DNA of 56,272 nt, taken from IMG/VR virus record IMGVR_UViG_3300031576_000051, positions 1 to 56,272 of that record; one strand, written 5' to 3'. The notes below the pieces were generated by a model. The model did no database searches and was not told the origin of the DNA. It saw only the letters and a program-made list of their open reading frames with translations. The DNA is from a virus. Each line of letters begins with the position of its first letter. The stretch's first letter is position 1. The position numbers and the translations under genes were made by a program. Shown here in pieces: positions 1 to 56,272 of this stretch.

Positions 1-150
1 ATGTTCGAGCGCATGTACTCCCAAGATTCACATCCCCCTGGGGTAGACCTCCTGATCAGCTACAGCTCGTCTCTCCACGTACGGATTTGGTCAATGAAAA
101 TTTTTTCGTTTTGCGGAGGGGGAACTCCGCCTCGATCTTCTCGTTCGTCA
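1..150. other. Intergenic, probable packaging/junction region (left part)
   Basis: No convincing gene is seen here. If the map is circular this stretch joins 56206-56272 to make a gap of about 217 bases between the HNH nuclease and small terminase genes, which is where cos or pac sites of HK97-like phages usually lie. It includes an A/T run around 97-111. No direct terminal repeat with the right end of the window is visible. The role as a packaging site is an inference from position only. Confidence 0.35.
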
Positions 151-537
151 TCACGCGACGCCCCTCCTCATGTTCGACTCACGGCTCGTCTTCTTCCCGT
201 GGCAGTTGTGCGGGGTCGAGTAGTCGCAGAGCGACTGGAGGTTGTTCTCATCGAAGAAGAGAGCTTCGTTGCCTAGGTGGGGCTTGACGTGATCAGCCAC
301 TCTCGCAGGCGTCACCCGACCCGCAGCCAGACAGCTCTCGCAGAGCGGCTGCTTGGTCAACTGCCTCACTCGCAGCGCTCTCCACCGTGGAGAGTTGTAG
401 AGGGCCTGACTCTTCTCTCGCAACGGATCGCTCACGGTTGATCGAGTGGAGTCGCACGCGTCGCAGTACCTCTGACCTCGGGGCACGAGGTTGGGGCATC
501 TCATCCCAGCGCATGGATGCTTAGGTGAGGTGGGCAT
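151..537 (-). CDS. HNH endonuclease, terminase-associated type
   Basis: A 128-residue protein with a Cys4-type zinc site: two N-terminal pairs (CAGMRC and CDAC), a central CESC pair, and the HNH core ADHVKPHLGN followed by NNLQSLC and HNCHGKK. This is the small HNH family found beside the terminase genes of HK97-like phages, where it helps TerL cleave at cos. Its ATG lies three bases after the stop of the preceding leftward gene, so the two are probably translationally coupled. TerS is at the other edge of the window, consistent with a circular map. The family call is secure; the packaging role is inferred. Confidence 0.85.
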   Translation of the reverse strand: MPTSPKHPCAGMRCPNLVPRGQRYCDACDSTRSTVSDPLREKSQALYNSPRWRALRVRQLTKQPLCESCLAAGRVTPARVADHVKPHLGNEALFFDENNLQSLCDYSTPHNCHGKKTSRESNMRRGVA

Positions 538-540
538 CTC

Positions 541-1026
541 TCATGCTCTCATGCATACGCGTGCGATACGCCTCTCTGCGTTGGGAGGGGCACTCCACCC
601 CATCGACTCAAGGAGAGTGGCGGCGCTCTTGATGAATGCCTTCTTCCTGTAGAGGTATAGGTCATCGTCCTCGGATGAGCACTGCACCAGACGCACGCCG
701 TCCCTAAAAAGGAAGTTCACCAGGTCGTCTCCTGTCTTGAGCACGCGCTCGAGCCCCTCAAGCGCCGGCTCCAAGGAAGGAGCGAACTCTCCCCCCTCGA
801 ACCTGAGGAGGTTGCCAGCCATCATGCTTTCGCCGATCGTTCCTTCCACCTTCTTCTTCCTCTGCAGCCTCTTGAAGTGCGCACAGCACAGGCCACGTCT
901 GAACACCGCTCTCTTGCAACTATCCTGCGAGCAGCGGACACCGCTCCGTTCGAAGCGTGCAGTTGGGCCATTGGTCTTGTAGAAGCGTGAACGTTTTGAA
1001 CGTTTGGTCTTCCTCGCGATCGACAA
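541..1026 (-). CDS. Zinc-motif protein of unknown function
   Basis: A 161-residue protein with a basic N-terminus and a probable zinc site near residues 32-50, of the form C-x4-C-x6-G-L-C-x2-H followed by FKRLQRKKK. Such short C/H modules recur in phage proteins of unknown role. The predicted start is TTG at 1026, chosen because GGAGGG lies about eight bases upstream. It is the first gene leftward from the 1027-1308 control region and is followed after three bases by the HNH gene. It may be a DNA-binding protein of the late operon, but nothing proves that. Confidence 0.6.
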   Translation of the reverse strand: MSIARKTKRSKRSRFYKTNGPTARFERSGVRCSQDSCKRAVFRRGLCCAHFKRLQRKKKVEGTIGESMMAGNLLRFEGGEFAPSLEPALEGLERVLKTGDDLVNFLFRDGVRLVQCSSEDDDLYLYRKKAFIKSAATLLESMGWSAPPNAERRIARVCMRA

Positions 1027-1308
1027 ACGACAACGCCCTCCGACTGATCAAGCTACGCGCTTGAGCCTCAAATCGTCCAGGGCAATGCAGGACATCGGAG
1101 GAGGGGGAGGGACCGCGGCCGCGTTCAAGGTTCATTGAACGCTTTCTTCAAATGTCATTCTGTATTCTAGATTCCGGCTCTCCTAATCTCTTATAGGGGT
1201 CTACTCTTAAGGTTAAGGAGGTATATATAGTACGAACTCGATTTCACCAGAACTCGGAATTGGGCAATGAAAGACGTAATCGAACGCAGTTTTCAGAGGA
1301 GAAACAAC
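1027..1308. promoter_or_regulatory. Divergent intergenic control region
   Basis: This 282-base gap separates the leftward 541-1026 gene from the rightward genes, so it must hold promoters for both directions unless transcription enters from elsewhere. Positions 1141-1240 are clearly richer in A+T than their surroundings and include TATTCTAG, CTTATAGG and GGTATATATAG. TTGAAC at 1135-1140 is a possible -35 box, but the spacing to TATTCT (1163) is 22 bases, too long for a standard sigma70 promoter. I cannot name a precise promoter. Confidence 0.45.
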
Positions 1309-1596
1309 ATGAAAAAGATGAAGATTAAGTTGCTCGGTGATGAGGAAAAGAACGTCATCGCGCGAAGTCGCTTCTCACTTTATGATCTCGTCGAGATCTT
1401 CCGCCTCCCTTTCGCGACCAAAAAGACCCTCGCAAAGGTCCTCGACTGGCCAGAATTGGGGGACGCCTTGGCCATCCCGCAGATAGCTTTGACGGCGGAC
1501 GGAAGAGGTTCTCACTGGGCAGCGAAGCGACGCGCGCAGGAGGCCGCTGAGCGCGGATTCCCCTCGCCCGCCGAACGCAAGAAGCCCCGGTACTAG
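1309..1596 (+). CDS. Small protein of unknown function, first rightward gene
   Basis: I prefer the ATG at 1309, giving 95 residues, over the in-frame ATG at 1267, because AGAGGAG sits eight bases before it. The protein is basic (MKKMKIKLLG at its start, KKPRY at its end), with no recognised domain. A phrase TKKTLAKVLDWPELGDAL could be a helix-turn-helix-like segment, which would suit an early regulator, but the match is weak. It follows the A+T-rich region directly, as early regulatory genes often do. Confidence 0.6.
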   Translation: MKKMKIKLLGDEEKNVIARSRFSLYDLVEIFRLPFATKKTLAKVLDWPELGDALAIPQIALTADGRGSHWAAKRRAQEAAERGFPSPAERKKPRY

Positions 1597-1667
1597 ATTG
1601 TCGTCGCCCGAGATGCCTAGAACGCGAGCCCCTAAACGAAGTGCCCCGTAGCTGAGGAGGGAATCAC
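1597..1667. other. Short leader before the 1668 gene
   Basis: A 71-base gap that ends in the ribosome-binding sequence GCTGAGGAGGG. The extended form GCTGAGG(A)GG recurs before other rightward genes that are not coupled to their upstream neighbour (4848, 19633, 22398, 26240), so it appears to be this phage's strong initiation signal. Confidence 0.4.
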
Positions 1668-2522
1668 ATGACGATGAAGAAACTGCTCGCCGAGATTCGC
1701 GAGCTGACGGAGAGCGTGCGTTCGTGCGGCTGTGCACCCAAGCTCTGCGAGGTGTGCAAGGCGAACCTGGACAGGCTCGACTTCAAGTCGCGCGACGCGG
1801 AGGACCGCTTGGAAGAGGAGGCCAGTCGCTACGACCTTCGCTCCAGGTCTCATGCGACGGCTCGCAACGCCAGGAATGAGGGCGTCGCGAGCGACAACCA
1901 CGCGGAGGCCGTTCTCTCCCGCGGCGCCGCCAACGCGCTACGTGCCTTGCTCGACGGCCCGACGTTCGAGCGTGACAAGCGTGACAAGCGTGACAAGCCC
2001 TCTCCTCCCCCTCCGCCCGGAACGTTCCACGAGGTCGCCGACCTGCTACGCGCCGAGGCCTCCGCCTCCCCTCCGCCTCGCACCTTCTGGGCGGACGGTC
2101 GCGACGTCCTGACGGGGGAGCACGAGGCAGACATCGGAATCGTCGCCACGTGCGCAGACAAGGAAGGGGCGAGGGCCGTCGCCGACCTGCTCGAGCACGC
2201 CGCCGGACACGGCGACCACGGGAGAGGAGACGGCTCTGGGCCAGACGACCCTGACTGCCCCTGCCGAGGAACGACGCACCAAGGGCCTTGCGCGAGGGCG
2301 GGCTGCGGATTCTGCCTCTCCGCTTCGACGACCGTGAAAGGCCGCTTCGTCTCCGAAGCACGATGGACGAAGATCAAGGCTCTCAAGGACGCGGCCGAAG
2401 TCAAGCTCAACCATATCGTCGCGTGCGTCGAGGTCTGGGACAGGTCGGGCATCGGAAGGCCCAAGGCCATCGAGCGAACCGCCGAGGAGCTACGTGCGCT
2501 GATCTCGGAGGCGATCCCGTGA
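1668..2522 (+). CDS. Cys-rich protein of unknown function
   Basis: A 284-residue protein. An N-terminal CGCAPKLCEVC cluster (residues about 20-30) and a second Cys-rich stretch near residues 197-218 (DCPCRGTTHQGPC, CGFC) suggest metal binding. In the middle are a short charged repeat (RDK three times) and a proline run. The C-terminal 60 residues look helical. It overlaps the primase-helicase gene by four bases (GTGA), so it is probably expressed with it. No family is recognised. Confidence 0.65.
   Translation: MTMKKLLAEIRELTESVRSCGCAPKLCEVCKANLDRLDFKSRDAEDRLEEEASRYDLRSRSHATARNARNEGVASDNHAEAVLSRGAANALRALLDGPTFERDKRDKRDKPSPPPPPGTFHEVADLLRAEASASPPPRTFWADGRDVLTGEHEADIGIVATCADKEGARAVADLLEHAAGHGDHGRGDGSGPDDPDCPCRGTTHQGPCARAGCGFCLSASTTVKGRFVSEARWTKIKALKDAAEVKLNHIVACVEVWDRSGIGRPKAIERTAEELRALISEAIP
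1971..1997 (+). repeat. Three tandem copies of CGTGACAAG
   Basis: A 9-base unit occurs three times in a row, in frame within the 1668-2522 gene, encoding RDK three times. It sits just before a proline-rich linker and is likely a slippage-prone linker rather than a functional DNA site. Confidence 0.8.
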
Positions 2523-4540
2523 GCGAGACGAAGGAGGCGCTCGCGAAGGCGAAGTGGAGAAGCTCCGGGCTCACCGACGCGCAGGCCAAGGTCCTTCGGC
2601 TGAAGGCGCTGACGCGGGAGGAGTCGGGCAGGAGGGCGCCCAAGTTCGCGGACACCGCCTCCTTGCTCATCCCCTACTTCGACGAAGGGGGAAGGCCGAC
2701 GACCTTCTACCGCCTCCGCAGGCTCGAGGCGCCCCAGGGCTTCGCGGCGGTGAGCGGGAAGGTTCAGCGCTACGCTCAAGGAGCGGGCACGGCGCCCGAG
2801 GTCTACCTGCCGCCCCTGAACCGGCGAGCCTGGCGCGACGTGCTCGCGGACCCCAAGCAGCCGCTGCTGTTCACCGAAGGGGAGCTGAAGGCTGCGTGCG
2901 CTTGTGCGCGAGGGTTCTGGTGCATCGGCCTCGGCGGCGTGGACTCCTGGAGGAGCCGCAAGAAGTTCATCGACCTGCTCGAGGTGCTCGCCCTGGCGAA
3001 CTGGACGGGCAGGACGGTGACCATCGTCTACGACTCCGACGCGGCGACGAACCCCGACGTGATGCGCGCGGCACACGGCTTGGGGGGAGAGCTGCGGGCC
3101 CGCGGCGCCGAGGTCCACGTGGCCTCCCTCCCCGCCGCCAAGGACGGAGCCAAGCAGGGCCTCGACGACTTCCTCGTGAACCGCGGGCGCGATGCCTTCG
3201 TCTCCGTGCTCGAGGATGCGGAGCCGCTCGAGGAGGGCGATCCGCTGTGGAAGCTGAACGAGGAGGTCGTCTTCGTGCGCGACCCCGGCCTCGTGATGGT
3301 GCGCGAGACTTCCCAGAAGCTCGGGCCCGACCCCTTCCAGCGGCACCACTACGTGAACAGGCGTCATCAGGTGATCGACGCGGACGGGAAGCCCAAGCTC
3401 GTCGAGACCGCGAAGGAGTGGCTACGCTGGCCTCACCGCTTCGAGGTCCAGCGGCTCACCTACGAGCCCGGCAGGCCGCAGATCCACGAGGGTTCGTTCA
3501 ACACGTGGAAGGGCTTGGGCGTGGAGCCCGAGAAGGGGGACGTGCGGCCGTTCGTCGACCTCGTGGAGTTCGTCTTCGACGGGCTGACGAAGGAACAGCT
3601 GCGATGGTTCTGGCAGTGGATGGCCTGGCCGCTCCAGAACCTCGGCGACAAGATGTACAGCTGCGTCGCGGTCTGGTCGCCCGTCCACGGGGTCGGGAAG
3701 TCCCTCGTCGCCTACGTGCTGAAGGACGTCTACGGGTCGAACGGCCATGAGATCCGCAACAAGGACCTCGGCAGCTCCTTCAACGCGTACGTGGAGAACA
3801 AGCAGTTCATCATCGGGGACGAGATAACGGGCGACGACTCCCGCGGCTTCGCCGACCAGCTGAAGGGACTCATCACGCAGGAGGAGGTGCGGGTCAACGC
3901 GAAGTACGTGCCCGAGTACACCGTGACGGACAGGGCCAACTGGTTCTTCACGTCGAACCACGCCGATGCGTTCTACCTCGACGATTCCGACCGCCGCTTC
4001 TTCGTCCATCACGCGAAGGGTCAGCCCCGAGGGAGGGACTTCTACAAGCGCATCGACCGCTGGCGGCATCGGGAGGACGGGCCCGCTCGTCTCCTCCGCC
4101 ATCTGCTCGAGGAGGTTGACTGCAGGGACTTCGATCCGAAGGGCCACGCTCCGGTCACCGCGGCCAAGGAGGCGATGCAGTACGACGCCAAGTCCGAGGT
4201 GGCCAGGTGGGTGGCGGACCTCAAGAACGACCCCGCGAAGGTCCTCAAGGTCGGCGAGATGCCCGTGAGGAAGGACCTGTTCAGCCCTTCGGAGCTGCTA
4301 GCCATCTTCGACCCCACCGGCATCAAGGGGGTGAAGGCGAACGGACTGGGGCGCGAGCTTGTCAAGGCCTTCGCGCGCCTGCCGAAGAACGCGACGAGCA
4401 GCCACGGCTCGCAGAACCTCTACGCCGTGAGGAATGAGAAGCGATGGCTGGATGCCTCGCCCGCCGAGAGGGCCAAGCACTGGGAGCTAGGAGGCGGCGC
4501 CGCCGCGTTCGAGCCGAAGAAGGAGAGGAGGAAGTATTGA
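2519..4540 (+). CDS. Primase-helicase: Toprim-like (DUF3854) plus SF3 helicase (DUF5906)
   Basis: The GTG at 2519 overlaps the previous stop (GTGA) and gives 673 residues. The N-terminal half has a Toprim-like fold: LLFTEGELKA with Glu120, and VYDSDAA with Asp172 and Asp174. The C-terminal half is a superfamily 3 helicase: Walker A HGVGKS (Lys394), Walker B FIIGDEI (Asp434, Glu435), and WFFTSNHADAF followed by a DRRFF arginine-finger region. Such proteins prime and unwind DNA at phage replication forks. Order and motifs are seen directly; the assignment to DUF3854/DUF5906 rests on family knowledge. It is probably the replisome core together with the polymerase at 10988. Confidence 0.88.
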   Translation: MSETKEALAKAKWRSSGLTDAQAKVLRLKALTREESGRRAPKFADTASLLIPYFDEGGRPTTFYRLRRLEAPQGFAAVSGKVQRYAQGAGTAPEVYLPPLNRRAWRDVLADPKQPLLFTEGELKAACACARGFWCIGLGGVDSWRSRKKFIDLLEVLALANWTGRTVTIVYDSDAATNPDVMRAAHGLGGELRARGAEVHVASLPAAKDGAKQGLDDFLVNRGRDAFVSVLEDAEPLEEGDPLWKLNEEVVFVRDPGLVMVRETSQKLGPDPFQRHHYVNRRHQVIDADGKPKLVETAKEWLRWPHRFEVQRLTYEPGRPQIHEGSFNTWKGLGVEPEKGDVRPFVDLVEFVFDGLTKEQLRWFWQWMAWPLQNLGDKMYSCVAVWSPVHGVGKSLVAYVLKDVYGSNGHEIRNKDLGSSFNAYVENKQFIIGDEITGDDSRGFADQLKGLITQEEVRVNAKYVPEYTVTDRANWFFTSNHADAFYLDDSDRRFFVHHAKGQPRGRDFYKRIDRWRHREDGPARLLRHLLEEVDCRDFDPKGHAPVTAAKEAMQYDAKSEVARWVADLKNDPAKVLKVGEMPVRKDLFSPSELLAIFDPTGIKGVKANGLGRELVKAFARLPKNATSSHGSQNLYAVRNEKRWLDASPAERAKHWELGGGAAAFEPKKERRKY

Positions 4541-4770
4541 TGGATTCCGTGAGAGAGATGTTTCTCGTCTACGTGCCGTTGCCGATGAAGGGCACCCGCT
4601 GCGGAGAGAGGCGTAGCATGTGGCGAGATGACGTGGTGGCCGCGAGCTGTCAGACCCGCGACGGCGCCGAGGCCGCGGTGCGGTTGTTGGGTGAGGGGGA
4701 GATCCACCGAATCCCGTGGCCTCCGAGGGAGGAGACGGGCGGCGGATGTTGGTGCGGAGACGACGACTAA
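4540..4770 (+). CDS. Small Cys-containing protein, unknown
   Basis: A 76-residue protein starting at the ATG that overlaps the primase-helicase stop (TGATG, one shared base). It begins MDSVREMFLVYVPLP and ends in an unusual glycine/cysteine/aspartate tail (GGGCWCGDDD). No family is recognised. The overlap implies translation coupled to the primase-helicase. Confidence 0.6.
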   Translation: MDSVREMFLVYVPLPMKGTRCGERRSMWRDDVVAASCQTRDGAEAAVRLLGEGEIHRIPWPPREETGGGCWCGDDD

Positions 4771-4847
4771 GGGGTGGACGTTTCGTAATCCAACGATTAC
4801 GACGGTTCGGTCCTCGCCCTTAGGCGAGGCGCTGAGGAGGAAGAGAC
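4771..4847 (+). promoter_or_regulatory. Leader with two perfect inverted repeats
   Basis: Between the genes at 4540 and 4848 lie two dyads. TCGTAATC (4783-4790) pairs with GATTACGA (4795-4802) across CAAC. CCTCGCC (4812-4818) pairs with GGCGAGG (4823-4829) across CTTA. The second abuts the ribosome-binding site GCTGAGGAGG. The first begins with TTTCGTAATCCAA, nearly repeated at 21323 in another control region. An operator plus leader hairpin, or a terminator followed by a new start, are both possible. Confidence 0.5.
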
Positions 4848-5042
4848 ATGGACGAGTTAGCTGAGAGGCGGAGGGCCGAGCGGGTGAAGCAGACGTGCAT
4901 CCGATTCGGCTCCGCGGCGAAGAGGTACATCGAGGCGGCCGAAGCCGGGCACGTCAAGACGATGCTCGCGGAGGGCGTGGGAGTCCAGGCCGCGATGGAG
5001 GACGTCGCGAAGGCGGTGACGGGAACGGAGGTCACGCCGTGA
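4848..5042 (+). CDS. Small helical protein, unknown
   Basis: A 64-residue protein with a strong ribosome-binding site (GAGGAGG, 8 bases before ATG). It is rich in Ala, Glu and Lys and looks all-helical. It opens a run of five overlapping small genes (4848-6013), each overlapping the next by four bases. No function can be assigned. Confidence 0.6.
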   Translation: MDELAERRRAERVKQTCIRFGSAAKRYIEAAEAGHVKTMLAEGVGVQAAMEDVAKAVTGTEVTP

Positions 5043-5269
5043 ACGGATTCTCTCTGTTCGCGATGGCGGCGGAGGAGGTCAAGGGCGCCGACGAGGCGAG
5101 GCGTCTCCTGCGAGACTTCTCCCCGCTCGCCCTCGCCACCATCGCGGCCTGGCTCAACGCGGCGCTGCTGAAGGGGGCCGAGCAAGGCGTCGGCCCGTCC
5201 AAGGAGCTGCTAGAGCACATGCAGACGAAGGCGCAGGAGGCGATCGCTCACCTGAGGGTTCATCCATGA
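5039..5269 (+). CDS. Small helical protein, unknown
   Basis: A 76-residue protein from the GTG at 5039 that overlaps the previous stop (GTGA). It contains a moderately hydrophobic stretch, PLALATIAAWLNAALL, too short and interrupted to call a membrane segment with confidence. It overlaps the next gene by four bases. No family is recognised. Confidence 0.6.
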   Translation: MNGFSLFAMAAEEVKGADEARRLLRDFSPLALATIAAWLNAALLKGAEQGVGPSKELLEHMQTKAQEAIAHLRVHP

Positions 5270-5514
5270 GCGAGCCGCTGGGGCAGACGCGCGGGGAGTT
5301 CTCCGTCTACTTCTGGACGGACCCCAAGGGGCCTTACCAGGTGGAGAAGCGATGGGTGACGGCCGATGAGGCGACGAGCGCCGCGCGAAGGCTCGTGATG
5401 GGACCCGCGGCGAAGCTCGGCATGGTGAGGAAGGTCATCATCACCGACGCGCTCGACTGCTGCAACTTCCACTGGGAGGACGACAGGATCCTCTTCCCGA
5501 GGGCGGCGCCGTGA
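5266..5514 (+). CDS. Small protein, unknown
   Basis: An 82-residue protein starting at an ATGA overlap. It has a mixed alpha/beta look (EFSVYFWTDPKGPYQVEKRWVT, then a helix, then VRKVIITDALDC), which suggests a compact folded domain. A DCCNFHW cysteine pair lies near the end. No function can be assigned. Confidence 0.6.
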   Translation: MSEPLGQTRGEFSVYFWTDPKGPYQVEKRWVTADEATSAARRLVMGPAAKLGMVRKVIITDALDCCNFHWEDDRILFPRAAP

Positions 5515-5726
5515 GCCTTCGCGAGGACGGGCGCAAGGGAACGCTGCGCATCGAGGTGGACGTCAGGGAGGCCCTCGCGATCCGCCGGCACGTCGGAGAG
5601 TGCATGGTCTGCTTCATCGCGGAGATGCCCGTCTGTTCGGAAGGCGTCGCGATGGTGGAGGACGCGCTCGACGTTGCGGGTCTGTACGACCTGCAGCGCG
5701 AGACTGCGGAGGGAGCGAAGAGGTGA
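5511..5726 (+). CDS. Small protein, unknown
   Basis: A 71-residue protein from the GTG overlapping the previous stop. It contains RHVGECMVC and MPVCSEG, so four scattered residues could bind a metal, but no standard spacing is present. It overlaps the next gene by four bases. Confidence 0.55.
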   Translation: MSLREDGRKGTLRIEVDVREALAIRRHVGECMVCFIAEMPVCSEGVAMVEDALDVAGLYDLQRETAEGAKR

Positions 5727-6013
5727 ATCCGAAGCGCAGGGCGGCGGCCATCGTGGTGACGGCGTTGGACGAGTGGTGCGTGAGGTACATGGAAGGAGCC
5801 GAGCCGAAGGTCGAGGTCGAGGTGAGGCTGGAGATAGAGCGCATCAAGGACGTGTACGCGAACCTCGCCACGGTCGTCGACCCGCACTTTCCCGAAGACT
5901 GGACGCCGGGAGATCCGCCCATCGGCGAGTGCAACTGCGACGAGTGCGTGAGGAAGAAGGTGGCGGCGGCGAAGGCGGCAGGACGACTGAAGGACCCGAC
6001 GAAGGAAGGCTGA
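5723..6013 (+). CDS. Small protein with C-terminal CxC-x2-C motif
   Basis: A 96-residue protein from the GTG at 5723 (GTGA overlap). The N-terminal part is helical (LDEWCVRYMEG, IERIKDVYANLA); the C-terminal third has GECNCDECVRKK, a likely metal-binding cluster. It is the last of the overlapped run that begins at 4848. Function unknown. Confidence 0.58.
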   Translation: MNPKRRAAAIVVTALDEWCVRYMEGAEPKVEVEVRLEIERIKDVYANLATVVDPHFPEDWTPGDPPIGECNCDECVRKKVAAAKAAGRLKDPTKEG

Positions 6014-6021
6014 GGGAGGAC

Positions 6022-6678
6022 ATGGACATGTTGACGTTCAAGACGGTGGAGGCTCTCGTGAGGGGCGTGCTCGAGGACGCGCTCGCGGAGGCGAACGAGG
6101 CGAAGGACCTGAGCGCCGAGGAGCCGAGCGGCAGGTGGACGCTGCAGGGCTTCGGGATGCTGCGGCGCTACTTCCCGGGCGACTGGCGGCTGAACGTCTG
6201 GGACTCTCGGCTGCGGGTTCTCAACGTCAGCCTCGTCCACGACCACCCGTGGCACTTCGAGTCGTTGGTCTTGAGCGGAGGCCTTAGGAACGTGCGCTTC
6301 CTCGAGTTCCTCCCGACCGATTCCTTGCTCGAGGCCATCAAGGGGGACAGGCGGCTGCATCGCTGGAGTCGGCTCAAGCCAGGAGCGGGAGGAGGCCTGC
6401 TCGCGGACGGAGGGGCGGTCGTGCTCGTGGAGAAGGTGTCCGAGGCCTACGGGCCCGGCTTCGCGTACTCCCAACAAAGGGATGAGATCCACCTGTCCGA
6501 CCCCACCGACGGCTGCGTGACCTTGAATCGCCGCTTTGACAGGCTCGAGGCCGACGTGGCTCGGGTCTTCTGGCCCGACGGCACCGAGTGGGTGAGCGCC
6601 GAGCCCAGGCCTGCGACGGCGGGAGAGCTGAAGTCTGCGCTCGAGGTCGCCCTGACCGGATGGGGGACCGTTCCATGA
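6022..6678 (+). CDS. Cupin-like (RmlC-fold) protein
   Basis: A 218-residue protein; GGGAGGA lies just before the ATG at 6022. Residues about 70-90 read VHDHPWHFESLVLSGGLRN, a cupin-type HxHPWxF...GG metal-site motif, and QQRDEIHLSDP further on could supply the second half of the site. Phage-encoded cupins of this type are common and uncharacterised; relatives include dioxygenases and sugar epimerases. The fold is a reasonable reading, but the reaction is unknown. It overlaps the next gene by four bases. Confidence 0.6.
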   Translation: MDMLTFKTVEALVRGVLEDALAEANEAKDLSAEEPSGRWTLQGFGMLRRYFPGDWRLNVWDSRLRVLNVSLVHDHPWHFESLVLSGGLRNVRFLEFLPTDSLLEAIKGDRRLHRWSRLKPGAGGGLLADGGAVVLVEKVSEAYGPGFAYSQQRDEIHLSDPTDGCVTLNRRFDRLEADVARVFWPDGTEWVSAEPRPATAGELKSALEVALTGWGTVP

Positions 6679-6917
6679 ACGCGGCGGCGCACTGGGAGAG
6701 CATCTTCAAGGAGAAGGTGAAGAAGTACCGTTCGGACATGCACGCGATGCCGAACGCGTACCTGAGACGCACGAGATTCGTGGAGCTGCTGCGGCAGATC
6801 GCCGCGGAGGGCGACCCCGAGGGCAGGCACATCGACATGGACGCTCTGCTGCTCGCGCGGCTGGACGACGACGAGGCGACGGAGGTCTTCGTGGCCTGCG
6901 AGAGGTGGTACTCGTGA
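6675..6917 (+). CDS. Small helical protein, unknown
   Basis: An 80-residue protein at an ATGA overlap, predicted all-helical and charged (HWESIFKEKVKKYRSDM at the N-terminus). It overlaps the J-domain gene by four bases. No family is recognised. Confidence 0.6.
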   Translation: MNAAAHWESIFKEKVKKYRSDMHAMPNAYLRRTRFVELLRQIAAEGDPEGRHIDMDALLLARLDDDEATEVFVACERWYS

Positions 6918-7264
6918 CGAGGGAGGAGGCCTGCGCGACGTTGGGGCTCACGTTCGAGGAGGGGACGGACGAGGCCAAGGTGAGGCTCGCCCATCGCCAG
7001 CGCTCGACCTCCGTCCACCCGGACAGGGGAGGGAGCACGACGGAGATGGCTCGCGTGAACGAGGCCCGCGAGGCGCTGCTCTCGCCCGCAGGCGAGGCGC
7101 CGAAGCGTCGGTGCGTCTGCATCGGATTCAAGAGGAACCCGCTGTGCCGAGCGCACGACGAGGATGAGAAGGAGAAGGAGAGGTCGGAGGGAGCGACGGT
7201 CGAGGCCCTGCGCGGGTGCGTCTGCACGGGCTTCGTCCGCAACCCGTTGTGCAGGGCGCACTGA
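6914..7264 (+). CDS. J-domain (DnaJ-like) protein with duplicated Cys motif
   Basis: A 116-residue protein from the GTG at 6914. Residues 4-56 form a J-domain: an amphipathic helix, the signature HPD at 35-37, then RGGSTTEMARVNEAREAL. J-domains stimulate Hsp70 ATPases, so this could recruit host DnaK. The rest is unusual: CVCxGFxRNPLCRAH occurs at residues 67-81 and again at 102-116, separated by an acidic/lysine linker, probably two small metal-binding knuckles. It lies among small early genes; its target is unknown. Confidence 0.75.
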   Translation: MTREEACATLGLTFEEGTDEAKVRLAHRQRSTSVHPDRGGSTTEMARVNEAREALLSPAGEAPKRRCVCIGFKRNPLCRAHDEDEKEKERSEGATVEALRGCVCTGFVRNPLCRAH

Positions 7265-7279
7265 GAAAAGGAGAACGTC

Positions 7280-7960
7280 ATGGCAAAGAAGACCGCGGCG
7301 AAGAAGCTGACGAGCAGGGAGAAGGAGCTGTCCAACCAGGTGAGGACGCTGGCGCGCGAGACGTCGAAGCTGAGGCTGACGCTGGCCGACGTGCTCGGGG
7401 GCTTGGGGTCCGTCGAGGAGAGGATGAAGCGAGTCGAGGCATCGGCGAAGGAGGAGCGGACGAAGCTTTCGGGCTTCATCAAGGACCCGCTGTTCTCCGT
7501 CCCGCAGCACCTGCAGAGGAAGGTCGGCGACCTGGAGGTCAGGGTGTCGAGCTTCGCCACCAAGATGGCGGGCAGGGCCTCCGTGGACCAGGTGGACCGG
7601 CTGAAGTCCGACGTGGCCGAGCTGCGACGAACGGTCACCGAGACGGAGGAGACGGTCGGAGACCACCACGACCGCCTCGTGCTGCTCGAGGACGCGGCCA
7701 CCTCGCCGCAACCGCATGCCTCTCCTCCCGCCCACCCGTCTGCCAAGGCTCCGGAGAAGGCGGACCCCAGACAGACGACCCTCGACGAGAGCATCGCCAG
7801 GGCGAAGGCCAAGGGCGAGACGGGTCAGATGGTCGGCGGGTTGAAGGATGATCCGCTCGACCCTGGAGCGCGGCCGCTTCGCGACCCGACCCCCGAGGAG
7901 GAAGCGGAGATGGACGCGGCCGTCATCCCTCCGCCCGAGGCGGAAGGGGCGACCACATGA
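7280..7960 (+). CDS. Coiled-coil protein, unknown
   Basis: A 226-residue protein. The N-terminus is lysine-rich (MAKKTAAKKL). Residues about 12-150 carry heptad-like patterns typical of a coiled coil (LRLTLADVLGGLGSVEERMKR; VDQVDRLKSDVAELRR). The last 75 residues are Pro/Ala-rich and acidic, probably disordered. It has its own ribosome-binding site and overlaps the next gene by four bases. No function is recognised. Confidence 0.65.
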   Translation: MAKKTAAKKLTSREKELSNQVRTLARETSKLRLTLADVLGGLGSVEERMKRVEASAKEERTKLSGFIKDPLFSVPQHLQRKVGDLEVRVSSFATKMAGRASVDQVDRLKSDVAELRRTVTETEETVGDHHDRLVLLEDAATSPQPHASPPAHPSAKAPEKADPRQTTLDESIARAKAKGETGQMVGGLKDDPLDPGARPLRDPTPEEEAEMDAAVIPPPEAEGATT

Positions 7961-8292
7961 GAGGGAGCGGACTCTACCCGCGGCAGGTCGAAGCGTTGGC
8001 GCTCGTCTATTCGCACGCTCATCCGATCGTGTCGGTGACGAAGGCGAGGCAAATATTCAAGCAGCAGTCGAGAGAGGGAAACGATGGCCGTATCCGAGTT
8101 CTCGGGTCGAAGGCTCTCGGCGAGAACGTGATCTGTGAAGCCTGGAGATTCGTCAACGAAGAACTGGGCTACAAGGGGAGGAAGGACGGCTACGAGATCG
8201 TGGTGTGGCAAGGTTGTCCGGACGTCGCCCCATTCAGTGAGTTGGTTCGTGAGATGCTGGAAAAACTCGAGGTCAAAAGGAGGAGGTCATGA
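7957..8292 (+). CDS. Protein of unknown function
   Basis: A 111-residue protein at an ATGA overlap. It is slightly richer in A+T than its neighbours (for example AAATATTCAAGCAG). The phrase YPRQVEALALVYSHAHPIVSVTKARQIFKQQ could form a helix-turn-helix, but the match is not strong. Function unknown. Confidence 0.55.
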   Translation: MRGSGLYPRQVEALALVYSHAHPIVSVTKARQIFKQQSREGNDGRIRVLGSKALGENVICEAWRFVNEELGYKGRKDGYEIVVWQGCPDVAPFSELVREMLEKLEVKRRRS

Positions 8293-8666
8293 AGATCCCC
8301 AAGGCCATCGGAGCGTGCGCCGACCTTCTGTGGAAGCTGCGTCAGGACCGCCTGGCGATTCAGAAGAAGGTCGAGGCCATGGAGAAGGATGAGGTCGCTC
8401 TGCGTGAGCACATCATCCGCACCCTGCCGAAGTCCGAGGCGTCGGGAGTCTCGGGCCGGCTGGCGAACGTCCGCATCGTCTCCGACGAGGTGCCGACCGT
8501 GAAGAACTGGGAGGCCTTCTACGCGTACGTGCGCAAGACGGGCTCCTTCGACCTGCTGCAGCGGAGGCTCGCCAAGGAGGCGGTGAACGAAAGGCTCGAG
8601 GACCGGGTGAAGCTGCCCGGCGTCGAGGTGATCAAGATCCCGAAGGTGTCGTTAACGAAGGCGTGA
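8289..8666 (+). CDS. Conserved phage protein, unknown function
   Basis: A 125-residue protein that I recognise as a family common in lytic phages, usually located near DNA replication genes. Its N-terminus IGACADLLWKLRQDRLA, the phrase AFYAYVRKTGSFDLLQRRL and the C-terminal PGVEVIKIPKVSL are the conserved features. The start overlaps the previous stop (ATGA). It is followed by the 8696 gene, with which relatives commonly pair. The function of the family has not been established as far as I know. Confidence 0.7.
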   Translation: MKIPKAIGACADLLWKLRQDRLAIQKKVEAMEKDEVALREHIIRTLPKSEASGVSGRLANVRIVSDEVPTVKNWEAFYAYVRKTGSFDLLQRRLAKEAVNERLEDRVKLPGVEVIKIPKVSLTKA

Positions 8667-8695
8667 CGCGGTTCAACCCAAGAAGGAGAAGGCAC

Positions 8696-9502
8696 ATGGC
8701 AAAGAAGGAAGCTGGCAGCAGCATGGTGAAGTGGGACGAGGAGCTTGCGCGCGACGCACAGGTTGCGGCGGGCATGGCCGCGAGCCTCGGAGGCAGTAAG
8801 TTCATCTCGATCCGCGGAGGCATCCTCGCCGTGGACGGAGCGCCCATCCCGGGCAACCGCTTCGCGGGGGTCATCGTCGGATGGACGCTCGAGAACGCCT
8901 ACTACGAAGGGGAGTTCGATCCCGACGAGCCGAAGCCTCCGACGTGCTACGCGTTCGGTCGCGACGTGACGTCGATGGCCCCCCACGAGGAAGTCGTCAA
9001 GGCGGGGGACGCGGTGAGCGAGGAGTGCCGCGGCTGCCCGAACAACGCGTGGGGCTCGGCCGACAAGGGAAGAGGGAAGGCCTGCAAGAACATCGCCCGC
9101 CTCGCCATCATCCAGGCGGGTCAGTACATGGGAGAGAGCGGCAACAAGCTGAAGCTCATCACCGACTCGAGCTACTACGAGAAGGCCGAGGTGCGGATGC
9201 TGAAGCTCCCCGTGACGAGCGTCAGCGGGTTCACCGGCTACATCAAGCAGGTGCAGGCGGCGTACGGGGAGAAGACGAACCTCGCGCAGTTCGCGACGAA
9301 GGTGGCCTGCGTGCCCGACCCGAAGTCGCAGTACAAGATCACGCTCGAGGCGATCCAGCAGCTGCCCAAGGACGTGATGCCGGCGGTCTTCGCGAAGTGG
9401 AAGGAGACGCAGCCGACGATGGCGCAGGCGTACCCCGCGGCGGAGGAGGCCCCGAAGGGGAAGAAGGGCAAGAACGGCAAGCCCTCGAAGCCGAGGTACT
9501 GA
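8696..9502 (+). CDS. Conserved phage replication-region protein with zinc cluster
   Basis: A 268-residue protein, ATG at 8696 after AGAAGGAGA. I recognise the family by FAGVIVGWTLENAYYEGEFD, a Cys set (TCYAFG; SEECRGCPNNAWGSADKGRG; ACKN) and LPVTSVSGFTGYIKQV. The four cysteines probably hold one zinc. Members sit beside polymerase and helicase genes. A single-strand-binding role would fit the neighbourhood and the acidic/lysine linker plus tail, but I cannot show it. The C-terminus (GKKGKNGKPSKPRY) is basic, unlike the acidic tail of classical SSBs. Confidence 0.65.
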   Translation: MAKKEAGSSMVKWDEELARDAQVAAGMAASLGGSKFISIRGGILAVDGAPIPGNRFAGVIVGWTLENAYYEGEFDPDEPKPPTCYAFGRDVTSMAPHEEVVKAGDAVSEECRGCPNNAWGSADKGRGKACKNIARLAIIQAGQYMGESGNKLKLITDSSYYEKAEVRMLKLPVTSVSGFTGYIKQVQAAYGEKTNLAQFATKVACVPDPKSQYKITLEAIQQLPKDVMPAVFAKWKETQPTMAQAYPAAEEAPKGKKGKNGKPSKPRY

Positions 9503-9771
9503 GCGCCGAGATCTCGGAGGAGCGTGCAGGAGTGCTCCGACGACGGTGGGGTAGCCGGCCGGCGATCGGCTCTCTGAAGCGAGGCCCGGGATACGTCATC
9601 GGCTGAAGGACGCGGCCCTAGCGGCAACGGACTTCGAGGAGACGGACGAGAGCTGACCTTGACTCGTGGCTCGCACAAGGTCGAAGGACGCCATCGAGGC
9701 CAAGGCGTGAATCTCCTCGAGCGCGGTGCAGCCTCCTAGGTGTAGCCGAAAGAGGCATAGCGCCGCGTCTG
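9503..9771. other. Non-coding stretch with palindrome after the 8696 gene
   Basis: No gene with a credible start and natural-looking sequence is seen. Just after the upstream stop is a 12-bp perfect palindrome, CCGAGATCTCGG (9506-9517), overlapping a second dyad in which TCGGAG (9514-9519) pairs with CTCCGA (9535-9540). There is no T-run, so this is not a standard terminator. The stretch leads into the tRNA-like sequence at 9772. Confidence 0.4.
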
Positions 9772-9838
9772 TCAAGGGTGGCTGAGAGGGAGAGGCCACG
9801 AGGCATCGTGAACGCGGGTTCGATTCCCGCCCCTTGGC
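9772..9838 (+). tRNA. Shortened tRNA-like sequence
   Basis: A 7-bp acceptor stem is formed by TCAAGGG (9772-9778) and CCCTTGG (9831-9837), with a terminal T-G wobble. The T-arm is perfect: GCGGG, loop TTCGATT, CCCGC (9814-9830). A D-like arm is possible (GGCT 9780-9783 with GGCC 9794-9797). Only about 16 bases remain for the anticodon arm and variable loop; they fold as ACGA (9798-9801) and TCGT (9806-9809) around a 4-base loop. That is about six bases short of a normal tRNA, and no 7-base anticodon loop exists. CCA is not encoded. It may be a decayed tRNA or a tRNA mimic. Confidence 0.45.
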
Positions 9839-9856
9839 TTGAAAGGAAGGACGAAG

Positions 9857-10114
9857 ATGGCGAAGACGAAGAGGCATGGAGCTGGAAACAACGAGCTGCG
9901 GGCGGACGTGGATCCGCTCGCGAACTGGTACGCGTTGAACGATGAGGTGATGCGGCTCGACGAGAAGGGCGCGGCCGCGTTGCTGGACAGGGAGCGAGAG
10001 GGCCAGGCGAGGACGAGGTTCATGAAGAGAATCCACGGGCGCATCAACCGGCTGAGGGCCGAGCGCGAGCGAGCTGAGATCGAGAGCCTCGCCGCGGAAG
10101 GGAGGATGGCGTAA
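9857..10114 (+). CDS. Small basic protein, unknown
   Basis: An 85-residue protein; I chose the ATG at 9857 because GGAAGG precedes it by seven bases. It starts MAKTKRHGAGNNELRAD and the C-terminal half is a charged helix (IHGRINRLRAERERAEIE). Its start lies 18 bases after the tRNA-like sequence. It overlaps the next gene by one base (TAATG). No family is recognised. Confidence 0.58.
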   Translation: MAKTKRHGAGNNELRADVDPLANWYALNDEVMRLDEKGAAALLDREREGQARTRFMKRIHGRINRLRAERERAEIESLAAEGRMA

Positions 10115-10797
10115 TGATCGTCAACACGCTGGAGCGCGAGGGCGTCCTGACCTGCGACGTCGAGCAATGCTCCTTCTGCGGGCTGAACCACGAGGAGGAC
10201 GTTCTCAAGAGGGACGAGAAGGGCTATTACTTCATGTGCACGACCCGCACGAGCTTCGGGGCTCCGGACGGGCATCGGGTTGACGTCGAGGTGAGGGAGG
10301 ACCGAACGCTAAATCAGCTCGAGGAGCATCGGCTGCGGCTGCAGGCCCTGATGAAGGAGGCGGTGGCTCCGCTGCTCGAGCGGCTCGACCTGTCGGAGAG
10401 GAACGCGGCCGAGTACCAGGCGCAGGCCGACGAGCTTGCGCGCCGACTGCGGGAGAAGAGGGACAAGGAGGACGACGCCCGCCTCGCCGATGCCCGACGG
10501 CGCTTCCGCGTCTCCCTCGCCGCAGAGCTGTCCTGCAAGACGTACACCTCCGCCAAGGCGGCGCTCGGAGCGGCCGACGACCTGCTCGAGGAGGCGGGCT
10601 GCGAGGGCGTGGTCACCGAGGAGAGCTACGAGCTTGAGAGGAAGAACGCGGCGAAGCTCGGCTCGGACCTGATGACCCTTCACGCGGCCGTCGGCGCCCT
10701 GATGGATCCGGAAGGCAAGCTCTCCCCTCCCGAGGGGCCCGAGCGCGCGACGCTCGAGGCGGTCTACATGCGTCTGCGAAGGGAGCGTGGCTGGTGA
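10114..10797 (+). CDS. Zinc-ribbon and coiled-coil protein, unknown
   Basis: A 227-residue protein. The N-terminal 45 residues have CDVEQCSFCG and, later, FMC, consistent with a zinc ribbon. From about residue 65 to 125 the sequence is strongly helical and charged, like a coiled coil. It overlaps the following small gene by four bases (GTGA). It lies just before the polymerase gene, but no link to replication can be shown. Confidence 0.62.
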   Translation: MIVNTLEREGVLTCDVEQCSFCGLNHEEDVLKRDEKGYYFMCTTRTSFGAPDGHRVDVEVREDRTLNQLEEHRLRLQALMKEAVAPLLERLDLSERNAAEYQAQADELARRLREKRDKEDDARLADARRRFRVSLAAELSCKTYTSAKAALGAADDLLEEAGCEGVVTEESYELERKNAAKLGSDLMTLHAAVGALMDPEGKLSPPEGPERATLEAVYMRLRRERGW

Positions 10798-10988
10798 AGA
10801 TCATCGGACGACGGACGGTGCTCATCATGAAAGAGGTGGAGTTCGAGTTCGAGTCCCTCGCCGAGCCGCCGGTGAAGTGCTGCAGGTGCTTCCCCTCGTG
10901 CGTGAACGAGCGAGGCATCTGCGGCTGCTGCCTCTTCGACCACGCGAACGGGACTCGGTCGAACCCCGAGCCCGAGGAGGTGGTGTGA
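10794..10988 (+). CDS. Small Cys-rich protein
   Basis: A 64-residue protein from the GTG overlapping the previous stop; an alternative ATG at 10830 would give 52 residues. It contains CCRCFPSC and GICGCC, seven cysteines within about 20 residues, suggesting a compact metal-bound domain. It overlaps the polymerase start by one base (TGATG). Function unknown. Confidence 0.55.
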   Translation: MKIIGRRTVLIMKEVEFEFESLAEPPVKCCRCFPSCVNERGICGCCLFDHANGTRSNPEPEEVV

Positions 10989-13099
10989 TGGTCGCCGCGA
11001 CGACGATCGTCAGCGTTCGCAGGCGAGCGGCACAGATGGCCGAGAAGGTCCTGAAGCTCGCGAGGAAGAAGCCCTCTCCGGTCTGCATCGACTTCGAGAG
11101 CGACGGCGTGGAGCCGAGGCCTCGCTACCCTCCGAAGCCCGTGGGCGTCTCCGTCAAGTATCCGGGCAAGCCCGCCAGGTACTACGGGTTCGGTCACGTC
11201 GATTGCGTTCACTGCGGCCAGAAGGCGGCGAACGACTGCACGGAAGCCGAGGCGAAGGCGGCGCTCAAGAAGGCCTACGCGCACCCCGACGGCATCCTCT
11301 GTCAGAACGGAAAGTTCGACGTGGACGTGGCCGAGGTCCACTGGGGTCTGCCGGCGCCCGACTGGACCGACGTTCACGACACGATGTTCCTCATCTTCCT
11401 CGATGACCCAAACCAGACGACCTTCAGCTTGAAGCCCGCGGCCGAGCGAATCTTGAAGATGAAGCCGGAGGAGAAGGACGCCGTGGGCGAATGGCTCGTC
11501 AAGCACCAGCCGGTGAAGGGCGTCAAGATCTCCCTCGCCCAACGCTCGCCGACCTACTTCATGAAGTACCTTCGGTTCGCTCCTGCCCCGCTCGTCGGTC
11601 GCTACGCCAACGGAGACGTCGTGCGCACCGAGCGGATCTTCGACAAGCTGTGGCCGAAGATGAAGCGGAGGGGGATGCTCGCGGCTTACGAGCGCGAGCG
11701 GCGGTTGATGCCGTGCCTCCTGACGATGGAGCGGCAGGGAGTCCCCATCTGGCGCGACCGCCTGCGAAAGGACTGCGCGCTCCTCTCCAGATGGTTCACG
11801 AAGGTGGACGCGTGGGTGCGCTCGAGGCTCGGGTGCTCGGAGGAGGTCAACCTCAACTCGGGCGACCAGCTGTTCGAGGCGATGCTCAAGGCGAAGGTCG
11901 TCGACCGCAAGCTCGCGCTCAGGACGCCCACGGGCAAGTACCAGACGAACAAGGAGGCGCTGCTTCACGCCGTATCGGACAAGGCCTTGCTCGCGGTCCT
12001 GAAGTACCGAGCGCAGCTCAAGACGTGCCTAGGGACGTTCATGCACCCGTGGCTCGAGACGGCCGACGCCTCCGCGCAGGCGGGACTGTGCTCGAAGGAG
12101 ATACTGCGGGAGGGCAAGAGCCTCATCTTCACCAGCTGGAATCAGGTGAAGGGGGACGCTCGAGGAGGGAACGTCGGCGCCAGGACGGGCCGGCTCTCGA
12201 GCACGCCGAACTTCCAGAACATCCCGAAGGTCTTCGATCAGATCTTCGATCATCAGCTGACCGCGAAGGAGCGGCTGCGGAGGAGGGAGGAGGGCAAGCC
12301 TCCGCTTCCCAAGCTCCCCGCGGCGCTGCGCGGGCTCCCCGCCCTCCCGCAGGTTCGGTGCTACGTGGCTCCGTTCCCCGGCGAGGTCCTCATCGACCGC
12401 GACTTTGCCGCGCAGGAACCTCGCATCATGGCGCACTTCGACGGCGGGCGTATTCTCGAGATGTACAAAGCTGACCCGTGGATGGATTTTCATTCCACGG
12501 TGCAGAAGCTCCTCGCGGACGCGGGACTGCACTATGAGCGGAAGAAGGTCAAGGGCACGTCGCTCGGCATCATGTATGGTCAGGGCGTGGGGTTGCTCGC
12601 CGAGCGACTGGACCTTGAGGTGGAGGAGGCGCGGAAGTTGAAGAACGCCATCTTGGGGATCCTCGTCGGCCTTCGTGAGATGTACCAGGAGGCGAAGAAG
12701 CGAGCCGCGGAGAATCGACCCGTGACCACCTGGGGCGGCCGAGAATATTACTGCGAACCGCCCCGCATCGTGGACGGACGGTTTCGTCAGTTCGATTACA
12801 AACTTGTTAACGTGCTCATCCAGGGGTCGGCGGCGGATGCCACCAAGGAGGCCATCGTGCGCTACGTCGCGACGAAACCGAAGGGGCATCGTCTGTTACT
12901 CAACGTGCACGACCAGCTGACCGCCAGCGTGCCGAGGACCCAAGTGCGAAGCGGAATGGAAACGATGCGCAAGGCAATGGAGGAACTGGAGTTCGATGTT
13001 CCGCTGCTGACGGAAGGTTCGGTCAGCGACGAAAGTTGGGCTGACCTCATGCCGTACGACAAAAAAGGACGGATCTGTGTCGACGAACCGGCGACTTAA
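10988..13099 (+). CDS. polA: Family A DNA polymerase with 3'-5' exonuclease
   Basis: A 703-residue replicative polymerase; ATG at 10988 overlaps the previous stop. Exonuclease motifs are present: CIDFESDG (Asp35, Glu37), NGKFDVD, and YANGDVVRTE. The palm and fingers follow: RTGRLSSTPNFQNIP, motif A with Asp472 (DRDFAAQEP), motif B K522GTSLGIMYG, and motif C VHD with Asp642. At the position of E. coli Pol I Phe762 there is Leu526, a variant described for many environmental viral polymerases. There is no N-terminal 5'-3' exonuclease. Codon use becomes less G/C-biased from about 12,440 onward, next to the HNH gene. Confidence 0.95.
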   Translation: MVAATTIVSVRRRAAQMAEKVLKLARKKPSPVCIDFESDGVEPRPRYPPKPVGVSVKYPGKPARYYGFGHVDCVHCGQKAANDCTEAEAKAALKKAYAHPDGILCQNGKFDVDVAEVHWGLPAPDWTDVHDTMFLIFLDDPNQTTFSLKPAAERILKMKPEEKDAVGEWLVKHQPVKGVKISLAQRSPTYFMKYLRFAPAPLVGRYANGDVVRTERIFDKLWPKMKRRGMLAAYERERRLMPCLLTMERQGVPIWRDRLRKDCALLSRWFTKVDAWVRSRLGCSEEVNLNSGDQLFEAMLKAKVVDRKLALRTPTGKYQTNKEALLHAVSDKALLAVLKYRAQLKTCLGTFMHPWLETADASAQAGLCSKEILREGKSLIFTSWNQVKGDARGGNVGARTGRLSSTPNFQNIPKVFDQIFDHQLTAKERLRRREEGKPPLPKLPAALRGLPALPQVRCYVAPFPGEVLIDRDFAAQEPRIMAHFDGGRILEMYKADPWMDFHSTVQKLLADAGLHYERKKVKGTSLGIMYGQGVGLLAERLDLEVEEARKLKNAILGILVGLREMYQEAKKRAAENRPVTTWGGREYYCEPPRIVDGRFRQFDYKLVNVLIQGSAADATKEAIVRYVATKPKGHRLLLNVHDQLTASVPRTQVRSGMETMRKAMEELEFDVPLLTEGSVSDESWADLMPYDKKGRICVDEPAT

Positions 13100-13523
13100 G
13101 CGCAAGAGCTGTGCGGTGTGCGGCGAGGAGTTCATGCCGACGGGCTCCTGCGCGAAATATTGCTCTGAGGCTTGCAAAGAAGCGGTGTGGACCAAAGAGC
13201 GGCTCGCGCAGAAGTCCTACGACTGGCAAGTCAAGAATGGTGTCATCCAAAAGCCTGGCGCCGGAACGGGCCACAACCAGCGACATGGAATAGATAACCC
13301 GGCGTTCAAGCCGAACGCGCCACATCGCTACCGAGATCACGTCAAGGAGGCCTGCGAGCGCTGCGGGTCGACGCAGTTTCTCGTGGGTCACCACAAGAAC
13401 CGCAAGGGCGTTCGCTCGAAGCGGCCGGACAACCGTAGAAGTAACATCGAGACGCTTTGCAAGAGCTGTCATCAAAAGGAGCACGAGGTTCATAAGAACT
13501 TCGTGCAAGGGAGAGCTGCGTGA
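13077..13523 (+). CDS. HNH endonuclease, homing-type
   Basis: A 148-residue protein starting at GTG 13077, inside the polymerase 3' end (23-base overlap). Zinc pairs CAVC and CSEAC lie at the N-terminus; CERC, GHHKNRKG, NIETLC and KSCHQKEH form the C-terminal HNH domain. Its codon use is clearly less G/C-biased than that of surrounding genes. Free-standing HNH genes next to polymerase genes are typical homing endonucleases that cut the equivalent site in rival phages. Target unknown. Confidence 0.85.
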   Translation: MSTNRRLKRKSCAVCGEEFMPTGSCAKYCSEACKEAVWTKERLAQKSYDWQVKNGVIQKPGAGTGHNQRHGIDNPAFKPNAPHRYRDHVKEACERCGSTQFLVGHHKNRKGVRSKRPDNRRSNIETLCKSCHQKEHEVHKNFVQGRAA

Positions 13524-14449
13524 AAAAGACAACGGCGGCGAAGAGGCTGGCGGCCGAGATGCGAGCGAAGAGGGGCGGCGGCAAGGAGTACGCCTTCGCC
13601 TCGTGGTCGTTCACCCGCTACAACGACTACAGGCTCTGTCCGCTGAAGGCTCGGCTGAAGCATCTCGGCATCGAGGGCGTCAACGACGGGAAGAAGATAG
13701 AGGAGCCAGGCAGCGACGCGATGGCCCGAGGCTCGGCCATAGGCGTGCTCGCTCAGATCTACATCACGGGCAAGCTCCTCGATCTCGGCGACAAGGAGGA
13801 GCGCAAGAAGTTCGACGAGCTGATCGGCTACTACCATTCGGACGAGAGGTTCGCCAAGAAGGTGATGAAGGGGATCGCCGGAGGCCTCCTCCCCGACGAG
13901 CTTGAGAGGTTCAAGAAGACCTTCGCCGAGATGCGAGCCCTGCACAGGAAGGCACCGCAACGAATGGTGGTCGAGAAGACGTGGGCGATGCGCAAGGACT
14001 GGTCGCCGACGGTCTTCGACGACTGGAACGGATGCGCGGTGCGGGTGAAGATCGACTGCGGCAACATGACCGCTCCGACGAGGATGATCATCCGCGACTG
14101 GAAGACCGGCAAGTATCGCGCGGAGAAGCTCGAGGAGTACGTGGAGCAGCTCGAGCTGTACGCGCTCACCGCGTTCCAGCTGAACGATCAGCTCGAGGGC
14201 GTCGAGGCGTTCCTGTTCTTCCTCGACCACGGCATCGTCTACCCCGAGCCCGACGGAGAGGACGCGAAGCGGCTCACCTTCGTTCGCACCGACGTGCCGC
14301 GACTGAAGAAGCTCTGGGACAAACGCACTCGCGCGATGCTGCTCGACAGGGCGTTCGCCGCCAGGCCGAACCGCCTCTGTCAGTGGTGTCATTACAGGAA
14401 GGCCAACGCGGCCGCGATGCCGGGAGGCAAGGCGTTGTGCAAGTATTGA
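13520..14449 (+). CDS. PD-(D/E)XK nuclease, Cas4/RecB type
   Basis: A 309-residue protein starting at GTG 13520 (GTGA overlap with HNH). It has an N-terminal SWSFTRYNDYRLCPLKAR, then RGSAIG, the catalytic RVKIDCGN...MIIRDWKTGKY (Asp and D-x-K) and QLELYAL, as in the RecB/Cas4 superfamily. One N-terminal Cys plus C-terminal CQWC and a last Cys six residues from the end match the four-cysteine iron-sulphur pattern of Cas4. It probably processes DNA ends during replication or recombination. The cluster is inferred, not shown. Confidence 0.82.
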   Translation: MKKTTAAKRLAAEMRAKRGGGKEYAFASWSFTRYNDYRLCPLKARLKHLGIEGVNDGKKIEEPGSDAMARGSAIGVLAQIYITGKLLDLGDKEERKKFDELIGYYHSDERFAKKVMKGIAGGLLPDELERFKKTFAEMRALHRKAPQRMVVEKTWAMRKDWSPTVFDDWNGCAVRVKIDCGNMTAPTRMIIRDWKTGKYRAEKLEEYVEQLELYALTAFQLNDQLEGVEAFLFFLDHGIVYPEPDGEDAKRLTFVRTDVPRLKKLWDKRTRAMLLDRAFAARPNRLCQWCHYRKANAAAMPGGKALCKY

Positions 14450-14718
14450 GCGATGAGACGCTGGAGCGACTGGGCCTAGGCCTGGCCTTCCTCCTCCTGT
14501 GGTTTCTCGTCGGCGTCGGGCTCGTCCTCTTCCGCAGGTGGTCGAGGCGTCGGTGGGAGGACCGCGTGTTGCGCGGGCCTAGGCCTCCCTGCCCTCACCG
14601 CTTCATCCGCGTTCGCTGGCGGGTCGAGGGGGAGCGGTTCGTCGACCCGAAGCCGGAGTGCGCCGACTGCGGCGCCGAGGTCCCCAACGTCGTCGTCAAG
14701 GAGGAGAGGAAGCCATGA
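14446..14718 (+). CDS. Single-pass membrane protein with zinc-ribbon-like tail
   Basis: A 90-residue protein from a TTG at 14446 overlapping the nuclease stop (TTGA); no ATG or GTG fits better. Residues about 9-31 (LGLAFLLLWFLVGVGLVLF) form a membrane helix followed by RRWSRRRW, so the C-terminus should be cytoplasmic. The soluble part has CPHRF and ECADCGAE, which could bind zinc. Function unknown. Confidence 0.6.
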   Translation: MSDETLERLGLGLAFLLLWFLVGVGLVLFRRWSRRRWEDRVLRGPRPPCPHRFIRVRWRVEGERFVDPKPECADCGAEVPNVVVKEERKP

Positions 14719-14954
14719 ACAAGCCGCAGAGGAGGTTCGTCGTTACGGTCGAGGTGAGCGGCGACGAATGGGAGGACGTCAAGATGCAGCTTCGCGATCT
14801 GCTGCCGCACCTGGAGGACCATGGCCCTCGATGCGACTCGGTGGGAGGCGGAGTCTCGTCGGGCCATTGGGTTCGCGTCGTGGAGAACCCCGAGATGACC
14901 AACGAGCGCTACCACGAGGCGCTCGACAGATACCTAGGCCTGGAGAAGACATGA
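14715..14954 (+). CDS. Small alpha/beta protein, unknown
   Basis: A 79-residue protein at an ATGA overlap. It reads as a beta strand (RRFVVTVEVSG), a helix (DEWEDVKMQLRDLLPHLE) and another strand (GHWVRVVENP), a small ferredoxin-like layout. It overlaps the MT-A70 gene by four bases. No family is recognised. Confidence 0.58.
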   Translation: MNKPQRRFVVTVEVSGDEWEDVKMQLRDLLPHLEDHGPRCDSVGGGVSSGHWVRVVENPEMTNERYHEALDRYLGLEKT

Positions 14955-15565
14955 GGCGCTACCGCACGGGCTGCTTCGACCCGCCGTGGCCGGAGCACGG
15001 AGGAGGCAAGGTCAAGCGTGGCGCAGATCGTCACTATCCGTTGATGAAGGTGCGGGAGATCCGTGAGCTTCGGATCCGCGGGCGCTACCTGATGGACTCG
15101 TTCGAGGACGATTCGCACATGTACCTCTGGGCGACGAACAACTTTCTCGAGGCCGCGTTCGACGTCCTGAAGGCGTGGGAGTTCCGCTACGTGACCTGCG
15201 TCACCTGGGGCAAGGTTGAGCTGCGGGACGTTCCGCAGGATCTCCTCCTGGCCTCCGGCGTCGGCGTGAACGACCTCGTGCGGATCCAGACGGGCCTAGG
15301 CCAATACTTCAGGGGCGCGACGGAGCACCTTCTGTTCGGCGTGCGCGGGCGACTCCCCTACCGCACGAACCCGATCACGGGCAAAAGGGCGCAGGGCCGA
15401 ACGCTCGTGCTCTGCCCGCGCGTGAAGGAGGAGGCGAAGGACAAGCACTCGAGGAAGCCGCAGGTCTTCTATGACGCCGTGCGGCTGGTGAGCCCCGGGC
15501 CGTACCTCGAAGGCTTCGCCAGGCGCCCGCGCAAGGGCTGGGCTGTTTGGGGCAACGAGGTGTAG
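14951..15565 (+). CDS. MT-A70 family DNA N6-adenine methyltransferase
   Basis: A 204-residue protein, ATG at 14951. The catalytic DPPW motif is at residues 10-13 (CFDPPWPEHGGG). MYLWATNNFLEAAFDVLKAWEFRYVTCVTWGK and EHLLFGVRGR are the other hallmarks of the MT-A70 class, whose members methylate adenine N6 using S-adenosylmethionine. Phage members are usually solitary and thought to protect DNA from host restriction. It lies within an overlapped operon, without a matching nuclease. Confidence 0.85.
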   Translation: MRRYRTGCFDPPWPEHGGGKVKRGADRHYPLMKVREIRELRIRGRYLMDSFEDDSHMYLWATNNFLEAAFDVLKAWEFRYVTCVTWGKVELRDVPQDLLLASGVGVNDLVRIQTGLGQYFRGATEHLLFGVRGRLPYRTNPITGKRAQGRTLVLCPRVKEEAKDKHSRKPQVFYDAVRLVSPGPYLEGFARRPRKGWAVWGNEV

Positions 15566-15594
15566 AGAGGTTCGCTTCACCCAAAGGAGGGACG

Positions 15595-15939
15595 ATGCAC
15601 GCGTTCGAGGCGAAGGGAGGCACGGTGTTCCATCACAACTCTGACCTCAGCGGTGAGGTCATCGTGGCCAACAAGCTTGGGGAGGAGGTCCGAGTCGGCT
15701 ACGAGGACCTACGCGAGTTCGTGAAGAGGAAGGATGCTGAACGGCCGAGGGAGGCGTACAAGGCACCGTCTCCCTCACCGCAGTTTCAGGAGAGGCTCAG
15801 GCAGCTGCCCGCGACGAAGGCGATGGTCTGCGTGGCCATCGAGGCGCTGAGGCTCAAGCTGGACGATGACGGCAAGCTGACGCCGTGGGGGAGGCAGATG
15901 TTCGACGTGGCATTGAACTCGGTGAAGGGAGCGAGGTAG
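15595..15939 (+). CDS. Protein of unknown function
   Basis: A 114-residue protein; ATG at 15595 follows AAAGGAGG by five bases, an almost ideal ribosome-binding site. The N-terminal half looks like a small beta domain (GGTVFHHNSDLSGEVIVANK), the C-terminal half is helical. No family is recognised. Confidence 0.6.
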   Translation: MHAFEAKGGTVFHHNSDLSGEVIVANKLGEEVRVGYEDLREFVKRKDAERPREAYKAPSPSPQFQERLRQLPATKAMVCVAIEALRLKLDDDGKLTPWGRQMFDVALNSVKGAR

Positions 15940-15942
15940 AAC

Positions 15943-16140
15943 ATGGAAAGGTTGCAGATGATGATCGCGATGCAATTGATGGGGATGACGATGAGCAAGG
16001 GGAGAGCCGCGACGCCCGCGGAGATCGACTCGTTCGTCGCCGCGGCGAAGATGGCGCTCGAGAAGTGCTACGCCGTCTGGCCGCAGGTGGATGACCTGGA
16101 GCGAAAGGCAGACGCGGCTCGAGCGGGGAGGCCTCGGTGA
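15943..16140 (+). CDS. Small helical protein, unknown
   Basis: A 65-residue protein with a Met-rich N-terminus (MERLQMMIAMQLMGMTM) and a helical C-terminus containing KADAARAG. It starts three bases after the previous stop and overlaps the next gene by four bases (GTGA). Function unknown. Confidence 0.55.
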   Translation: MERLQMMIAMQLMGMTMSKGRAATPAEIDSFVAAAKMALEKCYAVWPQVDDLERKADAARAGRPR

Positions 16141-16604
16141 GCGGCATGGAGTTCAGCGGCGCCGGCGTCAAGCACGACCTGGGGAAGCCTCGCTACGACC
16201 TCGTGCCCACCCGAGCCGTGCGCGAGTTCGTCGAGGTGCTGACCTTCGGCGCCAAGAAGTACACGGCCAACGGGTGGAGGAAGGTCGTGGGCTGGCGCTG
16301 GCGCTACCTCCGAGCGGCGCTCACCCACGTGTTCCAGTTCCTCGGAGGTCAGGCGCGCGATCCAGAGACGAACCTCCACCACCTGGCCCACGCGCTCTGC
16401 TGCCTCTTCTTCGTGCTCGAGCACGAGCTGATCCTCGAGCTTGGGACGAAGGCGGAGCGCGCGCTCGTTCCCGACGGCGACGCGGAGGCTCCGCCCGGCT
16501 CGCAGGAGGCCCCCAACTTCGAAACCAAGATGGATCCGAACGGGGCGCCGGATCGCTGGTCGCTGGTCAACGGAAAGAGGAAGCGCAAGGGGAGGGGGCG
16601 ATGA
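16137..16604 (+). CDS. dATP/dGTP diphosphohydrolase-like (DUF5664)
   Basis: A 155-residue protein from the GTG at 16137 (an ATG at 16146 is possible). The family signature is clear: KHDLGKPRYDLVP, VLTFGAKKYTANGWRK, WRWRYLRAALTHVFQFLGG, DPETNLHHLAHALCCLFFVLE. This all-helical family is annotated as a dATP/dGTP diphosphohydrolase and is frequent in phages. It probably trims host deoxynucleotide pools. The C-terminal 45 residues are Pro/Lys-rich and probably disordered. Confidence 0.75.
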   Translation: MSGMEFSGAGVKHDLGKPRYDLVPTRAVREFVEVLTFGAKKYTANGWRKVVGWRWRYLRAALTHVFQFLGGQARDPETNLHHLAHALCCLFFVLEHELILELGTKAERALVPDGDAEAPPGSQEAPNFETKMDPNGAPDRWSLVNGKRKRKGRGR

Positions 16605-16714
16605 CCTTCTGGCAGTTCGCCGACGCCCATCCATTCGTCACGCTCGCCTGCGCGTGGCTCGCGGCGATGACGACGATGTACGTGGCCTATCAAATCGGAG
16701 GGAGGCGGAAATGA
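16601..16714 (+). CDS. Tiny single-pass membrane protein
   Basis: A 37-residue protein at ATGA overlaps on both sides. Nearly all of it is one membrane helix (HPFVTLACAWLAAMTTMYVAYQI) ending in GGRRK. The conserved overlap architecture and sensible hydrophobic pattern argue that it is real. Function unknown. Confidence 0.55.
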   Translation: MTFWQFADAHPFVTLACAWLAAMTTMYVAYQIGGRRK

Positions 16715-17355
16715 AGATCTACCTGGCGAGCAGCTGGCGCAACAAGGAGTTCCCACGCGTCAGAGATCTGCTGAGGTCGGCGGGCAACGAGGTCTACGAT
16801 TTCACGAAAGCGGCGACCGCGTTCCACTGGTCGGCTCTCGACCCCGAGTGGGAGAGATGGTCGAGCGCGACGTTCAGGGACGCCCTCGACCACCCGCTCG
16901 CGGACGCCGCGTTCAGGGCGGACATGGATGCGCTCGAGGGTTGCGAGGCCTGCGTGCTCCTCCTTCCGTGCAACCGCTCCGCCCATCTCGAGGCGGGCCA
17001 TGCGGTCGCGGCGGGCAAGCGGGTCGTCGTGATGACGGACAGCCTCGAGCGGCCGGAGCTGATGTACAAGATGACCCACGCGGTCGTGCTCTCCGATGAG
17101 GAGCTGCTCGCCGCGCTGGCGAATCCCCGAGAGCTAACCGACGCCGAGGCGAAGCTGATGGACGTAGAGGCCTGCTACAGACACCTCGAGGCCGGAGCGG
17201 CTCACCCCATCGTCGCCGAGCGGATGCGAGACGAGCGGCTCCTGACTTGGTTCAAGGTCGGGGAGAACACCATCAAGAGCCAGCGCGAACGCATCGAGGA
17301 ACTGGAGAAGCGACCGAAGTGGACGGGGCCAGGTCCGATGCCGGACGTCAGCTGA
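16711..17355 (+). CDS. Nucleoside 2-deoxyribosyltransferase-like protein
   Basis: A 214-residue protein. MKIYLASSWRNKE at the start, DMDALEGCEACVLLLPCNRSAHLEAGHAVAAGK in the middle (Glu of HLEAGHA is the usual nucleophile) and VVVMTD match the nucleoside 2-deoxyribosyltransferase fold. Such proteins cleave or exchange bases of deoxynucleosides or nucleotides. The C-terminal 70 residues are helical and may be a separate addition. It sits beside DUF5664, suggesting a nucleotide pool role; substrate unknown. Confidence 0.72.
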   Translation: MKIYLASSWRNKEFPRVRDLLRSAGNEVYDFTKAATAFHWSALDPEWERWSSATFRDALDHPLADAAFRADMDALEGCEACVLLLPCNRSAHLEAGHAVAAGKRVVVMTDSLERPELMYKMTHAVVLSDEELLAALANPRELTDAEAKLMDVEACYRHLEAGAAHPIVAERMRDERLLTWFKVGENTIKSQRERIEELEKRPKWTGPGPMPDVS

Positions 17356-17759
17356 TGTTGGAGAAAACCATAGAGAAGAGGGCGTGCGTCGTCGTCCGCC
17401 AGCGTTGGGGGATCCGCTCGGTGAAGTTCACGCCGGCGGGAGAGAACGGCTACCCCGACAGGCTGTTCTGGATCCCCGGCGGGCGTCCTCTTCTCGTAGA
17501 GTTCAAGCGGCCGGGCGAGCCGCTCGAGCCGCTGCAGGTTCACCGCCACTTGATGCTGAGGGAGCTTGGCTATGACGTCTTCACGCATGAGACCGTCGAA
17601 GGGGCAGTCGCAGAGGTCGGCCGCGCCCTCCGACGCTCCGGACATCTTCACCGCGGCGCCGGCGATCCCGTGGAAGCCGCACGGCTATCAGAAGCGGGCG
17701 GTGAAGTTCCTGCTCGAGCACGCGGCCGCCGCTCTGCTCCAAGATCCCGGGCTCGGTAA
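17355..17759 (+). CDS. VRR-NUC domain nuclease
   Basis: A 134-residue protein, ATG at 17355 overlapping the previous stop by one base. Residues 8-90 fit the VRR-NUC fold: VVRQRWGIRSVKFTPAG, then GYPDRLFWIPGG, LLVEFKRPGEPLEPLQ (catalytic Asp and E-x-K) and ELGYDV. These nucleases act on branched DNA and often accompany SNF2-type helicases in phages. The last 50 residues are Arg/Ala-rich and overlap the helicase N-terminus in another frame, so their function is doubtful. Confidence 0.82.
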   Translation: MLEKTIEKRACVVVRQRWGIRSVKFTPAGENGYPDRLFWIPGGRPLLVEFKRPGEPLEPLQVHRHLMLRELGYDVFTHETVEGAVAEVGRALRRSGHLHRGAGDPVEAARLSEAGGEVPARARGRRSAPRSRAR

Positions 17760-19146
17760 GACCTCCGAGACGCTGGCGGCGATCAAGGTCCTTCGCGATA
17801 AGGGCATGGTCGAGAAGGTCCTCCTCGTAGCGCCGAAGCGCGTGGCGCAGAGCACCTGGCCGCGCGAGCTGAAGAAGTGGGAGGACTTCTCGGACATCCA
17901 CGCGGTCGTGCTCCACGGAGATCACAAGGAGGAAGTGCTCTTAGGGCTTCCCGCCGACGTGTACATCATCAACCCCGACGGGCTGCCGTGGCTCCTCGGC
18001 GTCTCCAAGACGAAGACGCCCAGCGGCAAGACGCGGGTCAAGGTGGACCTCGCCAGGTGGCGCAAGCTCGGCTTCGACATGCTCGTGGTCGACGAGCTAT
18101 CGAAGTTCAAGGATTCGAGCACGCAGCGGTTCAAGATGATGCGGGAGATCGTGCCGACCTTCGGTCGACGATGGGGGCTGACGGGGAGCCCTGCTCCGAA
18201 CGGACTCATCGACCTGTTCGGTCAGATGTACGTGATCGACGAGGGGAGATCCTTGGGGCGCTACGTCACCGGCTACCGCATGCGCTACTTCACCCCGTCG
18301 TGGGACGGGCACTCGTGGGATCTTCAGCAGGGCGCGGAGAAGGAGATCTACAAGCGCATCAAGCCGATCGCGCTGACGATGGCCGCGGAGGACTACATCA
18401 AGATGCCTCGCCTCATCGAGAACGAGATCCGCGTCGAGCTGCCGCCCGAGGCGCGACGCGTTTACGATCAGCTCGAGGATCATCTCTTCGCGCAGATCCG
18501 CGACAAGGTGGTCGTCGCCTCGAACGCGGCGGTGTCCTCGATGAAGTGCCGACAGGTCGCCAACGGCGGCGTCTACGTCGACGACCATGTGGCCAAGCTG
18601 ATCAAGGTGAAGCGCGGGAGGACGCGGGAGCACGTGGACCTCCACGACCAGAAGGTCGAGGCCGTGGCGGACCTCGTGGACGAGCTGCAGGGAGAGCCGC
18701 TCCTCGTCGCCTACGACTTCGAGCACGACCTGTCGCGCCTCCGCGCCCGCTTAGGGCAGAAGGTCCCGCACATCGGCGGAGGGACGACGGCCAAGGAGGC
18801 GAACCGCCTCGAGTCGATGTGGAACGAGGGCAAGCTCCCCGTCCTCCTCGGCCACCCGCAGAGCCTCGCGCATGGGCTGAACCTGCAGGGGGCGGGAAGG
18901 CACGTCTGCTTCCACTCCCTCACGTGGAACTTCGAGCTGTACGACCAGTTCATCAGGCGGGTGTGGCGGCAGGGGCAGAAGGCGAGCCGCGTCTTCGTTC
19001 ACCTCATCGTCGCCGAGGACACGGTGGACGAAACCGTGATGAAGGCCCTGCGCGCGAAGGCCAAGGGACAGAAGGCTCTCTTCGACGCGCTGCGGGAACG
19101 CGCGAGCCTTCGCGGCGTCGCCGACTTCAAGAGGGGGATGGGATGA
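17572..19146 (+). CDS. SNF2-family (SF2) DNA helicase
   Basis: A 524-residue helicase. I chose ATG 17572 because GAGGGAG lies seven bases before it and there is no later start ahead of motif I; 17587 is an alternative. Motifs: HGYQKRAV (Q-like), DPGLGKTSETLAA (Lys63), LVVDELSKFKD (Asp174, Glu175), GLTGSPAPNG, GHPQSLAHGLNLQGAGR and FIRRVWRQGQ. SNF2-like phage helicases are believed to act in recombination-linked replication or fork remodelling. The first 188 bases overlap the VRR-NUC gene in a different frame. Confidence 0.9.
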   Translation: MTSSRMRPSKGQSQRSAAPSDAPDIFTAAPAIPWKPHGYQKRAVKFLLEHAAAALLQDPGLGKTSETLAAIKVLRDKGMVEKVLLVAPKRVAQSTWPRELKKWEDFSDIHAVVLHGDHKEEVLLGLPADVYIINPDGLPWLLGVSKTKTPSGKTRVKVDLARWRKLGFDMLVVDELSKFKDSSTQRFKMMREIVPTFGRRWGLTGSPAPNGLIDLFGQMYVIDEGRSLGRYVTGYRMRYFTPSWDGHSWDLQQGAEKEIYKRIKPIALTMAAEDYIKMPRLIENEIRVELPPEARRVYDQLEDHLFAQIRDKVVVASNAAVSSMKCRQVANGGVYVDDHVAKLIKVKRGRTREHVDLHDQKVEAVADLVDELQGEPLLVAYDFEHDLSRLRARLGQKVPHIGGGTTAKEANRLESMWNEGKLPVLLGHPQSLAHGLNLQGAGRHVCFHSLTWNFELYDQFIRRVWRQGQKASRVFVHLIVAEDTVDETVMKALRAKAKGQKALFDALRERASLRGVADFKRGMG

Positions 19147-19553
19147 GGACGAAGACGATGGAAGCTCGCCGGGTGAGGAAGGGCGACCGCGTGCGGGATG
19201 ACTCCGGCCGGTTCGCGAAGGTGCTCGAGGTCCGCCCGCCCGGCCGAACGAAGAGCATGTCGTGGCCGCACCTGGGACTCCTCGTCGAGGACGGGCTCAA
19301 CGCCAGGCCGACGGGCGAACCCTTCAAGGCCCTCGCGGTGAAGGAGGGAGATCTCGTCGTGCTGACGCCGGGCAAACGCCTCTCCAATCTCGAGTACGAA
19401 ACGTTGCGAGCGTCGTTCGCCGCGCTGGTCGAGCGAGATCCGAAGCTGCGAGGAGTCCTCTTCCTCCTGGCTCCGACGGAGGGCTTGGAGCCTGAGATCC
19501 TCACCGTCGAACAGCGGCGCCGGCTCGCCGAGGAGCTAGCTCGCTCGTCGTAA
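19143..19553 (+). CDS. Protein of unknown function
   Basis: A 136-residue protein at an ATGA overlap with the helicase. The first 80 residues look like a small beta barrel (KGDRVRDDSGRFAKVLEVR, then KEGDLVVLTPGKRL), similar in style to KOW/SH3-like folds. The rest is helical. It ends the operon that runs from 13520; a gap with a leader hairpin follows. Confidence 0.58.
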   Translation: MRTKTMEARRVRKGDRVRDDSGRFAKVLEVRPPGRTKSMSWPHLGLLVEDGLNARPTGEPFKALAVKEGDLVVLTPGKRLSNLEYETLRASFAALVERDPKLRGVLFLLAPTEGLEPEILTVEQRRRLAEELARSS

Positions 19554-19632
19554 TCGGGCGTTTACATCCGTCATCTCAATCGGTACATCTAGGTCATCGG
19601 CATTCCCGCCGACCTAGCTGAGGGAAGACGAG
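19554..19632 (+). promoter_or_regulatory. Leader region with 7-bp hairpin
   Basis: A 79-base gap. CTAGGTC (19589-19595) and GACCTAG (19611-19617) form a perfect 7-bp stem that abuts the ribosome-binding site CTGAGGGA of the next gene. TTTACA (19561-19566) lies 17 bases before TACATC, a weak promoter-like pair. A new transcript may start here, with a leader hairpin, but the promoter match is poor. Confidence 0.4.
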
Positions 19633-20076
19633 ATGAACGAAGAGACGAAGAGAACGTTGAAGAGGAAGCTCTCGGAGCTGCGGGTGGACAACGCGGTTCG
19701 CCGGGCCTGGGAGCACGTGAACGAGGAGGTCGTGGATCTGACCGAGGCCGAGCGCACCACGTTCGGCCGCAGGCTCGCCGACGACGTGCTGCAAGAGATC
19801 GACGAGGCCAGGCCCACGCGGCTCGTCGTCGACTTCGCGCACGAGGGCCGCGGCTGCATTCGCTGCGGCGAAGGACACGAGCATTGGGCGCTTCAGCTCC
19901 TCCGCTTCGCCGCCAGGCACAAGGTTGCGGTCACGGTGCTGAACGAGGTCGGGCCCGGCGGAGGCTGGCCGGAGGTCGCCGTCTTCGGAACACGTGAGCA
20001 GCTGCAGGCCGTCGCGAACGAGCGAGCCGGCGACGACGCTCAGCTCGCCGAGGAGATCATGGAGGAGGTTCAATGA
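19633..20076 (+). CDS. Protein of unknown function
   Basis: A 147-residue protein. The N-terminal 60 residues are helical and acidic/basic; the rest looks alpha/beta (RLVVDFAHEG, HKVAVTVLNEVGPGG). CIRCGEGHEHW near residue 76 could bind a metal. It overlaps the next gene by four bases. No family is recognised. Confidence 0.58.
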   Translation: MNEETKRTLKRKLSELRVDNAVRRAWEHVNEEVVDLTEAERTTFGRRLADDVLQEIDEARPTRLVVDFAHEGRGCIRCGEGHEHWALQLLRFAARHKVAVTVLNEVGPGGGWPEVAVFGTREQLQAVANERAGDDAQLAEEIMEEVQ

Positions 20077-20471
20077 GATTCTACAAGGGCAACGTTCCAC
20101 GGTTGGGGCCGCCGTCGGAACGCGGTGCCTTCGTCGGCCAGTTGACCGCAGAGAACGGTGAGCGCGCTTGGGTGAAGGGAGACACGCTCTTGAGCGTCAT
20201 CAGAGCCGCGAGGGTATTCATCTTCGACGGACGCATAGAGGGGGTTGAACTTCGTGGGTTAGTGAGGTTCAAGCTCTACGGTGGGCAAACGCGCTTAGCC
20301 GGCAAGGTGCGATGTTCATTTTCGTGCGACGGCCGCCAACTGACAGCCCTTGAACTTCGCCGAGCGAGCATCCAGGAGAAAGTCGGATTCGCAAAACGCA
20401 AAGCTGTAGACGCGAAGAGGATCGCCAAGCTCGATGAAGATCTGAAGAAGATCGTCGGGGGTGAACCATGA
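20073..20471 (+). CDS. Protein of unknown function
   Basis: A 132-residue protein, ATGA overlap. Its DNA is noticeably richer in A+T than neighbouring genes, hinting at recent acquisition. The first 90 residues look like a beta-rich domain (WVKGDTLLSVIRAARVFIFDGRIEG); the last 40 are helical and basic (KRKAVDAKRIAKLDEDLKK). No family is recognised. Confidence 0.58.
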   Translation: MRFYKGNVPRLGPPSERGAFVGQLTAENGERAWVKGDTLLSVIRAARVFIFDGRIEGVELRGLVRFKLYGGQTRLAGKVRCSFSCDGRQLTALELRRASIQEKVGFAKRKAVDAKRIAKLDEDLKKIVGGEP

Positions 20472-21091
20472 GCTACGAGAACGCCCCCGCGACGAGGATG
20501 CTCGCGACCCGCTGCGCGGTCTGCGGGCGTCAGCTCGTGGACTCGAGGTCGGTGGAGACGGGCGTGGGGCCCGACTGCAGGGCCAAGCACGGCTACGACG
20601 ACCCGTGCGGAGAGGAGGAGAGGCGCGAGGCGAATCGGCTCGTGTACAGGCTCGCGCTCTGGCGCTCGGCGGAGGACGGCGTGGAAGGGACGCCCGACGT
20701 CGAGGAGGCGGCGCAGGCCATCGGACGGGTCCGAGCGCTCGGCCTCTCGCGCCTCGCGGCCGTGCTCGAGGAGAGGCTCTGCGACGTTCAGCTCGAGGAG
20801 ACGGAGGAGGGAGGACGGCGCCACCTGGCGGTCGCGACTCCGTTCAGCGACGGTTTCCTCGCGGACCTCAAGAGGCTGAAGCGCGCCGACGGGTTCGAGC
20901 TTGAGAGGCGATGGGATGCCTCCTCCTCCCGCTGGCTCCTCCCGACGGACGACGAGGCGCGGCGTCTACTGTGGCGGGTTCTCAAAGTCCACTTCAAAGG
21001 GAGGCTAGGGAGAGGACCTCGAGGCCCCTTCGCCGTCAAGGACGATGCCAAGGCTCATGGTTTCAAAGGCCGTGCCGTCTCCGAAGCCTAG
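20468..21091 (+). CDS. DUF6011-like zinc protein
   Basis: A 207-residue protein. The N-terminal 40 residues contain RCAVCGRQLVDSRSVETGVG followed by PDC, which matches the short zinc module DUF6011 seen in many phage and actinobacterial proteins. The remaining 165 residues have a two-part alpha/beta look (FSDGFLADLKRLK, WDASSSRWLLPTDDEARRLL), reminiscent of domains near phage nucleases, but I cannot identify them. It is the last gene before the 465-base control region. Confidence 0.65.
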   Translation: MSYENAPATRMLATRCAVCGRQLVDSRSVETGVGPDCRAKHGYDDPCGEEERREANRLVYRLALWRSAEDGVEGTPDVEEAAQAIGRVRALGLSRLAAVLEERLCDVQLEETEEGGRRHLAVATPFSDGFLADLKRLKRADGFELERRWDASSSRWLLPTDDEARRLLWRVLKVHFKGRLGRGPRGPFAVKDDAKAHGFKGRAVSEA

Positions 21092-21556
21092 GCAGGCCGA
21101 CCTCCCCCTAGCCCCTCCTCCCTGCTAACCCTCGGAACCCTCATGGGACCTCTGCCCTTCGGCCTGGAGAGAAGCGGGCCTCGACCCCATCTCGACCCCT
21201 GCCCCATGAGGAGATCGTGGCCTACGGATGAACCTTGGAGCTTTCGCTCATTCAGGGGTTTACATGTCCATGGGATCCATGAGCTTTTTCTCTCAGCTCA
21301 CCCATTGCAATGAGGGTTGACCTTTCGTAACCCAAGATCGAAAGGTGGAAGCTCAATCATCCCATGAGGATAGATGCACAAAAATAATTCTCAATCAGGG
21401 GTTACGCGCATGGTCATGACCATATACGGCCAAGCCCATGAGATGAATGAGGAATCAAATGAAAAACAATTCGGCGGGAAATCGCGGCGGAGTCCTCTCC
21501 GCCTATTTATGTGGGGAGTTGATGACGCGGTTAACCGAAGCGGAATAGGAGATACC
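21092..21556. promoter_or_regulatory. 465-base A+T-richer region with repeated CCCATGAG and palindromes
   Basis: The largest gap among the rightward genes; no credible gene is present. The 8-mer CCCATGAG occurs at 21203, 21361 and 21435, inverted at 21140 (CTCATGGG), and with one mismatch at 21276. Dyads: CATTGCAATG (21303-21312), CCTTTCG/CGAAAGG (21321-21345), and a 14-bp palindrome ATGGTCATGACCAT (21410-21423). TTTCGTAACCCAA (21323) resembles the element at 4781. Iterated sites plus low G+C suit an operator array or a replication origin; neither is proven. Confidence 0.6.
21486..21510 (+). terminator. Terminator-like hairpin
   Basis: GGCGGAG (21486-21492) pairs perfectly with CTCCGCC (21497-21503) around the loop TCCT and is followed by TATTTAT. 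The stem is strong, but the T-rich tail is broken by two A residues, so termination would be partial. It lies 47 bases ahead of the 21557 gene and could act as an attenuator. Confidence 0.45.
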
Positions 21557-21838
21557 ATGGACGAGAAGCGGTTCAGCCTGGAAGACCTCGTGCGGTTCGC
21601 GAAGTTCCTCGCGTCGGCGGAGGAGGTCCCTGCGGAGGAGGACTTCGAAGCTCAAACGGGAGAGGAGCTGCAGGCCGGAGAGATCGGCGTCTTCTTCGAC
21701 GGGAACACGATGTGGGCGGTGAAGAAGGCGGACGGGACCTATCGGACGGTCATCGAGCGGTCGGAGCCGAGCGGCTCTCTGGAGTACGTCGCCGCCTGCT
21801 GCTTCGAGTGGGCGAAGGACGAGGGGCGGTTCGAGTAG
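21557..21838 (+). CDS. Protein of unknown function
   Basis: A 93-residue acidic protein; ATG 21557 is preceded by AGGAGA and begins sequence with normal composition, whereas the upstream in-frame extension is A+T-rich and atypical. It starts MDEKRFSLEDLVRFAKFLAS (helical) and contains a beta-like GEIGVFFDGNTMWAVKKADG. It is the first gene downstream of the 465-base control region. Function unknown. Confidence 0.6.
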   Translation: MDEKRFSLEDLVRFAKFLASAEEVPAEEDFEAQTGEELQAGEIGVFFDGNTMWAVKKADGTYRTVIERSEPSGSLEYVAACCFEWAKDEGRFE

Positions 21839-21840
21839 GA

Positions 21841-21908
21841 GGACTGACGGGCCTTACCCGTCCCACGCTAACCGAGGGAGTAGCGACCCTCAAAACGAAA
21901 GGCAGTCC
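21841..21908 (+). ncRNA. Leader element A (two hairpins, riboswitch-like)
   Basis: GACGGG (21846-21851) pairs with CCCGTC (21857-21862), loop CCTTA. GAGGG (21874-21878) pairs with CCCTC (21887-21891), loop AGTAGCGA. GGACT (21841-21845) can pair with AGTCC (21904-21908), enclosing both hairpins and the ribosome-binding site. A close relative lies before the 23655 gene, with the same first stem and a second stem of different sequence. This looks like a cis-acting leader RNA; no known class is matched convincingly. Confidence 0.55.
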
Positions 21909-22304
21909 ATGTCGAAGAAGAACGTGAAGAAGCTCGTCGCCTCGAAATCGTCGAAGCCGTCGCTCTCGGACCTCGTGAGCGGGAAGTCGGAGGCGGTCGC
22001 GAAGGCGGTCGCTGAGAGGCGGGCGACGAACGACAAGGCCCTCGCGAAGGCGGCGGCGCAGGAGAAGGTCGCGGCGAAGAAGGACGGGAAGGCGGCGAAG
22101 GAGACGACCCGCAAGCCCGGCAGCGGCGCGCTGATCCGCGAGATGCTGATGAAGGGGGAGACTCCCGAGCGAATCGTCGCCGCGGTCCTGAAGGCCTTCC
22201 CCGATCGGAACACGACGAAGGGCGATGTCGCCTGGAACAAGTGGGACATGAAGCGGAAGGGCGTGAAGGTCCCCGAGACGCGGAAGGTCGCCGCGAAGGC
22301 CTGA
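21909..22304 (+). CDS. Basic protein with C-terminal PGSG/IRE module (copy 1)
   Basis: A 131-residue protein. The N-terminal 70 residues are Lys/Ala-rich and probably disordered, like a histone tail. The last 60 residues start KPGSGALIREMLMKGETPER and contain GDVAWNKWDMKRKGVKVPE. The same module ends the proteins at 25171 and 26998. Its helix pattern suggests a small helix-turn-helix-like DNA-binding unit, but this is inference. It follows leader element A. Confidence 0.65.
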   Translation: MSKKNVKKLVASKSSKPSLSDLVSGKSEAVAKAVAERRATNDKALAKAAAQEKVAAKKDGKAAKETTRKPGSGALIREMLMKGETPERIVAAVLKAFPDRNTTKGDVAWNKWDMKRKGVKVPETRKVAAKA

Positions 22305-22311
22305 TCGGCTT

Positions 22312-22375
22312 CGGGTCGGAGGGGAGCGTCAGAGGCTCCCCGCCGCGCCCGACCCGCCCGAGCACTCCCGCTCGG
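22312..22375 (+). promoter_or_regulatory. Nested hairpins between genes
   Basis: CGGGTCGG (22312-22319) pairs with CCGACCCG (22349-22356), enclosing a second stem, GGGGAGC (22321-22327) with GCTCCCC (22335-22341). A separate hairpin follows: CCGAGC (22358-22363) with GCTCGG (22370-22375). The ribosome-binding site of the 22398 gene begins eight bases later. No T-run is present. The region is either a Rho-type pause or a structured leader. Confidence 0.5.
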
Positions 22376-22397
22376 AGGGACGCTGAGGAGGTTTCAA

Positions 22398-22532
22398 ATG
22401 GAGCTGCTGACCGTGGTGAACTCGCTGTTGGGCGAAGGGCTCTCCCTCTGGGAGGCGTGCGCGGAGACGGATCGCGCGCTCGGCCTCCCGCGGGGAACGA
22501 CCCGCCGCGTCGTCTCGGGGAGGGCGTCTTGA
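22398..22532 (+). CDS. Very small protein, unknown
   Basis: A 44-residue reading frame, MELLTVVNSLLGEGLSLWEA at its start, preceded by GCTGAGGAGG seven bases upstream. It overlaps the next gene through TTGA. The strong initiation signal and the overlap style shared with neighbours argue that it is translated. The sequence looks like one or two helices; no function is known. Confidence 0.55.
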   Translation: MELLTVVNSLLGEGLSLWEACAETDRALGLPRGTTRRVVSGRAS

Positions 22533-22873
22533 GAGTCTCCATTCGGAAGCTGAATCGCGAGCTGCCGCAGGCCCTCCTCTCCTTCTCCGTCTTCGTGGAC
22601 GAGAGGCCGATGGGCTTCGGCGATCTCTGGGAGGAGCCGAACCTGTACGGAGGCCCGGAGAGGTACGTCGGAGGGAATGACCGCTGGATGGAAGCGGGCG
22701 CGGAGGAGGCGGTCTTCGCCCTGGCGGAGGAGGCGGTCTCCCTCGGAGAGAGGACCGACAGGGAGGTTCAGATCTGCGACTGCTGCGGGGCGGAGGACAA
22801 CGGCGACATCTGCGACGGCGTCTGCCCGAGCTGCGACGGGACCTCGGACGAAGAGGGAGGGGAGGAGTCATGA
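22529..22873 (+). CDS. Small zinc-motif protein, unknown
   Basis: A 114-residue protein from a TTG at 22529 overlapping the previous stop; natural-looking sequence begins RVSIRKLNRELPQALLSFSV. The C-terminus has CDCCGAEDNGDICDGVCPSC, a likely zinc site. It overlaps the next gene by four bases. No family is recognised. Confidence 0.58.
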   Translation: MRVSIRKLNRELPQALLSFSVFVDERPMGFGDLWEEPNLYGGPERYVGGNDRWMEAGAEEAVFALAEEAVSLGERTDREVQICDCCGAEDNGDICDGVCPSCDGTSDEEGGEES

Positions 22874-23586
22874 GCGCCTTCGATCCCGACGTGCTGGAGA
22901 AGATCAAGAAGCTCCTCGCGAGGTCCGCCTCCTCCGAGCCGCATGAGGCGGCGCTAGCGCTCGAGATGGCCCAACGGCTGATGAACGAGCACGGGCTGAC
23001 GACCGAACAGGTCGAGGTCGGGCGGATGAAGGAGGAGAGGCTTAGGTCCAAGGCCTCCGTCTCAAAGCCGAAGGACTGGGAGCTTGACCTGTTCAACGGA
23101 GTCGCCGACGCCTTCGGGCTCGGGCTCCTCTTCTCCCGAGGTCCGACGGACAGGGAGATCCACGAGCGCGGTCTCTCCATGTCCGAGAAGTACGCCCACT
23201 ATCTGTTCATCGGACCGGCCGCGGAGATTCAGCTCGCAGCGTATGCGTGCTCCGTCCTCTCCCGCCAGCTGGCCAAGGCGCGGCTGAAGCGACAGGAGAC
23301 GCTGCCTGACTGGTATTCCCGCCTGGAGAAGGTCGGCGCCCTCGACTCCTACTGTCGCGGGTGGGTGGAGTCGGCCCTGTCGAAGGTCCAGAGGCTCGTA
23401 TTCAGCGAGGCACGGAAGAAGGCCATCGCGCTGTACATCAAGGAGCGCTCGGCGGGCCCGACGAAGATGGCGATCCAGCGCTACGGCTCGGAGGCGGATC
23501 GCGCCGCGGGGCGGGAGGACGGAAGCTCTGCCGAGCTGAACCGACCCGTGGACGGGAGGGGAGGGCCGAAAGCTCTGAACGGGTGA
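22870..23586 (+). CDS. DUF2786/DUF7168-type protein
   Basis: A 238-residue protein. Residues 8-50 (LEKIKKLLARSASSEPHEAA ... LMNEHGLTTEQV) are the DUF2786 signature. The middle region with FIGPAAEIQLAAYACSVLSRQL matches the companion domain common in phage members, and the C-terminus repeats GSEADRAAGREDG. These proteins are widespread in phages and bacteria; their role is unknown. It is followed by leader element B. Confidence 0.8.
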   Translation: MSAFDPDVLEKIKKLLARSASSEPHEAALALEMAQRLMNEHGLTTEQVEVGRMKEERLRSKASVSKPKDWELDLFNGVADAFGLGLLFSRGPTDREIHERGLSMSEKYAHYLFIGPAAEIQLAAYACSVLSRQLAKARLKRQETLPDWYSRLEKVGALDSYCRGWVESALSKVQRLVFSEARKKAIALYIKERSAGPTKMAIQRYGSEADRAAGREDGSSAELNRPVDGRGGPKALNG

Positions 23587-23592
23587 AGGCTT

Positions 23593-23654
23593 GACGGGCC
23601 CAACCCGTCCCAGCCCCGACGAGGAGATAGGCGCCTCAAATCGAAGGAGGAGCG
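23593..23654 (+). ncRNA. Leader element B (related to element A)
   Basis: GACGGG (23593-23598) pairs with CCCGTC (23604-23609), loop CCCAA. GAGG (23621-23624) pairs with CCTC (23634-23637), loop AGATAGGCG. It shares with element A the sequence TGACGGGCC, AACCCGTCCCA (TACCCGTCCCA in A), a GAGG-AG-TAG-CG pattern and CTCAAA before the ribosome-binding site. The outer pairing seen in element A is absent. Two related copies before two unrelated genes suggest a shared regulatory signal. Confidence 0.5.
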
Positions 23655-23834
23655 ATGTCGAAGCCGAAGGAAGGTGGATTCAAATGGAGCATTCGGTTCC
23701 TGAAGAACGACCACGTGGTCGTTGACCTCGAGCTGAAGGAGACGCTCGGATACGAGGACGTTCAAAGGTTCATCGGTGAGCTGAGCGGCATCGCCAAGCG
23801 AATGCAGCAGATCGACGAGGCGACCCGTGGCTAG
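23655..23834 (+). CDS. Small protein, unknown
   Basis: A 59-residue protein following AAGGAGGAG. It reads as a beta hairpin (FKWSIRFLKNDHVVVDLELK) and a helix (VQRFIGELSGIAKRMQQIDE). It lies directly behind leader element B and overlaps the next gene by eight bases. Function unknown. Confidence 0.6.
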   Translation: MSKPKEGGFKWSIRFLKNDHVVVDLELKETLGYEDVQRFIGELSGIAKRMQQIDEATRG

Positions 23835-24084
23835 CCTCACTCCGAAGGAGGCGGCGGAGGCCGCGGCCCTCGCCTGTCTCGAGTCCCTCCGTGCCGCCCT
23901 GAACGTGGAGACGGAACTGAGGGTGCGGTTGCGCGAAGCGCGACATGCGACGGAACGCAGTTCGCTTCCGACGCTGGACGATCGCGCCGCCATCAGGCTC
24001 GAGACGGAGGTGCGCGAGGCGGAGAAGCGGAGCAACGCCGCGTTCACGGCCTGGCGCAAGGCGCAGGAGGCGGTGCCCCACTAG
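23827..24084 (+). CDS. Small helical protein, unknown
   Basis: An 85-residue protein from the GTG at 23827, inside the end of the previous gene. It is Ala/Glu/Arg-rich and looks like two long helices (coiled-coil-like). A hairpin follows it. Function unknown. Confidence 0.55.
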   Translation: MASLTPKEAAEAAALACLESLRAALNVETELRVRLREARHATERSSLPTLDDRAAIRLETEVREAEKRSNAAFTAWRKAQEAVPH

Positions 24085-24094
24085 CGGAGGAGGG

Positions 24095-24120
24095 TCGGCG
24101 GGGAGCGCTCTCCTCGCCGA
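24095..24120 (+). terminator. Strong stem-loop without T-run
   Basis: TCGGCGGGGAG (24095-24105) pairs with CTCCTCGCCGA (24110-24120), an 11-bp stem with one G-T wobble and a CGCT tetraloop. A second stem, GCCGC/GCGGC, lies just after it. The 24164 gene begins 43 bases later. It may stop or slow transcription after 24084, or form part of a leader. Confidence 0.45.
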
Positions 24121-24163
24121 GCCCGCCGCGCTCGTGCGGCCTTTGAAAGCTTGGGACTTGAAC

Positions 24164-24435
24164 ATGAAGACGAGATTGATCCACGCGTTCTGCGACGAGG
24201 ACCTGTCGGCCTCGGACATGGTGAAGTTCGCGCGCGAGGCGAAGCGTCCTGGGAGGTTCACCTGCGTGCTCCCCTGCGAGGGCTTCGACGTGGCGATCTA
24301 TACGCGAAGTCCACGAAGGGGCTCGGGGCCGAAGGCTATCCGCCTCCCGACCTAAGCGAGCGGGGAGCCCGGCTGTTCGAGCGGATGGCCGCGGAGGCAG
24401 GAGTCACGGCCACGCGGTTGGGGAGGTCATCATGA
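24164..24435 (+). CDS. Small protein, apparent -1 frameshift
   Basis: From ATG 24164 the frame reads MKTRLIHAFCDEDLSASDMV and stays natural-looking to about 24300, then turns into an Arg/Pro-rich tail ending at 24355. In the -1 frame, sequence from about 24300 (YAKSTKGLGAEGYPPPDLSE ... RMAAEAGVTATRLGRSS) looks natural and ends at 24435, four bases into the next gene, like other overlaps here. I read this as one gene of about 90 residues interrupted by an indel, a base error or recoding; no classical slip heptamer is visible. Confidence 0.4.
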
Positions 24436-24611
24436 AGAAGCCCGAGCCGCCGAAGTTCAAGGAGCTTCTCGCCAGGTTCGAGCTAGAGGCTCGTTCGCAT
24501 CAGATGGAGGAGAAGGCAGACATGCGCTCGTGCCTCAAGCAAGACCTCGAGAGGACGCGCTCGCAGCTGCTCGAGATGTTCCATCGCGCCAGGTTCGGAG
24601 CCCGCCCATGA
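24432..24611 (+). CDS. Small helical protein, unknown
   Basis: A 59-residue protein beginning MKKPEPPKFKELLARFELEA, starting at an ATGA overlap with the upstream -1 frame. It is helical and charged. It overlaps the glycosylase gene by four bases, so the two are probably translated together. Function unknown. Confidence 0.58.
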   Translation: MKKPEPPKFKELLARFELEARSHQMEEKADMRSCLKQDLERTRSQLLEMFHRARFGARP

Positions 24612-25066
24612 AGACTCCTCTCAAGCGTTCTCCGTTCGACCTCATGCAAGAGCGGCTGCGGAGGCGTCCGTGGGCCCTGCTCGTCGGTTGCGTCCTCTAC
24701 AACCGAACGCGTGGGGAGCACGCATGGCCCGTCCTCTGGAGCTTCCTCGCCGACTGGAGAAGTCCTGAGAACGTGGTGGACGAATACCAGGCCGATCCGC
24801 AGGACGTGCTGGACCTGTTAGAGCTTCGGTTCGCCACGCTCGGATTCATGCGACGTCGGGCGAAGGCGGTCGTCGCCTTGAGCCACGCGTTCATCGGCTT
24901 CGACCTCGAGCGCGGGGACGTGGAGAGGCTCCCCGGCTGCGGGAGGTACGCGGCGGAGAGCTTCGAGATCTTCGTGCGCGGTCGGCTCGTGCCGAAGCCT
25001 CAGGACAAGGAGCTGAGGCGCTACGTTCAATGGGCCCGCGCTCAAGGAGGGAGGAGCCACACCTAG
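24608..25066 (+). CDS. MBD4-like mismatch DNA glycosylase (HhH-GPD)
   Basis: A 152-residue protein resembling the catalytic domain of vertebrate MBD4. Matching phrases: RSPFDLMQERL, PWALLVGCVLYNRTRGEHAW, PVLWSFL, the helix-hairpin-helix LPGCGRYAAESFEIF (residues 108-122) and PQDKELRRY with the catalytic-type Asp133. Related MBD4 text, from memory, is RSPFNLVQETL, NRTSGKMAIPVLWKFL and PEDHKLNKY. MBD4 removes T, U or 5-hydroxymethyl-U opposite G. The enzyme lacks the EndoIII iron-sulphur Cys cluster. In context with cytosine-modifying genes downstream it may repair deaminated cytosines. Confidence 0.82.
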   Translation: MKTPLKRSPFDLMQERLRRRPWALLVGCVLYNRTRGEHAWPVLWSFLADWRSPENVVDEYQADPQDVLDLLELRFATLGFMRRRAKAVVALSHAFIGFDLERGDVERLPGCGRYAAESFEIFVRGRLVPKPQDKELRRYVQWARAQGGRSHT

Positions 25067-25170
25067 GCCGCGAAGAAAGATGCGATGGACGATGGACTGT
25101 TTGAATGGCGGTGAGCTAGACTGATGATCGATGTAGACGTTCCACCCGTCGTGCTGAGGAAGGCAAGGTC
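25067..25170. other. Intergenic gap
   Basis: A 104-base gap after the glycosylase gene. It contains repeated GATG words and ends in the ribosome-binding site GCTGAGGAAGG. TTGAAT at about 25107 resembles a -35 box, but I find no -10 box at a proper distance. No gene is seen. Confidence 0.3.
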
Positions 25171-26073
25171 ATGAAGAAGAAAGCGTCGAAGGCGAAGCCC
25201 AACCCGAAGATGAAGCGGCAGCTCGTCGCCCAGCTGAGAGCCAAGCAGGCGAAGGAGAAGAAGGGGCCAGGCTTCGAGATGAACGAAGAGGAGCTGAAGC
25301 AGCAGGCCTCGAGGCCCCAACCAGAGGTTGCCTCCCTCCCGTGTCCTGACTGCGACGAGCCCCTCTCGCCGATGAACAGGAGCATCCTGCAGGACGGCAG
25401 GGTCATCCACATCGGCTGCAAGGCGCCGAAGAAGACGACGGAGCGGCCGCGCGCGGAGAAGGAGGCGGAGCCGATCCTCTCCGGCCTGCCGAAGCATAGG
25501 AACGTGAAGCCGCCGAAGCCGGCGCCTCCGTTCAAGTCGGAGTTCGGAGACATCATTCCGATGGGCGACTACGCCGGGAGGACCTGCCTGCAGCTGAGGC
25601 GGGACGCGGCGACGGTCACGTTCATCAACACCGGAGATCAGTTCGGCATGCACCTGAACTACGAACCGAAGGAGAGGTTCGACGCCAGGTTCAAGCCGCT
25701 GGAGAAGTACCCCGTGAAGAAGGCGGTCGAGCACTTCGTCAAGTGCGCGGTCGATTACGGGGCAACGCAGGACGTCCTGGATTGGCTGGGACGGGTGGTG
25801 ACTCTCAAGGAGGAGCAGATCATGGCTGCAAAGAAGAAGCTGGCTGGCGCGTCGAACGGCAACGGCAAGGGCGTGAAGAAGTCGTCGGGCCCGAAGAAGC
25901 CGGGGAGCGGCTCGCGCATTCGGGAGCTGATCCTGAAGGCGACGCCGACGGAGAAGATCCTCTCCATCATCCGCAAGGAGTTCCCCGGCTCGAAGGCGAA
26001 GGCCTCCGACGTGTCGTGGAACCGCGGCAAGCTGAAGAACGACGGGGTGAAGATCCCCGAGCCGAAGGGCTAG
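25171..26073 (+). CDS. Multi-domain protein with C-terminal PGSG/IRE module (copy 2)
   Basis: A 300-residue protein. Residues 1-55 are Lys-rich. Residues about 58-84 have LPCPDCDEPL and HIGC, a probable zinc site. Residues about 125-205 form a region with FGDIIPMGDYAGRTCLQLRR and AVEHFVKCAVDYGATQDVLD, not recognised. A Lys/Gly linker leads to KPGSGSRIRELILKATPTEK ... DVSWNRGKLKNDGVKIPEP, the module shared with the genes at 21909 and 26998. Nucleic-acid binding is plausible but unproven. Confidence 0.65.
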   Translation: MKKKASKAKPNPKMKRQLVAQLRAKQAKEKKGPGFEMNEEELKQQASRPQPEVASLPCPDCDEPLSPMNRSILQDGRVIHIGCKAPKKTTERPRAEKEAEPILSGLPKHRNVKPPKPAPPFKSEFGDIIPMGDYAGRTCLQLRRDAATVTFINTGDQFGMHLNYEPKERFDARFKPLEKYPVKKAVEHFVKCAVDYGATQDVLDWLGRVVTLKEEQIMAAKKKLAGASNGNGKGVKKSSGPKKPGSGSRIRELILKATPTEKILSIIRKEFPGSKAKASDVSWNRGKLKNDGVKIPEPKG

Positions 26074-26090
26074 GACCCGTGGCTCGCGAC

Positions 26091-26216
26091 TCCCGACCCC
26101 TCCGCCGAGGCGGGGGAGGTCGGGATGCGCACGAGGCCGATGACCTGAAGGGACGTTGCCTGCGGACCTCAGCCCGCTTGGCGACCAAGCCCCAAGGTTG
26201 TCGGCCTCGTGCGCAT
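26091..26216 (+). ncRNA. Two abutting stem-loops with a 16-bp perfect stem
   Basis: Hairpin 1: TCCCGACC (26091-26098) pairs with GGTCGGGA (26118-26125), with further C/G pairing inside. Hairpin 2: ATGCGCACGAGGCCGA (26125-26140) pairs perfectly with its complement at 26201-26216, enclosing 60 bases that include GCTTGG/CCAAGC (26176-26190). A 10-bp palindrome TCAGCGCTGA (26217-26226) follows, then the ribosome-binding site of the 26240 gene. A 16-bp perfect stem by chance is very unlikely; function unknown (structured RNA, regulatory leader or recombination site). Confidence 0.6.
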
Positions 26217-26239
26217 TCAGCGCTGAGGGAGATTTGAAC

Positions 26240-27001
26240 ATGACACCGCAAACCTCCGGCCTGGCCGGAGCAGTGAAGAAGTATCTCGAGCTGCAGCTGA
26301 CGAAGGACGTGGCCACCGGCTTCGACTCCGGCGCCCGAGCGGCGCTCGGTGCCTGGAGCCGGCTCGAGGGATCCCGCCCGCCGACGGAGAGCGAGCAGGT
26401 GATGGAGTTCATGGAGAAATTCAACCACATGTTCCTCACCGGCCAGGGCGTCCCCCTTCACCGCCACCCGCCGACGAACCATCCGCGACACCTCACGCTG
26501 CGAAAGCTTCAGGAGCGATTCGTCCAGATGCAGGAGGAGCTGATCGAGGAGTTCTACGACGGCATGCACGAGCAGAGCCTCGAGAAGATGGCCGACGCTC
26601 TGATCGATCTCGTCTACTTCGCGAAGGGGACGGCGAACCTCCTCGGCCTTCCGTGGGAGGAGCTGTGGAACGACGTTCACTCCGCGAACATGCGGAAGGT
26701 CCGCGGAGAGAAGACCCGCGGAGGGATGCTCATCAAGGTGGACTGCGTGAAGCCGCCCGGATGGGTGGGGCCGCGCACGCTCGACATCCTCAAGGCCGCC
26801 GGCTATCGCCCGGGCTTCGATGACAGGTCGTTCTGGGACGACCCCGAGCACTGCCCAGGCGGGCCGCAGACGGCGGAGGACGTGGCGTTCACTTCGGTGG
26901 CAGGAGCGCCGTGCGAGGCGGTGAAGGTGTACGACGGCCGCGAGGGTCCGACGGACAAGGGCGTCGCCGGCTCCGACTCGTCGGGGGAGGGGTCGCGATG
27001 A
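26240..27001 (+). CDS. MazG-like NTP pyrophosphohydrolase
   Basis: A 253-residue protein, ATG at 26240. Residues about 45-190 match the phage phosphoribosyl-ATP pyrophosphohydrolase/MazG-like family: MEKFNHMF, LTLRKLQERFVQMQEELIEE, MADALIDLVYFAKGTANLLG, HSANMRKVRGEKTRGGMLIK and VKPPGWVGP. The E-E-x-x-E and D-x-x-D residues would bind magnesium. Such enzymes hydrolyse dNTPs to dNMP and pyrophosphate; a dCTPase role as in T4 gp56 would fit the neighbouring genes but is inference. The last 60 residues look disordered. Confidence 0.75.
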   Translation: MTPQTSGLAGAVKKYLELQLTKDVATGFDSGARAALGAWSRLEGSRPPTESEQVMEFMEKFNHMFLTGQGVPLHRHPPTNHPRHLTLRKLQERFVQMQEELIEEFYDGMHEQSLEKMADALIDLVYFAKGTANLLGLPWEELWNDVHSANMRKVRGEKTRGGMLIKVDCVKPPGWVGPRTLDILKAAGYRPGFDDRSFWDDPEHCPGGPQTAEDVAFTSVAGAPCEAVKVYDGREGPTDKGVAGSDSSGEGSR

Positions 27002-28362
27002 GCAAGCTCACCGCCCTAGGCGCCGACATCTTCGCCGGCACCTTCACCCACGGAGTCAAGGCCGCGGGCTTCGACGTCCTCGGCCACCTCGAGCACGGCC
27101 CGTATGGCGTGAAGACGGCACAGCTGAACTTCCCCAAGCTCGAGGTCCGCGTCGGCCGCCAGAACTGGAACGAGAAGGACTTCAAGGGCAAGGTCGACTT
27201 CATGTACACGAACCCGCCGTGCGCGGCCTGGAGCACGGCGCGCTCGGGACAGGGCGGAAGCTGGGAGACGCAGGTGCATCGGCTCTCCTGCGTGGATGAC
27301 GTTGTGACGGCGGGCCTCGTCATCCGTCCGAAGGCGTGGTGCTGGGAGTCGGTGACCAACGCCTGGAGGATGGGTCAGAGGTTCGTGCTTCACCAGGCAG
27401 AGCGTTGGAACGACGCAGGCTACCACTGCACCGTGCTCCTCCAGGACAACCAGTTCCTCGGAGCGGCGCAGGAGCGACAGCGCATGTTCCTCATCGCACA
27501 CCTGCACCCGCTCGTCTGGCCGAAGCTGACGCCGACGACGACCGTGGGAGAGGCGTTCAAGCTGCTGCCGAAGAAGCTCCCGCCCGAGCCGGTCACCCAC
27601 AGCGAGATGCAGCCCTACTGGAAGAAGCGCCTGTGGCCGATGAGCGACAAGTACAAGGGCTACTTCCGGCGCACGCACGAGATGGAAGGCCGCGGGCCGA
27701 TGAAGCTCGAGGGCCGCATCCCGTCCGTCCTCGTCCGCAAGCTGGACCTCGAGAAACCGGCGCCGGTGATGCTGGCCTCGAGCATCCGCCTCCACCCGTT
27801 CGAACGTCGCTACGTGAACTGGTTCGAGTGGCTCGTCCTCTGCGGCCTGCCGCTCACCTGGAAGACGAGCTGCGGCGGTGCAGACTCGGCGACGCAGGAG
27901 CTTGCTCGAGCCGTCCTCTCCCCGGTCGGCAGGTGGCTCGGCACGGCGGTGAGGAAGGGGCTCGCGCTTCCGGCCTTGAGGACACGGCCGAGCACGACGG
28001 TCGTGGACCTCCGCAAGCCCGACCATCCGTACACCCAGAAGATGTTCGACTTCGACGGGTTCACCATCGCACCCTTCGACCTCACGCCGCAGAAGCCCGC
28101 GGAGGAGCCGGTCAACAAAGCGAGCGGGTTCGCCTCCGGCAGGGCGTCGGTCGCTGCCAAGGCGGCGCTGGCGAAGAAGGGCGGAGGAGGAGCGCGCAGG
28201 CCAGGCTCGGGAGCCCGCATCCGCGAGCTGATCCTGAAGGCATGGCCGTGGGAGAGGATCGTCAAGACCGTGCACGATGAATTCCCCGGCAGCAAGGCGG
28301 GGAAGGCCGACGTCGCTTACCATAAATACCATATGCGCAAGGAAGGGGTGGCCGTACCATGA
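26998..28362 (+). CDS. C5-cytosine DNA methyltransferase with PGSG/IRE module (copy 3)
   Basis: A 454-residue protein, ATG at 26998 overlapping the previous stop. Motif I is GADIFAGTFTHGVKAAGFDV; motif IV is TNPPCAAWS with catalytic-type Cys75; motif VI is WCWESV (Glu117); motif VIII is QERQRMFLIA (158-167); motif X-like TQELARAVLSPVGRWLG is near residues 300-316. These are the hallmarks of m5C methyltransferases. The C-terminal 55 residues are the RPGSGARIRELILKAWPWER module shared with two other proteins. Target site unknown; no partner endonuclease is seen. Confidence 0.8.
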   Translation: MSKLTALGADIFAGTFTHGVKAAGFDVLGHLEHGPYGVKTAQLNFPKLEVRVGRQNWNEKDFKGKVDFMYTNPPCAAWSTARSGQGGSWETQVHRLSCVDDVVTAGLVIRPKAWCWESVTNAWRMGQRFVLHQAERWNDAGYHCTVLLQDNQFLGAAQERQRMFLIAHLHPLVWPKLTPTTTVGEAFKLLPKKLPPEPVTHSEMQPYWKKRLWPMSDKYKGYFRRTHEMEGRGPMKLEGRIPSVLVRKLDLEKPAPVMLASSIRLHPFERRYVNWFEWLVLCGLPLTWKTSCGGADSATQELARAVLSPVGRWLGTAVRKGLALPALRTRPSTTVVDLRKPDHPYTQKMFDFDGFTIAPFDLTPQKPAEEPVNKASGFASGRASVAAKAALAKKGGGGARRPGSGARIRELILKAWPWERIVKTVHDEFPGSKAGKADVAYHKYHMRKEGVAVP

Positions 28363-29165
28363 ACTTCGACGACGTTTGGAGAAAGCTCCTTTGGCAGATC
28401 CTGACGACGGGCCGCCAGGTGAGCCCGCGCGGTCAGAGGACGAAGGAGCTGCCGATGCACACGATCTCCGTCGATATGAGGAAGCCGGTGCTGACCGTGC
28501 CGGAGCGCAAGCTGTGGTACGGGTTCATGGCAGCGGAGGCTCACTGGATGCTGATGGGTTCGGACAGGCTCGCGGACCTCGAGCAGTGGGGAAAGAACGT
28601 CGCGAGGTTCAGCGATGACGGCTCCACGTTCTTCGGCGCCTACGGCCCGAAGATCCTCGATCAGCTGGACTACGTGGTGGCGAAGCTGCTCGAGGATCCG
28701 GTGTCAAGGCAGGCGGGCCTCACCATCTGGAGAGAGAAGCCGCCGAAGACGAAGGACGTTCCCTGCACCGTCGCGATGTTCTTCACCGTGCGCCAAGGGG
28801 AGGGGCAGCCGATGCTCGAGGCGAACGTGTTCATGAGGTCGAACGACGCGTGGCTCGGGACGCCGTACGACGTCTTCAACTTCTCCATGGTCGCCCATCT
28901 CGTCGCGGCCAGGGTGAACGAAGCGCTCGGCGGGCGACTCCCGATGGTCACGCCCGGAACCCTACGCCTCGCCGCCGCGTCGTCTCACCTGTACGAGGGG
29001 AACTGGGAGGCTGCGGCCATCTGCGCCAGGCCCGTCGAGGGCACCGAGCAGGAGCCCTCTCCCGAGGCTCTGTTCACTTCGGCCGTCGCGCTTCGGCGTA
29101 CGCTGAAGGAGCTGCGGGAGTCGAAGCCCGGCGACGCTCTCAGATGGTGGGAGGCGAAACCATGA
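28359..29165 (+). CDS. Thymidylate synthase family, predicted dCMP (hydroxy)methylase
   Basis: A 268-residue protein, ATGA overlap. Family marks: FMAAEAHWMLMGSD, FFGAYGPKI, catalytic Cys136 in DVPCTVAMFF, and R160SNDAWLGTPYD171VFNF. In thymidylate synthases the last motif ends P-F-N, and the Asn (E. coli Asn177) selects dUMP; T4 dCMP hydroxymethylase has Asp there. Here Asp171 occupies that position, so dCMP is the predicted substrate. The product could be 5-hydroxymethyl- or 5-methyl-dCMP. A deaminase and MazG-like gene lie close by. Confidence 0.8.
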   Translation: MNFDDVWRKLLWQILTTGRQVSPRGQRTKELPMHTISVDMRKPVLTVPERKLWYGFMAAEAHWMLMGSDRLADLEQWGKNVARFSDDGSTFFGAYGPKILDQLDYVVAKLLEDPVSRQAGLTIWREKPPKTKDVPCTVAMFFTVRQGEGQPMLEANVFMRSNDAWLGTPYDVFNFSMVAHLVAARVNEALGGRLPMVTPGTLRLAAASSHLYEGNWEAAAICARPVEGTEQEPSPEALFTSAVALRRTLKELRESKPGDALRWWEAKP

Positions 29166-29440
29166 AAGGGTGGAGAGTGACCGACTTGGGCAACGGTCGA
29201 GCGGAGGTCGCCATCTCGTGGGACGGAATGCGCGAGGCGACGTTGGCCGCGGAGGCGGACGAGCTGCAGGCGATGATCGTCGACCTGGCCGGCGCCTACT
29301 ACCGCATCACCGGAGCACTCCCGCCTGCCGTGCGAAGGGCCGACGTCGGAGCGGCGAGTCGCACGGCTCCACCACGTGCGCAGATCCTCAAGGCAGCCGA
29401 GGCATCGAGGACGAAGAACCGAGCGAGGGCGCGCCGATGA
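29162..29440 (+). CDS. Small protein, unknown
   Basis: A 92-residue protein, ATGA overlaps on both sides. The first half is beta/alpha (WRVTDLGNGRAEVAISWDGM, then a helix EADELQAMIVDLAGAYYRIT); the C-terminal 35 residues are basic and probably disordered. It lies between the dCMP (hydroxy)methylase and deaminase genes. Function unknown. Confidence 0.58.
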   Translation: MKGWRVTDLGNGRAEVAISWDGMREATLAAEADELQAMIVDLAGAYYRITGALPPAVRRADVGAASRTAPPRAQILKAAEASRTKNRARARR

Positions 29441-29719
29441 TCTTCGTGCTCGATAGGTACGGCAAGCCTCGCCCTCCTCAGCTGCCCTGCGGCTGCAGGG
29501 TCATCGGGAACCTCAAGGCCATCGGTCTCGACGGCGAACCCATCCCGGGCGTGACCGGTCTCAACTCGAAGACCGGGTGGCTGCGTGTGCAGAGGTACAT
29601 CGTGTTCCCCGGGCTCCTCCGCCGCCGCCACGGAGGCGGGACTTCAGACGATCCAGGTCACGGCTCCGTTCGAGCTTCGTTGCAAGGTCCACGGTCTGCT
29701 CAAGGAAGAGGAGGGCTGA
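29437..29719 (+). CDS. Small Cys-containing protein, apparent +1 frameshift
   Basis: From ATG 29437 the frame reads MIFVLDRYGKPRPPQLPCGC and remains natural through GWLRVQRY. After about 29600 the same frame becomes Arg/Gly-rich and runs on without a stop into the deaminase. In the +1 frame, TIQVTAPFELRCKVHGLLKE looks natural and stops at 29719, two bases before the deaminase ATG. The simplest reading is one protein of about 93 residues with an indel or recoding near 29605-29640. A fusion to the deaminase is less likely. Confidence 0.4.
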
Positions 29720-29721
29720 CG

Positions 29722-30252
29722 ATGCATCGAACGATCCAGGACAGACCCGAGAAGGATGAGACGTGGCTGAACGTCGCGCGAGAGATCTCGAGACGGTCCA
29801 CCTGCTACCGCCTGGCGGTCGGCGCCGTGCTCATCGACGTCCGAGGCTACGTGATGTCGACGGGGTACAACGGACGAGCGACGGGCGAGGAGAACTGCAA
29901 CGAGCCGTCGCTGAGACCGATCTCCGAGGCGGAGCGCCGCCAGGTGCGAGGCTGGACCTCTCCGCCCGACGCGAAGAAGACAGTCTATCTTCATCGCTGC
30001 GCGAACAGCGACGCGGAGATCGGCAAGCCCAACGGATGCGAGAGCATCCACGCCGAACAGAACGCGCTGATGCAGTGCCGCGACGTCTGGAGCATCGGCA
30101 CGTGCTACGTCACGCACAGCCCTTGTCTGCCGTGCGTGAAGATGCTCATGAACACGAGCTGCAGGCGGGTCGTCTTCGGCGCCGAGTACCCGAGCGGCGG
30201 GGCGCGTGAGCTGTGGGAACGCTCCGGCCGACTCTGGGTGCCGAGGGGCTAG
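29722..30252 (+). CDS. dCMP deaminase
   Basis: A 176-residue protein of the zinc-dependent deoxycytidylate deaminase family. H110AEQNAL supplies the zinc His and catalytic Glu112; PCLPC (Cys135, Cys138) supplies the other ligands. YRLAVGAVLIDVRGYVMSTGYNG at the N-terminus and an inserted CESI-type Cys/His region (HRCANSD...GCES) are typical. It converts dCMP to dUMP, feeding dTTP synthesis. Together with the dCMP-specific synthase homologue it would set the balance of cytosine fates, as in T4. Last gene of the rightward block. Confidence 0.9.
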   Translation: MHRTIQDRPEKDETWLNVAREISRRSTCYRLAVGAVLIDVRGYVMSTGYNGRATGEENCNEPSLRPISEAERRQVRGWTSPPDAKKTVYLHRCANSDAEIGKPNGCESIHAEQNALMQCRDVWSIGTCYVTHSPCLPCVKMLMNTSCRRVVFGAEYPSGGARELWERSGRLWVPRG

Positions 30253-30412
30253 GAGGCTCGGCGGGGAGGCAGATGAGGCCCGAGGGGCGCTTTCCCCAGG
30301 GTCGTCTATCAATCTGCAGCCAGAGGGCAGTACGCCCGTTTCGGGCCCTCTCGGGAGGGCGGTTCTCCCTCGAGAGACGATTTGAAAAGAAAACGAGGTC
30401 GAGAGTGGCCGC
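30253..30412. terminator. Convergent intergenic region with hairpin
   Basis: Rightward and leftward blocks meet here. GCCCTC (30345-30350) pairs with GAGGGC (30355-30360) around TCGG, a stable tetraloop hairpin that reads the same in both directions. A second G/C-rich dyad surrounds it (GGGCCCTCTC and GAGGGCGG). An A-rich stretch (30382-30395) lies on the right, which would give a U-rich tail to leftward transcripts only if the stem preceded it; the order fits poorly. Bidirectional termination is plausible. Confidence 0.45.
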
Positions 30413-30718
30413 CTAGGCCGCGGCGCCGGCGGTCACCCACCCGTGCCAGCCGCAGCCGCCTTGAAGGTGGACGCTCGGCTGCAAGCTCAGGTCATCGGCC
30501 GTGGTGCCTGCGGTCACGCGCCAGCGGCCAGGCCCGACCAGGTGAGGAGCCTGAGGCACGCCCTCGAAGAAGAGGACGACGGCGTGCGGGTTCCCCGCCT
30601 TCGTGCAGAGCGGGCAGGCGAAGCAAACGCCGTCTGCCTCCGCCAACGTCAGAACCTCACGCCAGCCCGAGGGCGACGAGCGGATCCACTCGAAGACGAA
30701 CCCGTCGCGGAGTCTCAC
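30413..30718 (-). CDS. DUF6527-like zinc protein
   Basis: A 101-residue protein from a GTG at 30718 overlapping the previous stop. GVCFACPLC near residue 37, RWRVTAGTTADDLSLQPSVH and GGCGWHGWV near the end match the small phage family in which a CxxC/CGWHG zinc site accompanies a LSPS motif. Function unknown. It is the last leftward gene. Confidence 0.62.
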   Translation of the reverse strand: MRLRDGFVFEWIRSSPSGWREVLTLAEADGVCFACPLCTKAGNPHAVVLFFEGVPQAPHLVGPGRWRVTAGTTADDLSLQPSVHLQGGCGWHGWVTAGAAA

Positions 30719-31038
30719 GACAGAACGTCTTCGATGACGATGAGGACGACGCCGCTCGAGGGCACGGTCTGGATGAGGCCGACGAGCGTGACCGCGAACT
30801 CGCCGACGAACAGACCTTCGGTGTCGACGTTCAGAGCGGCCCACGCGTACTCGACGATCCCCGCCGGGGCGTCGACGACCGTGGCCGCGGCGTTGACCTT
30901 CAGCGCCCCTCCGCTCCTCGGCCGCATGCGGAACTGGACGGAGGCGCCGGTCAGATCGATGGGAACGTCCTCGGAGTCGAGCAGCTGGGCGCGAAGGATC
31001 GGAAGCCTGTCGCCCTTCTTCATGTTGAACGTCGCCAT
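30715..31038 (-). CDS. Baseplate/fibre-type beta domain (BppU N-terminal-like)
   Basis: A 107-residue protein. GDRLPILRAQLLDSEDVPID followed by LTGASVQFRMRPRSGG and FVGEFAVTLVG fits the beta-sandwich that begins many phage baseplate upper proteins (DUF2479 type). Here it stands alone at the end of the tail-fibre region and probably is a minor virion protein. Confidence 0.62.
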   Translation of the reverse strand: MATFNMKKGDRLPILRAQLLDSEDVPIDLTGASVQFRMRPRSGGALKVNAAATVVDAPAGIVEYAWAALNVDTEGLFVGEFAVTLVGLIQTVPSSGVVLIVIEDVLS

Positions 31039-31042
31039 GGCT

Positions 31043-31234
31043 TCACCCTACCTTGGAGGGACCTGGACTGATGACAACCTTGCTTCCGCCGCGACCGTCC
31101 ACGGCCTTCGACGCTCCGCCTGAGCTTCGAGGGAAGCCCTGCGCAGGCTGATGGTCCTCGAGGACGAGGATGTAGCCGCTCTCGAGCAGCAGCTTGTCCG
31201 TGCCGTTCTCTAGAAGGATGTACGAGGTCGCCAT
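31043..31234 (-). CDS. Small virion-associated protein, unknown
   Basis: A 63-residue protein starting MATSYILLENGTDKLLLESGYILVLEDH, a phrase common at the start of small proteins near phage tail-fibre genes. The rest is Gly/Ser/Pro-rich. It is likely a minor tail component. Confidence 0.55.
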   Translation of the reverse strand: MATSYILLENGTDKLLLESGYILVLEDHQPAQGFPRSSGGASKAVDGRGGSKVVISPGPSKVG

Positions 31235-31236
31235 GG

Positions 31237-31473
31237 TCAGCCTTTAGGAACGACCTCGACCCGCACCACGATCTTCCAGCCGCCGGCGGGCTCGGGAGAG
31301 AAGCTCGGCACGCCGACGAGAGCGCACTCGTGCTCCTCGAGCAGGGCGTTGACCTTGGCCGCGCACTCTTCGGCCAGCCGCTTGCGAAGCTCCTTCAGCT
31401 CCGCCGCTCCGCTCCTCGGCGCTCCGTTCTTCGCTGTGCCGTTCTTCGCAGCTTCGCTCGCCTCGGCGCTCAT
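31237..31473 (-). CDS. Small helical protein near tail fibre
   Basis: A 78-residue protein with a central charged helix (ELKELRKRLAEECAAKVNALLEEH) and a C-terminal beta hairpin (GGWKIVVRVEVVPKG). It overlaps its upstream neighbour by four bases. Function unknown. Confidence 0.55.
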   Translation of the reverse strand: MSAEASEAAKNGTAKNGAPRSGAAELKELRKRLAEECAAKVNALLEEHECALVGVPSFSPEPAGGWKIVVRVEVVPKG

Positions 31474-31709
31474 TCGATCCCCTTCGCCAGGTCAGCAAGC
31501 TGCTCGTTCAGAATGCTGAGCTCACTCTGCATCACGTCGCGTCGAACCGTCAACCTATCCACGTGTGATGCGAGCCAGGTTTCGAGATCGGCGTCCTGAC
31601 CGGCCTCGTCCTTGGCCGCGAATGCCGTCACCTCGTCAAGATTCGCGCCTCGGCCAGGTCCTGCGAGCCTCTCAGCCATGTACATCTTCATCACGTTATC
31701 TCGTTGCAT
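31470..31709 (-). CDS. Small helical protein near tail fibre
   Basis: A 79-residue protein, all-helical by appearance (VDRLTVRRDVMQSELSILNE). It follows the fibre gene on the leftward strand. It could be a fibre assembly helper, but nothing in the sequence proves this. Confidence 0.52.
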   Translation of the reverse strand: MQRDNVMKMYMAERLAGPGRGANLDEVTAFAAKDEAGQDADLETWLASHVDRLTVRRDVMQSELSILNEQLADLAKGIE

Positions 31710-31727
31710 CGGATCATTCTCCTTGTA

Positions 31728-34457
31728 TCAGATGGCGACCACTCGCCAGCGTGAACTGGTCGTGTCATACCAGATCTCGACGGCGCCGTTCGTGCGGATG
31801 GTGAGGTTCGCGTTGTTCGGACAGAAGAATCGGTTGGCCGCAGTGGAACCGGCGTTGTCGTGGTTGAGCACGATGGTGTTGGTCGCGCTGATGTTCATCA
31901 GGATGATGCTTCGCCCTGAGGCCTGCGCCACTAGACCCGTGAGCGTGGCAGCGCCGCTGGCGTCCTGCCTGATGACGGTGGCGGTCGCGAGGCTCGTCGG
32001 GCTGTAGTTGTTGTTGGTGCCCGTGATGGCCGTCGGGCTGATGATGGATCGAAGGTAGAGCCCGTCGTCGATCCGCGTCTCGCCGTCGAACTCGACCGCT
32101 CCGGCCTGGACCCACAGGGCCCGGCTGTTCGTGATGGTCGCGTTGGTGCCCGCGACCGGAGCGCCGACGATGGCGACGGTGGCCGCGTCGGTGATGGTGC
32201 TCGCGGCGACGAAGCTGTACGTGCGCTGCCGGTAGATGAAGGTCCGCTGCGTGGCGAGCGCTCCGGTGGCGTGCTGGAGCGTGGCCGTGGCGCTGAAGTC
32301 TACGTCAGGCGTCTCGGTGCCCGCGGTCTGCCCCGTGTGCGCAGCGCCGACGTACAGGAAGTTGGAAGCCGCCCCGGTGGTGGCCGCAGCTCGAGCGATG
32401 CGCGTGCCGCCCGCCCCTTGCTGAACCAACATGAACCCAGCTGTTGGGTTAGCATCGGTCCCCACGTTGAGACCTCCCGTGCCGATGCGCGAAGGGCTCA
32501 CGGAGTCCACGCGCAGGGCCACGCCTCCGACCGCGGCACCGACGCGCAAGCATCCCGTCGAATCCGCGGTGGCGAGCCCCACGAGCACCTGCCCCGAGGG
32601 GTTGATGTGCATTCGCTGGATGCCGGTGTCGTTGACTTCGGTGTAGGTCGGTGCCGTGTAGAAGACGAGATCGTTCGCGTCGGGGCAGGTCCAGCCTCCC
32701 CCTCCGAAGTACAAGCTGCGAGACGTCCCTTCGTCGTAGCCGCTCAACGCCGTGAACGGGACGAGCGTGGGCGGCGAACCGGGCGTGCCAACCCGAGCGA
32801 TGGCGTAGAGCCCGCCGTTCCCACCGCCGTCATACGTCGAGTTGATGTAGGAGCCGATCACCAGAGCCGTATAGATGCTAGCGCAGTTGAACGCGCCGGC
32901 GGGCGACGGCCCTATGACCGCAGCGCCTTCGGAAAAGATCGAACCGCCCGCGGTTGAACCCGTTGTGTTGTCTTTGACCTGAAGGCGCCCCTTGGCCGCC
33001 GCCGCCCCACCCGTGCCGACGGTCAGCCGATCGTCAGTCGCGTCCCACAGGAGCGCAGTGTCGACCGACAACAGGCCGCCTGTGCCAGTGACCACCACCC
33101 TTCCAGCAGCGAAAGAAGAGAGGGTCACGTTGTCTGACGTGGAGAGGTTGCCCGAACCGTCGAGGCTGAACCCGACGGAGGCGAGCGCCGTCTGCACGGC
33201 CGAGAACGGAACGTTGTGAACGTGGTCGGCACGCGAGAGGCTCGTGCTCGAGCCCTCGGTGTTGGCCGTGCCCACGTCCACGGCAGCCGCGGTTGCGACG
33301 GCGTGCTGATGGTCGCGCCTGGCGAGTCCGGTCCCCGTTCCTTCGGCCGCAGCGTCTCCGGCGTTCACCGTGGAGATGGTGCCGCCTGCCGTGTCGATGT
33401 CGTGCGAGTGGTCGGCCCTTGCCAGGTTCGCGCTCGCTCCCTCTGCGTTGGCCGAGTCGGCGTTCAGGGCAGAGGCCGCCGCGGTGGCCACGTCGTGCTT
33501 GTGGTCGGCACGCGCAGGCTCTCCGCTCGTGCCGATCGCGGCCGCAGCCTTGGTGACGTCTGCCGGAGCCGTGTTGCTCTGGTGCGTGTGGTCGGAGCGG
33601 GCGAGCGAGGTCGCCGACCCCTCGCCTGAGGCAGTGGCCACGCCCGTCGCCGCAGGAGCGGCGGTGCTCACGTCGTGCTTGTGATCCGCTCGGGAAGGAG
33701 TCGTGCTCGCTCCGGCGGAGGCCGCGGCCTTGGTGACGTCGGCCGGAGCGGCAGGAGCGGCGAGGGCGTGACGATGGTCCGAGCGAGAGAAGCTCGTGGC
33801 CGAACCCTCTGCCGCCGAGTCGCCGATGCCGATGACGCCTGCCGCGTCTGCCGCGATGGCATGACGATGATCGCTTCTGGCGAGCGAGAGCGCGGTCCCT
33901 TCCGCCGCGGAGTCATCGGGCTGGATCGTCCCGGGCGCGGCCGTCGCCACGTCATGCTTGTGGTCCTGTCTCGAGGCCTCGGCCGAGACGCCCGCGCTCG
34001 CGGCGGCGGTGTCCACGTCCACGGGCGCGACGTTGGACAGGCCTGCGGCGGAGGGAGTCTGCCAGGTGGCCGCGGCTCCGCTCGTCGCGGTCAGCACCTG
34101 GCCGGAGGAGGGGGCCGTGGCGGCCGAGACGGCAACGATCGTCGTGGCCGTGCGCAGGCCGCTCGCGGTCCTGTCGTCGGAGAGTCGGGCGTCGTTCCCC
34201 TGGCAGGCGGTGTTGGCGCTCGAGCCGTAGGTCTGCTGAGAGCCCGTCAACTTCGAGCTGCCGTCGAGGCCCGCGTATCCTCCGGCCGCGTTCTTGTTCG
34301 CCGTCTCCTCGAACGGCGCGGTCAGGTCGTCGAACGTGATGCGCTTGTCCGTCCCGCTCGGCGCCATCGTCAGGTCAGACTTGTCGACGATGACAAGCTC
34401 GTCGAGCGTCGCCGGCGTGACGAGTTGAACGAGGTCTGAGATCTTCGTGTCGGCCAT
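31728..34457 (-). CDS. Tail fibre with nine HxH repeats
   Basis: A 909-residue fibre. Residues 1-60 form an attachment-like start (MADTKISDLVQLVTPATLDE). From residue 165 to 415 the motif (S/R)(A/S)DHxH occurs nine times with spacing close to 31 residues (166, 197, 228, 259, 290, 319, 350, 383, 412), between Ala/Thr/Ser-rich segments. HxH triads in trimeric fibres such as T4 gp37 bind iron along the axis. The C-terminal half is beta-rich and probably binds the host. No chaperone domain is visible. Confidence 0.85.
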   Translation of the reverse strand: MADTKISDLVQLVTPATLDELVIVDKSDLTMAPSGTDKRITFDDLTAPFEETANKNAAGGYAGLDGSSKLTGSQQTYGSSANTACQGNDARLSDDRTASGLRTATTIVAVSAATAPSSGQVLTATSGAAATWQTPSAAGLSNVAPVDVDTAAASAGVSAEASRQDHKHDVATAAPGTIQPDDSAAEGTALSLARSDHRHAIAADAAGVIGIGDSAAEGSATSFSRSDHRHALAAPAAPADVTKAAASAGASTTPSRADHKHDVSTAAPAATGVATASGEGSATSLARSDHTHQSNTAPADVTKAAAAIGTSGEPARADHKHDVATAAASALNADSANAEGASANLARADHSHDIDTAGGTISTVNAGDAAAEGTGTGLARRDHQHAVATAAAVDVGTANTEGSSTSLSRADHVHNVPFSAVQTALASVGFSLDGSGNLSTSDNVTLSSFAAGRVVVTGTGGLLSVDTALLWDATDDRLTVGTGGAAAAKGRLQVKDNTTGSTAGGSIFSEGAAVIGPSPAGAFNCASIYTALVIGSYINSTYDGGGNGGLYAIARVGTPGSPPTLVPFTALSGYDEGTSRSLYFGGGGWTCPDANDLVFYTAPTYTEVNDTGIQRMHINPSGQVLVGLATADSTGCLRVGAAVGGVALRVDSVSPSRIGTGGLNVGTDANPTAGFMLVQQGAGGTRIARAAATTGAASNFLYVGAAHTGQTAGTETPDVDFSATATLQHATGALATQRTFIYRQRTYSFVAASTITDAATVAIVGAPVAGTNATITNSRALWVQAGAVEFDGETRIDDGLYLRSIISPTAITGTNNNYSPTSLATATVIRQDASGAATLTGLVAQASGRSIILMNISATNTIVLNHDNAGSTAANRFFCPNNANLTIRTNGAVEIWYDTTSSRWRVVAI

Positions 34458-34469
34458 CTTGGTTTCCTC

Positions 34470-34748
34470 TTAGAGCTTGAACTCGTGGCCAAGCTCGCGA
34501 GGCCACAACGCGTACTCCTTGATCGCAGCGATGGCCTTCTCCGCGCGCACGGCCCGCGTCTGGATCGTGTGCAGACACTCCTCGAACGGAGCGCCGACTC
34601 GCTTCGACAGCTCGCCTGCCAGACGCAACATCTCCTTGTGCGTCATGTGACCCGTCTCGATCTCGCGGAGCGAGCGCCTGCGCGTCTCGACCGCAAGCCC
34701 GAGCCCGACGACGTGCACAACCTGAGGTTCGTTCGCCATTCGCTTCAC
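34470..34748 (-). CDS. Small helical protein, unknown
   Basis: A 92-residue protein; GTG at 34748 overlaps the previous stop, and an ATG three codons later is an alternative. Residues 26-80 are helical (LREIETGHMTHKEMLRLAGE; CLHTIQTRAVRAEKAIAAIK). It sits between a structural gene and the fibre. Function unknown. Confidence 0.55.
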   Translation of the reverse strand: MKRMANEPQVVHVVGLGLAVETRRRSLREIETGHMTHKEMLRLAGELSKRVGAPFEECLHTIQTRAVRAEKAIAAIKEYALWPRELGHEFKL

Positions 34749-35155
34749 CCTGTCAGCTTGAAGATGCGGTTGGTTCCGTTATCCCATGCGATCGTGATGC
34801 TGCCGCCGTTCGGAGTCACGGCGGAGGCGAGCGCAAGGAGGAGGAGGACGAGCGCCGACGTTGCCGCCGAGCCGGTGTCGTTGAAGAGAAGCACCGACTC
34901 GCATTGGTCTCCGGTCACGGTGGTCAGCACCGTGTTTGCCGCGTCGAAGACGCCATCGGTCGAGGTCTTGCTGGCCAACGCCACCGGCGTCCCGACCTTC
35001 GCGCCCGACGGTACGTCATCGTAGAAGTCGTCGGTGTTGAAGTTCGGCGTGTAGTCCGCGTCGTCGATGAGCACCGCCTTCAGCGTCGAGCCGGCCGTGA
35101 TGTCGAGGTCGTTGTCGATCATCAGCTTCTTGAACTTGTCGTACATCCCGGCCAT
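34745..35155 (-). CDS. Putative virion protein, beta-rich
   Basis: A 136-residue protein starting MAGMYDKFKKLMIDNDLDIT, followed by beta-like segments (TLKAVLIDDADYTPN, FDAANTVLTTVTG) and a hydrophobic stretch ALVLLLLALASAV near residue 103, ending in ITIAWDNGTNRIFKLTG. Proteins with this pattern occur beside tail-fibre genes in many phages. It is probably structural. Confidence 0.58.
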   Translation of the reverse strand: MAGMYDKFKKLMIDNDLDITAGSTLKAVLIDDADYTPNFNTDDFYDDVPSGAKVGTPVALASKTSTDGVFDAANTVLTTVTGDQCESVLLFNDTGSAATSALVLLLLALASAVTPNGGSITIAWDNGTNRIFKLTG

Positions 35156-35164
35156 GTCGTCTCC

Positions 35165-35359
35165 TCAGACCTTCTTGGGCTCGTACGCCATGGCCTTCGC
35201 GTGCGCCGAGGTCGCCCTGGCCACGAGGCTCTGCTTCTCCTCGTCGCTCAGGTCGCCGGCGTTGCGGATGGCGTCGTAGATGCCAGTTCCCACCTGCACG
35301 AGCGCAGGCCCGAGCTTCTCGGCGAGCAGCAGCACGATCTGGATCTCAGCGCCTGTCAT
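35165..35359 (-). CDS. Small protein in lysis region
   Basis: A 64-residue protein from the ATG at 35359 that overlaps the upstream membrane protein stop (ATGA). It starts MTGAEIQIVLLLAEKLGPAL, an amphipathic or weakly hydrophobic helix, and ends in a basic stretch. It may belong with the lysis genes, but this is only positional. Confidence 0.5.
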   Translation of the reverse strand: MTGAEIQIVLLLAEKLGPALVQVGTGIYDAIRNAGDLSDEEKQSLVARATSAHAKAMAYEPKKV

Positions 35360-35736
35360 GGCGCACCTCCGTCCTTGGCTTCGGGTTGAACCTCTGGGCT
35401 CGCCGACCTGGCCGTCCACACCGCAAGCTCGGCGGAGAGAAGCGTCAGGACGCCGGCGACCCGCTGCTGCGCCGTCGCGTCTCCGTTCGCCCACTGCTTG
35501 AACGCCTCGTCGTACGCCGGCTTCCAGTAGGCGCAGAACGCGGCCCATGTCCTGTACGTCTGGACGCTGACGAGCCCGCGGTCGAGCATCGCGTCCATGG
35601 CTTGACCGGTGGCGGCGAACGTCTCTCCGAGCGCGATGACCGTCTCGCCGCTCGCTCGCCAGGCCTGAGCGTGGGTGCACGACCCGAGCGCGAGCGGGAA
35701 GGCGAGGAGGAGCACGACGGCGCCGGCCTTGGCCAC
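35356..35736 (-). CDS. Possible nested lipoprotein (internal start)
   Basis: An in-frame GTG at 35736 is preceded by GGAGGCGGGGGAGG about 11 bases upstream. It would give 126 residues: a short basic n-region, the hydrophobic core GAVVLLLAFPLAL and lipobox LGSC, then a helical soluble part (SGETVIALGETFAATGQAMD). A lipoprotein next to the endolysin could be an outer-membrane spanin. The overlap could instead mean a simple gene fusion. Confidence 0.4.
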   Translation of the reverse strand: MAKAGAVVLLLAFPLALGSCTHAQAWRASGETVIALGETFAATGQAMDAMLDRGLVSVQTYRTWAAFCAYWKPAYDEAFKQWANGDATAQQRVAGVLTLLSAELAVWTARSASPEVQPEAKDGGAP

Positions 35737-36303
35737 CTTCGCCGCGGCCTCCCCCGCCTCCTTGGCCTTCAGCTTCCTCAGCTTGAACCATGCGACGACG
35801 TCCTTCGCCCACCCGTAGAGCGCAGTGGCCAGGCCGACGATCCCTCCCGTCCCGACGACGAGAGGCACGACCAGTTCAGGGGTGACCTTGGTGTCGGTCG
35901 CGTACATCGGAACCATGGCCACGGCGAATGCGGTCGCCGAGTTGAGTAGCACTCCGCCCGGCTTAGACTCGAACAGGAAGAAGAACGGCCGATCAGCCCA
36001 GTGATCATCGGGGATCATGTCATGGAGCTTCTTGCCGAACGCCCTGACGCCGAGCACGAGCAGGACGACGACGAGCACGGCCAGAGCGAACAGCTCGCCC
36101 GCGCGCCAGAGCCCGCCGACCTTACCGAGCAGCTGGAGGAGCTGCTGGAGCATCGGGTCGTCGAGCTGCCCGCTCGAGATCGCCGGCAGCTGCTCGAGCG
36201 GAGGAGCGTAGCCCCACGCCGCCGCGGCGACGAGCAGGGCCGAACCGCAGAGCAGAGCGAGCGAGGTCGACAGCCAGTGATAGAACATCCAATCCTTTTC
36301 CAT
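35356..36303 (-). CDS. Multi-pass membrane protein with internal lipobox
   Basis: A 315-residue protein next to the endolysin. Likely membrane segments: residues 10-32, 70-85 and 120-155. Near residues 195-208 there is AGAVVLLLAFPLALGSC, a lipoprotein signal with Cys at the lipobox, which is odd in the middle of a protein. A GTG at codon 190 (35736) with strong purine-rich sequence upstream could start a separate lipoprotein. The long form may be a holin-like protein; the short form may be an outer-membrane lipoprotein of the spanin kind. Confidence 0.55.
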   Translation of the reverse strand: MEKDWMFYHWLSTSLALLCGSALLVAAAAWGYAPPLEQLPAISSGQLDDPMLQQLLQLLGKVGGLWRAGELFALAVLVVVLLVLGVRAFGKKLHDMIPDDHWADRPFFFLFESKPGGVLLNSATAFAVAMVPMYATDTKVTPELVVPLVVGTGGIVGLATALYGWAKDVVAWFKLRKLKAKEAGEAAAKVAKAGAVVLLLAFPLALGSCTHAQAWRASGETVIALGETFAATGQAMDAMLDRGLVSVQTYRTWAAFCAYWKPAYDEAFKQWANGDATAQQRVAGVLTLLSAELAVWTARSASPEVQPEAKDGGAP

Positions 36304-36316
36304 GTCCCTCTCCTTT

Positions 36317-36820
36317 TCAACAGTGAAGCGCCACGCCGGGCGCGACGGGAAGCGAACGCCAGGCCGGATCCTGAACGTGCGGCAGATCCGGAAACGGGAA
36401 CAGCCTTCCGCTCTCGAGGCCCATCTCCTCAGCCATCCTGTTCATCACGTCGAAGCGCCTCAGCGCCTCGGCCCTGACCTTCGCGTCCTCCTCGTTGCCG
36501 AGGTAGACGAGCTTGACGCCGCCGCTCGCGTACAGCTCGCGGACCGGGTAGCGGTCGATGGCCGCGTCGTGACCGTGCGCGGAGTCGGCCGCGTACCTCG
36601 CGTTGGAGATCACCTTCTTGCGGTCTACGACCGCCCACTCTCCGGTGCTGAGCTTCAGCACGCGTCCGAGCTTGAACCTCTCGAGCTGCGTCGGGTCATC
36701 ACGTCTGCCCTCGGTGATCTTGATGGCGAACGGCCCATCCACCTTCCATCGTTCGACGTACGCCTTCAGCTTCGTGTTGTCCGGGCAGAGATGAACGTTG
36801 TGCACGAGAACGACGGTCAT
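36317..36820 (-). CDS. Endolysin, peptidase M15 (L-Ala-D-Glu peptidase type)
   Basis: A 167-residue protein. FAIKITEGRRDDPTQLERF, ISNARYAADSAHGHDAAID (Ser80, His82, Asp89) and FPFPDLPHVQD (His148) give the zinc ligands of the VanY/M15 family used by phage endolysins such as that of T5. It would cleave the L-alanyl-D-glutamate bond of cell-wall peptides at lysis. No cell-wall-binding domain is attached, which suits a Gram-negative host. Confidence 0.85.
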   Translation of the reverse strand: MTVVLVHNVHLCPDNTKLKAYVERWKVDGPFAIKITEGRRDDPTQLERFKLGRVLKLSTGEWAVVDRKKVISNARYAADSAHGHDAAIDRYPVRELYASGGVKLVYLGNEEDAKVRAEALRRFDVMNRMAEEMGLESGRLFPFPDLPHVQDPAWRSLPVAPGVALHC

Positions 36821-37206
36821 GGTCCGCCGTCCTTTTTCTCATCTGGGTCCTTCTCAAGTCTCGGCTGCGGCTGCTTGGTCATGACCGCACGATACAGGGC
36901 GCGCACGTCCTGCCGCACCTCCTTCTGATTCTCCTCGATGACATCAACCCGCTTGACCAGCTCTTTCGCCGCCTCGACGCCCGCGGCCTTCGCCTCCGAG
37001 ATGAAGACGCGGTAGCCGACGATGACGGCGACCGCGGCGGTGACGATCGCGATGACGAACGTGTACACCTCGTTGAGGCGAAACGCCCGCTTCATGTCCT
37101 TCTTCGACACGGGCATCTTCATCTCTGGATCTGTGCCTGGCTCGGCGTCGAGATCTTTCTTCATGCGTGGAGCGTCCGGCTTGGGAGACTCGTTCAGCTC
37201 AGGCAT
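36817..37206 (-). CDS. Single-pass membrane protein, lysis-associated
   Basis: A 129-residue protein. Residues 1-45 are hydrophilic, 47-70 (VYTFVIAIVTAAVAVIVGYRVF) form a membrane helix, and 72-110 form a charged coiled coil (ELVKRVDVIEENQKEVRQDV). It overlaps the endolysin by four bases. It could be an inner-membrane spanin or a holin partner. Topology alone does not decide. Confidence 0.58.
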   Translation of the reverse strand: MPELNESPKPDAPRMKKDLDAEPGTDPEMKMPVSKKDMKRAFRLNEVYTFVIAIVTAAVAVIVGYRVFISEAKAAGVEAAKELVKRVDVIEENQKEVRQDVRALYRAVMTKQPQPRLEKDPDEKKDGGP

Positions 37207-37294
37207 AGACCTCCACCGTAGGCCGTCGGGTGGACAACTGAGGCACGACTCTGTTGAGATGCCTGCCCACTGAGGCTTAAAAAATTGAAGCGGC
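37207..37294. other. Gap between tail hub and lysis genes
   Basis: An 88-base gap on the leftward path. It contains a run of six A residues (read as T in the leftward transcript) just past the hub stop codon, without a strong stem ahead of it. A weak terminator or a lysis promoter could lie here; I see no clear consensus. Confidence 0.3.
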
Positions 37295-40018
37295 CTAGAA
37301 CGTCTCGAAGTTGATGTTGTCGAGGGTGACGTGCGTGTTGTTGGCGGTGATCGGGGTGACGGTGCCGTCCGTCCGAATCACCAACGAACCGAACGCGTCA
37401 TTCGACACCATGGGCACGTAGGAATCTCTGTTCGTTGCCGGCCGGTAGCCGACGGGCAACGTGAAGGCGACCGCGCCAACCGTGCCGCTCTTGATGATGC
37501 CGCGAAGAGACACGCACCCATACCGGTCCTTGCGAAAAGCCGCTGGCGGATAGGGGTTCCCGAAGTTCACCCAGCTGTTGGAGAAGCCGGGGATCGACTC
37601 GTAGTTGTCGGTGAACTTCGTGGTGTCACCGACCTCGTACCACGGCGTGCCGATGAATTCGACGCGGAAGTCATCGACGAAGACGTTGTACTGGCCGGAC
37701 ACGAACGATGAGGAGAACGCGAGCGCGATGCTGCGCGTGGTAGTCCCCGCGACGGATGCGATCAGGTCGACGCGCTGCCAGTGGTCGGTCTTTGAGTTGC
37801 CAGCGATCGAGACAGAGGCGCTGAGCCCGCCGCCGCCGACTACCGCATTGGCGTAGTCATAGCCGATGGCGGTGAGGATCAGCAGGTTTCCGCCGCCGGC
37901 GTTCCCGCTCTTGTTCTTCATCCAGCAAGAGACTCGGTACAGCCCGGTGTAACGGTTCGCCTCGCTCGTCTCGTTCGCGATTGGGATCTTGGCCGTGATC
38001 ATCCCAGCCCCGCCGTTTGCGATGTCCATCTCCATGTAGCGAGTGCCGCTGATTCCGCTGCTGTCCTCCTTCACGAACAGATTCGTGCCGAATACTGCGC
38101 CGCCGTCTGGCACCCACCAATCCGGCATCCCTGTGGCGTCCCTGCGCGTCTCGAACCCGCCGTTCAGCGGGTAGAGCCCGAGAGCGATGCCCTCGTGTAT
38201 GTGTCCACTGCTCGCTCTCCCAGCGACGAAGGAGATCTGCTCAGACTGCTGGCCGCGGACGATCTTTTGCCCGTTGAACCCGTATGGCACGACGACCGCG
38301 TAGTAGGTCTGTCCCGGGAGAAGGTTTCCTACGGTCAGCTCGTCGAGGTGTCCGGACTGGGCGAGCGTCGCGCTGCTCGGGGTGAAGCCAGGGGACAGCG
38401 ACAGGTGGAACTCGAAGCCCTTCGGCAGGGCGTGCTTCGAGAAGGTGGCGTCGACCTTCAGCTTCGTCCCGCCCACGGTGTCCGTTGCGGCGAGCGTCTC
38501 GATGGCGGAGCTGTTCGCGTTCGTCGCATGCGTCTCGGTCGTGCGACCCGCATCGCGCATGAGCCACCGTGCGTACCCGCCCGACGGCTTGCCGCGGCAG
38601 ACGAGGGTGGTCGTCGCGCTCGGCCTGTCGCCGCCGCGCAGCTGATGAGAGTACGAGACGACGGCCAGGTCTTGGTCGACGTCGAAATGGATGCCGTCGG
38701 CGGAGAATCGGTAGAGGTCGCCGAGCTCGACGAACGGAAAGAACGGCAGCTCGACCTCCATCTCGGCCTGCGGGTCCTTCAGGTCCGAGAGCATCGCGTT
38801 GGCGAACGTCGTCGCCTCGGCCGAGGTATCGATGTTCGAGGACTTCCCCTCGCTCACCTCCATGAAGCGTCGGCCGTACTTCGCGATGCTGGTCGAGTCC
38901 GACACGGTGACTGACTTGCGCCTCGGGAACCCCTGCGGATCGAGGTCTTGACTGTCGAGGTAGATAACGCGGATGACGTTCCGGATGCCGTCGAGCTTCG
39001 TGTCAAGACGCGAGAGCTTGAAGCGCTGGTCCTTCGAGAAGGTCCGGTCAGGCACCGTCTTCGTGCGCGGCACGTCGTTTAGCTCGAGCCGGTAGTCGCC
39101 GAGCCCGGAGTTGAACTTGTCACGAAGGTCCCAGCCGATCTGATCTGCGAGCACGCGCGCGCCGAGCCACGCGCCGGTGCGCTGCTGCATGAACCACCGC
39201 ACGAGCCAGCTCGGGCTCACCGTCGTCGTCAGCGTCGGCGGGCTCGCGACATTGTCGTTGAGGATCCGCTGGATGACCGTCTCGACGGCCGTGCCCGTTA
39301 TGGTCGTCGTCAGGCCCTTCTCCATGAATGTGACGCCGCCGAACGTGACGGTAGCCCCCGCTCCGGTCGGCCACGTGCCCTCGGTGCCGCCGATTCCGGT
39401 CGTGATGCTGTCGACCGCGTAGAAGTGACCGTTCCTCTTCGCCTCGTTCGGGACGGCCAGCTCTCCCACGATCCACGTGTCTCCGTTGACGTACGGGCGA
39501 AAGCCCTTCGTTGCATCGGCGTCGATGGAATGTGCGTAGATGCGCTCCTGCTCGATGAAGGCGTCAAGGCTCCTCGAGTATTGGCCGCGGGCGGTCATCG
39601 TCATCGTCCCGTCGCCGCTGGCTGGGCTGAAGGTGTCGAGGTAGCCGTGGAACCCCATCACGAAGGTCCCGGGGTCCGTCCCGGCCGCTCCGATCCACCA
39701 CTCGACCTTCACCTCACGGGCGATGTCGACGAGCGGAGAGTAGGTGCCGGGGAAGGCGAAGTTGCGGTTGACTGGACTTGCCTGCATGAACGGCGAGAGC
39801 GAGAGTTTCTCGACCGCGCGCTTCACCGAGATGGTGCAGTCGTGCCCGTTGCTATCGACGTCCTCATGCCACGTCGAACCGAGCACCATGTCCGGACCGA
39901 CGAAGGTGCTCAGGTCGCGGAACGTTCCGCCCGAGTCCTTGACCTGCACGCGGAAGCGCCGCTGCGTCCCGCCCGTGGCGATGAGCAGCGCGTCGTGGTC
40001 TGCGGAGATGGTCCTCAT
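37295..40018 (-). CDS. Tail hub/tip protein with C-terminal carbohydrate-binding-like domains
   Basis: A 907-residue protein after the distal tail gene. The N-terminal 450 residues resemble hub proteins of siphophages (RRFRVQVKDSGGTFRDLSTF; GFHGYLDTFSPASGDGTMTM; VELGDLYRFS). Residues about 560-600 look like a fibronectin type III unit (GFEFHLSLSPGFTPSSATLA ... LLPGQTYYAVVVPYG). Residues about 620-780 look like a jelly-roll domain with a FETRRDATGMPDWW start, typical of carbohydrate-binding modules. It probably forms the tail tip and contacts the host surface. Confidence 0.68.
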   Translation of the reverse strand: MRTISADHDALLIATGGTQRRFRVQVKDSGGTFRDLSTFVGPDMVLGSTWHEDVDSNGHDCTISVKRAVEKLSLSPFMQASPVNRNFAFPGTYSPLVDIAREVKVEWWIGAAGTDPGTFVMGFHGYLDTFSPASGDGTMTMTARGQYSRSLDAFIEQERIYAHSIDADATKGFRPYVNGDTWIVGELAVPNEAKRNGHFYAVDSITTGIGGTEGTWPTGAGATVTFGGVTFMEKGLTTTITGTAVETVIQRILNDNVASPPTLTTTVSPSWLVRWFMQQRTGAWLGARVLADQIGWDLRDKFNSGLGDYRLELNDVPRTKTVPDRTFSKDQRFKLSRLDTKLDGIRNVIRVIYLDSQDLDPQGFPRRKSVTVSDSTSIAKYGRRFMEVSEGKSSNIDTSAEATTFANAMLSDLKDPQAEMEVELPFFPFVELGDLYRFSADGIHFDVDQDLAVVSYSHQLRGGDRPSATTTLVCRGKPSGGYARWLMRDAGRTTETHATNANSSAIETLAATDTVGGTKLKVDATFSKHALPKGFEFHLSLSPGFTPSSATLAQSGHLDELTVGNLLPGQTYYAVVVPYGFNGQKIVRGQQSEQISFVAGRASSGHIHEGIALGLYPLNGGFETRRDATGMPDWWVPDGGAVFGTNLFVKEDSSGISGTRYMEMDIANGGAGMITAKIPIANETSEANRYTGLYRVSCWMKNKSGNAGGGNLLILTAIGYDYANAVVGGGGLSASVSIAGNSKTDHWQRVDLIASVAGTTTRSIALAFSSSFVSGQYNVFVDDFRVEFIGTPWYEVGDTTKFTDNYESIPGFSNSWVNFGNPYPPAAFRKDRYGCVSLRGIIKSGTVGAVAFTLPVGYRPATNRDSYVPMVSNDAFGSLVIRTDGTVTPITANNTHVTLDNINFETF

Positions 40019-40019
40019 G

Positions 40020-40880
40020 TCAGACCTCCTCGAACTCGACCGACATGACGCGGATGTGGCGCTTGTTCCCGGCGGCCCTCACGTGGCGAACCTTCGTTCC
40101 GGTCACGCGCGCGATGCAGGTGCGCGTCGGAGCGGGGGAGACGCCGCCCGAGTCGTCGACGGCATCGCCGTCGATCTTGACATAGCGCAGCGCGCCGATC
40201 TGCGCGTTGCCGGCGACCGGGTTCTGGAACGCGTAGATCTGCGCAGGCCACGAGCCCGGGAAGACAAAGGGGTAGATCGCTAGCTCGTCGAGGTGAGTCG
40301 TGTCGACCGCGTCGGAGGTCAGGGTTACGGTGCCGCTCGAGGTGTTGACGGAGAGCCACGGCGTCGAGCCGGTGAGGACCCCGTCTATGTACGTGTCACC
40401 GAGGCTGTTCGTCAGGAAGTGCTGGAACGAGCCGAGGCCCGTCTTCCTGGCGACCATGACCGTCCAGCCGAAGACGCTCCCGGGCGGCAGCGCGACGTAC
40501 GCGAGGACTCCGGTGGCGGCGGTCTGCTGCGCCCTGCCTGCGCCGAGCCAAGCGCCTCCGGCGACCTGCGTCGTGGCCGTCGCGGTGGACGGCGCAAGGC
40601 CCTTCGAGGTGTAGAGGCTCGCGTCGAACGAGGCGTACTGGCCCTCCCCGTGGAGGAACTTCCGCCAGAACTGCGCCTGGCTGCCGCCGCCGAGGGTCGG
40701 AGACGCGCCGTTCGTCTGCTGCAGCACGAGGTCGACGCTCCACTTGCCTTTCTCGGCGCGCCTGTCGACGATGAGCGTCGCGCCCTCCGAGCGCTGCGTG
40801 TCCTCGACGAGCTGGGGCTCCTCGCTCGCCCCGTCGATAGAGACCGGCGCGACGATGCCGTTGACCCTGAGAAACGACAT
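40020..40880 (-). CDS. Minor tail protein, distal-tail-like
   Basis: A 286-residue protein between tape measure and hub, the place of the distal tail protein. It starts MSFLRVNGIVAPVSIDGASE and contains mostly beta sequence, including GSFQHFLTNSLGDTYIDGV and WLSVNTSSGTVTLTS that suggest a jelly-roll or lectin-like insert. The assignment is mainly by position. Confidence 0.65.
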   Translation of the reverse strand: MSFLRVNGIVAPVSIDGASEEPQLVEDTQRSEGATLIVDRRAEKGKWSVDLVLQQTNGASPTLGGGSQAQFWRKFLHGEGQYASFDASLYTSKGLAPSTATATTQVAGGAWLGAGRAQQTAATGVLAYVALPPGSVFGWTVMVARKTGLGSFQHFLTNSLGDTYIDGVLTGSTPWLSVNTSSGTVTLTSDAVDTTHLDELAIYPFVFPGSWPAQIYAFQNPVAGNAQIGALRYVKIDGDAVDDSGGVSPAPTRTCIARVTGTKVRHVRAAGNKRHIRVMSVEFEEV

Positions 40881-40881
40881 G

Positions 40882-43428
40882 TCATCTGCCTCCAGGTCCG
40901 CTGTTCTTCCAGCCGTGGCTGCTGCCCGTCGCCGTGAAGCTCTTGCGCTCCATCGCGTCCTCGACGGTTCGGACGATCTGCCCGAACGACAGCGACGCCG
41001 ACTCGGCGAAGCTCGACAGGAAGCGCGCGGTGGCGGTCTTGTACCCGCTCGGCACGTTCGTCAACTGGTCGGTGACGTCGTCGGCCGTGTCGCCGAGCTT
41101 CTTGATCGAGTCGGCCGCGCCGTCCACAACGTCAGCCAGGAACCGACCGCGCTGCACCCCTTGCCGATCAATGGTGCCGACGGCGTCGACAGGCGTCGTG
41201 TCGAAGAGGTGGCCGAGCTTCGTCCACTCTGCATCGGCGCTCGTCTTGAGCGCTTCGGCCTTGCTGTTCATCGACATCGCCATCTTCGAGATGGTCAGAG
41301 CAAGATCGTTGAGGCCGAGGGTCGCGAGCAACTCGCGGATCTTCTCGAGGATGCCACCCATGATCTTCATGATCGCGACGCTCAGGTAGCTCATCCCTAT
41401 GCCGACGAGCCGAAAGGAGGCGCCGAGTAGCTTGATGACGATCTCGAGCGGGTTGAGCACCATCAAGATCGCCAAGAATGAATCGATGATCCCTCCGACG
41501 GCGCCGACGGAAGCGAAGATGCCGCTCAAGCTCTCGAGCAGTTTTCCGATCGTCATGAGCCCGTCTGCGATGCCTCGAATGGCCGGCTGAAGCGTCCCGC
41601 CGATCGACTGGAGGAGGCCGCTGATTCCGTTCAACAGGCCCTGGAGCCCACCCATCAGCGCGCCGAGCGCCGGCGCCATGGAGCTGATGAAGTCGCCAAG
41701 GACCTTGTTGGCAAGGTCGACGACCGCGCTGAATCCTTCGAAACGGGAGGCGACTTCGATGATGACCGCAGCGAAGGCGCCCCACACACCGCCAGCCTGG
41801 AAGCCCTGCACTCCCGCCTGCACTACTTGGCCGAGTTCGCCGAGCTTCGAGACGAACGAGAGCGCGAGGCTGCCGATCGCGGCGACCGTCTTCTTCATCT
41901 CCGCGTCCGCAATCTTCTGGAGGTCTCCGAACGCGCCGGCGGCGCCGGCCGCCTTCTTCGAGAGCCGGTCGAAGATGTCCGCTTGGGTATACGCGGCGCG
42001 CGCGGCCCCGAAGCGTTCCTCCGCCTCAAGGTCGGAGGCCTCGGCGAGCTTCTCGTCGCGGTCGTACGCCGCATTGACGCTCTGATTGAGAGCATCGTTG
42101 AAGTCCTCGAAGCCGGTCGTCGCCTGCATGAGGACGTCAGTCGGATCGGCACCGATGTTCGCGAAGTCCCGTCTCTGCTGCGCGGCCGCGGCGTTGATGC
42201 TGCTGACCTGTCCGGCGAGCTTGAACTGACTCGCCTGCCTCTTCTCCTCGAGCTTCACCCAGTGCTCCCAGAGGACGACGAGCTTGTTCTGCTCCTTCTG
42301 AGTGTTCTGGAGCGCCTCCTGAATGCTCTTCTGGTCCCGAACGATGGAATGCGCAGCCCTCTTGCTGAAATCCATCACCGGCAGCTGCATGACCTTCTCG
42401 GTCTCAGCGAAGAGACTTGCGATCGACTTCGTCGCGGCGGCGGCGATGTTGTCCGCCGCCTGCATCCCGAGACCCACGTTCTTCATGGCACCGGCGAGGT
42501 CTCCCTTCGATAGGGACGCCGTCACGGCGCCGAGCGTGTAGCCGACGTTCTGGAGCTTCTGCAGCTCGGCGGCGGCGAGGATCGCCCCGGCAGCGAACAG
42601 CCTCAGTGTCATCGCGAGCGCTTGCACTGACACCTCGAGCGCATCGGAGAACCCCTTGCTCTTCAGGAGCTGCCCGGTCAGGTCAGCCATCGCTGGAGCG
42701 AGCTGCGCCGCCACGCGTACGGACACGCCCTCAACGGCGGCTTTGATGCGATCGAGGTTGTCGCCGAACTCGTTCGCCGCGAGCGAGGTCTTCTCGTCGA
42801 GAGTGACGCCGAACCTGTCTGCCTCGGCCGAAAGCGCGGCGAGGCCATCCTTGCCTTCGTTGAGAAACGGAATCATCGCCGCGCCTGCCTTGCCGAACAG
42901 CTCGATGGCGAGGTAGCTTTTGTCGGCGTCGTCCTTCAGGCCGGCGAACTTCGACGCGAGATCCTTCAGGATGTCAGAGCTGGCGCGCGTCGCACCGGAG
43001 GCGTCCTTGACGCTGACGCCCAGGGCCCGGAAGAGCGCGACCTGCTTTTGGCCGCCGCTCGCGGCTTCGGCGATGTTGACGTTCAGCTTCCCGAGCGCTG
43101 AGGCGAAGTCTTCGGTCGAGATTTCCGAGAGCTTCGCCGCGTAGCCGAGCCGGCTGAACTCTTCGACGGGGAGGCCCGTCTGTTGCGCGAGTCGACCCAT
43201 CGTGTCCGCGACCTCTGCGCCGTGCATGGCGAACTCAGCGAACCGCTTTCCTGCGTCGACAGCGAAGCGTGCCGCCATGTGGATGCCGAGCAGGTCTAAG
43301 CTCTTGCTGATCTTTCCCACGGTCTCATGGAAAGAGCCCAGCTCCTTGTTCGCCCTGCCGACGTTCTTGTTGAATGAGGCCACCTGCAGCTGCAGGTCGA
43401 CGACGAGGGACGCGAGGCTCGATGCCAT
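40882..43428 (-). CDS. Tail tape measure protein
   Basis: An 848-residue protein that follows the tail chaperones. The N-terminal coiled coil (VDLQLQVASFNKNVGRANKE), the TP901-type core (EFAMHGAEVADTMGRLAQQT, GLPVEEFSRLGYAAK) and hydrophobic helices around 560-720 (GLLQSIGGTLQPAIRGIADG) are typical. At about 0.15 nm per residue it predicts a tail near 125-130 nm, consistent with a siphovirus. Confidence 0.92.
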   Translation of the reverse strand: MASSLASLVVDLQLQVASFNKNVGRANKELGSFHETVGKISKSLDLLGIHMAARFAVDAGKRFAEFAMHGAEVADTMGRLAQQTGLPVEEFSRLGYAAKLSEISTEDFASALGKLNVNIAEAASGGQKQVALFRALGVSVKDASGATRASSDILKDLASKFAGLKDDADKSYLAIELFGKAGAAMIPFLNEGKDGLAALSAEADRFGVTLDEKTSLAANEFGDNLDRIKAAVEGVSVRVAAQLAPAMADLTGQLLKSKGFSDALEVSVQALAMTLRLFAAGAILAAAELQKLQNVGYTLGAVTASLSKGDLAGAMKNVGLGMQAADNIAAAATKSIASLFAETEKVMQLPVMDFSKRAAHSIVRDQKSIQEALQNTQKEQNKLVVLWEHWVKLEEKRQASQFKLAGQVSSINAAAAQQRRDFANIGADPTDVLMQATTGFEDFNDALNQSVNAAYDRDEKLAEASDLEAEERFGAARAAYTQADIFDRLSKKAAGAAGAFGDLQKIADAEMKKTVAAIGSLALSFVSKLGELGQVVQAGVQGFQAGGVWGAFAAVIIEVASRFEGFSAVVDLANKVLGDFISSMAPALGALMGGLQGLLNGISGLLQSIGGTLQPAIRGIADGLMTIGKLLESLSGIFASVGAVGGIIDSFLAILMVLNPLEIVIKLLGASFRLVGIGMSYLSVAIMKIMGGILEKIRELLATLGLNDLALTISKMAMSMNSKAEALKTSADAEWTKLGHLFDTTPVDAVGTIDRQGVQRGRFLADVVDGAADSIKKLGDTADDVTDQLTNVPSGYKTATARFLSSFAESASLSFGQIVRTVEDAMERKSFTATGSSHGWKNSGPGGR

Positions 43429-43432
43429 GGTT

Positions 43433-44184
43433 CTAGTTTACCTCCTGATTTGACGACTCCGTCGGCAAACCCTGCGCGCCGGCGCCTGGACGCGGCGGGG
43501 GCGGCCCGAAGATGGCAGACAGATACTCGACGGGGTCGACCTCTACCTCTAGGACCTCTGGCGGGCGGAGGAGAAAGTCGTGCGGCTCGGCCTGGAACTT
43601 TGATGTGGACGAGGCCTTCATCGTCGCCCACATCTGACGCGCGTGCATCGCATCGGCAGCGGGAAATCCGAACGGTTCGGCGACGAAGAACTCCTGCCAG
43701 TCCAATAGCTGGCGAAGCGTGATGGCCTGCAGCAGGAAGTCCGGATGAGGCCAGCTCAGAACGATGCACAGCCGGAAGGCCAGCAGTCGCTCCGGCTGGC
43801 CTCTCAGTTTCCCGATGGATCGCCGTCCTTCTCGCCGTCCTTCTCGCCGTCCTTCTGTTGCGGAACCATCATCTCCATGATCTTCGAGACGATGAGCTGC
43901 AGCGTCTGGAAGGACATGGCATCGAGGAACTTCGCCGCTTTCTTGTCGTCGAGCACCGGCGTGCCCTGGTCGTCGACGATGGCCCCGACGAGCAGGCAGA
44001 TCATCTGCTGTCGCTCGAGGCCGTCGTCCTTCTCTCGCTCTCGCTTCGCCTGAAGCTTCTTGAACTCGAGGCTCCTGCTGGCCGACAGCTCTGCGAGTCT
44101 GACCTCTCCGCCGATTTCGGGCACGAGGAGGGTCTCGAACCTCCGACCCTCGAGTTTCATCATCTGATCGAACGTCATCGCCAT
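43433..44184 (-). CDS. Tail assembly chaperone, -1 frameshift product (GT-type)
   Basis: A -1 slip at GGGAAAC (43813-43807) joins the 43804-44184 frame to a frame that stays open to 43433, for a 250-residue product. The extension reads KLRGQPERLLAFRLCIVLSW and later FLLQAITLRQLLDWQEFFVA, natural sequence not reachable from a good start codon of its own. This copies lambda gpG/gpGT, in which the long form helps wrap the tape measure during tail assembly. The tape measure gene follows directly. Confidence 0.85.
43804..44184 (-). CDS. Tail assembly chaperone, short form (G-type)
   Basis: A 126-residue protein starting MAMTFDQMMKLEGRRFETLL. It has a beta start, helical middle (QTLQLIVSKIMEMMV) and a Lys/Asp/Gly repeat (KDGE three times) at the end. 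Its position between tail-tube and tape measure genes and the slip site at its stop identify it as the lambda gpG equivalent. Confidence 0.85.
   Translation of the reverse strand: MAMTFDQMMKLEGRRFETLLVPEIGGEVRLAELSASRSLEFKKLQAKREREKDDGLERQQMICLLVGAIVDDQGTPVLDDKKAAKFLDAMSFQTLQLIVSKIMEMMVPQQKDGEKDGEKDGDPSGN
43807..43813 (-). other. Slippery heptamer GGGAAAC
   Basis: On the leftward strand the zero-frame codons are TCG GGA AAC TGA, so G-GGA-AAC is correctly phased (X XXY YYZ) and lies immediately before the stop codon. After slipping, the ribosome reads GGG AAA CTG. It is the same heptamer class known from lambda tail genes. Confidence 0.9.
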
Positions 44185-44197
44185 GTTATTTCACCTC

Positions 44198-44551
44198 TCA
44201 TGAAGGGGTCAGAAGGTTGAACACCTGCAGCGTCAAGCTCGTCACGCCGCTGTACGTCATCGACAGAAGACCGCTCGCGTCGTTGTAGATTCCCGGCTGC
44301 CACGGGCCGACGAGTAGGTTCGCCATCGATGGCACGGACACAGTCCTATTCGCGATGGCGAGCCCATCGATGGTCCCGGGCGTGTCGAAGGTGACGGTGA
44401 TCGGCGCGCCGCTCAGGTTCGTGAACATCACGAACTCGCGGCCTATGTTGAGGAACTTGTCCCCTCCAGACGTGGCAGAGACGAAGCCACCGCCTCCGCT
44501 GGAGATGTCGACGCCGGAGCGAGTGACGACCGTCGGGGTCAGCGTCGCCAT
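44198..44551 (-). CDS. Beta-rich virion protein (paralogue 2)
   Basis: A 117-residue protein. It is a paralogue of the adjacent 44555-44932 gene: both have DISS near residue 15, GGD(K/T)F, N(I/T)G(R/K)E(F/V), DGLA, GP, and YND followed by TYS(G/S)VT. Probable small tail or tube-associated beta domain. No further function can be named. Confidence 0.65.
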   Translation of the reverse strand: MATLTPTVVTRSGVDISSGGGGFVSATSGGDKFLNIGREFVMFTNLSGAPITVTFDTPGTIDGLAIANRTVSVPSMANLLVGPWQPGIYNDASGLLSMTYSGVTSLTLQVFNLLTPS

Positions 44552-44554
44552 CGG

Positions 44555-44932
44555 CTACGCGGGGGTCACCCGGAGAACCTTCACCTTCACGCCGGTGACG
44601 GACGAGTAGGTCAGGTTGACGTTGCCCCCTGAAACGGGCGGGACGGTGGCCTGCTGGTCGTTGTACCAGCCGAGCGGGAACGGCCCGATGACCTGCTTCC
44701 CCGTGGTCGCAGGGATGGTCGCGGTCTGGTCGGTCACCGCGAGCCCGTCGACGGTCAGCGTCGTCGCGATCGTCAGCGTCATTGGGGAGGCGTTGGTGTT
44801 CTCGATGACGAGAACCTCCTTCCCAGTGTTCGGGAAGGTGTCTCCGCCGACTGCTGCGGAGGTCATGCCGGCGCTGCTGATGTCGATGCCGTTCGAGCTG
44901 CGGATGACGTCGACGGGGACGAGGGCTGCCAT
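44555..44932 (-). CDS. Beta-rich virion protein (paralogue 1)
   Basis: A 125-residue protein, paralogue of the next gene downstream, from which it is separated by three bases. Conserved points include GIDISSAGM, GGDTFPNTGKEVLVIEN, TVDGLAVTD and NVNLTYSSVTGVKVKV. The pair sits between the tail tube and chaperone genes. Likely a decoration or tail-surface beta domain. Confidence 0.65.
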   Translation of the reverse strand: MAALVPVDVIRSSNGIDISSAGMTSAAVGGDTFPNTGKEVLVIENTNASPMTLTIATTLTVDGLAVTDQTATIPATTGKQVIGPFPLGWYNDQQATVPPVSGGNVNLTYSSVTGVKVKVLRVTPA

Positions 44933-44977
44933 GGTGTTACTCCTTCGTTATGGTGCTGCGTTGGACTTCAGGGAGGC

Positions 44978-45430
44978 TCAGGTCGGAGCATAGTTCCAGG
45001 TCGGCTGTCCGGTGACCTTCAGCGTGACGGAGGTCTTGTACGCCTCTGCGACCGCGCCCTTCGGGCCGTCGACCATCTTCACGAACGCTGCGAACGTGAC
45101 GGTCGTCTTCGTGGTCGCGTGGTCGTTCATCACGAACTTGAAGTTCCTCGTCGTGCCGGCGTAGGCGTCGGTGCGGAGCCCCTGCTGCTGCGCGTCAGAG
45201 CCGACGAAGTTCATCTCGAGGGTGATCTCGCCGCCGTCTGCGAGCCCGCTGGAGATGAACTCCTTCGCCGTCGAGTCCATGTTGGTAACGTCGATCTCGT
45301 CGACCGTCACGGTGGGCGAGCTGAAGCTCGTCACCTCTCCGATCGTCGTGAAGTTCTCGGTGGGCGTCGCGCCGTCGCCTCGCTGACACATCGTCTGCTT
45401 GGTCGGCTTCGCCTTCGTGGGGGTTCCCAT
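44978..45430 (-). CDS. Major tail (tube) protein
   Basis: A 150-residue protein at the expected place after the tail terminator. ENFTTIGEVTSFSSPTVTVD, EIDVTNMDSTAKEFISSGLA and GGEITLEMNFVG are the classic tail-tube pattern (lambda gpV and TP901-1 MTP type). It polymerises to form the tail tube around the tape measure. Confidence 0.85.
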   Translation of the reverse strand: MGTPTKAKPTKQTMCQRGDGATPTENFTTIGEVTSFSSPTVTVDEIDVTNMDSTAKEFISSGLADGGEITLEMNFVGSDAQQQGLRTDAYAGTTRNFKFVMNDHATTKTTVTFAAFVKMVDGPKGAVAEAYKTSVTLKVTGQPTWNYAPT

Positions 45431-45504
45431 GTGTGCTCTCCTTGCTGCGAGATGGACGTCATCCTTCTACAGCGGGTGGACAGATGAACGGACTTTCCTC
45501 TTCT

Positions 45505-46410
45505 TCATGCGCCGCTGCTCAGCCGATAATCGCACGAGACGCGGTGAAGCCGGGCCTCGTCGTCGTACAGGTCACGCTCGTTGTCCTTCCAGCCTGCCAG
45601 GTCCGGCGAGGCGAGGTTGGCGAGGACGTTCTCGGCCGCCGTCGCCAGCTCGTGCGCCTGCTTGTACGTCGTCGCGTACGCGTCGAGCTGGAGCCGCGCG
45701 TGCTTGAGCCGCGTCTGCGCGCTCTCGGCGAGCGCGTTCTCGCTGACCTGTGACACGACGTTGTAGACGAGGAGAGGAAGCGCCGCGACCTGCGGCCGAA
45801 CGTTGGGGTAGGCGCGAACCCCGATGATGGACGATACCGCGGGGTCTGCGGTCAGGACCGCGAACACGCTCGCGCCGAGCGATGCCCCGACGACGTAGCC
45901 GAGGAGGAACGAGCCATCGTAGAGCCCGATGCTCCCGGGCGCGCCTGCCACCAAGTAGCTGGCGCCCGCAGCGAGGTCGCTCGCGCTCGGGGCGATGCCG
46001 TAGAGGTGCGTGTTGGGCGGGAGGAGGTTGACGAGCGCCGGAGGCGTCAGTGCTCCACCCGCAGCGCTCCGGTACAGGAGCACGGACGGAGGGTCGCCGA
46101 CCCACAACGTCCCGTCGCCGTTCTCGAAGTGCATCGCGTGGATCGGGTCGCTCGGCGGGTAGGCCGAACCGGAGACGTGAGTCGGAACGACCGCCGGCTC
46201 GGGCTCGACGAGGAACGCCGTTCCGGCGAGCACGTCGGCGTCGGAGAGCACCACGCCGTACAGTCCGCCTCCGAGGTTGCGCACGCCCTCGACGGGCGGC
46301 ATCCTCGCCATGCCGACGCGGTCACGGTACGCGACGATGCTCGAGACGACGTCGTCCCTCAGCTCGAGGGTGTTCGCGTCGCGGAAGGTGAAGGTCTTGA
46401 GCGAGCTCAC
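45505..46410 (-). CDS. Tail terminator (DUF3168) with N-terminal extension
   Basis: A 301-residue protein; I prefer GTG 46410, which overlaps the upstream stop (GTGA). The last 130 residues (ASVFAVLTADPAVSSIIGVR, LPLLVYNVVSQVSENAL, then LQLDAYATTYKQAHELA) are the DUF3168 tail completion domain. The first 165 residues are unusual and contain an internal repeat: LGGGLYGVVLSDADVLAGTA and LYGIAPSASDLAAGASYL. Normal family members are about 130 residues long, so the extension is an addition of unknown role. Confidence 0.78.
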   Translation of the reverse strand: MSSLKTFTFRDANTLELRDDVVSSIVAYRDRVGMARMPPVEGVRNLGGGLYGVVLSDADVLAGTAFLVEPEPAVVPTHVSGSAYPPSDPIHAMHFENGDGTLWVGDPPSVLLYRSAAGGALTPPALVNLLPPNTHLYGIAPSASDLAAGASYLVAGAPGSIGLYDGSFLLGYVVGASLGASVFAVLTADPAVSSIIGVRAYPNVRPQVAALPLLVYNVVSQVSENALAESAQTRLKHARLQLDAYATTYKQAHELATAAENVLANLASPDLAGWKDNERDLYDDEARLHRVSCDYRLSSGA

Positions 46411-47918
46411 CGAGCGCAGGCCCTCGAGTAGTAGCCAGCGGCTGCCGTGCTGATGCACGAGTTTGCCGTCACGCCCGCGAAGGTCGAGGTGACCGGGACG
46501 ATGGACGCCGGGTCCAAGCTGATCTCAGTCGGAGCGGTGAGCGTGACGCTGGTCTTCGTGTATGCGAAGGTTCCGCCGCCGATAACCTCCACGCCCGTCG
46601 TGGTCGCGGAGCCGCTCAGCGCGCCGGTGAAGTTCAGCACACCGTGGCCTTTGATCTGCACCGCCGTCGCGCAGCCGGAGATGTCGATCGCGCCGATGCC
46701 ATCAACCCCGCCCGCCGGACCGATGAATGTCGAGGCTACCCCGCCGAGTCGCAGACCGATCCCACCCGACGAACACGAAAGCCGGTTGTTGCTGAACGTT
46801 TGAAAGGACTCGAAGTTGTGAGCGATGGCCACGGCGCCGGCAGTCCCTCGGAATTCGTTATTTGAGACATTGAAGAGAAGGCTCGACCCGCCCGCAGTGT
46901 TGTTCAAGTTGAAGGCTGGGTTGCCGCTGCCGATGAAATGACGGATCAGCGAGTTTGTGATGCTGATCTGTCCGCCGCCAGGCGAGAACGTCGAGTTGGT
47001 GTTGTTCGGCGGCGCCAAGTCACATTTGTTGATGGTGAGCGATCCGCCATTGGCTGAAATCGTGTTGAAGAACAACGCGGCCGACGTGGATGAACTCGGG
47101 CGAAGTTGCATGTTCACGAACTGCACGCCGCTTCGATCGGCGATCTCAATCGCCACCCCCGCGTCTGGGGCGATCCTCATGTTGCGGAATGTGAGCGCCG
47201 TGCGGTTCCAGTCCAAGCTGTTCCCAGCCACGAAGATCACAGCTCGACTCGGGAGCGGATTGCCCGTAGCCGTCCCTGGTTCGGTCATGTTCGGCGGCCC
47301 AACCCACTCCAGCGCAGGATCTTGAATCGTGAACGTCGTCGAGGCCGTCGGGGCCGACCATGTGCCAACGACGGTGATTGTGTCCGACGTGTTCGAACTG
47401 ACGACGAAACCGGCGTTCGTCGGCGTCGCAGTGGTGATGAAACGGCCCGTGAGGTCGTTCACCGTCCAGCCGGCATCTGGGAGATTCAACGTGCCGAACG
47501 TCGTGCCAGAGCCGGCCGACCCAGTCGTGGCGGTCCCGGTAGCCGGGCCGCTGGCGAGCACGCTATCCGCGAGCACGCCGTCGAAGAGCAGGCCGCCGTT
47601 CTGCTGCTGCGCCCCGTAGTCGTAGCTGAAGCCGTTCACGAGGAAGCCGTTGTAGGCCCCCGCGTCGATCGACACGGTGACCCTATGGCGAAGCATCTTC
47701 GGGATCTTGTTCACCGCCGCCTGAGGCTGCCTGCACGGCCCGTTCCTCCCACCGTCGGTGAACGGCGCGCGACACGTGTTCGAGTCGTTCCCGCGCACGT
47801 CGACGTACCAAGTGAGCCCGCCGCCATCGGGCGAGACGGTGTACGTGACGACGTTCTGAACCGGCGTAGACGACGGGCCGCCCTGCGCGAGGGCGAACAA
47901 CAGCGCAAGTAGGGTCAT
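46407..47918 (-). CDS. Signal-peptide right-handed beta-helix protein
   Basis: A 503-residue protein inside the head-tail connector genes. It starts MTLLALLFALAQGGPSS, a likely short secretion signal. WYVDVRGNDSNTCRAPFTD, PQAAVNKIPKMLRHRVTVSI and DAGAYNGFLVNG introduce a pectate-lyase-like beta helix with Asn-rich turns (NNTNSTF, NLNNTAGG). Such proteins bind or cut polysaccharides. Secretion is odd for a virion protein. It overlaps neighbours on both sides by four bases, so it is co-translated with connectors. Confidence 0.7.
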   Translation of the reverse strand: MTLLALLFALAQGGPSSTPVQNVVTYTVSPDGGGLTWYVDVRGNDSNTCRAPFTDGGRNGPCRQPQAAVNKIPKMLRHRVTVSIDAGAYNGFLVNGFSYDYGAQQQNGGLLFDGVLADSVLASGPATGTATTGSAGSGTTFGTLNLPDAGWTVNDLTGRFITTATPTNAGFVVSSNTSDTITVVGTWSAPTASTTFTIQDPALEWVGPPNMTEPGTATGNPLPSRAVIFVAGNSLDWNRTALTFRNMRIAPDAGVAIEIADRSGVQFVNMQLRPSSSTSAALFFNTISANGGSLTINKCDLAPPNNTNSTFSPGGGQISITNSLIRHFIGSGNPAFNLNNTAGGSSLLFNVSNNEFRGTAGAVAIAHNFESFQTFSNNRLSCSSGGIGLRLGGVASTFIGPAGGVDGIGAIDISGCATAVQIKGHGVLNFTGALSGSATTTGVEVIGGGTFAYTKTSVTLTAPTEISLDPASIVPVTSTFAGVTANSCISTAAAGYYSRACAR

Positions 47919-48361
47919 CTCGTCTTCCTTTTCGTGACCTTCTTGATGGCTTCGAGGATCTCGACCTTCAGCGCATCGAGCACTGCCTGCTTGTTCGCGT
48001 CGAGGGCGGGGCGGAGGAACGGGTGCGGCGCCAGGTCGGCCGTGCCCAGCTCGACGAAGTGCCAGCGCCTGGCTGGCGGCAGGGTGTCCTTGCCTACGCC
48101 GTCTGCGCCGCCGGCTCCGCGCTTTGATGCACCGATGCGGATGCCGACGCGGATGACCCCGTCGCGACCCTTTCGCGAGGTGAGCCTCAGCGAGTCGGCG
48201 AGAGAGCCCGTGTCGCGAGGCGCCATCTGCTTCGCGGCGGCGAGCACCGGTGCGAATGCCTTCCTCATGCCCTGCACGAGCGCCTTCGCGGCGAGCTTGG
48301 CCGGAAGCTCGGCGAGCGTCGCCCGCAGCTCCTTAAGCCCGTGGATCTGAACGTTAGCCAC
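47915..48361 (-). CDS. HK97 gp10-like tail completion protein
   Basis: A 148-residue protein. IHGLKELRATLAELPAKLAA, PRDTGSLADSLRL, RRWHFVELGTADLAPHPFLR and a basic C-terminus are the marks of the HK97 gp10 family. It connects the head completion proteins with the tail. Confidence 0.85.
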   Translation of the reverse strand: MANVQIHGLKELRATLAELPAKLAAKALVQGMRKAFAPVLAAAKQMAPRDTGSLADSLRLTSRKGRDGVIRVGIRIGASKRGAGGADGVGKDTLPPARRWHFVELGTADLAPHPFLRPALDANKQAVLDALKVEILEAIKKVTKRKTR

Positions 48362-48707
48362 CTGGATCCTCCTCGACGTGCTCCTTCGTCGTCATCGTCA
48401 TCTCGTTCTTGAGCCCGTCGGGGTCGAAGCACGAGACGACGTCGTAGACCTTGCCGCCGAACAGCGCCCGCGTCTCGCCGAGCGCGAACGAGTCCACTAT
48501 GAGCTGCTCGTACCGAAGCCTGAGGACGGACGGCACGCGCGCGTTGCGACCAGCGGACGCGAACACCTCGTCGCCCAGCGCCCGCTCGATGCCGCAGCGC
48601 CGCTCCGCGACGAGAGTCCACGCACGGATGAGCTCGCCCGTCTCGTTCGTCGTCGTCGAGCGACGCTCGACGCGGACCACGAATCTCAGCTTTCCGGCAT
48701 GGATCAT
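48354..48707 (-). CDS. Head-tail joining/adaptor protein
   Basis: A 117-residue protein with the pattern of the phage head-tail joining family: HAGKLRFVVRVERRSTTTNE, GELIRAWTLVAERRCGIE, RYEQLIVDS and GKVYDVVSCFD. It forms the head stopper between connector and tail. Confidence 0.8.
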   Translation of the reverse strand: MIHAGKLRFVVRVERRSTTTNETGELIRAWTLVAERRCGIERALGDEVFASAGRNARVPSVLRLRYEQLIVDSFALGETRALFGGKVYDVVSCFDPDGLKNEMTMTTKEHVEEDPGG

Positions 48708-48726
48708 CGCATCGAACCTGAATCAA

Positions 48727-49326
48727 TCATAGATAGATGATCCGATGCTGCGAAAGGAGAGCCTCGAATGAAAATTTGACCGAAGCGGTGATGGTTCCGG
48801 TCACCTCTGGAGTCCTGTGCTCGTACATCTGAGAGACGAGGATGGCGATGGCCTGCTTGACGGAAGAGGGCACGGCCTCGGGCTCCCATCCGACGATGTA
48901 CTCGACGCGCACGGCGTCCCATCGTGTCTGCACGGACGGCCACGACCCATCGGGCGCGAGCCGAACGCGAGCGGGAACAGTCGCGTCGTCGACGAGGTAC
49001 ACGGACGGGTCCAGCGTCTGAACGTCGCCGTTCTCATCAACGTAGGTCACTTCCACGTCAGGATCTGCCAGGTTCCCCCTGGAAAGCTCGAGGTACACAT
49101 CCTTTTGCCCATCTGGGGTGGAGGAGGCGGGGAACGCCGAGAACAGAGCCTGCCATGTCTGCGTGACGAACTTCCGATTGCAGAACCCTTCCGCATGCTC
49201 ACGCGCGGCGATGAGGCACGTCGCGATGAGCGCGTCATCGTCCGCCGTCTCGACGACGAGATGGGCCTTCGCCTCGGCGATGGAGACGGGCTCTACAACC
49301 GGCGGAGTGACGAGACGCTCAGGCAA
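48727..49326 (-). CDS. Head-tail connector, gp6-like
   Basis: A 199-residue protein. VEPVSIAEAKAHLVVETADD, DALIATCLIAAREHAEGFCN, and VEYIVGWEPEAVPSSVKQAI are the signature of HK97 gp6/SPP1 gp15 connectors, which form a ring beneath the portal. Confidence 0.85.
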   Translation of the reverse strand: MPERLVTPPVVEPVSIAEAKAHLVVETADDDALIATCLIAAREHAEGFCNRKFVTQTWQALFSAFPASSTPDGQKDVYLELSRGNLADPDVEVTYVDENGDVQTLDPSVYLVDDATVPARVRLAPDGSWPSVQTRWDAVRVEYIVGWEPEAVPSSVKQAIAILVSQMYEHRTPEVTGTITASVKFSFEALLSQHRIIYL

Positions 49327-49387
49327 GTTGACCTCTCGAGAACGCTTTGAACCTCAAACGGAGGCTGCGGCTTCGAACCGACGGGCA

Positions 49388-49411
49388 TCGGGAGCCGTTC
49401 GAGGCTCCCGA
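49388..49411 (-). terminator. 9-bp perfect hairpin after capsid genes
   Basis: TCGGGAGCC (49388-49396) pairs with GGCTCCCGA (49403-49411) around a 6-base loop. It lies between the capsid-region genes and the connector genes, with no T-run. It may protect the 3' end of capsid mRNA or partly stop transcription, lowering expression of connectors. Confidence 0.5.
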
Positions 49412-49430
49412 CCCCGCAACCTCCTGGTCA

Positions 49431-49829
49431 TCAGGCGACCGGCGCGTTCCTCGCATTCCCGAGGATCGCCAGCGCCGCGAGCAGGGCGCCCGTGGTCACG
49501 CCCGTCGACACCACCTTGATGCGGACGTACCGCTTGCCGCCCTTGTAGCCGACCTTCTCGACCGCGGCGTCCTCCGTCGAGATGACCGTCGGCTCGGTGC
49601 CGATGAGATCGGCGGCAGCCGCCTGCGCCTCGTCGGACATGTTCGCCGCGTCTCCGGCGAAGACCTGCACGGCGTAGGAGCCGTCGGTCACGACGCCGGA
49701 CTGAACCGCGAACTCGCAGGACTCGAAGCCCTGACGATCCACGGTGGCGCCGACCGTGGTGGTGTTGGTGGTGATGGCGGCCGGAGCCAACCCGGTCGTG
49801 GTCTTGATGTTGTTGTGAAGATCTCGCAT
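49431..49829 (-). CDS. Decoration-like virion protein
   Basis: A 132-residue protein just downstream of the capsid gene. ESCEFAVQSGVVTDGSYAVQ and KVGYKGGKRYVRIKVVST suggest a beta-sandwich. Small proteins of this pattern after the major capsid gene are usually head decoration or structural proteins. Assignment is partly positional. Confidence 0.62.
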   Translation of the reverse strand: MRDLHNNIKTTTGLAPAAITTNTTTVGATVDRQGFESCEFAVQSGVVTDGSYAVQVFAGDAANMSDEAQAAAADLIGTEPTVISTEDAAVEKVGYKGGKRYVRIKVVSTGVTTGALLAALAILGNARNAPVA

Positions 49830-49938
49830 TGTCTTTTCCTCGTGCTGCTTGTGTTGGTTGAAGGTTGAACTGAAATGGGTTTCGGGTTTCTCGAGAAGAC
49901 GGGCGAGACCGAAACCTCGCCCGTCTTCTCAGCTCACG
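49830..49938. other. Gap between capsid and decoration-like genes
   Basis: A 109-base gap. GAGAAGACGGGCGAG (about 49892) and CTCGCCCGTCTTCTC (about 49916) form a long inverted repeat just past the capsid stop, a good candidate for a transcript-end hairpin. No gene is present. Confidence 0.45.
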
Positions 49939-51252
49939 TCAGACCGCGCACTTCAGGAGGCGAATGGCCTCGGCGAGCACGACCTGCCCGCCGACGCGGC
50001 GCCGCGCGGTGAACTTCACCTGACCGACGCTCGCGACGGTGAACGGGTCGCGCGCGATCTGCATCTCGATGCGATCGACCAGCGTGAACGCGCGCCGCCA
50101 GTCGCCGAAGGCGATGGGGAACGCGTCGGCCGCCTGGTTCGGCATGTCGGGCATCTCGGTGTACGGCGCGCCGAGGATGCTCGGCGGAGCCGAGGCGACG
50201 AGGCCCGGCTGCCAGATGTACGCCTCGTTGGCGTCCTTCAGCTTGCGGAGCTGACCGAGCGTGTTGCGGTTGAGCACCCATCGGCCGTTCGCCGAGTAGC
50301 TGCTCTTGAGCCCGTAGAACACGTCCATGATCCCGTTCGCGCCGCCGTCGACGTCAGCGATGGTCGCCGCCGTGCCCGAGTTGGACGACTGGATGGGAGT
50401 CGCCGGACCCGCCGCGTTCGGATCGAGGAAGCCGAGGATCTTGTTGACCCCGTTCCCGTTGACGACCTCGCTGCCCTCGGTCACGCCGAACTGCTCGCTG
50501 AACTCGTCGGTCAACTCCTGCTCGAGGTTGAACGCCGAGTCCTCGAGGTTCTGCATCGAGATCCGCGCCTCAGCGTACATCTCCGGAGCCTGGATCTTCA
50601 GCAGACCCCACGAGGGGTTCGTCGTCTCGGCGCGGGTGCCGATCTCGCTCACGCGAGTCGCCGCGGCCGTGCCCGTGCGACGCGGCTGCAGGTACTCGCC
50701 CGTGCCGATCTGGCGCACGTTGCAGATGCCGCGGAAGGGCGACACCTCGACGATGGCCTTGATGATCTCCTGGATGTACGTTCCCGGAGCGAGGTAGCCG
50801 CCCGTCGTGTCGGTGCCGACGGTCAGCACCTTCCGCTCGTCGGCGCTCAGAACCTCGAGCCCCTTGCGGAGGAACCTGTCGTACGCCTTGCGCTCGATGA
50901 TGCCGCGCCCCTTGAGCACCTCCTCGTCGGTGGAGCCGCCGAGCCCGAGCGCCGCGCGATTGATGCGAGCCTCGAACTTCCGCTCCTCCTCGAGCCGAGC
51001 CTGCTTCCAGGCGACCTCCTCGGCCTCGCGCTTGGCCTTCGCCTCGTCCTGCTGGCGATGCCACTCGCTCTGAACGCGCGACTGTTTGGTGATCATGTCG
51101 TTGATGCGGTCGAGCTTCTCATCGAAGTCGCTCGTGCTCTTGTTCGCCGCGAGCGCCTCGAGCCGCTTGTCGTTGACCTTCTTGTACTCGTCGAAGCCCT
51201 TCGCGACTTCCTCGAGCGCCTTCTTGACTTCGTTCTCTTCGATCTGTGCCAT
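49939..51252 (-). CDS. Major capsid protein, HK97 fold
   Basis: A 437-residue protein. Residues 1-105 are a coiled-coil delta domain that the protease removes or that acts as scaffold. The mature part starts near TDTTGGYLAPGTYIQEIIKA (about 148-167), followed by GICNVRQIGTGEYLQP, EMYAEARISMQNLEDSAFNL, VNGNGVNKILGFLD and FGDWRRAFTLVDR, all hallmarks of HK97-type capsids. It follows the protease gene in usual order. Confidence 0.95.
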   Translation of the reverse strand: MAQIEENEVKKALEEVAKGFDEYKKVNDKRLEALAANKSTSDFDEKLDRINDMITKQSRVQSEWHRQQDEAKAKREAEEVAWKQARLEEERKFEARINRAALGLGGSTDEEVLKGRGIIERKAYDRFLRKGLEVLSADERKVLTVGTDTTGGYLAPGTYIQEIIKAIVEVSPFRGICNVRQIGTGEYLQPRRTGTAAATRVSEIGTRAETTNPSWGLLKIQAPEMYAEARISMQNLEDSAFNLEQELTDEFSEQFGVTEGSEVVNGNGVNKILGFLDPNAAGPATPIQSSNSGTAATIADVDGGANGIMDVFYGLKSSYSANGRWVLNRNTLGQLRKLKDANEAYIWQPGLVASAPPSILGAPYTEMPDMPNQAADAFPIAFGDWRRAFTLVDRIEMQIARDPFTVASVGQVKFTARRRVGGQVVLAEAIRLLKCAV

Positions 51253-51267
51253 GTGTCTTGTTCCTGT

Positions 51268-52152
51268 TCACGTGCTGCGAAGTTTGGACACGAGTTCCCT
51301 CATGGAACTCACGATGCTGCTCGTCTCAGCGTCGCGCTGAGCTTTCTGCTCCGGCGTCTCGCCGGACTTCTGCATGATCTTTCGAATCTTCTCGTGGAAG
51401 GGAACGACCGCCTCGACGGCGGGGGCGGGAGGAGCGGCGACGGGCTCGGCCTTCTTCCCCTCGGCCTCCGGTTCATCGTCGTCATCTTCGTCGTCTTCAG
51501 CACGTCGACGATCGGCCTTCGTGCCGAGCAGCGCGGTGAACCCCTCGGAGAGGAGCGCATGCGCCTCGCGCCTCGAGAGGCCGAGCGTGCGAAGGCCCGC
51601 CTCGAGTCCACGGATGTCGCTCTTGACGTCGGTGATGCGAGCGGGCCCGTTGCCGGGCTCGTCGACGATGGAGATCTCCTTCAGCTCCACCTTCAGGATG
51701 TCACGAAGCTTCTTCTTCTCGTCGAGGAACACCTCGGTGGGACGGAACCCGATCGATAGGCCCGTGATGGCTCCCATCTTCATCAGCTCGAGCAGCGGCA
51801 CGCCCGACGGCGTGACGGCGCTCTTGGATACCTGGCCGGACACCGCGAGCGCGCTCTTGGTCTCCTTCACGTCGGTCCAGACGCCCGGGATGTTGCCACG
51901 CTCATGCATGTAGAGCATGAGCGGCTTCGTGCCGGCCTTCGTGAAGGCCGCGAGCGATTCCTCGAACGCTCCGGGCATCACGCGGTCCTTCCATTCGGGG
52001 CCGAGCATCCATGAACTGGTCGGATGCTCCGTGTTGAACACGATTCCCTTGCCGGAGAACGTTCCATCGCTCTCCTTGAGGTCTTCGACGTTGAACGGCT
52101 CGACGAGGCGCTTGACCTCAAATGCAGCGATCTTCTTGGGGAGGTTTCTCAT
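51268..52152 (-). CDS. Prohead protease (U35 family)
   Basis: A 294-residue protein; I use ATG 52152 rather than an upstream in-frame TTG. FSGKGIVFNTEHPTSSW, KPLMLYMHERGNIPGVW with His83, and GAITGLSIGFRPTE with Ser133 give the catalytic His and Ser. The C-terminal 100 residues are acidic and helical and may act as scaffold. It cleaves the capsid delta domain during maturation. Confidence 0.92.
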   Translation of the reverse strand: MRNLPKKIAAFEVKRLVEPFNVEDLKESDGTFSGKGIVFNTEHPTSSWMLGPEWKDRVMPGAFEESLAAFTKAGTKPLMLYMHERGNIPGVWTDVKETKSALAVSGQVSKSAVTPSGVPLLELMKMGAITGLSIGFRPTEVFLDEKKKLRDILKVELKEISIVDEPGNGPARITDVKSDIRGLEAGLRTLGLSRREAHALLSEGFTALLGTKADRRRAEDDEDDDDEPEAEGKKAEPVAAPPAPAVEAVVPFHEKIRKIMQKSGETPEQKAQRDAETSSIVSSMRELVSKLRST

Positions 52153-52186
52153 TCCGTGCTCCAACGTAGCGGGAAGTGTGGACTGC

Positions 52187-53440
52187 CTACTCGTCTTCGG
52201 GCACTGCGGGTTCTTCGGCGTCGTCCTCGGCAGGCGCCTCGCCAGGCTGACCGGTTCCGGCCTGCATGTTCATCGGGGTGAGAACGACGTCGAGGCCAGG
52301 CAGCGGGTCGAGGTCCTCGAGCCGGCGCGCTTCGTTGCGCGTCATCCATCCGTTGATGATGCCGCTCGAGTAGAAGGCCGCTCGCTGTTGGGCCGAGCCG
52401 CGCATCAGAGCCTGCATCATGAACTTCGCCTCGAGCCCTGACTGCACCTCCTCCTCGGTGAGGAGGTCGCGAAGGATGGCCTGCTCCCAGAGCGTCACCC
52501 ACGGCTGCAGGGTGTGACCGACGTGGGCGCCGAAGAACGACTCCGCGCTCGCGTACGTCGGCGTGGCGGAGGAGGCGGCGATCATCTGCGGGAACACGCG
52601 GAAGAGACGGCAGACCTCCTCGACCTGAAACTTCCGAGTCTCGAGGTGCTGACCGTCGACGCCTTCCATCTGCCATGGCTCGAACTTGAGCCCGTTGTCC
52701 AAGAGGATGGTCTTGAACGCGTTGGCGACGCCGGAGTACGTGCTCGCGAACTGTTCCTTGGTCCGATCGATCTGCTCCTTGTTGAGGACGGCGGACGTGG
52801 AGAGAATGCCGCCCGGCTTCGCGCCGTTGCCGTGCATCCGCGCCTGCGTCTCCTCCGCGGCGAGCGCCAGGCCGATCGCCTCCGTCCCTTGCGCCACAAG
52901 CTCGAGCGCACTGTACCCGTTCCACGAAAGACCGTGGATGACGTGAACTTGGTCGCGCGTGAGCGTCGCGATGCGCCCGGACCTGTCCGAAACGTCGTAG
53001 ACGAGCGTGTAATCGGCGAGCTGACGCACGCAGACGTTCTGTGGCATGATCGGGATCAGCTCGAGCACGCTTCCGTCTCGCTCGCTTCTGTTCACGAATG
53101 AGATGCCATACTTGCAGAGCAGGGCATGAAGCATCATCGTCATCCGCCACTCCATCGAGGTCTGCCACTCGTTGGGGCGCCGGTACAGGAGCCGATACAA
53201 CGGAAGGTCCTTGCGAACCGTCTTCGAACCGTCGGAGCGCTCCTGGATGAGCTTCAGGGGGAGCTTTCCAAGATCCTCGGCGACGACGCGACAGCAGCCG
53301 TACACCGCGGAGACGCGGAGGGCAGTCGCCTCGCTGACCGACAGCCCGGTCTTCGACCGCACGCCGTTGTCGAGCGCCGTCCACGTGAGCGCCGTTGCAT
53401 CTGCCACCTTGCGTTCGAAGAACTTTCCAAAGAAGCTCAT
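52187..53440 (-). CDS. Portal protein, HK97 family
   Basis: A 417-residue protein starting at ATG 53440, MSFFGKFFERK. SAVYGCCRVVAEDLGKLPLK, RPNEWQTSMEWRMTMMLHAL, DQVHVIHGLSWNGYSALELV and AESFFGAHVGHTLQPWVTLW are typical. Twelve copies form the DNA gate in the capsid vertex. The C-terminus is acidic. Confidence 0.95.
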   Translation of the reverse strand: MSFFGKFFERKVADATALTWTALDNGVRSKTGLSVSEATALRVSAVYGCCRVVAEDLGKLPLKLIQERSDGSKTVRKDLPLYRLLYRRPNEWQTSMEWRMTMMLHALLCKYGISFVNRSERDGSVLELIPIMPQNVCVRQLADYTLVYDVSDRSGRIATLTRDQVHVIHGLSWNGYSALELVAQGTEAIGLALAAEETQARMHGNGAKPGGILSTSAVLNKEQIDRTKEQFASTYSGVANAFKTILLDNGLKFEPWQMEGVDGQHLETRKFQVEEVCRLFRVFPQMIAASSATPTYASAESFFGAHVGHTLQPWVTLWEQAILRDLLTEEEVQSGLEAKFMMQALMRGSAQQRAAFYSSGIINGWMTRNEARRLEDLDPLPGLDVVLTPMNMQAGTGQPGEAPAEDDAEEPAVPEDE

Positions 53441-53619
53441 CGCCTCACCATCGCAGCTCCGACGCCGAACGTCAGGAGGATGACGCCGAGAGTGATGAAC
53501 CCGGCCGGTTGATAGATGACCCATGCCCCGTATGACGTGAGGCCCACGCCCGCGAGGATGGCCATGTCGACCATGAACTCGCGGAATCCTCCGCCTCTGC
53601 TGCCTGGAACGGTTGCCAT
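53437..53619 (-). CDS. Small two-pass membrane protein
   Basis: A 60-residue protein, ATG 53619, between the TerL and portal genes with a four-base overlap into portal. Two hydrophobic helices are present (MVDMAILAGVGLTSYGAWVI and GFITLGVILLTFGVGAAMV). Similar small membrane proteins occur at this site in many HK97-like phages; function unknown. Confidence 0.65.
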   Translation of the reverse strand: MATVPGSRGGGFREFMVDMAILAGVGLTSYGAWVIYQPAGFITLGVILLTFGVGAAMVRR

Positions 53620-53650
53620 TGTCTCCCTCTTTCGTAGCCCGTACGGTGGA

Positions 53651-55378
53651 CTACCCGAGCACGATGCCTCCCTGGTCAAGCACCAGGCTGGATCTGTTCT
53701 CTTCCTTGTTCACGATGCCTCGGCTTCGAGCCATCACCCACGCCACGATGCCGTCGATCTTGTCCGTCGCCTTCGCCTTGTCCGGCTTGATGTTCCCGGC
53801 GGGGTCGGTGGAGACGGAGACGTTGCTCGCGCACCAACGCAGGACAGGGTTGTTCATGTGCTTCACCTTCCCCTGCACGACCTTCGCCTCGACGTCCTTG
53901 CTCGGTTCGCTGAGCGTCTTGTAGCCTTGATGGCATTCGACCATCGTTCGACCGTCGGCGGAGAGGCGGGTGGCCAGGTCGAGAGCGTTCCAGGGATCGT
54001 AGGCGATCTCTCCAACCACGTGTCGCTCGCAGAGCGCGTTGACCTCCTTGCGGATGAACTCGTAGTCGATGACGTCTCCGGCGGTGACGGTGAGCCAACC
54101 CTCTCTCGCCCAAACCTCGTAGTGGCGTCGTCCTCTGTCGGCCTGTAGCTTGACCTGTGCCTCGGGGATCCAGAAGCGGCAGATCAGCTCCACGACCTCG
54201 TTCTCGCGCTGAAACTCGAGCACGAACGCGGTGAGGTCCAGCTTGCTGGAGAGATCGAGGCCGGCGCGCGCCTTCATCCGCTCGAGCGCCTTCTCGCGCA
54301 AGATCGCGGCGGCGCGAAGGTCGCCGGCGGGCGCAGGGTCGCTGCCGTTCCACTTGTCCATCGGCAGCCATCGCTTCGTCTGCTGCGCCCACAGATTCAG
54401 ATGCTTCGTGACGTACTCGTTGAAGAAACCCGGCGTCCGTTGTGCCTTCACCGCCTGCTTTTGAAGAAAATCGACCTTCGCGCTCACCCCCCAGTTTGGA
54501 TTCGCCTTCTGCTGCGCCGCCTCTCCGAAGTTGTCGTCGCCCTCGTCAGGGCAGGCGATGAACGCGTAGAAGGCATCGTCTTCGAACATGCCCTCGAGAA
54601 CCTTCCGCGCGTAGTCATGTTGCTCCCAACCGATGCTCTCTTGGTTGAAGGTTCCCGCCGTGGTGATGGCAACGGTCATCGGCTGCTCTCGCGCGCCCAT
54701 CGCCGAGTCGAGAACGTCCCAGACGCCGCGATCCTTGTGGGCGTGCAGCTCGTCTACGATGTTGCCGTGCGGGTTGAGACCGTCGAGCGTGTTGCTCTCC
54801 GAGCTGAGCGGCTGGAAGCTGCTCTCCTTGTCCTCGACGACGAGCGACGATTGATAGACCTTGACGGCTGTCTTGAGCGCCGGAGACTTGTTCACCATCG
54901 CCTTCGCGGTCTTCCAGACGATGCGGGCCTGATCCTTCTTCGTGGCGGAGCTGTAGACCTCGGCGCCGTCCTCTCCGTCGGCGACCAGGAGGTACAGTCC
55001 GAGCGCCGCGGCGATCTCGCTCTTGCCGTTCTTGCGCGCCACCTCGATGTACATCGTGCGAAAGCGCCTCGTCCCGTCTGCCCTCTTCCAGCCGAACGCC
55101 TGGCGGATGACATCCTTCTGCCACTGCTCGAGCAGTAGAGGCTTGCCGGCCCACTCCTTGCCCTTGTGATGCTTGCAGAACTTCTCGATCCACTTGACCA
55201 CGAAGTCACCGGCCTCGGCGTCGAAGCGGAGGCCGCGTGAATGACCTCCCTTCCGCTCGCACAGCGCGAGGTCACGCTCCTGACGCTCGCGCCACAGAAC
55301 CTCGAGCTTGCCCGCGTGCCTGCGCTTCGGAGCGACCTTCTTCGTCTTCGTCGGCTTCTCTTCGGTCGATGTCTCCAT
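53651..55378 (-). CDS. Terminase large subunit
   Basis: A 575-residue packaging motor. ATPase: Walker A-like VARKNGKS (residues 113-120), GNIVDELHAHK with Asp209 and Glu210, and ITTAGTF coupling region. Nuclease: GLDLSSKLDLTAF, AYDPWNALDL and KIDGIVAWVMA, which hold the metal-binding acids. It pumps DNA into the prohead and cuts it. The order small ORF, TerL, membrane protein and portal is standard. Confidence 0.95.
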   Translation of the reverse strand: METSTEEKPTKTKKVAPKRRHAGKLEVLWRERQERDLALCERKGGHSRGLRFDAEAGDFVVKWIEKFCKHHKGKEWAGKPLLLEQWQKDVIRQAFGWKRADGTRRFRTMYIEVARKNGKSEIAAALGLYLLVADGEDGAEVYSSATKKDQARIVWKTAKAMVNKSPALKTAVKVYQSSLVVEDKESSFQPLSSESNTLDGLNPHGNIVDELHAHKDRGVWDVLDSAMGAREQPMTVAITTAGTFNQESIGWEQHDYARKVLEGMFEDDAFYAFIACPDEGDDNFGEAAQQKANPNWGVSAKVDFLQKQAVKAQRTPGFFNEYVTKHLNLWAQQTKRWLPMDKWNGSDPAPAGDLRAAAILREKALERMKARAGLDLSSKLDLTAFVLEFQRENEVVELICRFWIPEAQVKLQADRGRRHYEVWAREGWLTVTAGDVIDYEFIRKEVNALCERHVVGEIAYDPWNALDLATRLSADGRTMVECHQGYKTLSEPSKDVEAKVVQGKVKHMNNPVLRWCASNVSVSTDPAGNIKPDKAKATDKIDGIVAWVMARSRGIVNKEENRSSLVLDQGGIVLG

Positions 55379-55678
55379 TCAGAAGACCTCCATGCAGCGC
55401 CAGGCGCGATCCCCACCGGTGATGAGGCAACCGCCGGGCACGAAGGCGCGCGTGGGCTGGAAGAGGGCGAACTCGTACCAGTCCATGGTCGCCCACTTCG
55501 ACAAGAGCCGAGCCCGCCCGACCGCCGGAGGGGGACGTGGACGAGCTTCGGCGGGCGATGTTCTGCCCTTGAAACGTACGACGTGACGGTCGAGCTTGCG
55601 AGACGGATCCTCGGCGCGTGCGATTCGCCGATCGATGACCGAACGAACCGCCTCGCGCCTGGCCTCGATCTGGCTCAT
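55379..55678 (-). CDS. Small protein between TerS and TerL
   Basis: A 99-residue protein from ATG 55678 (ATGA overlap with TerS), ending just at the TerL start. The first half is basic and helical (QIEARREAVRSVIDRRIARA); the second has WYEFALFQPTRAFVPGGCLI. No family is recognised, but its overlaps on both sides support that it is real. Confidence 0.6.
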   Translation of the reverse strand: MSQIEARREAVRSVIDRRIARAEDPSRKLDRHVVRFKGRTSPAEARPRPPPAVGRARLLSKWATMDWYEFALFQPTRAFVPGGCLITGGDRAWRCMEVF

Positions 55679-56205
55679 GCTTCGACGACCAGGCGGGGCG
55701 GGCCGAAGAGGGGCACGTCCTCCTTGGCCTCCTCGTCGTCGCCGCCTTTGGACGTCGCCTTCTCCGGACCTGGCGCCGAGATCCGTGAGCGCGACGACGG
55801 AGTGAGTCCGAACTCCTGCGCGTAGCGGAGGCACTCGGCCCTCGCCTCCTTCGCGACCCTGATCATCGGGTGAACGCGACGCATCTTCGATCCCTTGATG
55901 ACGGGAGCCATCAGGCTCTTGTTCGTCTCCAGCGTCGCGCGGATGCAGACGCTCACGGTCGAGCAGTAGTTGCCGAGCGCCAGAAGGTCCGCGTCGGTCA
56001 GCACGCGAACGTTGTCAAGCATCGGAACGATGCGGTTCCACTCCTCGAGCCCGTAAGAATCGAGGAACTCCGGAGGCGTGAGCCTCGAGATGCGAGGAAG
56101 TTTCATCTCATCGGTGCGAGTCCTGTGCTTGCGGAGAGTCCCGCGAGCCTTCTTCACTGCCGTGGGAATCGGACGGCGCCCGCTGCGCCCTTTCTTGCCT
56201 GCCAT
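55675..56205 (-). CDS. Terminase small subunit, P27 family
   Basis: A 176-residue protein. GRSGRRPIPTAVKKARGTLR at the start, LTDADLLALGNYCSTVSVC, VHPMIRVAKEARAECLRYAQ and EFGLTPSSRSRI are the signature of the P27 family. It recognises the packaging site and recruits TerL. GGAGGAA precedes its ATG. The HNH gene would lie directly upstream if the map is circular. Confidence 0.9.
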   Translation of the reverse strand: MAGKKGRSGRRPIPTAVKKARGTLRKHRTRTDEMKLPRISRLTPPEFLDSYGLEEWNRIVPMLDNVRVLTDADLLALGNYCSTVSVCIRATLETNKSLMAPVIKGSKMRRVHPMIRVAKEARAECLRYAQEFGLTPSSRSRISAPGPEKATSKGGDDEEAKEDVPLFGPPRLVVEA

Positions 56206-56272
56206 GATGTTCCTCCTTCAGCCACTTCCAACCTTTTTGGAAGAGGATTTTCTGGTTGTGTACGTCGAAAAC
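56206..56272. other. Junction region, right part, with hairpin
   Basis: CTTCCAA (56225-56231) pairs with TTGGAAG (56237-56243) around CCTTT, upstream of the small terminase gene. It continues into positions 1-150 if the map is circular. Location suggests a cos/pac-linked site or a leader hairpin of the packaging operon; neither is proven. Confidence 0.4.

What the first reader, a model, noticed from the sequence alone, without database searches (positions are those of the whole stretch)
21841..23654. Two related leader RNAs before unrelated genes
Elements at 21841-21908 and 23593-23654 share TGACGGGCC, a GACGGG/CCCGTC stem, then a second stem whose bases differ but still pair (GAGGG/CCCTC versus GAGG/CCTC), a loop with AG-TAG-CG, CTCAAA, and the ribosome-binding site. 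Paired sequence change in stem 2 supports an RNA. The downstream genes (21909 and 23655) are not related, pointing to a common ligand, protein or phage factor that controls both.
Basis: seen in the sequence. Interest (0 to 1): 0.68.

Follow-up and report, generated by a model that had tools for sequence, protein, structure and literature searches.

The report
Two look-alike phage gene leaders
Two neighbouring, unrelated genes of an uncultured bacteriophage carry nearly the same 70-base lead-in with a small hairpin before the ribosome-binding site; the likeness is real, but the claimed proof of a folded regulatory RNA is not, and related phages reuse leaders in the same places as ordinary gene-expression start cassettes.

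Summary
The likeness is real. E1 (21840-21908) and E2 (23587-23654) match over the whole intergenic gap and stop at ATGTCGAAG; local score 24, against at most 16 in 60 shuffled genomes. Hairpin GACGGG/CCCGTC is identical and stable in both. The key claim fails. Stem 2 does not covary: GAGG/CCTC is invariant, and E1's fifth pair is simply unpaired in E2. No pair of either helix changes on both sides. In full context stem 2 forms with probability 0.15 (E1) and 0.01 (E2). The shared three-helix fold is about 9 kcal/mol worse than E2's own optimum. No homologue turned up in IMG/VR, 85,000 prokaryote genomes, GenBank phages, Rfam or about 80 relatives. In relatives, shared leaders before unrelated genes are common: promoter, 5'UTR hairpin with paired changes, GCTGAGGA, ATG. 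One copy often precedes a ~130-aa gene with the same C-terminal domain as the gene after E1. The window keeps leaders of that kind elsewhere (e.g. 19554-19632). E1/E2 lack its promoter and GCTGAGGA. Most likely they are a private, duplicated expression-leader cassette, with hairpin and RBS, occupying those positions. A ligand-sensing RNA has no support.

The parts
21840..21908 (+). Leader E1: whole gap between the stop at 21838 and the ATG at 21909
21846..21862 (+). E1 hairpin 1, GACGGG-CCTTA-CCCGTC; also a perfect DNA palindrome; pair probability about 1
21874..21891 (+). E1 proposed stem 2, GAGGG-AGTAGCGA-CCCTC; probability 0.15 in context
21841..21908 (+). E1 possible closing helix GGACT (21841-21845) / AGTCC (21904-21908); 4 of its pairs can also form in E2, 2 of them with both sides changed; about 7% by chance given the changed columns
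21909..22304 (+). 131-aa gene after E1: helical, Lys/Ala-rich N part and a C-terminal three-helix domain (residues about 68-122) shared with two other window proteins and 94 stretches in 52 records
22870..23586 (+). DUF2786/DUF7168 protein between the two elements; homologues in relatives
23587..23654 (+). Leader E2: whole gap between the stop at 23586 and the ATG at 23655
23593..23609 (+). E2 hairpin 1, GACGGG-CCCAA-CCCGTC; pair probability about 1
23621..23637 (+). E2 proposed stem 2, GAGG-AGATAGGCG-CCTC; probability 0.01 in context; the CCTC (23634-23637) pairs instead with GAGG of the ribosome-binding site (23647-23650)
23655..23834 (+). 59-aa gene after E2, no relatives found
19554..19632 (+). 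For comparison: a leader of the clade-wide kind in the same window, GTTTACA (19560) - N17 - TACATC - hairpin - GCTGAGGG - ATG 19633
25067..25170 (+). For comparison: leader with hairpin GACG-TTCCACC-CGTC and GCTGAGGA before the 300-aa domain-bearing gene 25171

Best explanation
E1 and E2 are two diverged copies of one phage-private expression-leader cassette, a short intergenic unit (stable hairpin, linker, ribosome-binding site, first codons ATGTCGAAG) placed before two early genes so that both are expressed in the same way. They occupy positions that related phages fill with their own repeated leaders: promoter, 5'UTR hairpin with paired changes, GCTGAGGA. The likely working parts are hairpin 1, which may protect the 5' end or set where the message begins or is processed, and the ribosome-binding region; no ligand is sensed. 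Shown: the likeness, the invariant stable hairpin, the boundaries exactly at stop and start, absence of covariation, and the repeated leaders in relatives. Inferred: common origin by copying, positional equivalence to the relatives' cassettes, and the hairpin's role. Not shown: where transcription starts.
For: Similarity spans only the gap and stops at the start codon. Score 24 against at most 16 in shuffles. Hairpin 1 forms with probability about 1 in both. All 20 arm columns are invariant although only 48 of 73 columns are (hypergeometric p about 4e-5, but arms were chosen after the fact). In 17 of 83 relative records two or more genes share a promoter-bearing leader, and in 11 of these 17 one copy precedes a gene with the same C-terminal domain as the gene after E1. 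76 such leaders read TTGAAAATAnnTGTTTACA-N13-18-TANNNT-UTR-SD-start; in a 33-member subset the UTR helix keeps 97.6% of cells paired, with 8 cells changed on both sides and 8 G-U cells at one pair. The window belongs to this group (helicase about 52-60% identical) and has GCTGAGG within 30 nt of 8 gene starts where 0.56 are expected.
Against: E1/E2 lack the group's promoter and GCTGAGGA, and neither a sigma-70 nor a Caulobacter-type promoter is convincing in both. E2 has a perfect TTGACGG -35 (11 matched positions, reached by 2% of random windows) but a poor -10; E1 is no better than 19% of random windows. The least conserved part is where the -10 would lie. So equivalence to the relatives' cassettes rests on position, not on sequence. 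Only two copies exist.
Confidence: 0.5

Rival explanations
1. Hairpin 1 is read as DNA: the perfect palindrome GACGGG-N5-CCCGTC is an operator for a phage or host repressor dimer that co-regulates the two genes; the gene after E1 could encode the regulator.
For: 17-bp perfect palindrome with identical half-sites and identical 5-nt spacing in both copies. It overlaps a TTGACGG/CTGACGG -35-like box; TTGaCgS is the Caulobacter RpoD -35 consensus (PMC8144410). The protein after E1 is basic with a confidently predicted three-helix C-terminal domain; sub-threshold Mrr_N hits to relatives of that domain.
Against: No promoter is convincing in both copies. The structure search of the domain gave no significant DNA-binding match (best E 1.0). 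The palindrome with this context occurs nowhere else in the window. In relatives the corresponding hairpin has variable spacing and G-U pairs, which suits RNA better than a DNA operator.
Confidence: 0.2
2. A true cis-regulatory RNA: hairpin 1 plus alternative pairings around the ribosome-binding site bind a protein or ligand and switch translation of both genes.
For: Hairpin 1 invariant and stable. In E2 CCTC can pair either with GAGG upstream or with the ribosome-binding GAGG. A closing helix beside the start codon keeps 4 pairs, 2 with both sides changed.
Against: The closing helix is expected about 7% of the time by chance, and some helix with two double changes appears in 38% of simulations. 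The shared fold is about 9 kcal/mol worse than E2's optimum. Ribosome-binding-site sequestration is not shared by the two copies. No homologues and no Rfam hit.
Confidence: 0.15
3. Passive duplication: one gene was inserted or duplicated with its upstream gap, and the likeness has no regulatory meaning beyond a ribosome-binding site.
For: Likeness runs into the first codons ATGTCGAAG; only two copies, 1.7 kb apart.
Against: About 31% of columns have diverged, yet long blocks including both hairpin arms stayed identical. The likeness starts just after the upstream stop in both cases.
Confidence: 0.15

Closest known systems
Repeated promoter + 5'UTR leader of the related siphophage group (Stenotrophomonas phage AXL3, Pseudoxanthomonas phage PW916 of Mesyanzhinovviridae, MW202621.1 and IMG/VR relatives), as found here
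   Same: Short leader repeated before unrelated early genes; hairpin upstream of the ribosome-binding site; often before the ~130-aa gene with the same C-terminal domain.
   Different: Relatives have a recognisable TTTACA/TANNNT promoter and GCTGAGGA; E1/E2 have neither, and there is no sequence homology between the leaders.
5'-end stabilising hairpins of bacterial mRNA (e.g. ompA; general knowledge)
   Same: Small stable stem-loop upstream of the ribosome-binding site.
   Different: The transcript 5' end is unknown here, and other 5' structures are possible.
Riboswitch / Rfam cis-regulatory families
   Same: Position in a leader.
   Different: No Rfam match, no covariation, no conserved multi-helix core.
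Phage operator palindromes
   Same: Perfect inverted repeat before a gene with a possible DNA-binding product.
   Different: No binding protein shown; only two sites; promoter not evident in both.

Membership tests
Repeated promoter/5'UTR cassette of the relatives | TTGAAAATAnnTGTTTACA - spacer - TANNNT promoter directly upstream | tested here: not met
   No such motif anywhere in the window at 5 or fewer mismatches, and no GTTTAC near E1/E2; best sigma-70 match in E2 scores 6 of 12
Repeated promoter/5'UTR cassette of the relatives | GCTGAGGA ribosome-binding region | tested here: not met
   Present (as GCTGAGG) at 8 other window starts, absent in E1/E2
Repeated promoter/5'UTR cassette of the relatives | Hairpin upstream of the ribosome-binding site, shared by leaders of unrelated genes | tested here: met
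   Hairpin 1 probability about 1 in both copies; downstream genes unrelated
Structured cis-regulatory RNA (riboswitch-like) | Compensatory changes supporting the helices across homologues | tested here: not met
   0 pairs changed on both sides in stems 1 and 2; no homologues found
Structured cis-regulatory RNA (riboswitch-like) | Match to a known family | tested here: not met
   cmscan gathering: 0 matches; E-value mode: one sub-threshold chance match elsewhere
Structured cis-regulatory RNA (riboswitch-like) | Ligand- or protein-dependent change of structure or expression | not testable with these tools
   Needs probing and reporter assays
DNA operator | Bound by a dimeric regulator at the palindrome | not testable with these tools
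   Palindrome present; no binding data; fold search of the candidate protein inconclusive
Intrinsic terminator | GC-rich stem followed by a run of T | tested here: not met
   No T run after the stem; not reported by the terminator scan

The most novel reading that the evidence does not exclude
E1 and E2 form a two-gene phage regulon in which hairpin 1, as RNA, is bound by a phage protein (for instance the basic three-helix-domain protein made from the gene after E1), giving autogenous and cross control of translation through the competing pairings at the ribosome-binding site.
Probability: 0.08. Interest if true: 0.55.

Novelty: new member of a known kind. Interest (0 to 1): 0.27.

Why it matters
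The pair itself is a modest example of how a phage reuses one expression leader for several genes. The more useful by-product is the background it exposed: related environmental siphophages share a repeated promoter with a 5'UTR hairpin that keeps pairing through sequence change, linked to a widespread uncharacterised three-helix domain. That is a sharper target for experiments, because it has dozens of homologues and its group includes cultured phages (AXL3, PW916). Correcting the covariation claim also avoids a false riboswitch lead.

Tried and rejected
Exact-pattern scans of IMG/VR: one search gave one match, in a stretch that reads as a protein-coding region; one search gave 11 matches without stem 2; one search gave 0; one search gave 9, of which 8 lie within long open frames and the ninth has no start codon in the 45 nt that follow. 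Pattern scan of 85,000 genomes: 15 matches at about the number I estimated for chance, none of them a leader like E1/E2 by covariance model. Two-sequence covariance model R1 over the window unfiltered, the whole records behind L004-L010 and about 80 relatives: only E1 and E2. A weak hit in L021 (24.6 bits) was selected by the search pattern and lacks stem 2. DNA search in GenBank phages: only short matches with E of 0.8 or more. Sigma-70 promoter for E1/E2: rejected for E2. Intrinsic terminator: no T run. RNase III-type processing site: rejected from general knowledge because the stem has only 6 bp. Protein-based relatives of the 59-aa gene after E2: none. The L003 hit to the 131-aa protein was spurious.

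Full report
What was checked. The window is one virus record of 56,272 bases. A home-made gene caller gives a plus-strand early block (about 1.3-30.3 kb) and a minus-strand block from 30.4 kb on. E1 fills the gap 21839-21908 and E2 the gap 23587-23654; each runs from just after a stop codon to the next ATG.

The likeness is real. E1 and E2 align with 48-49 of 72-73 columns identical and one gap. The local score is 24; E1 reaches at most 16 in 60 dinucleotide-shuffled windows, and no other place in the window exceeds 16 for either element. A self-comparison shows the likeness running from just after the upstream stop to ATGTCGAAG and ending there. Searching the window with a two-sequence covariance model without filters finds only these two; the next match has 10 bits.

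The covariation claim is wrong. Counted pair by pair, stem 1 (6 pairs) never varies; stem 2 has 4 invariant pairs, and the fifth pair of E1 is unpaired in E2; no pair has changed on both sides. In context stem 1 forms with probability about 1 in both, while stem 2 forms with 0.15 in E1 and 0.01 in E2. In E2 the CCTC arm prefers the ribosome-binding GAGG. The fold that both would have to share has -16.1 kcal/mol in E2 against an optimum of -25.1. I looked for other helices that might covary. A closing helix beside the start codon keeps four pairs, two of them with both sides changed, but this has about a 7% chance given the changed columns, and some helix with two such changes appears in 38% of simulations. 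This is a hint, not evidence.

No relatives of the element. Four pattern scans of IMG/VR, one of 85,000 prokaryote genomes, covariance searches over the fetched loci and whole relative records, a DNA search of GenBank phages and Rfam gave none. The tools warn that records very near the window may be left out of collection scans, so close sister genomes could exist unseen.

What relatives do at these places. The helicase gene at 17.6 kb leads to about 80 related records and three named phages. In 17 of 83 relative records I found leaders shared by two or more genes that carry a promoter-like core; in 11 of those one copy stands before a gene of about 120-370 aa that ends in the same three-helix domain as the 131-aa protein after E1. 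The best-defined version, 76 distinct leaders, reads TTGAAAATAnnTGTTTACA, a spacer, TANNNT, a 30-75 nt 5'UTR and a ribosome-binding site that is usually GCTGAGGA. In 33 of them a helix CGGTC/GACCG keeps 97.6% of cells paired, with 8 cells changed on both sides and 8 G-U cells at one pair. These 33 were picked partly because the hairpin was visible, so the percentage is inflated, and many are close relatives; the double changes are less affected by that choice.

The window has this leader kind too, but E1/E2 are not it. GCTGAGG lies within 30 nt upstream of 8 gene starts in the window against 0.56 expected. The leader of 19633 has GTTTACA, 17 bases, TACATC, a hairpin and GCTGAGGG; the covariance model of the relatives scores it only weakly (9.1 bits, E 1.6). 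E1 and E2 lack both promoter and GCTGAGG. E2 has a perfect TTGACGG, which is the Caulobacter RpoD -35 consensus (PMC8144410), but neither copy has a good -10. I therefore file them by position and behaviour, not by homology, beside the relatives' cassettes.

The gene after E1. Its C-terminal domain recurs at 25894-26058 and 28195-28359 in the window and at 94 places in 52 records of the searched set. AlphaFold2 gives three confident helices (pLDDT about 95, residues 72-116) after a less certain helical N part. Foldseek against the PDB gives nothing significant (best E 1.0, mostly Fur-like regulators), and Pfam only sub-threshold Mrr_N for relatives. A nucleic-acid-binding role is plausible but not shown.

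Verdict. A real, phage-private pair of leaders with one stable hairpin; best read as a duplicated expression-leader cassette (confidence 0.5). A DNA operator (0.2), a regulatory RNA (0.15) and passive duplication (0.15) remain open. What would decide it is 5'-end mapping and hairpin-mutant reporters.

Noticed in passing
L048-L124 (76 leaders, e.g. upstream of L057:11538, L048:31315 (-), L071:11549): Group-wide repeated cassette in related siphophages: TTGAAAATAnnTGTTTACA promoter, 5'UTR hairpin with paired changes (CGGTC/GACCG to CGAAC/GTTCG), usually GCTGAGGA, ATG. I found no description of it in three paper searches or in the AXL3 paper.
   Followed up: partly
window 22110-22274, 25894-26058, 28195-28359; 94 stretches in 52 records: A widespread uncharacterised C-terminal three-helix domain (phrog_17205 and others, unknown function), three copies in this phage, one fused to the C-terminus of the 454-aa protein encoded at 26998-28362.
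   Followed up: partly
L123:7100-12370 (+): GC-rich relative with 11 genes behind a different repeated promoter-like leader, (GG)GGCTTGC-N17-TACTCTTCTTTCAC, several with their own small UTR hairpins.
   Followed up: partly
window 26074-26239: Very stable long inverted repeat (predicted about -72 kcal/mol for the last 130 nt) in the gap between genes 25171 and 26240, of the form GGATGCGCACGAGGCCGA ... TCGGCCTCGTGCGCATTC.
   Followed up: no
window 1597-1667, 4771-4847, 22305-22397, 25067-25170: Other plus-strand leaders with GCTGAGGA before the start codon, several with a hairpin just upstream.
   Followed up: partly
window 21092-21556: Low-GC, repeat-rich stretch before the operon that holds E1/E2; possible main promoter or origin region.
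   Followed up: no
window 49893-49930: 15-bp perfect hairpin GAGAAGACGGGCGAG/CTCGCCCGTCTTCTC in a gap of the minus-strand block, possible terminator.
   Followed up: no
L004 11504-11556 and 15998-16050: Near-perfect long hairpin GTTGCTCAATGCAAGCCGGCC... present twice in the relative, once decayed inside a promoter leader.
   Followed up: no

What the first reader, a model, noticed from the sequence alone, without database searches (positions are those of the whole stretch)
24608..30252. Possible cytosine-modification island with a dedicated deamination-repair glycosylase
Within 5.7 kb lie an MBD4-like glycosylase, a MazG-like pyrophosphohydrolase, a C5-cytosine methyltransferase, a thymidylate-synthase-family enzyme with the dCMP-type Asp, and dCMP deaminase. 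T4 uses a dCTPase, dCMP hydroxymethylase and dCMP deaminase to build 5-hydroxymethylcytosine DNA. MBD4 enzymes remove T or 5-hydroxymethyl-U opposite G, precisely the products of deaminating 5-methyl- or 5-hydroxymethyl-C. The genes could therefore make modified cytosine and repair its decay. The co-operation is inference; each family call stands on its own motifs.
Basis: partly seen in the sequence, partly recalled or inferred. Interest (0 to 1): 0.85.

Follow-up and report, generated by a model that had tools for sequence, protein, structure and literature searches.

The report
Phage cytosine-modification cluster with MBD4-like repair enzyme
This virus of bacteria appears to carry genes that put a chemically altered cytosine into its DNA, next to a gene for an enzyme closely resembling the animal repair protein MBD4, which removes the wrong base left when such altered cytosines decay.

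Summary
The five genes are really there, in order, on one strand of a 56,272-bp siphophage record. The glycosylase is MBD4-type: Z 20.2 to MBD4 on 5hmU DNA against 13.0 for the next family, with MBD4's Gln449, Arg468, Tyr540 and Asp560 kept. The thymidylate-synthase homologue has the dCMP-type Asp plus T4 hydroxymethylase's Asp145 and Thr, so it is predicted to make 5-hydroxymethyl-dCMP.

The glycosylase is linked to modified cytosine elsewhere: it precedes MazG, an Asp-type synthase and dCMP deaminase in AXL1's group (relatives of Xp12, whose cytosine is all 5-methylcytosine). 10 of 35 methylase-type records carry it, against 0 of 50 canonical ones. One distant contig (G125) has the window's whole set at its two ends. 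Against the claim: 0 of 80 records of the window's own hydroxymethylase class carry it, and two glycosylase carriers of 151 and 157 kb show neither synthase nor C5-methyltransferase. Repair of 5hmC/5mC decay is the best explanation, unproven without virion DNA or an assay. New variant of a known kind.

The parts
24608..25066 (+). MBD4-type mismatch DNA glycosylase, 152 aa; Q14, R33, Y114, D133 = human MBD4 Q449, R468, Y540, D560
   Evidence: PDB sequence matches at E up to 0.01 all MBD4, best 2e-17; AlphaFold model pLDDT 92.4; Foldseek top 16 all MBD4; Z 20.2 to 4ea5 against 13.0 for the next family; residue table. An in-frame GTG start at 24530 is possible.
25171..26073 (+). unknown 300-aa protein ending in the ~60-aa HTH-like domain also on the C5-MTase
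   Evidence: no Pfam match at E up to 1; phrog_17205 over residues 235-296; domain HMM
26240..27001 (+). MazG-like NTP pyrophosphohydrolase, inferred dCTPase-like role (upstream TTG start at 26156 possible)
   Evidence: PF01503 7e-10; phrog_671 4e-17; PDB DR2231 MazG-like 4e-5; stop overlaps the C5-MTase start
26998..28362 (+). C5-cytosine DNA methyltransferase with C-terminal HTH-like domain
   Evidence: PF00145 3e-15; phrog_116 4e-21; PPC, ESV and QxRxR motifs shared with seven IMG/VR relatives
28359..29165 (+). predicted dCMP 5-hydroxymethylase (TS family): E60, Y95, D133, C136, T137, D171, H210, Y212
   Evidence: alignment with T4 gp42, E. coli ThyA and phage relatives; PDB best match MilA; phrog_5131 3.5e-36
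29162..29440 (+). small unknown protein, start overlaps the hydroxymethylase stop
   Evidence: no Pfam or PHROG match; overlap
29722..30252 (+). dCMP deaminase, 176 aa, HAE and PCLPC zinc motifs
   Evidence: PF00383 2e-18; phrog_174 3e-32; PDB deoxycytidylate deaminases, among them 1vq2; motifs

Best explanation
The island makes 5-substituted cytosine and repairs its decay. MazG hydrolyses dCTP to dCMP; the TS-family enzyme turns dCMP into 5-hydroxymethyl-dCMP, which is phosphorylated (by host kinases; no phage kinase was recognised) and polymerised in place of C; dCMP deaminase sends part of the dCMP to dUMP/dTMP; the C5-methyltransferase puts 5-methyl groups on some remaining cytosines. Deamination of 5hmC or 5mC gives hmU:G or T:G, which ordinary uracil-DNA glycosylase does not treat (recalled). 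The MBD4-type glycosylase flips out hmU or T opposite G, cuts the glycosidic bond with Asp133 while Arg33 holds the orphan G, and leaves an abasic site for host repair. Shown: gene identities, order, overlaps, catalytic residues, predicted fold, and the link between this glycosylase and Asp-type synthases in other phages. Inferred: each enzyme's substrate, the base actually in the virion, and the co-operation.
For: Fold and residues: Z 20.2 to MBD4-5hmU; Q449, R468, Y540 and D560 all kept. [quoted passage not shown] MBD4 acts on G/T, G/U and hmU (passages of PMC5406665). Synthase: Asp at N177, T4-type Asp145 and Thr next to the Cys; position 177 is Asp mostly in modified contigs, and 147 is the other top position (PMC8670742 section 11). 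AXL3, a relative, has DNA resistant to 35 of 37 enzymes (passages). Linkage: same gene order in four named phages; all 5 named phages with the glycosylase have an Asp-type TS, although any TS was found in only 4180 of 50,697 records. Glycosylase in 10 of 35 methylase-type records against 0 of 50 canonical: p 6e-5; by 90% clusters, counting in-locus hits under 1e-10, 9 of 29 against 0 of 57, p 2e-5. The window's glycosylase joins the TS-linked clade at 98/80. G125 has glycosylase plus C5-MTase at one end and MazG, kinase-like, hydroxymethylase and deaminase at the other. AXL1's paper says gp65, the homologue, is found only in the related Xp12, whose cytosines are all 5mC (passages).
Against: 0 of 80 records in the window's own hydroxymethylase class carry the glycosylase, so 5hmC phages usually do without it. 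No Pfam HhH-GPD match was found in 50 of those 80 (0 of 50) and, in a mixed set of 25 methylase-type and 25 hydroxymethylase-type records, no UDG (0 of 50) or Vsr (0 of 50). Of 50 glycosylase records without a synthase in the locus, 46 have none on the contig, including contigs of 157 and 151 kb that also lack a C5-MTase. Two glycosylase records have an Asn-type TS. The window's position in the tree rests on a long branch. The window has no match for the kinase-like and Methyltransf_23 genes common in its class. A C5-MTase has nothing to do if all C is already 5hmC. A TpG/CpG test for better repair was inconclusive.
Confidence: 0.6

Rival explanations
1. The glycosylase serves the C5-methyltransferase alone: site-specific 5mC decays to T:G and the glycosylase repairs it, as Vsr does beside cytosine methylases. 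The hydroxymethylase is a separate function that only happens to be adjacent.
For: L030/G125 has the C5-MTase directly after the glycosylase. Two related contigs in which no TS was found (G145, G149) have a C5-MTase about 1.7 kb downstream of it. Burkholderia phages KL3 and AH2 carry a Vsr gene beside a cytosine methylase, proposed as a self-DNA protection and repair module (passages of PMC3483164). The glycosylase is absent from the 80 hydroxymethylase-class records, and the two near relatives that have it (window, G125) also have a C5-MTase.
Against: Six of 80 hydroxymethylase-class loci have the C5-MTase and no glycosylase. The ten methylase-type carriers show no C5-MTase in their loci; six of them, and two further methylase-type carriers, were searched as whole records with Pfam and had none. 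G117, G216 and G219 carry the glycosylase with an Asp-type TS; G117 and G216 have no C5-MTase (G219 was not searched).
Confidence: 0.2
2. The glycosylase is a general U:G/T:G repair enzyme that phages pick up, and its place beside modification genes reflects where replication genes cluster in these genomes.
For: 69 of 80 best viral loci with the glycosylase have no TS within the locus and 46 of 50 searched have none on the contig. Within Bosavirus the gene comes and goes: in the DoCa6 annotation its copy has no hit while its neighbours match Bosa.
Against: 0 of 50 canonical-TS records carry it against 10 of 35 methylase-type. In the window's glycosylase clade 16 of 18 rows have a TS in the locus and a 17th has one elsewhere on the contig. 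Many contigs without a TS are short fragments.
Confidence: 0.15
3. The glycosylase is a weapon against competing phages or host DNA, working like the Brig defence glycosylases that excise modified phage bases.
For: Brig1 and Brig3 excise glucosyl-hmC and hmC from phage DNA (passages of PMC11078745 and PMC13160076).
Against: Brigs are described as uracil-DNA-glycosylase superfamily proteins, whereas this one has the MBD4 fold and active site, whose substrates in the passages read are mispaired thymine, uracil and hmU. An enzyme cutting 5hmC would destroy the phage's own predicted DNA.
Confidence: 0.05

Closest known systems
Vertebrate MBD4 glycosylase domain
   Same: fold (Z 20.2, 32% identity over 135 residues) and the four key residues Q449, R468, Y540, D560
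   Different: no methyl-CpG-binding domain; F80 in place of the second intercalating residue L508; activity untested
Xp12/AXL1 group (Bosavirus and kin, Bradleyvirinae)
   Same: glycosylase, MazG, Asp-type TS, dCMP deaminase in this order
   Different: synthase of another class (N143, P147, W80; 28-29% identical to the window's); DHFR present; no C5-MTase in the stretches held; 14 of 16 other TS-linked glycosylases have Leu at the Arg468 site
T4 5hmC pathway (dCTPase gp56 and dCMP deaminase recalled; dCMP hydroxymethylase gp42)
   Same: Asp179, Asp145, Cys148, Glu60 and Tyr96 of gp42 are matched
   Different: MazG-like enzyme in place of T4's dCTPase; no glucosyltransferase among the 47 window ORFs scanned with Pfam; T4 Trp82 is Val81 here; C5-MTase and MBD4-type glycosylase added
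AXL3/PW916/MW202621 hydroxymethylase module
   Same: MazG, hydroxymethylase (51-58% identical over the match) and deaminase in the same order
   Different: they have a kinase-like gene and a Methyltransf_23 gene and no glycosylase hit
Phage Vsr plus cytosine-methylase modules (KL3, AH2)
   Same: phage-encoded cytosine methylation paired with a proposed T:G deamination-repair enzyme (passages)
   Different: Vsr is an endonuclease, not a glycosylase, and no nucleotide-level cytosine replacement is described in the passages read

Membership tests
MBD4-type mismatch glycosylase | MBD4 glycosylase fold (HhH-GPD) | tested here: met
   Z 20.2, rmsd 1.6 A, 135 aligned with 4ea5; next family Z 13.0
MBD4-type mismatch glycosylase | catalytic Asp560 with thymine-reading Gln449 and Tyr540 | tested here: met
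   D133, Q14, Y114
MBD4-type mismatch glycosylase | Arg468 finger needed for T:G activity | tested here: met
   R33; most phage homologues in the tree have Leu or Gln there
MBD4-type mismatch glycosylase | N-terminal methyl-CpG-binding domain of full-length MBD4 | tested here: not met
   the protein is 152 aa, glycosylase domain only; filed as MBD4-type domain, not as MBD4
MBD4-type mismatch glycosylase | excision of T or hmU opposite G | not testable with these tools
   needs an assay
dCMP hydroxymethylase (T4 gp42 type) | Asp179 in place of the TS Asn, and nucleophile Cys148 | tested here: met
   D171 and C136
dCMP hydroxymethylase (T4 gp42 type) | Asp145 and Thr beside the Cys (Leu and His in E. 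coli TS) | tested here: met
   D133 and T137; 80 of 80 relatives in the class have D, 79 of 80 T
dCMP hydroxymethylase (T4 gp42 type) | Trp82 and Val85 of the T4 folate pocket | tested here: not met
   Val81 and Phe84; the 80 relatives have I, M or L at the Trp site. Filed as 'predicted hydroxymethylase of a separate class', not as a gp42 orthologue
dCMP methylase (Xp12 type) | N143/P147/W80 pattern of the AXL1 group | tested here: not met
   window has D, T, V. That this pattern marks methylation is inferred from AXL1's kinship to Xp12; Xp12's own sequence was not held
C5-cytosine DNA methyltransferase | Pfam model, catalytic PPC, QxRxR | tested here: met
   56.8 bits against cut-off 22; motifs. 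The ENV motif reads ESV here and in the seven IMG/VR relatives aligned; S-TIM54 has ENA
Brig defence glycosylases | uracil-DNA-glycosylase superfamily fold | tested here: not met
   the model has the MBD4 (HhH-GPD) fold, MBD4 far ahead of all other listed matches; Brig fold from papers

The most novel reading that the evidence does not exclude
Phages with fully substituted cytosine carry their own MBD4-class T:G/hmU:G repair, and phages are the main prokaryotic-side reservoir of this glycosylase family: 465 stretches of viral contigs encode a relative but only 2 loci did in the collection of 84,980 bacterial and archaeal species, searched with a related but not identical pattern set. Guarding 5mC/5hmC against deamination would then be an ancient viral trick that animals use for their epigenome, and the MBD4 glycosylase domain may descend from such phage enzymes.
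Probability: 0.2. Interest if true: 0.85.

Novelty: new variant of a known kind. Interest (0 to 1): 0.66.

Why it matters
Phages that replace every cytosine (T4 with 5hmC, Xp12 with 5mC) turn each deamination into a hmU or T that uracil-DNA glycosylase is not expected to see (recalled). How they live with that is not the subject of any paper in the listings returned by the searches made here. A small phage enzyme with the complete MBD4 active site, sitting in such a module and recurring in the Xp12 group, makes the question testable by one biochemical assay and one gene deletion. It would also give a compact viral T:G/hmU:G glycosylase as a tool, and a lead on where the MBD4 domain came from.

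Tried and rejected
Searching viral contigs with the window's glycosylase alone found nothing; the alignment of six did. Pfam's HhH-GPD model under-scores this protein and PHROGs miss it, so the empty Pfam HhH-GPD search is no test for this family, made with the alignment, are, and the same alignment rang in 10 records.

Rejected: endonuclease III (annotation of the Donnerlittchen homologue): MBD4 is far ahead by sequence and fold, and Tyr114 stands where EndoIII has its Lys (the Lys is recalled). Rejected: Brig-type defence glycosylase (fold). Rejected: canonical thymidylate synthase (Asp at 177).

Looked for a substitute repair gene in Asp-type phages: UDG 0 of 50 and Vsr 0 of 50, on 25 methylase-type records (10 of which have the glycosylase; 25 of the 35 were given) plus 25 hydroxymethylase-type ones (25 of the 80). 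So the idea that each such phage needs some deamination-repair gene is not supported.

TpG/CpG signature: the window is low in TpG (2 of 80 hydroxymethylase-class loci as low), but methylase-type loci with and without glycosylase do not differ in TpG once G+C is matched (p 0.18). Inconclusive. The end-to-end adjacency in G125 needs a circular or permuted map; no exact end repeat of 10-199 bases was found. Fold search with the shared HTH-like domain gave no significant match.

Rows dropped or not covered: of 465 glycosylase relatives only the best 80 were held; of 224 hydroxymethylase relatives the best 80; of 217 canonical relatives the best 80, of which 50 were searched as whole records (one marginal in-locus hit, L224 at 2e-4, did not hold up); 50 of the 69 glycosylase loci without a TS were searched for TS as whole records. 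From the tree L224 and hits under 95 aa were left out, and 27 identical rows (98 to 71). The methylase and glycosylase sets share six contigs (L181=L019, L184=L018, L185=L025, L186=L015, L187=L014, L195=L027).
Full report
WHAT IS THERE. The window is a 56,272-bp virus record: a siphophage with primase, DNA polymerase A, SNF2-type helicase and nuclease on the + strand, and terminase, portal, protease, capsid, tape measure and tail genes on the - strand. The reported island ends the + strand half. From left to right: glycosylase 24608-25066, an unknown 300-aa protein 25171-26073, MazG-like 26240-27001, C5-cytosine methyltransferase 26998-28362, thymidylate-synthase-family enzyme 28359-29165, a 92-aa protein 29162-29440, and dCMP deaminase 29722-30252. 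MazG, methyltransferase, synthase and the 92-aa gene overlap by 4 bp each, which suggests one transcript.

THE GLYCOSYLASE IS OF MBD4 TYPE. The only PDB chains it matches by sequence at E up to 0.01 are MBD4 (15 distinct sequences, best E 2e-17). An AlphaFold model from an alignment of 30 sequences, 29 of them viral homologues, has pLDDT 92.4. The first 16 Foldseek matches are all MBD4. VIA-align gives Z 20.2 to MBD4 bound to 5hmU DNA and 13.0 to the best other family, endonuclease III. In MBD4 numbering the window keeps Gln449, Arg468, Tyr540 and Asp560. [quoted passage not shown] MBD4 also acts on 5-hydroxymethyluracil (PMC5406665). Most phage homologues in the tree have Leu or Gln at the Arg468 site; the window, G125/L030 and one further TS-linked sequence keep Arg. 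So the window is, at these residues, the closer copy of MBD4. Phe80 replaces Leu508.

THE SYNTHASE IS OF dCMP-HYDROXYMETHYLASE TYPE. It keeps the TS catalytic set and has Asp at E. coli position 177. At the two further positions that separate T4 dCMP hydroxymethylase from thymidylate synthase beside the nucleophile (T4 Asp145 and the Thr after the Cys) it matches T4; the T4 paper calls Asp145 a unique polar residue and reports D145N and D179N as defective (PMC6400193, passages). The AXL1 group also has Asp177, but Asn and Pro at those two positions. AXL1 is a relative of Xp12, whose cytosines are all 5-methylcytosine, and AXL1 DNA was cut by 5 of 31 enzymes (PMC9206674, passages); I therefore call that class methylase-like, by inference. 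The window's nearest characterised relative is AXL3 (51%), whose DNA was cut by 2 of 37 enzymes, both with A/T-only sites (PMC7504290, passages). The T4 folate-pocket Trp82 is Val here, so the window's class is not an orthologue of gp42.

HOW THE GLYCOSYLASE IS DISTRIBUTED. In 50,697 phage records eight match, which are five phages: AXL1, DoCa6, YB23, Donnerlittchen and cyanophage S-TIM54. In the first four it lies directly before MazG, Asp-type TS and dCMP deaminase. S-TIM54 has an Asp177 TS and a C5-methyltransferase, both about 30 kb away. So 5 of 5 have an Asp-type TS, where any TS was found in 4180 of 50,697 records; by my reading these are only two lineages. In IMG/VR I took three sets of TS loci: 80 hydroxymethylase-type (all D177 and D143), 35 methylase-type (all D177, 34 N143) and 80 canonical (65 N177, 14 not callable, 1 D) (residues). 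The glycosylase was found in 0 of 80, 10 of 35 and 0 of 50 of the third set, the part searched. Fisher p for methylase-type against the others is 2e-6 and 6e-5; after clustering at 90% identity, counting in-locus hits under 1e-10, 9 of 29 against 0 of 64 and 0 of 57, p 1e-5 and 2e-5. From the other side, of 80 best glycosylase loci (465 relatives in all) 11 have a TS in the locus, and 4 of 50 further records have one elsewhere. Of these 15, twelve have Asp177, one is cut, and two have Asn, one of which also has an Asp-type fragment.

A SECOND GENOME WITH THE SAME SET. Contig G125 (75,764 bp) carries glycosylase and C5-methyltransferase at one end and MazG, kinase-like gene, hydroxymethylase (D143, T147, D177) and dCMP deaminase at the other. 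If the molecule is circular or permuted, this is one cluster; no end repeat was found. Its synthase is 45% identical to the window's. In the glycosylase tree the window, G125/L030 and the AXL1-type sequences form one side of a branch with support 98/80; 16 of these 18 rows have a TS in the locus, and L030 has one elsewhere. The window and L030 sit on long branches, so their exact place is uncertain.

RESULTS AGAINST. Hydroxymethylase-type phages normally lack the glycosylase, so a dedicated enzyme is not a general need of 5hmC genomes. I found no substitute: Pfam HhH-GPD 0 of 50 hydroxymethylase-type records, UDG 0 of 50, Vsr 0 of 50, the last two on a mixed set of both Asp classes. Two glycosylase carriers of 157 and 151 kb (G133, G148) show neither TS nor C5-methyltransferase, and two others have an Asn-type TS. 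The window has no match for the kinase-like gene or the Methyltransf_23 gene that 61 and 65 of 80 relatives have. A composition test was inconclusive.

MECHANISM. I read the island as a pathway to 5-hydroxymethylcytosine DNA plus repair of its decay products, with the C5-methyltransferase adding 5mC at sites where C remains, or acting early. Whether hmU:G (from 5hmC) or T:G (from 5mC) is the lesion that matters cannot be told from sequence. The distribution (frequent in methylase-type phages, not found in 80 hydroxymethylase-type ones, and present in two near relatives of the latter, the window and G125, that also have a C5-methyltransferase) hints that T:G is the stronger driver.

NOVELTY. 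The parts are known kinds: cytosine-replacement modules (T4, Xp12) and phage Vsr-methylase pairs proposed as self-DNA repair (PMC3483164, passages). AXL1's authors noted an ENDO3c protein found only in Xp12 and did not connect it with MBD4 or with deamination of 5mC in the passages read; the Xp12 sequencing paper leaves its 5mC pathway to a later paper (PMC7653180, passages). None of the listings of my library searches shows a paper that reports an MBD4-type glycosylase as part of a phage cytosine-modification module; most subscription journals are missing there. I file it as a new variant of a known kind.

Noticed in passing
21909-22304, 25171-26073, 26998-28362 (C-terminal ~60 aa each): A shared C-terminal domain (phrog_17205, unknown function), predicted as three helices, HTH-like by my reading (pLDDT 81), with no significant PDB match. 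It occurs in 34 of 80 hydroxymethylase-type, 25 of 35 methylase-type, 9 of 80 glycosylase and 0 of 80 canonical TS loci, six times on C5-MTases; in L030 it is also on the gene before the glycosylase and on the C5-MTase. It may mark modified-cytosine phages, or only their lineage.
   Followed up: partly
14768-15565: MT-A70 adenine-N6 methyltransferase family protein, a second nucleic-acid methyltransferase in the same phage.
   Followed up: no
16137-16604: dATP/dGTP diphosphohydrolase N-terminal domain protein.
   Followed up: no
16441-17355: Weak nucleoside 2-deoxyribosyltransferase match, under the cut-off, in a frame overlapping 16137-16604.
   Followed up: no
L003:9419-10243, L009:934-1758, L008:17781-18530: A Methyltransf_23-type SAM enzyme beside MazG, kinase-like gene and hydroxymethylase in AXL3, PW916, MW202621 and present in 65 of 80 hydroxymethylase-type loci: a candidate tailoring enzyme for hmC, without a match in the window.
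   Followed up: no
L313:3502-4230, L003:10788-11771: Kinase-like gene (weak thymidylate and cytidylate kinase matches) in 61 of 80 hydroxymethylase-type loci and in G125: a candidate hmdCMP kinase; no match in the window.
   Followed up: partly
L316:7398-8240 (S-TIM54 ThyA): A cyanophage ThyA with Asp177 but His147: a possible dCMP methylase annotated as ThyA.
   Followed up: no
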